A stretch of DNA of 37,298 bases from Cryomorphaceae bacterium (GTDB lineage: Bacteria > Bacteroidota > Bacteroidia > Flavobacteriales > Schleiferiaceae). The notes under the pieces are model-generated. The model saw nothing but the letters and a program-made list of their open reading frames with translations, was not told the origin of the DNA and made no database searches. Where the stretch lies: the NCBI GenBank assembly GCA_020832345.1, contig JAFIEY010000015.1, forward strand, positions 1 to 37,298, given 5' to 3'. Position 1 is the stretch's first letter. Every line of letters starts with the position of its first letter. Both the position numbers and the translations under genes were made by a program. This document shows, in pieces, positions 1 through 37,298 of the stretch.

Positions 1-2
1 AC

Positions 3-221
3 GGACAGTTTGTACTTTCCTTTGAGCAAGCGTTTGCTGATGATGTCTCAATAAGTATTGTTGACTTGCAAGGCAAAACCTTGTGGCGCGAAATAGCTAA
101 AAACCACGAAGGCATTTATCGACGAGAACTCGATATTCAGCAATTTGCCGCCGGAATGTATATGTTGCAACTGAAAAACAAAGAAGGCGAATTAACGCGG
201 CGAATTATTATCGGAGAATAA
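3..221 (+). CDS. C-terminal fragment of a secreted protein with a type IX secretion sorting domain (5' partial)
   Basis: The window opens inside this gene; frame 3 is open from the edge to TAA at 219-221 (72 residues). The visible part has the usual layout of the Bacteroidota type A sorting domain: beta strands such as VSISIVDLQGKTLW, then the FAAGMYMLQLKN core and a basic end (LTRRIIIGE). In the family this tail sends proteins through the type IX system to the cell surface, where it is removed. The passenger domain is outside the window, so its function cannot be named. A terminator follows at 301. Confidence 0.8.
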   Translation, partial: GQFVLSFEQAFADDVSISIVDLQGKTLWREIAKNHEGIYRRELDIQQFAAGMYMLQLKNKEGELTRRIIIGE

Positions 222-300
222 TATGGCTTTGCAAGAAAATGCCAAAGGCTAAAACCCTCGAATTATTCTTGCAGCCGTATTTATTTCATAGACCATTTGA

Positions 301-332
301 GAGGCGTTTCCGATTGGGAACGCCTCTTTTTT
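301..332 (+). terminator. Rho-independent terminator after the sorting-domain gene
   Basis: GAGGCGTTTCC and GGAACGCCTC pair around a short loop and are followed by six T residues. It lies 80 bases after the stop of the left-edge gene and faces the convergent DUF389 gene. Confidence 0.8.
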
Positions 333-390
333 AATCTTGACATAACAAGAGGGTTAAATTCCAATGGTGCTTGTGAGCATATTTTTAAAG

Positions 391-1359
391 TTACCGCTTT
401 ACCGTCACATTGACTTCCAGAGAAACTTTTTTGCCCAAACGCTCTTCTATTTCTTCTTTGATTTTGTCTATTTCTGAATCACTGAGGGTGTGATCTGAAA
501 TGAGACGAACTGAAATGGTCAAGGGGTTTAACCCCAGCATTTGAACATCTTTTATTTGGATTTTATCATCGCGCTCCCATGATTCAATGCGCTCAACAAC
601 ATTGCTTTCATACACCATTTTGTAAAATCCCAAACCAAGGGGAATACTGAGTAACAGAACAATTGCAGCAGAAATAAGTAAACCCCTCTGCGCCAAACGG
701 AAAGGGCTAAAGCCGAGCAATAAAAATGTAAAAGCACCCGCCAACACCATTCCCGCCAGGTTGGTCAGCAATAATAGGGTAGCGCCAAAAAAGATTCCCC
801 CATCAAACCAACCGAGTCCAATACCCGCCACCGCCAACGGAGGCACCAATGCAACGGCAATGGCCACACCGGCTAAGGTTTTGGCCACTTCCTCCCTCGC
901 ATGTGCGTAAGCACCTGCAACACCTGAAAATACAGCAATCCCCAAATCCAGTAGATTCGGACTCGTTCGGGATAAAATCTCCGCATTGGGTGCATTGAGC
1001 GGTGTAAGCAAGGTAATAAGAACCGAACATAAAAACGCAAGACCCAACCCACTGGCAATGGTGTAAATACTGTTTATTATCAATCCCTTATCCTGCCGCA
1101 AGGTGCCCATACTCAAGGAAATAATAGGCGACATCAATGGCGCGAGAATCATGGCACCAATGACCACAGGAGCGCTATTGGCAAATAAACCAAAAGTTGC
1201 CAAAATGGTGGACAATACCATCAACACCAAATAACTTGCCTTGGGCGTGGCATTTTCTCTTAGTACTTGAAATAGTTCTTTAAACTCTTCCGTGGAAGCG
1301 TGGAGAATAAATGGCAAGGGTCCGCGGGTAAGTTCGGAAACTGTCTCCCCTCGGGGCAA
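391..1359 (-). CDS. DUF389 (TIGR00341-type) multi-spanning membrane protein, probably the C-terminal half of a split gene
   Basis: 322 residues if read from TTG at 1357-1359. The sequence has the DUF389 hydrophobic core: six or more membrane segments (from LVLMVLSTILATFG to about residue 245), the family patch APVVIGAMILAPLMSP and a soluble C-terminal domain (about 250-322). The molecular role of the family is poorly known. The reading frame is continuous upstream, without any ATG or GTG, back to a TAA at 1435-1437. That TAA ends the lipid-kinase-like ORF in the same frame, and TTG is the only possible start in between, with no clear ribosome binding site. I read 391-2250 as one ancestral gene of about 618 residues cut by a nonsense codon; a two-gene arrangement starting at TTG is the alternative. 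Confidence 0.75.
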   Translation of the reverse strand: MPRGETVSELTRGPLPFILHASTEEFKELFQVLRENATPKASYLVLMVLSTILATFGLFANSAPVVIGAMILAPLMSPIISLSMGTLRQDKGLIINSIYTIASGLGLAFLCSVLITLLTPLNAPNAEILSRTSPNLLDLGIAVFSGVAGAYAHAREEVAKTLAGVAIAVALVPPLAVAGIGLGWFDGGIFFGATLLLLTNLAGMVLAGAFTFLLLGFSPFRLAQRGLLISAAIVLLLSIPLGLGFYKMVYESNVVERIESWERDDKIQIKDVQMLGLNPLTISVRLISDHTLSDSEIDKIKEEIEERLGKKVSLEVNVTVKR

Positions 1360-1434
1360 TGAACCCGTTTTAAAAACTTCATTGGCCTCCGGTTCATTTT
1401 CGCTGTCTTTTAAAAAATCACCCGTAAATACTTT

Positions 1435-2250
1435 TTAATGCTTTTTCCGAACTTCGAGTTGAAGTGATTTGGCGGAAAGCGTAATTCCATCTTCTGCAAA
1501 TTCAAAAGACTCCGGACAATCAAGTGTTAAAGCGTTGGTTTTGATATGTGCTGCGTAGGGTGGCAATCGTTTCTCTTCCCACCAAGAACGAATGGCGAAA
1601 AGCATCAAACCGCTAACACTTCTCGGACTGATGAGTAAAGCGTGCAGCATTCCGTCGTTGATAAATGAGTTTTGAAGTACCAAACGAGACAGCAAAGTGC
1701 TTCGTCCGTGTTGCACGATAATTACCCCCGAGGCCGCAGTTTTCAGTTTTTTTCCATCGGCAGTTTCCAGATTCAATTGAAAGGGGTGCAGTCTGGAAAA
1801 CCGTTGAAACAGTTTACGCATACGCATAAAAAAGCCCGTTTTTTCCAAGGGTTTTGCTGCGGCCAATTGGAATGCATGACCAATAATCAGGTTGTTGAAA
1901 ACTGGACGGTCGTTGCAGTACATCACATCGATTACCTGCGGTTTTTCTTGTTTCTTAAGAAAATTAATTGCTTTTTGAAGGTTGTAATCTACGCCCAGAC
2001 CCGTGCAAATGGCCCGTGCATTGGGATGGGGTAATATTCCCAAAGTGATTTTCTTTTCCGCAAATACCGTCAGCAATTCTTTGAGCTGATTGTCGGAAGC
2101 ATAGGTTAAAACGCAATCACCCTCCTTAAGAGCACCTTCAAGTGCATCAACAATGGGAAGCTGATCAGAAACTATATCCTCAACAAGAGGCAAAACTTCC
2201 TCTCGTACAATATCCTTTTTATCTACATCAAAAAGCAAGCGGAAGTTCAT
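1435..2250 (-). CDS. Degenerate diacylglycerol kinase / YegS-like domain protein, N-terminal half of a split gene
   Basis: 271 residues, ATG at 2250. The overall pattern follows lipid kinases of the NAD-kinase-like fold: an N-terminal nucleotide-fold half with LGILPHPNARAICTGLG where active enzymes have a P-x-G-T-x-N-D-F-A-R-x-L-G motif, then a beta-sandwich half with NDGMLHALLISP and a DG near the end (FEFAEDGITL). The GGDGT loop of active kinases is missing: the equivalent stretch reads TYASDNQLKE. Catalysis is therefore unlikely and a regulatory or binding role is more plausible. It ends with TAA at 1435-1437, in frame with the downstream DUF389 region and 75 bases before that region's only possible start. 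Confidence 0.6.
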   Translation of the reverse strand: MNFRLLFDVDKKDIVREEVLPLVEDIVSDQLPIVDALEGALKEGDCVLTYASDNQLKELLTVFAEKKITLGILPHPNARAICTGLGVDYNLQKAINFLKKQEKPQVIDVMYCNDRPVFNNLIIGHAFQLAAAKPLEKTGFFMRMRKLFQRFSRLHPFQLNLETADGKKLKTAASGVIIVQHGRSTLLSRLVLQNSFINDGMLHALLISPRSVSGLMLFAIRSWWEEKRLPPYAAHIKTNALTLDCPESFEFAEDGITLSAKSLQLEVRKKH

Positions 2251-2316
2251 GGCGGATTTTTTTTGTACTTGTAGTTTTCAAAAGTACGCCAGACCTTTAT
2301 CAAAATCAAAAAGGAT

Positions 2317-4032
2317 TTATGACCACCAAGACTCTACATCGGCCAATTGTAAAGCGGCAATTTCGAGTTTGTTCTTTTTCCTATATCCATTGAGCTTTTG
2401 GTGCACCTGGGTAGGTTTTAACGCTTGCAACTCTTCCACCGATGGGTAAATTTTCATTACGTGTGTCACCCATTCTTCAGCAATGCCCAACGCGATAAAA
2501 TCTGCCGGTTTAGGCCCGGTGGCAACTTTTTCCGGACGCATTTGCGGGAAAAACAACACTTCTTGGATGCTGCTTTTGTTGGTGAGCAACATGGTTAATC
2601 GGTCGATGCCGATGCCCATCCCTGAAGTTGGGGGCATACCGTATTCCAATGCACGTAAAAAGTCGTGGTCGATAAACATGGCCTCATCGTCGCCTTTTTC
2701 GCTGAGCTTTAATTGCTCTTCAAACCGCTCGCGCTGATCGATGGGATCATTGAGCTCGGTGTAGGCATTGGCCACTTCTTTTCCGTTGATCATCAACTCA
2801 AACCTTTCGGTCAAATCCGGATTACTACGGTGGCGCTTACACAGCGGTGACATTTCTTTGGGATAGTCCGTAATAAAAGTCGGTTGGATATAATTTTTTT
2901 CGCATTTCTCGCCAAAAATCTCGTCGATGAGTTTGGCCTTTCCCATGGTTTCATCGGTTTCTACACCCAAGGTGCGGCACAGATTTCGCAGTTCCACCTC
3001 GTCCATTCCCGTTATATCGTGTCCCGTATGTTCTTTAATGGCATCGAGCATACTGATGCGCTTAAAGGGCGCTTTAAAGTCGATGGACTTATCGCCAACC
3101 TGGACCACAGTATCCCCGTTATTCACATCTTTTACAACTTGCTCTAGCATCTTTTCGGTAAACGCCATCATCCAAATGTAGTCTTTATAGGCCACATAAA
3201 TTTCCATAACGGTAAACTCCGGATTATGGGTGCGATCCATGCCTTCATTTCGGAAGTCTTTGGCAAACTCATATACGCCGTCAAAACCGCCGACAATAAG
3301 TCTTTTCAGGTATAATTCATTTGCAATACGCAGATAAAGTGGAATATCGAGCGCATTGTGATGGGTGATAAACGGACGTGCTGCGGCCCCTCCAGGGATG
3401 GGTTGCAGAATAGGTGTTTCAACCTCCACGTATTGGAATGCGTTAAAATAATTCCGCATGCTATTGATGATGCGCGAACGCTTGAGGAAGGTTTCTTTTA
3501 CCCCAGAATTTACCACCAAATCGACGTACCGCTGACGATACCGCTGTTCGGGATCCGTGAAAGCATCGTGGATATTTCCATCGGCATCGGTTTTGACCAC
3601 CGGAAGCGGACGAAGGGATTTGCTCAAAAAGACAAATCGCTTAACCGCGATAGATATTTCACCCATTCGGGTAACGAATACCGAGCCTTCCACGCCGATA
3701 AAATCACCAATATCGGTAAGTTTTTTATACACCTCATTGTAAAGCGTTTTATCCTCATCGGGGCATATTTCGTCCCGATTAAAATATAGCTGAATCCGCC
3801 CGGTATGATCTTTCAAATCCGTGAATCCCGCCTTGCCCATAATGCGTTTGCTCATGATGCGACCCGCAAGCGATACCTGCTCGTAATCTCCGGGCTTAGT
3901 TTCAAAATTTTTGAGTATGTCTTCGGCGTAATGGGTAACCTCATAACCTTCTGCCGGATACGGTTCAACACCTAAATCACGAAGTTTTTGAAGGGCTTCC
4001 CTCCGTTGAATTTCCTGTTCCGAAAGTTGCAT
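2317..4032 (-). CDS. lysS: Lysyl-tRNA synthetase, class II
   Basis: 571 residues, ATG at 4032. It charges tRNA-Lys with lysine in the cytoplasm. An N-terminal OB-fold (about 55-150) binds the anticodon. The class II core follows with motif 2 (FRNEGMDRTHNPEFT, near residue 260) and motif 3 (GMGIGIDRLTML, near 475). It is about 65 residues longer than E. coli LysS because of a C-terminal extension (KPTQVHQKLNGYRKKNKL), as often seen in Bacteroidota. It lies on the same strand downstream of clpX, 86 bases away, so read-through from the clp block is possible. Confidence 0.97.
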   Translation of the reverse strand: MQLSEQEIQRREALQKLRDLGVEPYPAEGYEVTHYAEDILKNFETKPGDYEQVSLAGRIMSKRIMGKAGFTDLKDHTGRIQLYFNRDEICPDEDKTLYNEVYKKLTDIGDFIGVEGSVFVTRMGEISIAVKRFVFLSKSLRPLPVVKTDADGNIHDAFTDPEQRYRQRYVDLVVNSGVKETFLKRSRIINSMRNYFNAFQYVEVETPILQPIPGGAAARPFITHHNALDIPLYLRIANELYLKRLIVGGFDGVYEFAKDFRNEGMDRTHNPEFTVMEIYVAYKDYIWMMAFTEKMLEQVVKDVNNGDTVVQVGDKSIDFKAPFKRISMLDAIKEHTGHDITGMDEVELRNLCRTLGVETDETMGKAKLIDEIFGEKCEKNYIQPTFITDYPKEMSPLCKRHRSNPDLTERFELMINGKEVANAYTELNDPIDQRERFEEQLKLSEKGDDEAMFIDHDFLRALEYGMPPTSGMGIGIDRLTMLLTNKSSIQEVLFFPQMRPEKVATGPKPADFIALGIAEEWVTHVMKIYPSVEELQALKPTQVHQKLNGYRKKNKLEIAALQLADVESWWS

Positions 4033-4118
4033 GTTTATGCGATTTTATATTTGAACTGTATGCCAAACCATTTTCTATTAGAGCTACTTAGTGCCTGCAA
4101 GAAAAGTCCAAAGACCAC

Positions 4119-5363
4119 TTAGGATGCTTCCTTAAGCTTAGCCTCTGAATATTTGCCAAACTTTTTATGTGCGTAATCTTTGGTAAGAACAAAAGATTTG
4201 GTTGATTCATCACCGGGCAAATCAAACATAGCGTCCGTGAGGATGGCTTCGCAAATGGAGCGAAGACCACGGGCACCGAGTTTAAATTCAATGGCTTTTT
4301 CCACGATAAAACCAAGGGTGTCCTCTGGTACTTCCAACTCGATATTGTCCATGGCAAACAAACTAGAATACTGTTTGATAATGGCATTTTTCGGTTGGGT
4401 GAGAATATCGCGCAGGGCGGAAGCGTCGAGTGGATTGAGGTAAGTCAATACCGGCATGCGACCAATAAGTTCGGGAATGAGCCCAAAACTTTTCAGATCT
4501 TGGGGCGCAACATAAGAAAGGAGATTTTCCTTATCGACAGAACTCGCTTCTTTCTTGTGGTTCTGGAATCCTACCGCCGAAGTGTTTAATCTTCTGGCAA
4601 TATGGCGTTGGATGCCGTCAAAAGCGCCACCGGCGATAAACAGAATATTGGAGGTATCGATTTCCACAAACTTTTGGTCGGGATGTTTTCTACCTCCCTG
4701 TGGCGGTACATTAACTTTCGATCCTTCGAGAAGTTTGAGCATAGCTTGTTGAACCCCTTCACCCGAAACATCGCGGGTAATTGAGGGATTATCGCTTTTC
4801 CGCGCCACTTTATCCATTTCATCGATAAATACAATGCCGCGTTCAGCAGCCTTTACATCGTAATTGGCAGCTTGTAAAAGGCGGGAGAGAATGCTTTCTA
4901 CGTCCTCGCCAACATAACCTGCTTCGGTGAGAATGGTGGCATCTACAATACAAAACGGAACCTGAAGGAAACGAGCAATTGTTCTGGCCAGCAAAGTTTT
5001 ACCCGTGCCGGTTTCCCCCACCATCATGATGTTGGATTTTTCAATTTCCACCTCTTCCTCCTTGCGTTTGTATTGAAGGCGTTTGTAGTGATTATACACC
5101 GCGACGGAGAGCACTTTTTTGGCCTCATCTTGTCCAATAACATACTGGTCAAGGTGGGCTTTGATATCTTTGGGCTTAATCAGTGTGAAATCGCCTTTAA
5201 ATCCATCTTTGCTGTCACCGCCGCTTAGTTCCTCACGGATGATGTTTTCCGCTTGCGTAATACACTGGTCACAGATATGCGCATTTATACCCGCAATGAG
5301 CATTTGGGTATCTTTTTTTTCGCGACCACAAAAAGAGCAGTGCAAATAATCTCGCTTTGACAT
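4119..5363 (-). CDS. clpX: ClpX, ATP-dependent unfoldase subunit of ClpXP
   Basis: 414 residues. ClpX recognises tagged proteins, unfolds them with ATP and feeds them into ClpP. The N-terminal zinc-binding domain has Cys9, Cys12, Cys31 and Cys34. The AAA+ core shows Walker A (GETGTGKT), Walker B (IVFIDEMDK) and the GYVGEDVE pore loop. The ClpP-docking loop reads VGF (usually IGF). It starts 5 bases after the stop of clpP and is almost certainly co-transcribed with clpP and tig. Confidence 0.98.
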
Positions 5364-5368
5364 AGGGT

Positions 5369-6040
5369 TTATTTTGTTCGCTTGGTAGTGAGCACCTCGT
5401 CTATCATCCCGTATTCTAGGGCTTCTGAAGCGATCATCCAGTAGTCGCGGTCACTATCTTCGTGAACTTTGTCGTATGACTGACCGGAATGATTGGCGAT
5501 GATTTCGTAAAGTTCTTTCTTCAATTTGAGAATTTCCCGGGTCGTGATTTCAATGTCTGAGGCCTGACCTTGAGCGCCACCTAAAGGTTGGTGAATCATT
5601 ACGCGTGAGTGGGGTAAAGCAGTTCGCTTGCCTTTTTCTCCGGCACAGAGCAAAACCGCGGCCATAGAGGCGGCAATTCCAGTACAGATGGTTGACACAT
5701 CCGGAGCAACCACTTGCATGGTATCGTAAATACCGAGTCCAGCATAAACAGAACCTCCCGGAGAATTCAAATAAATCTGAATGTCCTTTTTGGCATCAAC
5801 AGATTCGAGAAACAACAGCTGGGCTTGCACGATATTGGCCACCTGGTCGTTGATGCCCGTTCCCAAAAAAATGATGCGATCCATCATCAATCGGGAAAAT
5901 ACGTCCATTTGCGCAACATTCATTTGTCGCTCTTCGATAATATAAGGTGTTAATGAAGACTCGATGTAGCTGTTTACATGTAAGCTACTAAGACCCTGGT
6001 GCTTGATAGCATATTTTTCAAATTCTCTTCCGAAGTCCAT
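5369..6040 (-). CDS. clpP: ClpP, serine protease subunit of ClpXP
   Basis: 223 residues. The catalytic triad is readable: Ser125 in [11 protein letters not shown], His150 in [10 protein letters not shown], and Asp199 in [18 protein letters not shown], which forms the oxyanion and substrate region, is intact. The first 30 or so residues include the propeptide that the family removes on assembly of the 14-mer. The gene lies between tig (51 bases upstream) and clpX (5 bases downstream), the common tig-clpP-clpX order. Confidence 0.98.
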
Positions 6041-6091
6041 AGTGGGTGTTTTAATTATTGTTTTACAAACGGCTAAAGGCCAAAAAATGTT

Positions 6092-7438
6092 TTATGCGTC
6101 GTTGGCGAGATTTAGGAAATCATCCCAACTCATTTTTTTGCTTTTCGCTTTCACTTTTTCATCAAAGATACTGATGAGATGACCAATCATCAAATCATCA
6201 ACAATTCGGTTGCGTTCATCTTCTTTTTCCAATGCTTGTTTGGCGATGCCCTCAAGGACTTGATCCATATCACCCATGCCTTCGGGGATTTGGAACTGTT
6301 TGGCAAGTCGTTGTTTCATAGCGTGCAAAATACTCGCTTCATCAATAACAACTTCGTGTTCGCGCAAAATATGATCACGAATAAACTGCCACTTGATGGC
6401 CGGGTACATGTCTGCGTATTGTTCGGCGGCTTCCTCGTCGGACATGCCTTTTTCACTTGAGCTTTTCAGCCAGTTTTTAAGGAACGTTTCGGGCATTTTC
6501 ACCTCCAACGCCATCAAACTTTTGTACACCTGATTGAAGAGGTATTGCTGGGATTGATTGGCAAATTCGGCTTCCAGTTGGCCTTTTAGGTGGTTGCGAA
6601 GCTCCTCTTCACTGGTGATTTTTCCCTCGCCAAAAATCTTATCAAATAATTCTTGGTTGAGTTCGGCGGGCACGAGTTGGGAAATTTTTTCTATTTCGAA
6701 ACTGAAGTGGCGACATTCTTCAATTTCTTCTTCATTAAATCCCGTAACTGAAGCGACATTAAAGTCTTTTTTAATGTCTTTGTCGAGGTTGATAATTCCT
6801 TGTTCCCCGGCTTTTTTACCTGTCCAGTTTTTTGCAGCTTTATCGGTTAATGACCGCAAGGGAAGTGATCCGGATTTTTCCAGACGCTCCTCTTCGGGCA
6901 AATCTTCGCCCTTTTCGGTAACTTCAAAATAGATTCCGTGCAAGAAATCTTCACGGTCAGCAGTTTCCTTATCCTGCATACTTCCGTATCGACGGGTAAA
7001 GTTTTCCACCTCTTCGTCGATGGTTTTCTCGTCGAGTTCTATTTCAGCTCTGGTGATGCCTTTCAACTTTTCGAGATCCAGATTGATTGTGGGTTCAAGA
7101 CCAATTTCGAACTCAAACACCTTAGTTTCGTGGCTATCCCAGTTGATATTATCGTTAGCTACAGGTACTGGTTGGGCGATGATGTTTAGTTTTTGTTCAT
7201 CGATATAGCGGGTTACTTCCCGGCTAAGTAAATTATTAACTTCATCAAACAAGAGGGGTTTCTCGTATTGTTTGCGAATTAAGCCCATGGGAACCTTACC
7301 CGGACGAAATCCAGGGATATTAGCTTTTTTGCGATAATCGCGAAGCTTTTCCTCTACTTTATCTTGATAATCGGCATTTTCTACTTCAATACTGATGATG
7401 TCGTGAAGCTCATCTACTTGTCGTTGAGTAACTTTCAT
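6092..7438 (-). CDS. tig: Trigger factor, ribosome-associated chaperone
   Basis: 448 residues, ATG at 7438. The N-terminal ribosome-binding domain carries the signature IPGFRPGKVPMGLIRK, which docks at the tunnel exit. A central prolyl-isomerase-like region (about 150-240) is divergent, as usual in Bacteroidota, and the rest is the helical C-terminal chaperone domain. It is the first gene of the tig-clpP-clpX block. A possible -7 box for the block lies at 7467-7474. Confidence 0.95.
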   Translation of the reverse strand: MKVTQRQVDELHDIISIEVENADYQDKVEEKLRDYRKKANIPGFRPGKVPMGLIRKQYEKPLLFDEVNNLLSREVTRYIDEQKLNIIAQPVPVANDNINWDSHETKVFEFEIGLEPTINLDLEKLKGITRAEIELDEKTIDEEVENFTRRYGSMQDKETADREDFLHGIYFEVTEKGEDLPEEERLEKSGSLPLRSLTDKAAKNWTGKKAGEQGIINLDKDIKKDFNVASVTGFNEEEIEECRHFSFEIEKISQLVPAELNQELFDKIFGEGKITSEEELRNHLKGQLEAEFANQSQQYLFNQVYKSLMALEVKMPETFLKNWLKSSSEKGMSDEEAAEQYADMYPAIKWQFIRDHILREHEVVIDEASILHAMKQRLAKQFQIPEGMGDMDQVLEGIAKQALEKEDERNRIVDDLMIGHLISIFDEKVKAKSKKMSWDDFLNLANDA

Positions 7439-7466
7439 TTTAAATCTTGGTTTTACGAAATGGCTG

Positions 7467-7474
7467 CAAATGTA
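7467..7474 (-). promoter_or_regulatory. Candidate -7 box for the tig-clpP-clpX block
   Basis: On the minus strand this reads TACATTTG, matching the Bacteroidota TAnnTTTG box, about 30 bases before the tig ATG. No good TTTG lies 19-20 bases further upstream, so this is only a candidate. The rest of the 421-base AT-rich gap 7439-7859 contains the promoters of both divergent genes and no convincing gene. Confidence 0.3.
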
Positions 7475-7696
7475 CGTTTAAAATTGATTTTGAGCATTTG
7501 TACATTCTTCAAAATTAAATTCTTTCATTTTAAAAAAATAATCCTTTGACAGAAAATACAATAAAATTTCGATTAAATTGTGTTTTAATCTGTTTTATAA
7601 TTTATTAAAAATATTATTTGTGCTTATTATTACAGAAAACATCTAGGCATTAATCAGAATTTTATATTTTTTTTATTGTTAACACAAAGGTTTGCC

Positions 7697-7725
7697 TTGT
7701 GATATAAAATTTTCTTGTATGTTTG
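7697..7725 (+). promoter_or_regulatory. Candidate promoter of the SPOR-domain protein gene
   Basis: TTG at 7697-7699, 18 bases, then TATGTTTG at 7718-7725, fitting the Bacteroidota consensus with a slightly short spacer. It would give a leader of about 130 bases before the ATG at 7860. Confidence 0.4.
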
Positions 7726-7859
7726 AAGAGAATTTTTAGGAGCAAAAAACGAATTGCTATAAACGTTCAATTTATTGTAAATCGGCGGATTTTCGGCACG
7801 TTTGGACAAAATGAAAGATGCTGAAATGTCTGTTATTTGATTAACAAAAACATGCAAAA

Positions 7860-8984
7860 ATGAAAAAAAACTACGCATCCCTCACTTTGTTGTGTGCATT
7901 AATCTGTTTTGGAGAACTCCAAGCCCAACCAACGAAAGATGGTTATTTCTCTATGGGCGCTGATGCCGGAAATATTTTTATGACCAATACGACGCATACC
8001 TCAAGACAATTCTTTAGTTACAAGCCTTCAATAGGTGCGCAAGGATATTTACAGTACCATTTTAATGATTTCTTTTCGTTAAAAGGTGTAGCTTTTGGCG
8101 CTTTTTCTAATGGGGCTGAAACGCCAAATTTTAATTACGAAGGATTTTACGGTTCTGGCGACATTCGAATTTCATTAAACTTAATGCATTTGATAAAAAA
8201 GGATATGACCAAGTATCGTCTGGAAGCTGAACTCGGTGGAGGCGGTATGGTGTTTACCAGCTATCTCATGCAGCGCACCGGAAATCCTGAACCCATCGTC
8301 AATCGGCGTGTTCCGCAAAATCGCGGTTCAGTAGCTTTTGCCTCTACTTATTCACTGGCTTTGCGTTATCAGCAGGAGGTTTATGATGGTATCTATTTCA
8401 ATGTGGGTTTCCAATATACAGGAACAAGTTCTCCTTGGTTGGATGCTACAGTAGGAGAGGGAAACAACGGATTTTTTCTGCCCTTTATCGGCGCATCTTT
8501 CTCGCTCAAGCGCATGCCAAAAGCCAACGAAATCAACGTGGACAGAAGGACCTACAACCGTTTGAGTCAGGATGTAGATAGATTAGAGCAAGAAAAAAAT
8601 CAGTTCGATCAAAAAATAGAAATGACCAAAGATGAATCCCGCGCGGTTATTGCCTCTCTACAGCAAGAGCTCAAAGATGCAATGCTTGAGCGCGATTCTG
8701 CAAAGGCCTTAGCGGATAAATACAAAACCGAGGGAGGCGCAAGAGATACTGATGCCTCAGCAGAATTGTGGCGGGTTGTGGTGGGAAGTTTTCCCAACAA
8801 GGGCTTGACCGATCGATTTATGGCACGTACCCGTTTGGATAAATCGGAAATGGAGGTCGTCTATAACGAAACACTTAAAACGTACCGCGTCATCTATAAA
8901 TCTTCTGCTTCGCTTGAAGAGGCGAGGAAATTTAGAGATGCTGCCAGACAAGAAGTTTCGGATGCTTGGATCATTCGATTCTAA
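7860..8984 (+). CDS. Outer-membrane beta-barrel protein with coiled coil and C-terminal SPOR-like domain
   Basis: 374 residues. A signal peptide (residues 1-22, ending GELQA) is followed by about 200 residues of alternating hydrophobic strands typical of a small barrel (for example YRLEAELGGGGMVF and GIYFNVGFQY). A charged coiled coil follows (about 228-290), then a terminal domain (WRVVVGSFPNKGLTDRF to DAWIIRF) that resembles SPOR peptidoglycan-binding domains. I infer that it anchors the outer membrane to the wall or acts in cell-envelope organisation. The specific family name is not recognised. Confidence 0.75.
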   Translation: MKKNYASLTLLCALICFGELQAQPTKDGYFSMGADAGNIFMTNTTHTSRQFFSYKPSIGAQGYLQYHFNDFFSLKGVAFGAFSNGAETPNFNYEGFYGSGDIRISLNLMHLIKKDMTKYRLEAELGGGGMVFTSYLMQRTGNPEPIVNRRVPQNRGSVAFASTYSLALRYQQEVYDGIYFNVGFQYTGTSSPWLDATVGEGNNGFFLPFIGASFSLKRMPKANEINVDRRTYNRLSQDVDRLEQEKNQFDQKIEMTKDESRAVIASLQQELKDAMLERDSAKALADKYKTEGGARDTDASAELWRVVVGSFPNKGLTDRFMARTRLDKSEMEVVYNETLKTYRVIYKSSASLEEARKFRDAARQEVSDAWIIRF

Positions 8985-8990
8985 ATTATT

Positions 8991-9132
8991 GAGTCCACTC
9001 CAAAAAGGATGATTTCAATCAAAATCGACGCGGAGGGGATTTTTGAGCCGGAGCTAACCAGCTGTTAGTGAAGATTCAAAAATCTACCGACCAGGAAGAT
9101 TTTGGCAGAAAGGGACTTTTTAGAGCAGACTC
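8991..9132 (+). mobile_element. MITE-like palindromic element, copy 1, full length (142 bp)
   Basis: It begins GAGTCCACTCCAAAAAGG and ends in the inverted terminus (reverse strand GAGTCTGCTCTAAAAAGT). The two arms pair imperfectly along most of their length around a loop containing CTAACCAGCTGTTAG. The flank ATTATT is exactly duplicated at 8985-8990 and 9133-9138. No coding capacity. It sits just after the SPOR protein stop. Confidence 0.9.
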
Positions 9133-9178
9133 ATTATTGACATGGTTAGAGGATATTTAAATGCCCAATCAGTAATAC

Positions 9179-9218
9179 AAACAGGGAGACAAATTAATTT
9201 TGATTTGTCTCCCTGTTT
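9179..9218. terminator. Strong bidirectional terminator between convergent genes
   Basis: A 16-bp perfect stem (9179-9194 with 9203-9218, core CAGGGAGACAAAT) and an 8-base loop, with T-runs on both strands. It serves the SPOR protein gene on the left and the SDR gene on the right. Confidence 0.88.
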
Positions 9219-9260
9219 TTATGCTAAAAATATTGAGTCTTTATGCATTTCTTGCGGACG

Positions 9261-9965
9261 CTACATAAAATCACGAATGGAAAAAACAGAATCCTGCACG
9301 CGCAAAGGATTTTGATACAAATCGTATAATACCCTAGCCACCTCTTCCGCTGGAAATAAATCACCGTTTTTATAATAATCGATAAATCGTTGAATATCGG
9401 GAAATTTATCTTTGTCCGATTTGCGAATCTCCCTTTGCATATCGGTGTCAACAATGCCTGGGCCAACAGACCACACCGGTACATCGGGGTACTCAACCGA
9501 GGCCACTCGGGAAAACATATCCACCGCAGCTTTGCCGCCACAATACAAAGACCAACCCTTGACCGGATATTTTCCCGCCCCCGAGCTTACATTGATGATA
9601 TGTCGCTTTTTAATATGGTGGCTCTGCCGATAAAATGCGCCCATCAGGGCATGAACCGCCAAAACATTGACCGATAAATGCGCTGAAGCTTCGTCAATTT
9701 CCACATGATCGATAAAACCAACAGGGGAAATTTGCCCTGCATTGTTGATTAATACCGCATCTTCACAATCATTGGGAAGCTGGAAGTCAATGTCATTTAA
9801 AGCGGATATCTTCGATAAATCTAATGAAAGGTGCCGGTAATTTTTATGTGAAATTTTCTCTCTTCGACTGATACCCAAAACATGAAAACCATTTTCTAAA
9901 AAAACTTCTGCTAGGACATATCCCAATCCGCTACTGGTCCCGGTAATAATTGCATGCTTCGTCAT
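9261..9965 (-). CDS. Short-chain dehydrogenase/reductase, similar to benzil or sepiapterin-type reductases
   Basis: 234 residues from ATG at 9965. The frame is open further upstream, but the protein from this Met begins directly with MTKHAIITGTSSGLG, the normal SDR N-terminus, so longer starts are rejected. Visible are the TGTSSGLG nucleotide loop, NNAG, the catalytic Ser in INVSSGAG and the Tyr-Lys pair in SLYCGGKAA. Length and the C-terminal pattern (PGIVDTDMQREIR) resemble the YueD benzil reductase group; the true substrate cannot be told. The start region is divergent from the small membrane protein gene at 10075. Confidence 0.85.
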   Translation of the reverse strand: MTKHAIITGTSSGLGYVLAEVFLENGFHVLGISRREKISHKNYRHLSLDLSKISALNDIDFQLPNDCEDAVLINNAGQISPVGFIDHVEIDEASAHLSVNVLAVHALMGAFYRQSHHIKKRHIINVSSGAGKYPVKGWSLYCGGKAAVDMFSRVASVEYPDVPVWSVGPGIVDTDMQREIRKSDKDKFPDIQRFIDYYKNGDLFPAEEVARVLYDLYQNPLRVQDSVFSIRDFM

Positions 9966-10074
9966 TTTTTGTTTTCGAAAGTATGGGCTTTTTTGCTGCC
10001 CACCAAAAGAAATTTTACCGAAATCGCTACGAAGAACATTAACATTTCTTATCTTCGCCCAAATATTTATCGGC

Positions 10075-10458
10075 ATGAATAAACAAAAACTTGAACTCAT
10101 CACCCTTATCGTGATTTCGTTGGTGGTAGTTGGCGTTGCGTTTTTCACCTTTTTCGTAAAATCTTTCGGCGGGCCACTTCCCATTACCAATATCATTATC
10201 GCCGTAGGTTTGCTGACATACATGGCTTTTTCCGTTATCAGTTTTCAAAAATTTGACGGAAAAATTACAGTCCTTTCTGCGGAATTGGAGGAAAAAAAGC
10301 AGGCACTAGAAGCGGCAGAAAACAAGAATGCAGAGCTTCAATCTAAAAACGACAAGGCCAAAAAAGAAATTTCCGAGTTTCAGAAAACCGTTGCGGAACT
10401 GGAGGAGAAATTGGCCACACTTAAAGCTGATGAAGCTACAGAAGGTGAAAATGTTTAG
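10075..10458 (+). CDS. Small two-helix membrane protein with C-terminal coiled coil
   Basis: 127 residues. Two membrane segments (about 8-30 and 38-56) precede a highly charged heptad-rich region (about 60-118, rich in Glu and Lys). The family is not recognised. It lies 11 bases before the Hsp15-like gene on the same strand, so the two are probably co-transcribed; a membrane-linked scaffold role is only a guess. Confidence 0.7.
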   Translation: MNKQKLELITLIVISLVVVGVAFFTFFVKSFGGPLPITNIIIAVGLLTYMAFSVISFQKFDGKITVLSAELEEKKQALEAAENKNAELQSKNDKAKKEISEFQKTVAELEEKLATLKADEATEGENV

Positions 10459-10469
10459 AAAAATTAATA

Positions 10470-10835
10470 ATGCGAATAGACGCTTTTTTGTGGAGTGTTC
10501 GATTATTTAAAACGCGGACTTTGGCTACCCATGCGTGCAAACAAGACAAAGTAAAATTGGACGGCCAAACGGCCAAAGCAGGGAAAAGCATTAAAGTGGG
10601 CAGCCGCATAGATTTGCGCAAGGATGGTATCGAATATTCTTATGAAGTTTTATCCATACCCAAATCCCGGGTAGGGGCGCCTTTGGTACCTGACCTCATC
10701 AAAGATATAACCGCTGCAGAAGAGCTCGAACGCAAGGCTTTTATTCAAATGGCTGCCAAACACAACCGTCGAAAAGGGACTGGCCGACCCACGAAAAAGG
10801 ATAGACGGGATCTGGATCAAATTTTTGAAAATTAA
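10470..10835 (+). CDS. hslR: S4-domain RNA-binding protein of the Hsp15 family
   Basis: 121 residues. The S4 domain spans about 1-60 (MRIDAFLWSVRLFKTRTLA, then the KVKLDGQTAKAGKSIKVGS loop). A basic tail (HNRRKGTGRPTKKDRRD) follows. Hsp15 proteins bind stalled 50S subunits carrying nascent chains after heat stress. Length and the tail match the family. Confidence 0.88.
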   Translation: MRIDAFLWSVRLFKTRTLATHACKQDKVKLDGQTAKAGKSIKVGSRIDLRKDGIEYSYEVLSIPKSRVGAPLVPDLIKDITAAEELERKAFIQMAAKHNRRKGTGRPTKKDRRDLDQIFEN

Positions 10836-10906
10836 TTGCGGCGTGAATTGCTTTGACGATTGTCATTTATACGTTTACAATAAACCATTTTTTAAACACA
10901 ATACCT

Positions 10907-12820
10907 ATGAACTTTGCTGTACAATCTTTTGATGATTATAAAAAAACATATTCCCGTTCCGTTGCAGACCCTGAAGGCTTTTGGGCAGAGATTGCCAATC
11001 ATTACCAATGGATAAAACCCTGGGATAAAGTATTGGAATGGGATTTTGATAAACCCGACATCAAGTGGTTTCAGGGCGCAAAAGTGAATATAACCGAGAA
11101 CTGTCTGGATCGCCATTTGAAAACGCGGGGCAATAAACTCGCACTCATCTGGGAACCCAATGACCCAAAGGAGCGTTTCATCAGATTAACTTACCGCGAA
11201 CTTCACGAACAAGTGTGTATGTACGCCAATGTGTTGAAGCGAAACGGTGTGCAAAAAGGCGATCGCGTGGCCATTTATATGCCCATGATTCCCGAACTTA
11301 CAGTTGCGGTACTCGCCTGTGCGCGTATTGGCGCTATTCACTCGGTGGTTTTTGCCGGATTCTCGGCTTCTGCACTCGCCGATCGCATCAATGATGCTCA
11401 GGTTAAAGTGGTGCTGACCTCAGACGGATTGTACCGCGGCAGCAAAGAAATTCCCGTAAAACGTGTGGTGGATGAAGCCTTGCGCAAATGCACCTCCGTG
11501 GAAAAAGTAATCGTTACCGAACGCACCCAATGGGCAGTAAATATGGAGCCGGGGCGCGATGTTTATTTACATGACGAACTCAAACATGTAGATAAAAATT
11601 GTCCGGCAGAGCCTATGGATGCCGAAGACATGTTGTTTATACTCTATACGTCAGGTTCCACCGGAAAACCCAAGGGCGTGGTGCATACCTGCGGAGGTTA
11701 TATGGTTTATGCCGGTTATAGTTTTAAAAATGTTTTTCAATACCAGGAATCAGATGTGTATTGGTGTACTGCCGATATCGGTTGGATTACCGGACACACC
11801 TACATCGTTTACGGCCCGCTGCTAAATGGAGCTACCACCTTAATGTTTGAAGGTGTGCCCACATATCCCAGCCCCGGACGCTTTTGGCAGGTTTGCGATA
11901 AGTACGGTGTAAACCAATTTTATACAGCGCCAACGGCCATTCGCGCACTTATGGCGCAAGGCGATGACCACGTTCTCAGTTACAGCCTGGATTCCTTACA
12001 AGTCCTTGGCACCGTTGGCGAACCCATCAACGAAGAAGCATGGGAGTGGTACCATATTCAGGTGGGCAAAGAGCGAAGTCCCATTGTTGATACTTGGTGG
12101 CAAACCGAAACCGGAGGCATTATGATCAGTGGTTTGGGCAAACACTCGCCCATGAAACCCAGTCATGCCGGCTATCCCTTGCCCGGAATTCAGCCCGTAT
12201 TATTGGATGCAGATGGTGTGGAAATTACTGAGAATGAAAAGGAGGGTTACCTGTGCATGAAATTTCCGTGGCCGGGCATGCTTCGCACCACTTATGGCGA
12301 TCACGAACGTTGCCGGGTGACCTATTTTTCACATTATAAAGGCTATTACTTTACTGGTGATGGTGCGCGTCGCGACAAAGATGGCATGTATCGCATCATA
12401 GGGCGGGTTGACGATGTTATAAACGTGAGTGGCCACCGCTTTGGCACCGCCGAAATAGAAAATGCCATAAATGCCAATAAAAAAGTAGCTGAATCCGCTG
12501 TGGTGGGTTTTCCCCACGACATAAAGGGGCAAGCCATTTACGCCTACGTAATTTTAAAGGATGGCAATGAAAACCCGGCCAAAGTACGTTCCGAAATCAT
12601 CAATAGCGTAGTGGAGCAAATCGGGAAAATTGCCAAACCGGAAATCATTCAGTTTGTTCCCGGATTACCCAAAACCCGTTCGGGGAAAATTATGCGTCGC
12701 ATTCTTCGCAAAATTGCCGAAAACGACACCGGATCGTTAGGCGACACCTCCACCTTATTGGATCCTGATGTAGTGGATGAAATTAAACAAGGTGCTTTAG
12801 AAATGAGGCGTGTGAAATGA
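10907..12820 (+). CDS. acs: Acetyl-CoA synthetase (acetate-CoA ligase)
   Basis: 637 residues from ATG at 10907. An in-frame extension to 10853 is rejected because the family begins near MNFAVQSFDDYKK. It makes acetyl-CoA from acetate, ATP and CoA. Present are the adenylate-forming P-loop YTSGSTGKPKGV, the WWQTETGG motif, the YFTGDGARRD hinge region and PKTRSGKIMRR, which contains the lysine acetylated in regulated homologues. It has the normal family length and lies 71 bases after hslR, possibly in one transcript. Confidence 0.97.
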   Translation: MNFAVQSFDDYKKTYSRSVADPEGFWAEIANHYQWIKPWDKVLEWDFDKPDIKWFQGAKVNITENCLDRHLKTRGNKLALIWEPNDPKERFIRLTYRELHEQVCMYANVLKRNGVQKGDRVAIYMPMIPELTVAVLACARIGAIHSVVFAGFSASALADRINDAQVKVVLTSDGLYRGSKEIPVKRVVDEALRKCTSVEKVIVTERTQWAVNMEPGRDVYLHDELKHVDKNCPAEPMDAEDMLFILYTSGSTGKPKGVVHTCGGYMVYAGYSFKNVFQYQESDVYWCTADIGWITGHTYIVYGPLLNGATTLMFEGVPTYPSPGRFWQVCDKYGVNQFYTAPTAIRALMAQGDDHVLSYSLDSLQVLGTVGEPINEEAWEWYHIQVGKERSPIVDTWWQTETGGIMISGLGKHSPMKPSHAGYPLPGIQPVLLDADGVEITENEKEGYLCMKFPWPGMLRTTYGDHERCRVTYFSHYKGYYFTGDGARRDKDGMYRIIGRVDDVINVSGHRFGTAEIENAINANKKVAESAVVGFPHDIKGQAIYAYVILKDGNENPAKVRSEIINSVVEQIGKIAKPEIIQFVPGLPKTRSGKIMRRILRKIAENDTGSLGDTSTLLDPDVVDEIKQGALEMRRVK

Positions 12821-12901
12821 TTTTCAACCATCTGACTTCCCAAACTAGACTACTGGATAATTTACACAATGTGTTTTTTCCATTAAGAAAGTTGGTGTCG
12901 A

Positions 12902-13582
12902 TTAGGCCATATCAATCAGCGCTTCAATGGCTTTTTTGATGTTGTTTCTAACCTCGAGGATATCGGCATCCATCATATAGCATGGTGCGCAAATGATTTT
13001 GTTTTCTGCATCTACCGAAATTTCCTGAACGGTTTTCATTTCCGTTTTCATCCCAACGGATTCCATGCCGCCGGAAATAGCTGCAATATCGTAAGGCGAA
13101 GACTCATCTGTAGAGCCAACACTAAGGGTCGCCGACACTTCTGAATCTTGAAAAGCTTTGGCCAAAGTGGTGGGACTCATACAAAGTGCTGCGATGGGTT
13201 TTCCCTGTCCGTGTACCGAAAGCAAAAAATCACTAACCAGCGGATCAATATCTCCATCAGGTCCGGAAAATGCCCATTGGGTAAAATTCTTAGCAGTTCC
13301 AAATCCCCCAGGCATCACCAATGCGTCGATTTCATCGGCGGATTTAACTTTCAACGCCTTTATTTCGCCACGCGCAATTCGCGCAGACTCCACCAATACA
13401 TTTCGGGTTTCGTTCATTTCCTCTCCTTTGGTATGATCGATAACATGGTGTTGTTTTTTATCCGGAGCAAAACAAACATAATCATGTCCTGCCTCACGAA
13501 TGGCCAAAAGGGTAAGGACTGCTTCGTGAATTTCTGTGCCGTCATACACACCACAGCCGTGTAAAAGTACGCCTATTTTCAT
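12902..13582 (-). CDS. elbB: ElbB-type DJ-1/PfpI superfamily protein (isoprenoid biosynthesis glyoxalase)
   Basis: 226 residues from ATG at 13582 (MKIGVLLHGCGVYDGTEIHE). The earlier TTG-initiated extension to 13606 is not family-like. Class I amidotransferase-like fold with PGGFGTAKN and the nucleophile-elbow cysteine in ALCMSPTTLAK. E. coli ElbB has glyoxalase activity; its role in isoprenoid metabolism is loosely supported. The gene is convergent with acs. Confidence 0.9.
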   Translation of the reverse strand: MKIGVLLHGCGVYDGTEIHEAVLTLLAIREAGHDYVCFAPDKKQHHVIDHTKGEEMNETRNVLVESARIARGEIKALKVKSADEIDALVMPGGFGTAKNFTQWAFSGPDGDIDPLVSDFLLSVHGQGKPIAALCMSPTTLAKAFQDSEVSATLSVGSTDESSPYDIAAISGGMESVGMKTEMKTVQEISVDAENKIICAPCYMMDADILEVRNNIKKAIEALIDMA

Positions 13583-13775
13583 GATTTTCGTCTTTATGGT
13601 TAACAATCCGCAAGCGAATGTACAAAGGTTTTCGTGTTTTTCAAAGGGTTTTTATAAAAATAATCATTTTAAATGAACAAAGAATAAGGGTGTCTCTCCA
13701 CGCAAAAATTCTAACCAATTAAGGGTAAACTCCAAAATGAAAACAGAGGCTAATAGTAGAAAAACAGAATAAAAA

Positions 13776-14384
13776 TCAATTACAAGAGGTGTGGGGGTTT
13801 GCACAAAAATGAAATGACGGAAACCAACCTGTTATCGTTTCATGGCCGAGGGTTAATTCTGCAAAGATCCAATTGCCTTTAACCTCAAGGATTTTTACCT
13901 CATGATTTTCCCAACCTTCCCGCGGGTCGAATCCGGTTTTTATAGAACTCGAATCCGGTTTTTCAAATATGTTTGGGGTAAATGAATCTTCATATAACAT
14001 CCATTCGCTTAATTCAGTTTTGCAATCATTCAATTTTATCCAACTTCCGATAAGTCTATCAACAGTCTCAATTCCATCGGCCAAATCTAGTTCCCAAAAA
14101 TGAGAGCGGCTGTTATTTCCCCCATTTAGAATCATAATTGAATCAATACGGACAAGGTTATTTATTGAAGAATTGACATGAAAGTAGGTGTAGATAAAGT
14201 CAACGGAATCATTTTTCCACGTCCATAATTCAGATCCCGTAGAATCGTAGAATTGGATTGAAGTATTTTGATCAAGTTCAAATCTAAAGTTCAAATCGCA
14301 AGACCGATAAAAATTAGAAGCATTCCGTTCCGAACAACCGGCAAAAATCGTAAAGATTAAAATTTTGGTGATTGATAACTTCAT
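13776..14384 (-). CDS. Hypothetical lipoprotein
   Basis: 202 residues from ATG at 14384. The N-terminal export signal ends in a lipobox (FAGC), predicting a lipid-anchored envelope protein. The remainder is beta-rich and acidic with no recognised motif. No close partner gene: elbB is 193 bases downstream, and the region upstream holds a possible gene remnant and element copy 2. Confidence 0.7.
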   Translation of the reverse strand: MKLSITKILIFTIFAGCSERNASNFYRSCDLNFRFELDQNTSIQFYDSTGSELWTWKNDSVDFIYTYFHVNSSINNLVRIDSIMILNGGNNSRSHFWELDLADGIETVDRLIGSWIKLNDCKTELSEWMLYEDSFTPNIFEKPDSSSIKTGFDPREGWENHEVKILEVKGNWIFAELTLGHETITGWFPSFHFCANPHTSCN

Positions 14385-14504
14385 TTTCAAATGGTGTTTA
14401 TATGGTTTGCTGACTCATTTTTGATCATTCTTCCCGGAAGTATGGGTGAGATTTTATTGTTCAAACTTACTTAAATCCATTGGTTTGTCAAAACACGGGA
14501 AATT

Positions 14505-14605
14505 TTATTTTTCGCTGGGCAACTGCACCAATTTCCCAGGTTGTCCATTCCACTTGAAATAGAATTGGGGTAAACTTGCTTTTTCAGTGTAAAACCTCGA
14601 ACAGT
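14505..14605 (-). pseudogene. Possible 3' remnant of an unknown gene abutting element copy 2
   Basis: One minus-strand frame is open from the element edge to TAA at 14505-14507 and reads like a protein end (about ASLPQFYFKWNGQPGKLVQ). It is only about 33 codons and could be chance. Copy 2 has an intact flank duplication, so its own insertion need not have removed the missing 5' part. In the rest of 14385-14838 I see copy 2 and a possible promoter, nothing else. Confidence 0.25.
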
Positions 14606-14747
14606 GAGTCTGCTCTAAAAAGTCCCTTTCTGCCAAAATCTTCCTTGTCGGTAGATTTTTGAATCCTCACTAACAACTGGTTAGCTCCGGCTCAAAAATC
14701 CCCTCCGCGTCGATTTTGATTGAAATCATCCTTTTTAGAGTGGACTC
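14606..14747 (-). mobile_element. MITE-like palindromic element, copy 2, full length (142 bp)
   Basis: Inverse orientation to copy 1 and the same length. Exact flank duplication AACAGT at 14600-14605 and 14748-14753. The right end lies 91 bases before the VF530 gene start. The open frame of that gene runs back into the element (peptide [11 protein letters not shown]), which is not a credible start. Confidence 0.9.
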
Positions 14748-14775
14748 AACAGTTAATTCCTTAACGGATTGGTTG

Positions 14776-14783
14776 TATTTTTG
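14776..14783 (+). promoter_or_regulatory. Candidate -7 box for the VF530 gene
   Basis: TATTTTTG matches TAnnTTTG and would start RNA about 50 bases before the ATG at 14839. The expected -33 position holds only GTTA, next to the right flank of element copy 2. Confidence 0.35.
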
Positions 14784-14838
14784 GCAAATAAATCACTTTA
14801 CCTGTTATTTAAATAGTGACTGCAAAGAAAGAAAAATT

Positions 14839-15081
14839 ATGGATAAAGAAAATACACAACCAAAACCCCAAGCAAACAACCCCTTACACGGCATCAAGTT
14901 GGTCGATGTGCTTGAATTGTTGGTGGCGCATTATGGCTGGGAAAAATTAGCGCAAAAAATCAATATCAATTGCTTTAAGAGTAACCCTTCGATAAAATCG
15001 AGCCTCACTTTTTTGAGAAAAACCCCATGGGCAAGAGATAAAGTGGAGCGACTATATCTGGATGTAGTGGAAAAGCGGTGA
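14839..15081 (+). CDS. VF530 family DNA-binding protein (DUF2132)
   Basis: 80 residues from ATG at 14839; the longer frame back to 14716 begins inside element copy 2 and is rejected. The sequence has the family core [33 protein letters not shown] and [22 protein letters not shown]530 proteins are small helical proteins believed to bind DNA; biological role unknown. It stands alone, convergent with the S41 peptidase gene. Confidence 0.88.
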
Positions 15082-15091
15082 TCGTATTTTT

Positions 15092-15243
15092 TTAGGTTGT
15101 AATGCCTTTAAGAAATGACTGTGATTTGATAACTCTAAATTGGGTAACATTGTCAATTTCCATTTTAACCAAATCGCCTTCAGGACTTCAAGACATGCGT
15201 AAATCTGATGTAAACCCCGGAAGCAAATTGATATATTGAAACT
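15092..15243 (-). pseudogene. Possible C-terminal gene remnant with an in-frame stop
   Basis: Minus-strand translation gives a protein-like stretch (INLLPGFTSDLRMS, then a TGA, then SPEGDLVKMEIDNVTQF and FLKGITT to TAA at 15092-15094). It directly follows the S41 peptidase stop and has no start of its own. I read it with low confidence as the decayed end of a lost gene; family not recognised. Confidence 0.25.
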
Positions 15244-17451
15244 TTAAAATCTTTTCTCCCCCAAAATAACCTCCATCGCCTTTTCAAGTAATTCGTCTTT
15301 CCCATTTCTAATCCCTTCTACGGTAGGGTGAACGACTATGTCGGGAACAATTCCAATTCGTTGGGTTTCGTCTCCGTTTGGATAGTAAACGCCTATGCCG
15401 GAAATAAAGGTTTTTAGGTTGCCGGGAAGGAAAATTGTCGATACGTTTCCATCTGCACCGGCAGTGGAGCTTCCCAATACCTGTGTATTTTCACCTGCCC
15501 TGAACGCCATAGAGGTATATTCAGCTGAACTTTGGGTTAACTCGTTGACCAATACAATGAGTTTGCCTTTGTACGTTTTGCCTTTACTTGGTATTTTTAA
15601 TTCCTTCGTAAATGTAAACTCTCCAGGATTGTCAGTATTGACATTTGTAAACTTCACAAATGGTGTGGATGTGGAAACAAAAAATGAACCCAAAGTAAAC
15701 GGAACAAACGCAGATGGATAATTTCGAATATCTATGACGATTCCTTTGGTGTCTTTGAATTCATTTATAATGTTTGGAATATCTTCATCGGTAATTGAGG
15801 CAAGCGTCACATATCCAATATTGTTATCCAGCATTCGATAGGATTTTTCATTGTTTTTTCTGTACCAAACATAAATGTCAAGGCTATCTTTTGGGTATAA
15901 ATGAAGCGACATGGTTTGCGCTTTGCCGTTGTCGGATACAAACTCTATTTCAATTTCATCAGAACTTGAGCGCAAAAGATCAGCTGAAATATTTCTCAAT
16001 CTTGTCGGTGTATTTGAAGCCGGGTAATATTTGGCTTTTTCATTTACAATACGATTGACGGGCACGCCATTTATTTTGGTAATTATGTCACCGATGTTTA
16101 ATCCAACCAAATCTTTTAATTCCATGTTATAATAATCCGTTACAACCAATTGATTTTTTATGAATCGAAGGTGGACAGGCGGGAAGTTAGTTCCTTTCCA
16201 TTCGAATAATTTATCTCCACCGCCCCAAAGATTTGCGTGTGTATCTTGTATGTCGCCAATAATCCTCACGGCAACCATTTCGTATTCGAATTCGTTTTTT
16301 GCCTGAAGGAAAAGAGGAATGTATTCCCGTAGTTTTTTGTTCCAGTCTTCATCCATTAAGTGCTTATATGGAAAAAAGTAATTGATCATATTCCAGTATC
16401 TGTACAGCGACAATAGTCGAAATCCATCATCGGGAAAGGGCATGTTTGCGTATGGGTTTTCATTTTTAAATTCAGGATTGCCCGCATTCGATACCTTCCC
16501 AATATAGTGATGTTTGCCTTGGGTGCGATTGTTGTAAATGTGTAGTAGTGTGTTTTTAAGTTCTTCATTTTGGTTGTAAATCCATTCCAAATCAGGTTTG
16601 ATAATAGCAGATTCACTTGTCGGTTTGCATTTTTTACATGGCTCTACTTCACCCAATGAATTTACCCATTCTATGACGAGCTTGTCGCGTTGGTTGTCAT
16701 TTTTAGCTTCCATGAATTTTGGCAAAAACCTAAAAAGCTCATAGTCCCAGTTGTAGTTTCCTTTAGCGATTTCGGGATGGTGATATTTTAGAAAGCCCCA
16801 AACCCTGCCCAGTAATTCCAGATTGTCGATGTTTTTGGGTGTTAAATTAGAAAGTTCAATTGAAGATCCGTTGTCAAACGTTTTATCAAGTATGGCTTTT
16901 GGTAAATTTTGCCTTATAGTTTGAATGTTTTCACCGTCAATGGTTACAACAAAATTGTCAAACCAAGCCTGACCTTTGCCAGCGAGAATTCCAGCCACAA
17001 ATATGTATTCGGCACCTTCGGGATATTCGAGGGTTATACTGTATTTCTGCCAATCTTTTGTTCCCGAAATATTTTGTTTTTGCATATTGTCGAATGCCAG
17101 AACATCGCCATTTCCATTGATGCGCATCAACAAACCGGCAAATCCACCTTCTACATTTTTAATTTTCATAAATCCCTCAAGTTTTATTGAATCACCCAAA
17201 AATTCGACCGGTATTTTATAGGCAATACTCCCAAAATCACCATTTTCATTAGATGTAATTTTGCCAGACCTTTTTCCGGAAAAAGCCAAGTTCTCTATGG
17301 ATAAGTCGTAATCCCCCCATTTTTCCCAACCTTCGGGAAGGGCTTCACCTTCATTTATTTTTTCAAAGCCGAGATTGTATTTGTCATCATTTTGAGATTG
17401 ACAACACAATACAGTTATGGATATTAGCAATAAGGCAAGTATTCTTTTCAT
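15244..17451 (-). CDS. S41 family (C-terminal-processing/tricorn-like) peptidase, lipoprotein
   Basis: 735 residues from ATG at 17451; the start six codons upstream is rejected because MKRILALLL begins the export signal directly. Lipobox around VLC at Cys16. Residues about 25-175 form a beta-sandwich (carbohydrate-binding-like) region, followed by a helical section, a PDZ-like segment (GLNIGDIITKINGVPV, about 455-475) and the S41 protease core with the nucleophile in TQSSAEYTS (Ser641/642) and GSSTAGADGNVS. Likely a surface or periplasmic protease; its substrate is unknown. Confidence 0.85.
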   Translation of the reverse strand: MKRILALLLISITVLCCQSQNDDKYNLGFEKINEGEALPEGWEKWGDYDLSIENLAFSGKRSGKITSNENGDFGSIAYKIPVEFLGDSIKLEGFMKIKNVEGGFAGLLMRINGNGDVLAFDNMQKQNISGTKDWQKYSITLEYPEGAEYIFVAGILAGKGQAWFDNFVVTIDGENIQTIRQNLPKAILDKTFDNGSSIELSNLTPKNIDNLELLGRVWGFLKYHHPEIAKGNYNWDYELFRFLPKFMEAKNDNQRDKLVIEWVNSLGEVEPCKKCKPTSESAIIKPDLEWIYNQNEELKNTLLHIYNNRTQGKHHYIGKVSNAGNPEFKNENPYANMPFPDDGFRLLSLYRYWNMINYFFPYKHLMDEDWNKKLREYIPLFLQAKNEFEYEMVAVRIIGDIQDTHANLWGGGDKLFEWKGTNFPPVHLRFIKNQLVVTDYYNMELKDLVGLNIGDIITKINGVPVNRIVNEKAKYYPASNTPTRLRNISADLLRSSSDEIEIEFVSDNGKAQTMSLHLYPKDSLDIYVWYRKNNEKSYRMLDNNIGYVTLASITDEDIPNIINEFKDTKGIVIDIRNYPSAFVPFTLGSFFVSTSTPFVKFTNVNTDNPGEFTFTKELKIPSKGKTYKGKLIVLVNELTQSSAEYTSMAFRAGENTQVLGSSTAGADGNVSTIFLPGNLKTFISGIGVYYPNGDETQRIGIVPDIVVHPTVEGIRNGKDELLEKAMEVILGEKRF

Positions 17452-17537
17452 GGTTTTGGCGTTTGGCATGAAGGATATTAGAACCCCAAAAATAATCCAA
17501 AACCATCAATTTATTCCTTCAAAATTAAATTTTAATA

Positions 17538-19745
<2,208 letters not shown>

Positions 19746-19914
19746 TTATTTTATGGTAAAAACAATGAAAAACATTTTGCGCAACTTACAAAAGAAATGG
19801 CGCGATTGCAAATGTTTTCTACAAAAGTGAATTTTTGGTATGGGTTTAATACAAATGAATATGGTCGTCGCCCAAATTTGGCGTTCTTTTTATTTTTCCG
19901 CTTTTATGATTCTT

Positions 19915-20124
19915 TTAAAGTATGTATCCGCTCCGAAAAGGATGGTTTTGCAGAATGGGACTTTTTGGAGCAGACTCATTATTGTTTACGGATACCTTTT
20001 CAATGGGAGAAAAATCTTTCGCAAACAGAATTTTTGGTGGATACTTTATTCCAATTTGAAATAGCATTGCGACTGCTAAAACTACAATCGCGATTCTGAA
20101 TTTATTTTTAGTTTTGATTTCCAT
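19915..20124 (-). pseudogene. Truncated small membrane-protein gene whose 3' end is element copy 3
   Basis: From ATG at 20124 the frame encodes 69 residues: one membrane segment (FRIAIVVLAVAMLFQIGI) and a short extracytoplasmic stretch to residue 49. Codons 50-67 (ESAPKSPILQNHPFRSGY) are read from the mobile element. The element copy has no flank duplication. I infer a gene cut short by element-mediated rearrangement; a working hybrid micro-protein cannot be ruled out. The plus-strand ORF at 19743-20099 is rejected. Confidence 0.4.
19924..19977 (+). mobile_element. MITE-like element, copy 3, short form (54 bp), degenerate left end
   Basis: The right end is intact (GAGCAGACTC); the left end is mutated (GTATCCGCTCCGAAAAGG). 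The flanks AAGTAT and ATTATT do not match, so this copy is old or recombined. It supplies the last codons of the minus-strand ORF at 19915-20124. Confidence 0.75.
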
Positions 20125-20273
20125 TAGGCTGTTCAATGTCGGAAGGTTTTAAACCTCGAAGGGAAGGGTACATTATTTTTCTTTCACCACACCAAATATA
20201 CTAATATCTCTTGATGATAATTTGTCAATACCGCGAAGGAGTCTTTTTCTAAATTTCTGATTCCAAAACCTGT

Positions 20274-20430
20274 TGCGCCAGGGATGGAAGCGGCAGCCCA
20301 CCACATCGGGGCCTTTACAGCGTCGTGAGCGGCGGAGGCTGCGACGATAGGAGCAGACCCCGTACGCGCCGCCGCTGTAGGCCACGGGGTGGTGGCTATA
20401 GCGGACAGCCCGGTGCCCCCGTCCTGAATA
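20274..20430 (-). repeat. GC-rich structured intergenic element of a type recurring in Bacteroidota
   Basis: A sharply GC-rich island in an AT-rich gap, 3' of pncA. Nested perfect pairings are visible: 20295-20304 with 20389-20397 (one bulge) and AGCGGCGG 20328-20335 with CCGCCGCT 20369-20376. On the minus strand it starts CGGGCTGTCCGCTATA and ends CTGCCGCTTCCATCCCTG. I recall similar end motifs around variable hairpins downstream of many flavobacterial genes, but cannot check this here. It could be an RNA element, a REP-like repeat or a terminator. I see no gene in the rest of 20125-20485. Confidence 0.5.
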
Positions 20431-20485
20431 TTAATTTTGGCCTGGTCAGTAAACTGGGGGCAGGCGCCCTTGAGATATTTATAGG

Positions 20486-21091
20486 CTAAAGTTCACTGGA
20501 ATACAATGCTCTGATCCCCTTCGACGAAAATGAATTTAGTTGGGTCTCAAAAGCCGATTGATCTAGGGCCTTGGTGGCGTCGGAGATTAGGTGGACGTTG
20601 AAGCCTTCTTCCAGGGCATCCATCATGGTGAAATACACACAAATATCGGCGGCCAATCCGCAAAAATATAGATCCGTTGCGCCTTTTTCGCGCAGGTAAC
20701 CCGCCAGTCCGGTGGAAACCTTGCGTCCGTTGTCGTAAAAACCGCTATAGCTGTCGATTTCAGGATTCATGCCTTTTCGGAAAATGGCCTCTACGGGGTT
20801 CATATTGATCTGTGGATGAAATTCGGCACCCTTTGTTCCTTGTACACAATGATTTGGCCATAAAACCTGAGCAAGACCATGTAATGTGATTTCTTCAAAC
20901 GGAGACTTCCCTTCATGGTTGGTGTAAAAGCTCTTGTGGTTTTGTGGATGCCAGTCTTGGGTAGCGACCGCCAACTCAAATTTTGGCAATACGCGATTAA
21001 TAACGGGTACTATTTCGTGGCCACGAGAAACTTCCAGCGCACCGCCGGGCATAAAGTCGATTTGTGCATCTACAATAATTAATGCTTTCAT
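20486..21091 (-). CDS. pncA: Nicotinamidase (PncA)
   Basis: 201 residues, ATG at 21091. It hydrolyses nicotinamide to nicotinate for NAD salvage. The isochorismatase-like triad is visible: Asp8 in LIIVDAQIDF, Lys in FRKGMNPEIDSYS and Cys in GLAADICVYFT. The metal-binding stretch is TQDWHPQNHKSF. Normal length. No salvage partner gene is adjacent. Confidence 0.96.
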   Translation of the reverse strand: MKALIIVDAQIDFMPGGALEVSRGHEIVPVINRVLPKFELAVATQDWHPQNHKSFYTNHEGKSPFEEITLHGLAQVLWPNHCVQGTKGAEFHPQINMNPVEAIFRKGMNPEIDSYSGFYDNGRKVSTGLAGYLREKGATDLYFCGLAADICVYFTMMDALEEGFNVHLISDATKALDQSAFETQLNSFSSKGIRALYSSEL

Positions 21092-21157
21092 GTTTTGAAA
21101 TTTATTTGATTGGTTTAGTTAAGGTTATTACATGTTTTCATTTGACATTGCATGTTT

Positions 21158-21241
21158 GAGTCTGCTCCAAAAAAACCCTTTCTGCCAAAATCTTCGTTAT
21201 AAGTAGATTTTGATTGAAATCTTCCTTTTTGGAGTGGACTC
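21158..21241 (-). mobile_element. MITE-like element, copy 4, internally deleted (84 bp)
   Basis: Both ends are intact (GAGTCTGCTCC and, inverted, GAGTCCACTCC). The centre is lost, apparently between two GATTTTG-like repeats of the full element. Exact flank duplication ATGTTT at 21152-21157 and 21242-21247. It lies between divergent pncA and the ALDH gene. Confidence 0.9.
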
Positions 21242-21260
21242 ATGTTTTTCAAATCAAACT

Positions 21261-21291
21261 TTTGTTTCCAACTGCCATGACCATACATTTG
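21261..21291 (+). promoter_or_regulatory. Bacteroidota-type promoter for the aldehyde dehydrogenase gene
   Basis: TTTG at 21261-21264, exactly 19 bases, then TACATTTG at 21284-21291, a full match to the consensus. RNA would begin near 21298, giving a leader of about 115 bases. It lies 20 bases after element copy 4. Confidence 0.6.
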
Positions 21292-21414
21292 CAAATCTAA
21301 AAAATCTAATTGAATTGAACCTGCCATGAAAAGTTTGAAGTAAAGTTTATCAAACGAAAAACTGACCGAATGGCTGACGTAATCAATTAAACCAATGAAA
21401 AACATATTGACTTT

Positions 21415-22944
21415 ATGAAATTAGAAAACATTTTTACATCGCTAAACCTCAAATTGAATAACCACGGAACCGCCATTGGTGGGGAATTTTGGGGAAGTGG
21501 AAGTGCCATTGAAAGCCACTCGCCTGTGGACGGAAAAAAACTGGGGGAAATATCCACCACGACAGAGGATGATTATCAAAAGGTGATTGCTGCTGCACAG
21601 GAGGCATTTGCCGTTTGGCGCACGACCCCTGCGCCGGCAAGAGGTGAGGTGGTTCGCAAATTTGGCGACCGCTTGAGGGAAAAGAAATCTGCCCTGGGGG
21701 CTTTGGTGTCATACGAGATGGGGAAGAGTCTTCAAGAAGGACTTGGGGAAGTGCAGGAAATGATAGATATATGTGATTTTGCCGTTGGGCTTTCCCGTCA
21801 ACTTTACGGTTTGACCATGCACAGTGAGCGCCCTTCGCACCGGATGTACGAACAATACCATCCATTGGGTGTGGTTGGAATTATTTCCGCCTTTAATTTT
21901 CCGGTGGCCGTTTGGAGTTGGAATACGGCACTTGCCTGGGTTTGCGGCGACGTGTGCGTTTGGAAAGGTTCGGAAAAAACGCCGCTTTGCAGCATAGCCT
22001 GTCAGCACATCATAGCTGAAATACTCGAAGAGGAGGGGCTTCCGGGTGGCATTTCCGGATTGGTAACGGGTGATTATAAAGTGGGTGAAATGATGACAAA
22101 AGACCACCGTGTGGCCTTGATATCTGCCACCGGCTCATCGCGTATGGGGAAAATTGTGGGCAAAACCGTTGCCGATAGATTTGGCAAGACATTGCTCGAA
22201 CTGGGCGGCAATAACGCCATGATCATTACACCAAGCGCCGATATGAAGGTGACCCTTACCGCTGCCGTTTTTGGCGCTGTAGGCACAGCCGGACAACGCT
22301 GTACCTCCACCCGCAGGTTGATCATTCACAGTAGTGTATATGACCAATACAAAGAGGCCTTGGTCAATGCTTATAAACAAGTTCGTATAGGAAACCCACT
22401 TGATGAAAACAACCACATGGGGCCCCTGATTGATGCCGATGCGGTACAGAATTACCTCACGACCATTGAGGAAGCGAAGGCGGCTGGCAACAATATCCTT
22501 ATTGAGGGCGGGGTGCTGGAGGGCGCCGGATACGAAAGTGGATGTTATGTAAAGCCCTGCGTTATAGAAGCGAAAAACGACCAATCTTTTGTGCAACGAG
22601 AAACCTTTGCCCCAATTCTTTACGTTATGACGTACGATAGTATTGAGGAGGCCATAGAATTGCAAAACGGTGTTCCCCAAGGCCTTTCTTCAACCATAAT
22701 GACAAATGATTTGCGGGAATCCGAATTATTTCTCAGTGCAGCTGGCAGCGATTGTGGCATAGCCAACGTAAACATCGGAACATCCGGAGCGGAAATTGGG
22801 GGTGCTTTTGGTGGCGAAAAGGAGACCGGTGGCGGAAGAGAATCCGGATCTGACGCATGGAAAATATATATGCGAAGACAGACCAATACCATAAATTACG
22901 GGACTTCAGTGCCGTTGGCGCAAGGGATTAAATTTGACCTGTAG
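21415..22944 (+). CDS. ALDH7-type aldehyde dehydrogenase (aminoadipate-semialdehyde dehydrogenase-like)
   Basis: 509 residues, ATG at 21415. NAD(P)-dependent oxidation of an aldehyde to an acid. The catalytic Cys296 lies in GTAGQRCTSTRRL and the general-base Glu in LLELGGNNAM. PLGVVGIISAFNFPVAVW is typical of the antiquitin/ALDH7 subgroup, which acts on alpha-aminoadipic semialdehyde in lysine breakdown. The substrate is inferred from subgroup resemblance only, and no other lysine-degradation gene is in the window. Confidence 0.9.
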   Translation: MKLENIFTSLNLKLNNHGTAIGGEFWGSGSAIESHSPVDGKKLGEISTTTEDDYQKVIAAAQEAFAVWRTTPAPARGEVVRKFGDRLREKKSALGALVSYEMGKSLQEGLGEVQEMIDICDFAVGLSRQLYGLTMHSERPSHRMYEQYHPLGVVGIISAFNFPVAVWSWNTALAWVCGDVCVWKGSEKTPLCSIACQHIIAEILEEEGLPGGISGLVTGDYKVGEMMTKDHRVALISATGSSRMGKIVGKTVADRFGKTLLELGGNNAMIITPSADMKVTLTAAVFGAVGTAGQRCTSTRRLIIHSSVYDQYKEALVNAYKQVRIGNPLDENNHMGPLIDADAVQNYLTTIEEAKAAGNNILIEGGVLEGAGYESGCYVKPCVIEAKNDQSFVQRETFAPILYVMTYDSIEEAIELQNGVPQGLSSTIMTNDLRESELFLSAAGSDCGIANVNIGTSGAEIGGAFGGEKETGGGRESGSDAWKIYMRRQTNTINYGTSVPLAQGIKFDL

Positions 22945-22996
22945 TCAATTACGAGCTACATATTTTAGCGGCAGCCAATTGCCACGCATAAAAGTT

Positions 22997-23273
22997 GCCA
23001 CGAATTACACGAATGTTCACGAATAAAACATTCGTGTGCATTGGTGTCCATTCGTGGCTAAAAAACAACCCTTCGTGACGCCGCTAACAACACGCATTTG
23101 TATTGCCACGAATCACACGAATGTTCACGAATAAAATATTCGTGTTTATTGGTGTCCATTCGTGGCTAAAAAACAAAACTTTGTGGCTCACTAATAACAC
23201 GCATTTGTGTTGCCACGAATTACACGAATGTTCACTAATAAAATATTCGTGTGCATTGGTGTCCATTCGTGGC
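22997..23273. repeat. Three tandem copies of a 62-bp palindrome (period 107-108 bp)
   Basis: Units at 22997-23058, 23105-23166 and 23212-23273. Each begins GCCACGAAT and ends ATTCGTGGC, with an inner ACGAATG...CATTCGT pairing, so each can fold as a hairpin. Spacers of 46 and 45 bases are also alike (TAAAAAACAA...ACGCATTTGT). A further partial spacer runs to about 23295. No coding meaning. They fill the gap between the ALDH gene and the broken ATPase; similar CACGAATTACACGAA repeats occur widely in bacterial genomes, from memory. Confidence 0.9.
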
Positions 23274-23297
23274 TAAAAAAACAACACTTCGTGGTCG

Positions 23298-23996
23298 TCA
23301 AAGCTCAATCCCACTCACAAACGAGATATAATTTTCGGGGGTAATTACTTTAAATTCGCTTTCGGGGTAATAATTGGTGAACGCCTTCGAGGCTTTTGCC
23401 TTCTTCTTGGAATTCCACTTAAATTCAAAGGCGGTTAACTTACCATTTATTTCTTCGAGGTAGTCCAATTCTTGTCCGGTACGGGTGCGCCAAAACCAAT
23501 GATTGGCAAACCTGCGTTGATAGTGGTTGTATTTTTTTCGCTCACTAATGAGGTAGTTCTCCCAAAGCGCTCCTATATCTGCGCGTGTTTCGGCTATTTG
23601 GAAGTTCGATAAAACAGCGTTGCGAATACTGTTGTCGTAAAAGTAAATTTTGCGGCTTTTTTTCAATTCATTTCTCAAATTCCGACTGAACGTACCCAAT
23701 CGGAAAATGATAAAGGATTTTTCCAATAAGGTTATATATTTTTCAATCGTTTTGCTGTCTAAACCAATTTATTGTGAAAGCTCGTGATAACTCACTTGGT
23801 TGCCAATTTGGTAGGCCAAAGCTTGAAGCAGCCGAACAAGCGCATCGGGTTTTTGGATGTTGTCCAACATCAATACATCCTTGAACAAATAGCTATCCGA
23901 TAGCAGTTGCAGTATTTCTACCTCATTGCCCGTACTGGTTACGACTTCAGGGTAATAACCAAAAACCAAACGGTGTTTTAGTAAGGTCTCCTCCTC
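23298..23996 (-). pseudogene. Broken AAA+ ATPase gene, DUF4143 C-terminal part only
   Basis: One minus-strand frame carries the DUF4143 region: LLKHRLVFGYYPEVV, a winged-helix segment (VSYHELSQ, stop, IGLDSKTIEKYITLLEKSFI), and the nuclease-like end with GALWENYLISER and YLEEINGKLTAFEFKW. The TAA at 23769-23771 replaces what is probably a Leu codon (TTA to TAA), as homology continues on both sides without a shift. The N-terminal AAA domain with Walker motifs is missing: the frame meets a half copy of the mobile element at 23997. So the gene is dead at two points: 5' truncation and nonsense. Confidence 0.85.
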
Positions 23997-24072
23997 AACA
24001 GCTAGTTAGACCCGGTTTGCAAATCCTCTCCGCTTCGATTTTGATTGAAATCATCCTTTTTGGCGTGGACTC
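23997..24072 (-). mobile_element. MITE-like element, copy 5, half copy (76 bp)
   Basis: Only the half from the central CAGCTAGTTAG loop to the GTGGACTC end is present. The other half is replaced by the truncated ATPase gene, so no flank duplication can exist. The junction is at about 23996/23997. Confidence 0.85.
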
Positions 24073-24113
24073 AAAACGTATTCTTTGATAATTAGGTTGG
24101 CCATAAAAAACAG

Positions 24114-24136
24114 GGTTTTCGGTAAAATGCAAAACC
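24114..24136. terminator. Weak hairpin terminator candidate after the VTT protein gene
   Basis: GGTTTT and AAAACC pair around an 11-base loop; minus-strand RNA then reads CTGTTTTTTA. The stem is short, so this is uncertain. Confidence 0.3.
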
Positions 24137-24165
24137 GAGCGTTTTTTTCGAATAACAACACTTAT

Positions 24166-24798
24166 TTAGCATGGCTGAAAACCGGGCAAGAAAGCGTATA
24201 AAATCATTGCGTACAGGAAGAACCGAAGAAAGCGGGCGAGCGCGATGGTCCAAAATAAACGAAATGGAAACCGAACCATGCCGGCCACCATACTCACCGG
24301 GGAAAATGGCAGTGGGGCCATAGCGGCTAAAAAGACCAGCAAACCTCCAAACCTGCGGATTTGACTAAATTGAATGGCAAATTTTTCTTCAATCCAAAAA
24401 TTTACCTGGGGGATTTTGTACAGCAAAGTGCCGTAGCCATAACTGATAAGACCACCCAGATAACTGACCGCCGCTAAAATTAAAACAATAAAATAAGGAT
24501 GGGCGAAAGTTTTGCCCCAAAGGATATACGCATCGGGTGGGAGAAGACCCAAAAAACATTCGGAGGCAAATAGAGTAGCGATGACCATCCACGGCGGAAA
24601 ACGGGTAAACCAATCGCACATCAAGGTTTCAACATCCAACACATAGGTGCTTAAAACATATAATAAAGCTCCAAAAACACCCAAAACGACAAGCAGCTTA
24701 ATCATGTTTTGTCCCAAGAAGGAGTATCCCCCGGTACGTTTATAGTACTGGTGGTATAATTTACTGCGTTCCTTCAGTGCTCTTTTGTTCTTAGCCAC
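24166..24798 (-). CDS. VTT-domain (DedA/SNARE-associated-like) membrane protein
   Basis: 210 residues from GTG at 24798; no ATG fits. A basic N-terminus is followed by a membrane segment (about 32-50), then the VTT-like core with LLPPDAYILWGK, a glycine-rich helix (YLGGLISYGYG) and PLPFSPVSMVAGMVRFPF. Relatives are inner-membrane proteins thought to move lipids or keep membrane potential; no specific function can be assigned. It has its own unit, divergent from the Nramp-like gene. Confidence 0.7.
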   Translation of the reverse strand: MAKNKRALKERSKLYHQYYKRTGGYSFLGQNMIKLLVVLGVFGALLYVLSTYVLDVETLMCDWFTRFPPWMVIATLFASECFLGLLPPDAYILWGKTFAHPYFIVLILAAVSYLGGLISYGYGTLLYKIPQVNFWIEEKFAIQFSQIRRFGGLLVFLAAMAPLPFSPVSMVAGMVRFPFRLFWTIALARFLRFFLYAMILYAFLPGFQPC

Positions 24799-24953
24799 AG
24801 GTGGTTAAAGTTATAAATTACCCCTTTTACAAAAGGGGCGAAAAAATGAGTGCAAATTTAATGCTTTTCAGTGCTTGGTTTCGTTAAGGATGCGCAAAAA
24901 GTCTTCCAAAAATATTAAACGAAAAAAAAGGAGAATTTGCCCGTGCAAAGTTT

Positions 24954-25007
24954 GAGTTTGCTCAAAAAGTCCCTTTCTGCCAAAATCTTCCTTTTTGGAG
25001 TGGACTC
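24954..25007 (-). mobile_element. MITE-like element, copy 6, short form (54 bp)
   Basis: Both ends are present (GAGTTTGCTC and, inverted, GAGTCCACTCC), joined with the entire centre missing. Exact flank duplication AAGTTT at 24948-24953 and 25008-25013, so the short form itself seems to have moved. It sits in the upstream region of the Nramp-like gene. Confidence 0.9.
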
Positions 25008-25020
25008 AAGTTTTAGTTTC

Positions 25021-25028
25021 TAAATTTG
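25021..25028 (+). promoter_or_regulatory. Candidate -7 box for the Nramp-like gene
   Basis: TAAATTTG matches TAnnTTTG. A TTTG at the edge of element copy 6 is 23 bases upstream, longer than usual. The leader would be only about 10 bases. Confidence 0.35.
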
Positions 25029-25044
25029 CCCGCTACTACCATAA

Positions 25045-26274
25045 ATGATAAAAACTCAAACCCTACAACGTTTTTTCAAATCCATTGGCCCCGGTTTGCT
25101 TTTTGCTGCTGCGGCCATCGGAGTGTCTCATTTGGTTCAAAGTACACGAGCCGGAGCTTTGTACGGTTTGTTTTTTATCCCCATCATTTTATTGACCAAT
25201 TTTCTCAAATGGCCCTTTTTTGAAGCCGGCCCTAGATATGCGCAATCTACAGGAAAAAGTTTGATTCACGCTTATCGAATTCGATATCCCTGGGCTTTGG
25301 GTGTGGTATCATTTATTACCGTGGGCAGCATGTTTATCGTTCAAGCCACGGTCACGATGGTCACCGCCGGATTGTTGCAGTTTTTATTGCCCTCATCCTT
25401 CCACGAATCTTTGGTTATTGCCGTTTTACTGCTCGTTTCTGTGGGGATATTGTGGTGGGGAAAATACAGTGTTCTCGACAAAATCATTCGCTATATTGTT
25501 GTGATTTTAGCATTGGCGACACTTATAGCCGTTTTAATTGGATTGCGATTGCCCATGCCAGTTTATGATTGGACAGCATTTGATTGGGTAAAAACTGAAG
25601 ACATTGCTTTTTTGGTGGCTTTGTTGGGTTGGATGCCTGCACCGTTGGATATCAGTATTTGGCATTCTACCTGGACCGTTGCAGGGAAAGACGTCGGCAA
25701 AAAGCCTTACCAACCCTGGGATTTTCGCGTGGGATATTGGGGCACAACCATTATGGCCGTTTTATTTTTATTGCTCGGCGCTATTTTTCTTTTTTCGGGA
25801 AAGCAGTCTATTCCGACCAGTGCGGTGGATTTTGCCGGCCACTTGATGGACGTTTATGCGCAAACACTCGGCAAAGCTTACTGGTTGGTTTTAATGGCGG
25901 CTGTGGCATGTATGTTTTCAACCACCCTTGCTGTTTTAGATGCCTATCCCCGGGTCTGTACTTTTCTAATGGCCAATGCGCAAAAGGACAACGAAGACGA
26001 ATCGGCATCCTCTAAATGGTACCGACCTCTTGTCGTTTTGGTTGCCGTAGGCGCATGGCTTATTACTTCTGTTTTTTCCGGACAAATGATTTCATTGGTG
26101 CAATTGGCGACCACCATCGCCTTTGTGAGTGCTCCGGTAATTGCCTTTCTCAATATTAAATCCATGGAGCTGTTGGAAAAAAGTCAACAACCGGTTAAAC
26201 TCAACACCTTCACTGCATATTTTGGTTTGGCCGCACTGACGGTTTTTTCGGTATATTACCTCTTCATTTTTTAA
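25045..26274 (+). CDS. Nramp (SLC11) superfamily transporter with non-canonical metal site
   Basis: 409 residues, about 11 membrane segments. The start IGPGLLFAAAAIGVSHLVQSTRAG aligns with the first helix of Nramp proteins, but the metal-binding DPGN is replaced by G26-V27-S28-H29. The sixth-helix MPH reads M197-P198-A199 (GWMPAPLDISIWHS). Loss of the Asp, Asn and His ligands argues against ordinary manganese/iron transport; a different ion or solute is likely. Ten bases before the BaiN-type gene, so probably one transcript. Confidence 0.8.
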   Translation: MIKTQTLQRFFKSIGPGLLFAAAAIGVSHLVQSTRAGALYGLFFIPIILLTNFLKWPFFEAGPRYAQSTGKSLIHAYRIRYPWALGVVSFITVGSMFIVQATVTMVTAGLLQFLLPSSFHESLVIAVLLLVSVGILWWGKYSVLDKIIRYIVVILALATLIAVLIGLRLPMPVYDWTAFDWVKTEDIAFLVALLGWMPAPLDISIWHSTWTVAGKDVGKKPYQPWDFRVGYWGTTIMAVLFLLLGAIFLFSGKQSIPTSAVDFAGHLMDVYAQTLGKAYWLVLMAAVACMFSTTLAVLDAYPRVCTFLMANAQKDNEDESASSKWYRPLVVLVAVGAWLITSVFSGQMISLVQLATTIAFVSAPVIAFLNIKSMELLEKSQQPVKLNTFTAYFGLAALTVFSVYYLFIF

Positions 26275-26284
26275 AAATAAATAC

Positions 26285-27487
26285 ATGACATCCTGTGATA
26301 TTTTGGTTATCGGGGCGGGTGCAGCCGGAATTTTTGCCGCCATTCATGCGGGTGAAAAGGGAAAGCAGGTCATTGTTTTGGAAAAATCTCAAAAAACCCT
26401 CAGCAAGGTTCGGATTTCCGGAGGGGGCAGATGTAATCTAACCCACCGACCTATGCCGCTTTCGGACTGGGTAAAAAACTATCCGAGAGGCGGCAAAAAG
26501 CTCAAACAAGTTTTTAAATTCTGGGACAGTGCGGATACCATGGATTGGTTTACATCAAGAGGAGTTTCGCTTAAGATTGAAGATGACGGTCGGGTATTTC
26601 CCGTTTCCGACTATTCAGGTGACGTAGCCAATGCATTGTTGTTGGCGGCAAAAACGGCTGGGGTGACCATTCTCACCGGACAAGGTGTGGAAAAAATAGA
26701 ACCAAATGATCGGGGTTTTGAAGTTCGGGTTAATGGAGATAATGTGTTTTATGCCCGGAGCGTTATAGTAGCCACCGGGGGAAGTCCTACGATGCGTGGC
26801 ATGGAAATATGGAAATCCCTGGGCCTAAAATGTATTCCGCCGGTGCCCTCTTTGTTTACGTTCAACATTCCCGAACGTGAACTCAACAAGCTGATGGGCT
26901 TATCGGTAAACCCAGCAAAAGTATATTTACCCGAACACAATATGGATTTTACCGGACCGGTGTTGATTACCCATTGGGGACTTAGCGGTCCGGCGGTGTT
27001 AAAACTTTCTGCATTTGCTGCGCGTTTATTGGCCGGGTGCAATTATAAATTTGTCGTGAGAGTGCAGTGGGTTGCCGACCAAACGCAAGCTCAAATTTTC
27101 CAAACCCTCGAAGGAAATATGCAATTGGGTAATTTCAATAAGTTTGCTTTGCCCCAGAGACTTTGGTTGTATTTATGTGCCCGGGCCGGCGTTTCCACAG
27201 ATAAAAGGGTGACTGAATTGTCTGGGAAAGACAAAAACAAATTGGCCGAAATCCTCCTCAATGACCGATATCAAGCCATTGGGAAAAGCACGTTTAAGGA
27301 GGAGTTCGTCACCGCAGGTGGTATAGATCTGGGTGAGATAGACTTACGGGATTTTTCGGCAAAAAAAATTCCGGGTCTTCACTTTGTCGGCGAGGTGTTG
27401 GATATCGACGGTATCACCGGAGGGTTTAACTTTCAGGCGGCATGGGCAGCGGGGAAATTAGCAGGGGAGGGAGCTTCGGATTTTTAA
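26285..27487 (+). CDS. BaiN/RdsA-type NAD(P)/FAD-dependent oxidoreductase (HI0933 family)
   Basis: 400 residues. N-terminal FAD-binding loop ILVIGAGAAGIFAAIHAG, the family motif VRISGGGRCNLTH, a second flavin contact at VIVATGGSP and the C-terminal GEVLDIDGITGGFNFQAAWAAG. Homologues are flavoproteins including a bile-acid-reducing enzyme, but most have unknown substrates. It overlaps functionally with no neighbour I can name; it follows the Nramp-like gene by 10 bases. Confidence 0.9.
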   Translation: MTSCDILVIGAGAAGIFAAIHAGEKGKQVIVLEKSQKTLSKVRISGGGRCNLTHRPMPLSDWVKNYPRGGKKLKQVFKFWDSADTMDWFTSRGVSLKIEDDGRVFPVSDYSGDVANALLLAAKTAGVTILTGQGVEKIEPNDRGFEVRVNGDNVFYARSVIVATGGSPTMRGMEIWKSLGLKCIPPVPSLFTFNIPERELNKLMGLSVNPAKVYLPEHNMDFTGPVLITHWGLSGPAVLKLSAFAARLLAGCNYKFVVRVQWVADQTQAQIFQTLEGNMQLGNFNKFALPQRLWLYLCARAGVSTDKRVTELSGKDKNKLAEILLNDRYQAIGKSTFKEEFVTAGGIDLGEIDLRDFSAKKIPGLHFVGEVLDIDGITGGFNFQAAWAAGKLAGEGASDF

Positions 27488-27504
27488 AATTGTAAACTTT
27501 TTTT

Positions 27505-27556
27505 AAATCCACTCCAGAAAGGATTTTGGCAGAAAGGGACTTTTTGTAGCAGAATC
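27505..27556 (+). mobile_element. MITE-like element, copy 7, short form, degenerate (52 bp)
   Basis: The same joined-ends short form as copy 6, with mutated tips (AAATCCACTCC and, inverted, GATTCTGCTAC). Flanks TTTTTT and TTTTTA agree in five of six positions. It lies 18 bases after the BaiN-type gene. Confidence 0.75.
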
Positions 27557-27700
27557 TTTTTAATGTCATGTAATTTTAGGTCAATATATATAACTCATGG
27601 AAAACAATTTGGAGTTGGAATTACGTTGCCGAGCTGTTACCTTCGCGCTGTAGTTTGCAATCGGGTTGTAAATTGAAAATTAACAAAAAAATCTTTTGAA

Positions 27701-29467
27701 ATGAAGCAGTTTTTTAAAATGCTATTCGCGTCCTTCTTGGCGGGATTTGCACTCATCTTCGTTGTCTTTTTGCTCTTTGTGGGCATCATTGGGGCATTGT
27801 CGAGTAAGTCTGAACCGAGTTTGGCCGACAACAGTGTTATGCGGCTCAACCTGAATATGATCATCAACGAGCGCTCATCAGAAAACCCTTTTGAAAATCT
27901 AGACTTTTTTACCGGAGAAGTCAATCAAAGTGGAGGTTTGTACGAAATCATCCAAGCCATAGATGCGGCAAAAACGAATGACAAGGTAAAGGGGATTTAT
28001 CTGCAAAGCGGAATTACTTTCGCCGGAATGGGTGCCTTAAAAGAAATTCGCGATGCCCTTATCGACTTCAAAACCAGTGGAAAGTTCATCCTTGCCTACT
28101 CCGAAATTTATTCTCAAAAAGGACTGTACATCGCTTCTGTAGCGGATTCCATATTTGTCGCACCGGAAGGCGGCGTGGAGTGGAGCGGTCTTTCCTCAAC
28201 AATTCCGTTTTATGTGAAGGCATTAGAAAAAATAGGCGTAAAACCTCAGGTGATTCGCGGGTCCAACAATAAATTTAAATCTGCCGTTGAGCCCTTTTTG
28301 GAGGAATCTATGTCCGATGCCAACCGCGAACAATTGACACTTTTGCTTAATGATTTGTGGAATCTAATGACCACGGAAATTGCGGAAAGCAGAAATCTCG
28401 ATCCATCCAACTTAAAAATGTGGGCAGACAGTTTGGCCATTAGCAATTCGCAATCGGCGGCAGATCACGGTCTGGTGACCCGTGCAGCATACCACGACGA
28501 GGTGGTTGATGCATTGAAAAAATTACTGGAGGTGGAAGAAAAGGACGATATTGAATACACTTCAGTTTCCATTGTTCGCAATGCACGCAAAAAAGAAGGG
28601 AAGTTTACCGGAGACCGGGTTGCGATTGTCTTTGCCCAAGGCCCTATTAGCAGTGGCACCGGGGACGACCTCAATATTGGTTCCGACCGAATTGCCAAAG
28701 CGCTGCGCAAGGCAAGAGAAGACGACAAGGTAAAAGCCGTGGTAATGCGCATCAATTCGCCCGGTGGAAGCACACTCGCCTCTGATGTGATCCTTCGCGA
28801 GGTGTTGTTGCTTAAGGAAGCCGGAAAACCAGTAGTGGCGAGTTACGGAGATTTGGCGGCCTCGGGTGGTTATTACATCAGCTGTCAGGCAGATAGAATA
28901 GTAACCCAACCATCAACCATCACAGGTTCTATCGGCGTTTTCGGACTGTTTTTTACCGCTGAGGAATTGCTCAACGATAAACTTGGCATCCGATTCGATC
29001 GAGTAAAAACAGCCGAGTATGCAGATATGGGTTCCATCGACCGAGATATGCGTGCGGGGGAGAAAAAGTACATGCAAAACATGGTGGACTATTTTTACGG
29101 AAGATTCCTCGGATTGGTTGCCAGCGGGCGTGGTCTCGATTCGCTCTATGTTGACGAGATTGGTCAGGGAAGAGTTTGGACGGGTATTCAGGCAGTGAAC
29201 AACGGCTTGGCAGATACCCTTGGTAGCTTGCAAACGGCGATTGCCATTGCCAAGGATTTGGCAGAATTAGGGGAGGAGGTTCGGATTGTTGAATATCCGG
29301 AAAAATTCAACCCCATTCAGGAGTTGATGAAAAACCTCGGTCTTGATGAGCAATCACGAATGAAAAAGCGTTTGGGCACATTTTACCCATATTATGAAAA
29401 GTGGCAAAAAATTCAGGAAGTTCAAGGATTGCAAAGCCATATCGGCATTGAAATCGAAATAGAATAA
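27701..29467 (+). CDS. sppA: Signal peptide peptidase SppA, 67 kDa type
   Basis: 588 residues with an N-terminal membrane anchor (about 9-32) and two tandem SppA domains. The Ser/Lys dyad is visible: Lys193 in FKSAVEPF of the first domain and Ser388 in AASGGYYISCQADR of the second, as in the E. coli long form. It digests leftover signal peptides in the membrane. The 213-base gap before it holds element copy 7 and no clear promoter. The next gene follows with no spacer. Confidence 0.95.
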   Translation: MKQFFKMLFASFLAGFALIFVVFLLFVGIIGALSSKSEPSLADNSVMRLNLNMIINERSSENPFENLDFFTGEVNQSGGLYEIIQAIDAAKTNDKVKGIYLQSGITFAGMGALKEIRDALIDFKTSGKFILAYSEIYSQKGLYIASVADSIFVAPEGGVEWSGLSSTIPFYVKALEKIGVKPQVIRGSNNKFKSAVEPFLEESMSDANREQLTLLLNDLWNLMTTEIAESRNLDPSNLKMWADSLAISNSQSAADHGLVTRAAYHDEVVDALKKLLEVEEKDDIEYTSVSIVRNARKKEGKFTGDRVAIVFAQGPISSGTGDDLNIGSDRIAKALRKAREDDKVKAVVMRINSPGGSTLASDVILREVLLLKEAGKPVVASYGDLAASGGYYISCQADRIVTQPSTITGSIGVFGLFFTAEELLNDKLGIRFDRVKTAEYADMGSIDRDMRAGEKKYMQNMVDYFYGRFLGLVASGRGLDSLYVDEIGQGRVWTGIQAVNNGLADTLGSLQTAIAIAKDLAELGEEVRIVEYPEKFNPIQELMKNLGLDEQSRMKKRLGTFYPYYEKWQKIQEVQGLQSHIGIEIEIE

Positions 29468-30184
29468 GTGTCTAAAAAATCCACATTATCACAAGCTGCC
29501 GGAATGCATTATCTCATTCTGGCAGCTTTGTTTGTTAGTGCATTGGTCACCTGCAACTTGGTGGCCAATAAATTTGTGGAGGTAAACATGGGTTTTAAAA
29601 CCTTTAGTCTGTCCGCCGGCATATTGGCTTATCCGGTAACATTTCTCATCACCGATGTGTTGAGTGAAATATATGGCCAAAAGCGCACCCAAAAAGTAGT
29701 ATGGGCTGGTTTTGGCGCAACCGTTTTTACCCTGAGTATTTTGGCTATGGGTGGGTATTTCGGCGCCACGGAAAACTCCCCGGTTTCTGATGAAATGTAT
29801 TTATCGGTGTTTAGGAATTCCTTTCGACTTATTGCCGCATCCATGGTAGCATATCTCGTAGCACAATTTATCGATGTTCGCATCTTTCATTTTTGGAAAC
29901 GCCTCACCAAAGGGAAATATCTGTGGATAAGAAACAACTTTTCCACTATGTTTTCCCAATTGGTAGATACCACATTGGTGGTGAGTGTTATATTTTTGGA
30001 TATAAAGAGCGGCAAATTGGTTTCCTCCATTGGGTGGGAATCTTATTTCCTTTTAATAATCGACGGATGGTTGTTTAAAGTGATATGGGCGGCCATCGAC
30101 ACCCCGGTTTTTTATTTACTATCCTATTGGTACAAGAAAAAGTTTAGGTTGTCGGGCACACAAGAAATGGACGTTTCAATATAG
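29468..30184 (+). CDS. yhhQ: Queuosine precursor transporter (YhhQ/VUT family)
   Basis: 238 residues from GTG at 29468, directly after the sppA stop, implying translational coupling. Six membrane segments with family motifs YPVTFLITDVLSEIYG and RNNFSTMFSQLVDT. Homologues import queuosine precursors (preQ0/preQ1) for tRNA modification; the substrate is inferred from the family. Confidence 0.9.
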   Translation: MSKKSTLSQAAGMHYLILAALFVSALVTCNLVANKFVEVNMGFKTFSLSAGILAYPVTFLITDVLSEIYGQKRTQKVVWAGFGATVFTLSILAMGGYFGATENSPVSDEMYLSVFRNSFRLIAASMVAYLVAQFIDVRIFHFWKRLTKGKYLWIRNNFSTMFSQLVDTTLVVSVIFLDIKSGKLVSSIGWESYFLLIIDGWLFKVIWAAIDTPVFYLLSYWYKKKFRLSGTQEMDVSI

Positions 30185-30283
30185 AGGCCGCCTGAGGGAC
30201 ACTTTCCCCTTAGAACAGTTCTTGCAAGAGGCTGATTTCTGTATCACTTCGTTGACGGGATAGTGGTGTCGAACGCCAAATCA

Positions 30284-30760
30284 CTAATACCCGGATAAAT
30301 GTTGTGCCATCGTGCTTTCATTCTCAATGTTGTTTTTGAGGTCAATGAGTCGTTGTTTTACGTTTGTCTGCAAGTTATTTTTAATGAAGCTTGTTAAGAT
30401 GTTAAATGGAAACCTTAGTGAAAACGAATATAAAAAAATCACTTCGGTTTTCTCCTTTCCAACTTCCTTAAATGACCATGAGCCTAAAAATGATTTAAAC
30501 ATATAAGGTCCTTTTGTCATTTTTATGGCAGTTACTCTGGGTCTATTGTAAGAAACATATTCTGTCACCATGCCAATACCATTTTTTGCTACACAACATG
30601 CTTTTACTCCTTTGTCTGCAGCAGTTGCACCTTCAATAAGATCCGCCCTTTTTAAAAACGTGTCCCATTTAAGTCGATTGCTATAGTCTTGCGTAAAATC
30701 AAATACTTTTTCAGCATTGGTGTCAATAATGATTGTCTGCGTAAACTTTATTCCTTTCAT
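30284..30760 (-). CDS. SRPBCC/START-like fold protein
   Basis: 158 residues from ATG at 30760 (MKGIKFTQTIIIDTNAEKVF). The helix-grip pattern is clear: an N-terminal strand, AEKVFDFTQDYSNRLKWDTF, central strands (AIKMTKGPYMFKSF, GSWSFKEV) and a long C-terminal helix. Ligand unknown. The longer frame upstream to 30823 is not convincing. A TAAATTTG on this strand at 30826-30833 may be its -7 box. Confidence 0.8.
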   Translation of the reverse strand: MKGIKFTQTIIIDTNAEKVFDFTQDYSNRLKWDTFLKRADLIEGATAADKGVKACCVAKNGIGMVTEYVSYNRPRVTAIKMTKGPYMFKSFLGSWSFKEVGKEKTEVIFLYSFSLRFPFNILTSFIKNNLQTNVKQRLIDLKNNIENESTMAQHLSGY

Positions 30761-30948
30761 TTGTTCAGCGTTTTTTTTATTGTGGTTGCGGATTTCGTAG
30801 TGCGATTTTGCACCACACGGCAAAACAAATTTATGTAAACTAAACTATATAACCGCACGTTACCTACACTAACATAAACTTTTCGATGGGCGTTTGTTGC
30901 CTTTTTGTTCTATTTGTTTTTTTAGCATTCCACGTACTTTGGCAAAAT

Positions 30949-31416
30949 TTAATTACCCAAAAACTCCAGTTTCTCCGACTTTATCAGACGATCTTTCGTG
31001 CCGGGAAATTCTCCAAGGAGATCTTCAAGGACAATCACAGTATCGGATACTTCCCAAACAACGTATCGTGCAAAACTGGGCTTATCGTTTTTTTCAACTT
31101 TCTTTCCAGGTGAGCCATTGACCATGTAACCTGACCACATCTCGAACTGAATACACAGCGTGTCGTTTTGTATCCGCCAGTCTTTTATCAGGAACGACAC
31201 GTTAGGTCTAATTCCAACTTTTCCATTGACATTGGTTTCTAGTCCAAAAACACCCGTGCGGTCGTTATGAAACTCCATATACCATCCTTGCACTTGTCCA
31301 TTATCCACTGGTTTTTTCCAATTTCCGACAAGACTTTTTTCTTTTTCTTGAAGAGATGATGTTTTTGTGTTGCAACCTAAAAGCATAAGCAAGAAAAGGC
31401 AGGAAAGTTGTCTCAT
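30949..31416 (-). CDS. Hypothetical lipoprotein
   Basis: 155 residues from ATG at 31416 (MRQLSCLFLLMLLGC), with a clear lipobox (LLGC). The mature part contains LVGNWKKP and repeated short strands like lipocalin-type lipoproteins, but no family is recognised. It starts 11 bases after the shortened YggS gene, and could be the last gene of the DUF2024-marR-yggS transcript. Confidence 0.7.
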   Translation of the reverse strand: MRQLSCLFLLMLLGCNTKTSSLQEKEKSLVGNWKKPVDNGQVQGWYMEFHNDRTGVFGLETNVNGKVGIRPNVSFLIKDWRIQNDTLCIQFEMWSGYMVNGSPGKKVEKNDKPSFARYVVWEVSDTVIVLEDLLGEFPGTKDRLIKSEKLEFLGN

Positions 31417-31427
31417 GAATTTCGAGG

Positions 31428-32036
31428 TTATAAAGTTAAACAATTTTGTAATAAAAATGAAATATCTTTTTGTAGCATTTCATCTTGTATGGATTTTAGA
31501 AGTCGAAAGCACTTTCTTACCTGTTCTGTTTTTACCGAAAAAAGCCCAATGGTCATTAGACCTTTTATATTTAGTCGGTCAAACTGTTTTACTTGTAGTG
31601 CAAATTCCAAAGCCATTTCGGGAGAAATACCAAACTTGCTTTCTTCATACGAAGTGTTTACTTGAATAAAAATATCCAATGACTTGTTTTCAAACCCTAA
31701 AGGCTTTTTCAATTTTTCAGCTAATTCAAATCTTTTAACCGATTGTATGCAGTCGGCATACTTGATAACTTCCTTGATTTTATTTGTTTGTAAATGCCCG
31801 ATAAAATGTTTTTGATGCGTAACAGCTTTGAGTATTTCAACCTTTTCAATTAGTTCTTGCACTTTGTTTTCACCAATTATGGTTTCTCCTGATTCAAGGG
31901 CTATTTTAATATGCTGTACTGAAACTGTTTTGGTTGCTAAAAGAAGTTTGATTTCGTTATGGTTTCGACCCGAATTCTCGGCTGCAATTTTAATTCTGTC
32001 TTTAATTTTAGTAATATTCTCAACGATAAAACTCAT
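31428..32036 (-). CDS. YggS-family PLP-binding protein, shortened at the C-terminus
   Basis: 202 residues. The PLP lysine lies in LLLATKTVS and the family pattern continues (IGENKVQEL, FIGHLQTNKIK, IFIQVNTSYEESKFGI, LNIKGLMTIG). The usual last 30-35 residues with the phosphate-binding LSMGMS-D and VRVG motifs are absent: the protein ends ISFLLQNCLTL just before the lipoprotein gene. This looks like a deletion; PLP binding may be lost. Its ATG overlaps the marR stop (ATGA), so it is translationally coupled to the regulator. Confidence 0.75.
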   Translation of the reverse strand: MSFIVENITKIKDRIKIAAENSGRNHNEIKLLLATKTVSVQHIKIALESGETIIGENKVQELIEKVEILKAVTHQKHFIGHLQTNKIKEVIKYADCIQSVKRFELAEKLKKPLGFENKSLDIFIQVNTSYEESKFGISPEMALEFALQVKQFDRLNIKGLMTIGLFSVKTEQVRKCFRLLKSIQDEMLQKDISFLLQNCLTL

Positions 32037-32638
32037 AGCAGCAATTCGTGTTCAGGGCAATCAACTCTCAATTCACTTTCAGCCAGTTGGCTTTTCAATA
32101 GTTTACAATAATGAACACCATTGTCAAGTTGGTAATTTGAGCAAGTGAAACACATTCGTTGAATGGTGATGATACCTGATTTGTTCAGGTCATAAATCAA
32201 TTTAAGCAAACCGTTAAGCATTATAGTTTTCTGTTCTTCGGTCAATTTTTCAAGAGGTTGCTCAATGGAAGAAGCAAAAAAGGACGCTTTTTTGGCTATT
32301 TTTTTTCCTTCGGTTGTTAGGGAAAGTGAATAACTTCTTGTATCAATTGGGTCAGTTTCTTTGGCGACTAAATCTTTTGCAAGCAATACTTTTACACTAT
32401 CGCTTATGGTAGCTTTGGTCATATTGAACTCATCTGCCAAATAGCTTACCTTGCATTTTTCTAAAGAATGAAAATTAATAAATATCAAAATTTGAATTTG
32501 TATTGGGCTTAATGAATTTTCTTTGCTTTCATTCCAAAGCAATACCCGAAACGCTTCCGAAATTCGCTCCAAAGCCACCACAATACGACTTTCAACCTTT
32601 TGATTTTGCTCTTTCAAATTAAATGATGAGTATTTCAT
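32033..32638 (-). CDS. MarR family regulator with a C-terminal four-cysteine tail
   Basis: 201 residues. A winged helix (SPIQIQILIFINFH, YLADEFNMTKATISDSVKVL, then wing DTRSYSLSLT) and dimer helices, followed by a tail with Cys163, Cys166, Cys178 and Cys194 (spacing 2, 11, 15). The cysteines suggest a zinc, iron-sulfur or thiol switch. It starts immediately after the DUF2024 stop and overlaps yggS, so the three form one operon. It probably represses this operon and the thioredoxin-like gene through the palindromes at 33011 and 33321. Confidence 0.85.
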   Translation of the reverse strand: MKYSSFNLKEQNQKVESRIVVALERISEAFRVLLWNESKENSLSPIQIQILIFINFHSLEKCKVSYLADEFNMTKATISDSVKVLLAKDLVAKETDPIDTRSYSLSLTTEGKKIAKKASFFASSIEQPLEKLTEEQKTIMLNGLLKLIYDLNKSGIITIQRMCFTCSNYQLDNGVHYCKLLKSQLAESELRVDCPEHELLL

Positions 32639-32977
32639 TTAATTACAATTTTCCATTTCAATGATGAAATACCCTTGTTTTTTTATATCAGCCTCCCATT
32701 GAGGTTGAATCTCTCTTACGTGACATCGTCTGCATTCTTTCGAGGTTAAGGGTTGGCCTTCTTGTCCTTTGGTTTTTAGGTACTCTTTGCCATAGCCATA
32801 AATAATGGTGGTGTCTTTAACTTCTTCTGGAGCAACAATGTCGAAATGCATCACGCTACCATCTTTTTTTGTTACATAGGTGTCCCATACTGTTACTTTC
32901 ATTGTCGTTGTTTTTATGGTTTGTGCTGTCAATGTTGTGCCAAGAAACAACAATGTAGCAATAATTAAATGTCTCAT
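32639..32977 (-). CDS. DUF2024 family protein with an in-frame signal-peptide-like N-terminus
   Basis: 112 residues from ATG at 32977. From Met26 (ATG at 32902) it is a complete DUF2024 protein of 87 residues (MKVTVWDTYVTKKDGSVMHF, KSKGQEGQPL-like segment, SKECRRCHV, YFIIEMENC). The family is normally about this size and lacks export signals, yet 25 residues like a signal peptide (MRHLIIATLLFLGTTLTAQ) precede it in frame, and the promoter at 33005-33036 fits the upstream start. Either start may be used. Function of DUF2024 unknown; the Cys pair may bind metal or act in redox. Confidence 0.8.
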   Translation of the reverse strand: MRHLIIATLLFLGTTLTAQTIKTTTMKVTVWDTYVTKKDGSVMHFDIVAPEEVKDTTIIYGYGKEYLKTKGQEGQPLTSKECRRCHVREIQPQWEADIKKQGYFIIEMENCN

Positions 32978-33004
32978 TTGCCTAAATTTAAAAATGAAGC
33001 CCCG

Positions 33005-33036
33005 CAAAGATAGGAATCCTAACAATGCGGGGCAAA
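33005..33036 (-). promoter_or_regulatory. Promoter and probable MarR operator of the DUF2024-marR-yggS operon
   Basis: On the minus strand: TTTG (33033-33036), 20 bases, TATCTTTG (33005-33012). The spacer contains TAGGAATCCTA (33011-33021), an inverted repeat around one base, so a bound dimer would block the polymerase. The same core lies in the next promoter upstream. RNA start is expected near 32998, about 20 bases before ATG 32977. Confidence 0.75.
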
Positions 33037-33039
33037 TTT

Positions 33040-33273
33040 TTAGCCTTTTACATCTACCATAGATGCTCCAAAATTGAGGTGAAGTACATTGCCGTTTGGA
33101 GTAAGTAATGCAGGAACAGATTTAACACCTGCTTTTTCCGCTTCTACAATTCGGTTGCGGTCTTCGCCGATGTGAACGATTTCTACATTGTCTGAACCAA
33201 TTAGATTTACGATGTCGTGTTCTGCACTGATGCACACTGGACATCCTGCGTGATAGAAAATTGATTTTGGCAT
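33040..33273 (-). CDS. Small thioredoxin-like protein with CPVC motif
   Basis: 77 residues from ATG at 33273. The active-site region is FYHAGCPVCISAEHDI, and SVPALLTPNG carries the cis-proline loop of the thioredoxin/glutaredoxin fold. At this size it resembles a glutaredoxin-like mini-thioredoxin. It has its own promoter at 33315-33345 with the palindrome shared with the downstream marR operon, so it probably belongs to the same regulon. Confidence 0.85.
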   Translation of the reverse strand: MPKSIFYHAGCPVCISAEHDIVNLIGSDNVEIVHIGEDRNRIVEAEKAGVKSVPALLTPNGNVLHLNFGASMVDVKG

Positions 33274-33314
33274 TTTTAAATGATTTAAATTGTTGTTTGG
33301 CATTATTGCCGCTG

Positions 33315-33345
33315 CAAATATAGTCAGGAATCCTAACTATGCAAA
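33315..33345 (-). promoter_or_regulatory. Promoter and probable MarR operator of the thioredoxin-like gene
   Basis: On the minus strand: TTTG (33342-33345), 19 bases, TATATTTG (33315-33322). The spacer is TAGTCAGGAATCCTAACTA (33321-33339), a 19-base palindrome with one mismatch. Its core AGGAATCCT is identical to that at 33012-33020. Confidence 0.78.
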
Positions 33346-33358
33346 ATATTTTGAGAAA

Positions 33359-33502
33359 TTATTCTAAAATGCGGATAATTAAGTCATCCAAATCTGCCGA
33401 AACTAATACTTGACAAGAAAGTCGAATGTTGGGTTCATTTTGATATCCGAATCTTGCAAGTGAAATAGGTTCATTTCTCTCCATTTTGAGAGCATCACCT
33501 AT
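33359..33502 (-). pseudogene. 3' remnant of a 2Fe-2S ferredoxin gene cut by element copy 8
   Basis: Minus-strand translation gives 47 residues to TAA at 33359-33361: GDALKMERNEPISL, then FGYQNEPNIRLSCQ and VLVSADLDDLIIRILE. RLSCQ holds the last cluster cysteine of plant-type ferredoxins and the end (a V-x-x-x-D-L-D-x-L-I-I-R-I pattern) fits. The other three cysteines would lie upstream, where the mobile element begins at 33503. No start codon remains. It lies just upstream of the thioredoxin-like gene. Confidence 0.65.
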
Positions 33503-33638
33503 GAGTACACTCCAAATAGCCCCTTTCTGCCAAAATCTTCCTTGTCGGTAGATTTATAAATCGTCATTAACAGCTAGTTAGCGCCGGCTCAAAAATCCCA
33601 TCGATTTTGATTGAAATCATTCTTTTTGGAGTGGACTC
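33503..33638 (-). mobile_element. MITE-like element, copy 8, near full length (136 bp)
   Basis: Ends GAGTACACTCC and, inverted, GAGTCCACTCC; the left arm still reads CCCTTTCTGCCAAAATCTTCC. Flanks ACCTAT and AATTTT do not match, unlike intact insertions, and the left flank is the cut ferredoxin gene. Confidence 0.88.
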
Positions 33639-33659
33639 AATTTTGTTGTATTTTGCGGT

Positions 33660-33810
33660 GTGAAAAGCTGATCGCCGTGAGGCGGGTTTAGCTCCGCTAA
33701 TTTTCAATTCGCTTGAACAGTCGTTTTGCAAAAGCGGGGTTTACCAACGGTGCTGCTTCCCGGTCGTGCTTCGAAACCGCCACCTTCGGGTCGCTGCAAA
33801 AAATTGAAAC
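33660..33810. other. GC-richer intergenic segment with inverted repeat, nature unknown
   Basis: Between element copy 8 and the stop of the outer-membrane protein gene. TTTCAATT (33702-33709) and AATTGAAA (33802-33809) bracket about 92 bases of mixed short stems (for example CCGCCACCTTCGGGTCG). I recall similar CAAAAGCGGGGTTTACCAAC-type intergenic sequences from other Bacteroidota but cannot confirm. The small ORF across it is not credible. Confidence 0.3.
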
Positions 33811-33849
33811 AAAACCACGATTTTGGCCGTAAGTTATGTTTGTTTTTCC

Positions 33850-35106
33850 TCAATAATTTACCCTTGTGGAATTATGGGCATCTGAGCGAAAGTAAAAGAG
33901 TAAACCAAGGGTAAATATATTTCCTCTATTGGTAGCAGAAGATGCGTAAACTTGATGGCGAAAAAAATACTCCAGGCCAATTTGATTATTGTAAATCAAC
34001 GGCAGATCAACTCTACCTCGAAATTTCAACATCGGGTTTTGCACGCGAAAACCCCAGCCCCACATATTCATTGTGTAAGAAATAGTCTCATCCGATTTCG
34101 GTATATCTTCATGAAAAGTACCCCATCTGAACGATAACTCGGGGATGATGCGCAAGGAGTTGTTCAACATAAACCCGTATCCCAATGAAAAACCGTACGA
34201 AGTAAAAAAGTTCCTGCTATTGTCATTCAATAGGATACCACCAAGCTGTGTGTTAGGCTGCGCTTGAAACGACACACCACTCGCCACCGTAAATAAGTGA
34301 AAGTTGCGGTAATTCATGTCGAGCAAGATAATCGGTCGAATGGACTGAAACGACATGCCTGACTGCAAATTTCCATTCAATGCGCTGGCTTGAATACCCA
34401 ACGCAACAGTAAGTCCTAAAGGGTTGTTAGACAGCCTCCGAAAAACACCATAGGGCTTGTTATCTTTCATCTCCACCACAAGATCTTTACGCTCTTTAAT
34501 TGGCATCCCGGAAGGTGATGTTAGCTCGTCTCTAAACTGCGCCAACATTAAATCGCAATTTATACGCAAGGAACTGAAAATAGTAAAATACGCTTCCATT
34601 TCTTCCACAACTCGATTCATCAGTGTAGAGGGCAACATACCAATTGATAATTGCAGTGTGCCAATTAAGATATCTTCAAGAACGTCAACATCCTTAAGGC
34701 TTATTTGCCACCGTGCAGATTCATCCACAAAAGCCAACATCATCTCCCGGCGATGGAGCTCCAAAATATCCAAAATGACTTTACCTATCTTCTCTGCCTC
34801 TTCAGAAAAATCCTCGCGTATGAATGAATTAACCGTATCTAAACCTATTCTAATATGTCTGTACAGCGCCAAGGTGTCCGTTCTTTTCTCATCAGAATGA
34901 TGCATCTCCCATACCCAATGAATTGAGAACGGAGGTGCATCATCCACATTGCGTTCCGTTTTGAAAAGCGTACTGCGATAATCTTCTGATCCATTGACAA
35001 CCAAGTGCTTTCTCTCTAAATTCTGTCCATGAATTAGCGAGGACGATACTAATAAAAAGCAAATACATGCTGAAAAAGAATAAGTAAAATATTGGAGTTT
35101 TTCCAT
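33850..35106 (-). CDS. Outer-membrane beta-barrel protein, unknown family
   Basis: 418 residues. A signal peptide (to about residue 27, SSSLIHGQ) precedes a helical and acidic domain of about 190 residues. From about 225 there are alternating strands with turns (PLGLTVALGIQASA, NFHLFTVASGVSFQ, SYGFSLGYGFML, RIIPELSFRWG) ending in GNIFTLGLLFYFRS, as in outer-membrane barrels. The family is not recognised. No neighbour suggests a partner. Confidence 0.75.
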   Translation of the reverse strand: MEKLQYFTYSFSACICFLLVSSSLIHGQNLERKHLVVNGSEDYRSTLFKTERNVDDAPPFSIHWVWEMHHSDEKRTDTLALYRHIRIGLDTVNSFIREDFSEEAEKIGKVILDILELHRREMMLAFVDESARWQISLKDVDVLEDILIGTLQLSIGMLPSTLMNRVVEEMEAYFTIFSSLRINCDLMLAQFRDELTSPSGMPIKERKDLVVEMKDNKPYGVFRRLSNNPLGLTVALGIQASALNGNLQSGMSFQSIRPIILLDMNYRNFHLFTVASGVSFQAQPNTQLGGILLNDNSRNFFTSYGFSLGYGFMLNNSLRIIPELSFRWGTFHEDIPKSDETISYTMNMWGWGFRVQNPMLKFRGRVDLPLIYNNQIGLEYFFRHQVYASSATNRGNIFTLGLLFYFRSDAHNSTRVNY

Positions 35107-35144
35107 CTGACAGGCATCATAAATGCATCCTTGTGCGTCTCACA

Positions 35145-35175
35145 AATGTATAAAAACACGAAATACTATGATCAA
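35145..35175 (-). promoter_or_regulatory. Promoter of the outer-membrane barrel gene
   Basis: On the minus strand: TTG (35173-35175), 20 bases, TACATTTG (35145-35152), about 40 bases before the ATG at 35106. The -33 box touches the flank duplication of element copy 9. Confidence 0.55.
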
Positions 35176-35180
35176 TTAAA

Positions 35181-35311
35181 GAGTCCACTCTAAAAAGGAT
35201 GATTTCAATCAAAATCGACGCGGAGGGGATTTTTGAACCGGAGCAAGTGAGGATTCAAAAATCTACCGACAAGGAAGATTTTGGCAGAAAGGGACTTTTT
35301 AGAGCAGACTC
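35181..35311 (+). mobile_element. MITE-like element, copy 9 (131 bp)
   Basis: Intact ends; lacks part of the central CTAACCAGCTGTTAG loop but is otherwise nearly identical to copy 1. Exact flank duplication ATTAAA at 35175-35180 and 35312-35317. Confidence 0.92.
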
Positions 35312-35358
35312 ATTAAATAAAAGTCTATAAATCAATCACGGATCCCAACCAAAAAGAA

Positions 35359-35366
35359 TATATTTG
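35359..35366 (+). promoter_or_regulatory. Candidate -7 box for the lipoprotein gene at 35420
   Basis: TATATTTG, a full match to TAnnTTTG, about 54 bases before the ATG; no clear -33 box. Confidence 0.4.
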
Positions 35367-35419
35367 CAGGGAAGATTAAAGATAAATCTCTTTCCGGCTA
35401 ACACTGATTTGAAAAACTG

Positions 35420-36034
35420 ATGAAGTACTCAAAACTTTTCATGACACTCCTGTTCATATTTGGTTTTACCATAATAACCAACTGTGAAAAAGAATATGAG
35501 GAAACGTGTCCGCCTTTTTATGGGCAGTACTTTGACATTAATGGAATAGAAAGCTTAAATCACCATTATAGAAATACAAAGACATCCTCTCCACCGCTTG
35601 AAAATAATTCCATCGTATTTTTTGAGGACTATTCATCACTTATACTTAGATATTCAGTAAGCTATTTAAGCGCAATAAATCAACCAAAGAAAAAAGGATT
35701 TGGACAACTATATGCGCTTTCTTGTAGTTCTAGCGGAATGTCAGGTTCAAAGCATCAGAAATATCAAAACATCACGGTTATAACCTTAAACGATTTCAAC
35801 GAGCAGTACAAAAAAGGGGACACCATAAATGATGTAATGCGCGTAGGGTATAACGAAACCATCGAAGATTATATCAATGCTAGGGATACGAGCAATGTTG
35901 AAAACACTGTTTTTTCATTTTTTCTTACGCAGCCTCCTACCATCGATCCAAAATTTCAGGTCAAGGTAATTGTAGAATTAAATTCCGGAGAAATTTACTC
36001 GAAAGAGTCAACAACTGTTATTTTCAAAAACTAA
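35420..36034 (+). CDS. Hypothetical lipoprotein
   Basis: 204 residues. The export signal (MKYSKLFMTLLFIFGFTI) ends in ITNC, a plausible lipobox. The mature part has beta-type segments (NSIVFFEDYSSLILRYSV, FQVKVIVELNSGEIYSKES) resembling small Bacteroidota surface lipoproteins of immunoglobulin-like fold; no family assigned. It is flanked on both sides by mobile element copies (9 and 10). Confidence 0.75.
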   Translation: MKYSKLFMTLLFIFGFTIITNCEKEYEETCPPFYGQYFDINGIESLNHHYRNTKTSSPPLENNSIVFFEDYSSLILRYSVSYLSAINQPKKKGFGQLYALSCSSSGMSGSKHQKYQNITVITLNDFNEQYKKGDTINDVMRVGYNETIEDYINARDTSNVENTVFSFFLTQPPTIDPKFQVKVIVELNSGEIYSKESTTVIFKN

Positions 36035-36039
36035 TTTCT

Positions 36040-36116
36040 GAGTCTGCTCCAAAAAGTCCCTTTCTGCCAAAAATACCCTCGATTTTGATTGAAATCATCC
36101 TTTTTGGAGTGGACTC
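36040..36116 (-). mobile_element. MITE-like element, copy 10, internally deleted (77 bp)
   Basis: Intact ends GAGTCTGCTCC and, inverted, GAGTCCACTCC; the centre is missing. The flanks share only AATTT, offset by two bases on the left, so the duplication is imperfect. It begins 5 bases after the lipoprotein stop. Confidence 0.88.
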
Positions 36117-36135
36117 AATTTTAGAACGACCAAAA

Positions 36136-36636
36136 ATGAAAGAACAAAAAGAAATATTTAAACTTGACAAAAATATCTGGACACATGACGACTTTGAAGA
36201 AATGGGTTGGCATGACGCTAATATTTATGGGTTGACAATTGAAAGAAGCGAAGACAATTGGACTGCTGACTTTTTGCTTGACCTTGACTACATTTTTAAA
36301 TGGGTTCACCCAATTCCACCCGCACAAACATTTACGTTTTGGGTTGCTCCTTGCACGCTAATTTTTAAAGAGTGTTTTGACTTGCACATTGACTTTAAAA
36401 CTGACGGTGGTTGCCTAGCCTTAATGGAAATAGCTGACTTATATTTGAAAAGCAAAATTGAGCAAGAGAATAACAAGTTTGTTTACGAATGGACAATTAA
36501 ATTGCATCAAGGACAAATAACTTTGAAGTCTTATGGACTTGAGCAAATTGTAAGACAGCAACCACGATATGTACATCGACAAGTTTTAACTCTGGACGAA
36601 CGAGGAGGAATAAATTTTGGACGCAAACCATGCTGA
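36136..36636 (+). CDS. Hypothetical protein
   Basis: 166 residues from ATG at 36136. The longer frame from 36085 starts within element copy 10 (peptide MIEIILFGVDS) and is rejected. Soluble, rich in Trp and acidic residues (MGWHDANIYGLTI, LLDLDYIFKWVHP, FTFWVAPCTLIF), with no export signal or recognised motif. It could belong to a small-protein family such as immunity proteins, but nothing in the context proves this. No promoter is visible after the element, so it may rely on the lipoprotein transcript. Confidence 0.7.
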   Translation: MKEQKEIFKLDKNIWTHDDFEEMGWHDANIYGLTIERSEDNWTADFLLDLDYIFKWVHPIPPAQTFTFWVAPCTLIFKECFDLHIDFKTDGGCLALMEIADLYLKSKIEQENNKFVYEWTIKLHQGQITLKSYGLEQIVRQQPRYVHRQVLTLDERGGINFGRKPC

Positions 36637-36687
36637 CTGACTATAAGAAAAACGGAACATCACCTATACGCAAACAAGGGTTTCGTA

Positions 36688-36754
36688 CTTCGTAGGACAG
36701 GAAAGTGCTAAATTTAAAGCTCATTTCTTCGTAGGAAGTTCAGTGGTTAAATTT
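36688..36754. repeat. Imperfect direct repeat, two 28-base copies
   Basis: CTTCGTAGGA...TAAATTT occurs at 36688-36715 and again at 36727-36754 (period 39), within the 271-base gap before the Fic gene. Function unknown. Confidence 0.5.
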
Positions 36755-36816
36755 CCATGCTTGTGTTTAGTTAAGAAACGTTGTGCTTTATTTATATCCA
36801 CATAATTGTAATCGTA

Positions 36817-36882
36817 TTTCATGAAACAAATAAAATATTTATCGAAATTCATGCAAAGTAATTGATTTTCATGTTATATTTG
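36817..36882 (+). promoter_or_regulatory. Candidate control region of the Fic gene
   Basis: TATATTTG (36875-36882) matches the -7 box. Upstream, TTCATG occurs three times, with CATG starting at 36820, 36850 and 36870 (30 and 20 bases apart, on the same helical face); the first is the palindrome TTTCATGAAA. These could be operator half-sites. Confidence 0.35.
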
Positions 36883-36907
36883 TGCTTATGTTTCACAAAA
36901 AAGGAGA

Positions 36908-37298
36908 ATGAATAACTATTTTTCACAACAAATAACTGCCTTTCACGGAAGACCTACTCCAGAACCTGGATTTCTTGCTGGCTATGCATTATTAGTAACT
37001 ATTATTGAGGAAAATGAGATGAACGTTCCTTTACCTGACAGACTTTCTATTATTACTGAAAAACACCAACGATACAATACCGACCAATGGCAAGTATTTA
37101 CAATCAGACACAAACCTAAAAATGACTTAACCAGTCATTTAGTGTTTGCATTAAAGTACGAAGGAATTGATCTATACATTCTAAAAAAGTTCTTTCAGCA
37201 CACAGGCAATGAGCCCGTTCTGCATATGATAAAGAAAGAGCCAACCAGTCAATACAGCAGGAGAGTATGGTTCTTGTATGAATGGCTAATGGGTGAAG
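36908..37298 (+). CDS. Fic family protein, N-terminal part (3' partial at window end)
   Basis: 130 residues are visible from ATG at 36908 (MNNYFSQQITAFHGRPTPEP) and the frame is open to the edge. The stretch PTPEPGFLAGYALLV, LPDRLSIITEKHQRY and RRVWFLYEWLMG matches the N-terminal region of Fic proteins, which transfer AMP to protein targets via an HPFx(D/E)GNGR motif. That motif lies beyond the window, so activity cannot be judged. AAGGAG ends only one base before the ATG, too close to be an ideal binding site. Confidence 0.75.
   Translation, partial: MNNYFSQQITAFHGRPTPEPGFLAGYALLVTIIEENEMNVPLPDRLSIITEKHQRYNTDQWQVFTIRHKPKNDLTSHLVFALKYEGIDLYILKKFFQHTGNEPVLHMIKKEPTSQYSRRVWFLYEWLMGE

Follow-up and report, generated by a model that had tools for sequence, protein, structure and literature searches.

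Organization of the locus

The locus lies in a window of 37,298 nucleotides (the whole stretch of DNA analysed here) from the genome of a Cryomorphaceae bacterium. Reading the region on both strands placed both pieces of an interrupted coding sequence on the minus strand, a strand that the earlier note does not give, downstream of a lysine--tRNA ligase gene (Table 1). The first piece, kinase-like, runs into an in-frame TAA, after which the same frame continues for a further 347 codons (394-1434) before it closes at 391-393. This bears out the claim of an earlier note on this DNA that the two open reading frames share a frame. The 25 codons after the TAA begin KVFTGDFLKDSENEPEAN and end at the TTG at 1357-1359. 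The same note had held that the second piece has no ATG or GTG start, only a TTG. This is correct for the part ahead of the membrane core, but a GTG and an ATG do occur at codons 70 and 72 after the TAA, both within the first transmembrane helix.

Table 1. Features of the interrupted gene and its upstream neighbour in the window
Feature	Coordinates	Strand	Remarks
Lysine--tRNA ligase, upstream neighbour on the same strand	2317-4032	-	gap of 66 bases to the kinase-like ATG
Kinase-like N-terminal half of the fused protein (DgkB/YegS lipid-kinase fold)	1438-2250 (open reading frame including stop, 1435-2250)	-	271 codons/amino acids; ATG 2248-2250
In-frame TAA	1435-1437	-	sense codon in all five closest relatives
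Interdomain linker, TAA to TTG	1360-1434	-	25 codons; no significant decay
TTG, sole listed start codon before the transmembrane core	1357-1359	-	codon 26 after the TAA; codon not conserved; TTG also in G004
DUF389 membrane half with cytosolic tail	391-1359	-	322 amino acids if started at the TTG; stop 391-393; PF04087 E 2e-40; model pLDDT 80

A scan for promoters and terminators gave counts near those of shuffled sequences, with no strong minus-strand site between the two halves. Just upstream of the TTG (1340-1385, minus strand) an ATG that is out of frame precedes a T TTA AAA run. A -1 slip on this run would enter the DUF389 frame; the run was noticed by eye, nothing else supports it, and it is probably a chance occurrence. 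Elsewhere in the window, a YggS-family (TIGR00044) open reading frame of 202 amino acids (31431-32036, minus strand) matches only positions 1-190 of the 229 in the model and is missing the conserved C-terminal end of full-length relatives; the next open reading frame (30952-31443) overlaps its end. A second YggS-family match, at G000:C134, has an open frame of 232 codons, and the frame at 31431-32036 is probably a truncated second copy.

The parent gene and its relatives

The gene from which the two pieces derive encodes a single fused protein of 618-620 amino acids; the earlier note had guessed at homologues of about 618 residues, a figure that is exact. Five relatives align end to end in the frame of the window, and residues agree both before and after the TAA, which goes beyond chance. 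In this full-length alignment G001 and G009 have one open frame straight through, and G004 is open up to the end of its contig, its last 33 residues matching the end of another contig. As the earlier note had held, the linker that follows the stop in the window looks ordinary.

Relatives were collected with two patterns from the DUF389 half, an approach that favours fused copies, and the best 80 of 107 loci were kept. Among these 80 the frame is uninterrupted in 75, four of which are cut by contig ends, in agreement with the earlier reading of a fused gene cut by one in-frame stop. The genus and family searches, which made no use of those patterns, gave six strong matches, and all six have both halves in one frame. 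A contig scan with the kinase half of the window alone confirmed no relative, whereas relatives were confirmed with the full-length alignment. Two separate genes with a normal start for the DUF389 part, the arrangement that would speak against a split fusion, were not seen among copies close to that of the window; the ordinary DUF389 paralogues that do stand alone reach only about 31-43% identity.

The five interrupted loci among the best 80 of 107 comprise two with one in-frame stop each, in the genus genomes G002 (L153) and G003 (L158), and three with frameshifts. The latter lie near residue 147 in Cyclobacterium qasimii (L210) and near residue 50 in a Crocinitomicaceae metagenome-assembled genome (MAG; L220), both in the kinase-like half, and near residue 590 in the C-terminal tail in a Proteobacteria MAG (L215); the L220 and L215 frameshifts were judged by eye from three frames. 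The 80 loci come from Cyclobacterium, Algoriphagus, Pontibacter, Echinicola, Methylophaga, Alkalimonas and many MAGs, and the genus neighbours of the window are labelled Cryomorphaceae or Flavobacteriales. Counting the genome of the window each time, the gene is present in all five genomes of the genus, in 6 of 88 of the family and in 4 of 395 in an even draw of the class.

The kinase-like half

No Pfam model matches the kinase-like piece of the window, and the NCBIfam lipid-kinase models match it weakly, below their cut-offs (TIGR00147, 34.4 bits against 118.65). The description of the first piece as kinase-like nevertheless holds at the level of fold. A profile of the family matches 4wer (E 2.4e-12), and in the predicted structure of an intact relative, L152 (mean pLDDT 82.7), residues 1-285 superpose on DgkB, YegS and sphingosine kinase 1, with a Z score of 19.6 against 2qvl (3.5 A, 254 residues). 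Compared with the DgkB/YegS/BmrU lipid kinases (TIGR00147; 2qv7, 4wer and 3s40), the fold is common over the whole length of the kinase-like half (Z 18-20, about 255 residues).

GGDGT and PxGTxND are the nucleotide and catalytic motifs of the DgkB/YegS lipid kinases. When the fused family is aligned by profile with 4wer and 3s40, only the Asp of GGDGT remains, its glycines being replaced, and PHP stands in place of the second glycine-threonine loop, PxGTxND. Pfam DAGK_cat had no match in any of 38 fused-family members, and the NCBIfam lipid-kinase match was also below the cut-off in the member tabulated. Because the catalytic motifs of lipid kinases are lost from its sequence, the kinase-like half is probably non-catalytic.

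The DUF389 half

The second piece had been assigned to DUF389 in the earlier note, and Pfam agrees: PF04087 matches over its full profile (1-137) with 138.4 bits against a curated cut-off of 23.9 (E 2e-40). The family resembles the DUF389/TIGR00341/TIGR00271 membrane proteins, a DUF389 match being found in all 38 fused-family members and in the window, but here DUF389 is fused behind a kinase-like domain. By contrast, the ordinary DUF389 paralogue of the same genome (L002, 474 amino acids) stands alone and has its own ATG.

Predicted alone, the DUF389 half of the window reaches a pLDDT of 80.3 and is confident from about residue 48. Its predicted core aligns best with FNT channels (Z 11.3, 4.5 A, 200 residues) and then with aquaporins, although this Z score is below the 13 advised for helical proteins. 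In Foldseek the channel-like match, to 3tdx, has an E of 0.1, and the top rank goes to zinc transporters, which superpose very poorly. No internal repeat of the core was found in its sequence. We regard a possible FNT/aquaporin-like hourglass fold of the modelled core as a lead only. The predicted tail of the DUF389 half resembles small alpha-beta domains such as the C-terminal domain of MamB.

Position of the stop and fate of the DUF389 half

In the L152 model the last strand of the kinase-like fold spans residues 255-273. Because the stop of the window corresponds to residue 271, at the end of this strand, it is predicted to cut the protein at the domain boundary. A restart at the TTG (residue 26) would lose nothing confidently folded, since the prediction is confident only from about residue 48. 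The TTG is drawn inside a predicted RNA stem of ordinary strength (z 0.53, not significant), and folding of the RNA near the stop showed nothing unusual in the four segments folded (z 0.17 and 0.53).

Neither half appears decayed on the branch of the window. In a first test with 41 rows the linker of the window ranked 10th from the bottom, against 35th to 38th for its kinase, post-linker and DUF389-core stretches; with rank 38 of 41, the DUF389 core matches intact relatives in conservation. In a wider test with 81 rows the linker after the stop was not significantly decayed (rank 13, z -1.1), and for this reason we do not claim that it is relaxed. Synonymous sites are saturated in most pairs, so that in the dN/dS comparison only the low non-synonymous change, found on both sides of the stop, is informative. 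The DUF389 half and the linker being without significant decay, the data fit a recent stop, continued translation of the DUF389 half and a wrong base in the window alike, and do not separate the three.

In-frame stops in related genomes

Exactly one in-frame stop interrupts the gene in three of the five genomes of the genus (TAA, TGA and TAG, at codons 272, 149 and 96). Besides the window, these are two of the other four genomes, G002 and G003, whose own single stops (TGA and TAG) lie elsewhere in the gene, inside the kinase-like domain and not at the boundary. All three stops spare the DUF389 half, but chance alone would give this in 8% of cases. Taking the window together with the best 80 of 107 loci, the DUF389 half is spared in five of six interruptions (p 0.06, not significant); the idea that all interruptions spare it is weakened by L215, in which the C-terminal tail is shifted.

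As a background for these counts, open reading frames from samples of the five genus genomes (218, 191, 746, 224 and 284 kb, deliberately including the contigs with the fused gene) were compared with each other's DNA. The 141,423 congener-aligned codons contain four in-frame stops and no frameshifts. Three of the four stops fall in the fused gene, which accounts for 3,056 of the codons; the fourth, in G003 (L060), lies directly ahead of a likely ATG. The genome of the window has no other stop and no frameshift in its 18,291 congener-aligned codons. The search was prompted by the stop in the window; with the window left out, two of the three stops of G002 and G003 fall in the 1.7% of covered codons that belong to the fused gene (p 0.0009), and the gene is interrupted in two of four congeners against 3 of 76 other loci, a modest excess (p 0.018). 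Nine further distinct tblastn stops outside the gene, in G001, G002 and G003, were attributed to antisense or non-coding frames or to sequence preceding a start codon, and they vanish once the queries are trimmed to their ATG and overlapping antisense open reading frames are removed.

In the gene tree the copies of the window, G001, G002 and G004 form one clade, in which G002 is sister to the intact G001, and the G003 copy falls in another group. Since they lie on separate branches, the three stops are separate events. The genus neighbours are MAGs, those with stops being fragmented, and the G003 contig has a stated coverage of about 6.5. The G003 copy (L158, on G003:C112) groups with copies from Bacteroidales and Saprospiraceae MAGs and not with those of its own genus, a placement that suggests gene transfer or mis-binning.

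Discussion

We consider it probable that a nonsense mutation split this fused gene, one of several such independent mutations in the genus, probably reflecting relaxed selection on the gene or halves that are separable. The ancestral gene encoded one protein of 618-620 amino acids, in which a DgkB/YegS-fold domain without catalytic motifs is followed by a short linker, a DUF389 multi-helix membrane domain and a cytosolic tail. In the genome of the window TAA would have replaced a sense codon where the kinase-like fold ends, and translation from the normal ATG would now yield a free kinase-like domain with no membrane part. Production of the DUF389 half would then depend entirely on ribosomes restarting, the TTG 26 codons further along being the most plausible site. 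Nonsense mutations would have arisen independently in the same gene of close relatives, and because of them the gene is probably either under relaxed selection in this genus or composed of two halves that need not be joined. As neither half is decayed and the linker is not significantly relaxed, the argument for relaxed selection comes from this recurrence alone. As a mechanism the split is ordinary: single-stop pseudogenes and gene fissions likewise have one in-frame stop and no other damage. They differ from the present case in that independent stops are found here in three of the five genomes of one genus, a recurrence that we find mildly unusual.

The earlier note had offered a recent nonsense mutation, stop read-through or a sequencing error as causes. 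A nonsense mutation is the best supported of these, because the gene has other stops in two of four congeners and such stops are nearly absent elsewhere. An error of sequencing or assembly at 1435-1437, or a minority allele in the metagenome consensus, is unlikely. Such an error would leave both halves and the linker looking as ordinary as they do, and the other genomes in which the gene has a stop are fragmented MAGs, one of them with a low stated coverage. However, errors would not concentrate in the same gene of two other genomes, the genome of the window shows no other stop or frameshift in its congener-aligned codons, and, because three of the four stops among all the aligned codons fall in the fused gene, random error fits the set poorly, as does a changed code. 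A sequencing error in the window alone retains a small share of the probability, and we infer that the organism itself has the stop. A changed genetic code or a suppressor tRNA in the genus could be suggested by three in-frame stops in one gene, but we reject it as highly unlikely, as all three stop codons are involved and other genes of the same genomes end and align normally, with stops nearly absent from them. Programmed read-through, giving a minor full-length form, would agree with a frame and a linker that stay open and ordinary past the stop. It is poorly supported and we judge it very improbable, because the stops involve three different codons at three different places, are missing from most relatives and are accompanied by no unusual RNA folding.

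It is also conceivable, if rather unlikely, that the stop represents a working fission in which both domains still function and the DUF389 half is restarted at the TTG. The stop at the domain boundary, the fully conserved sequence of the DUF389 half and a start that would keep all confidently predicted structure are consistent with this, and the stretch from the TTG to the first helix is, by eye, similar in length to the preamble of the stand-alone paralogue in the same genome. That all three genus stops, and five of six interruptions overall, spare the DUF389 half points in the same direction. However, relatives do not conserve the TTG, which falls within a predicted stem, the stops of G002 and G003 are off the boundary, inside the kinase-like domain, and the overall bias is not significant, the sixth interruption (L215) breaking the C-terminal tail.

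The analysis brings to light a family of DgkB-fold/DUF389 fusions that extends over Bacteroidota and some Gammaproteobacteria. Literature searches on DUF389, TIGR00341 and TIGR00271 turned up nothing on what it does: the domain is named in no title or abstract among the whole-word matches for DUF389, TIGR00341 gave no match, and passages in two of the looser matches concern DUF3893 and DUF3892 instead. Speculatively, the fused family may be a membrane channel of FNT/aquaporin-like shape on which an inactive lipid kinase serves as a lid that senses lipids or nucleotides; this genus would be shedding the lid through independent nonsense mutations, with the channel half still translated from an internal start. 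We regard this as improbable; if it were true, the recurrent stops would expose which part is essential. Automatic annotation, meanwhile, may call two unrelated genes where one existed. The interrupted copies amount to a natural experiment: continued production of the DUF389 half behind the stops would mean that the kinase-like half is a separable module, whereas its absence would mean that this genus can dispense with the gene.
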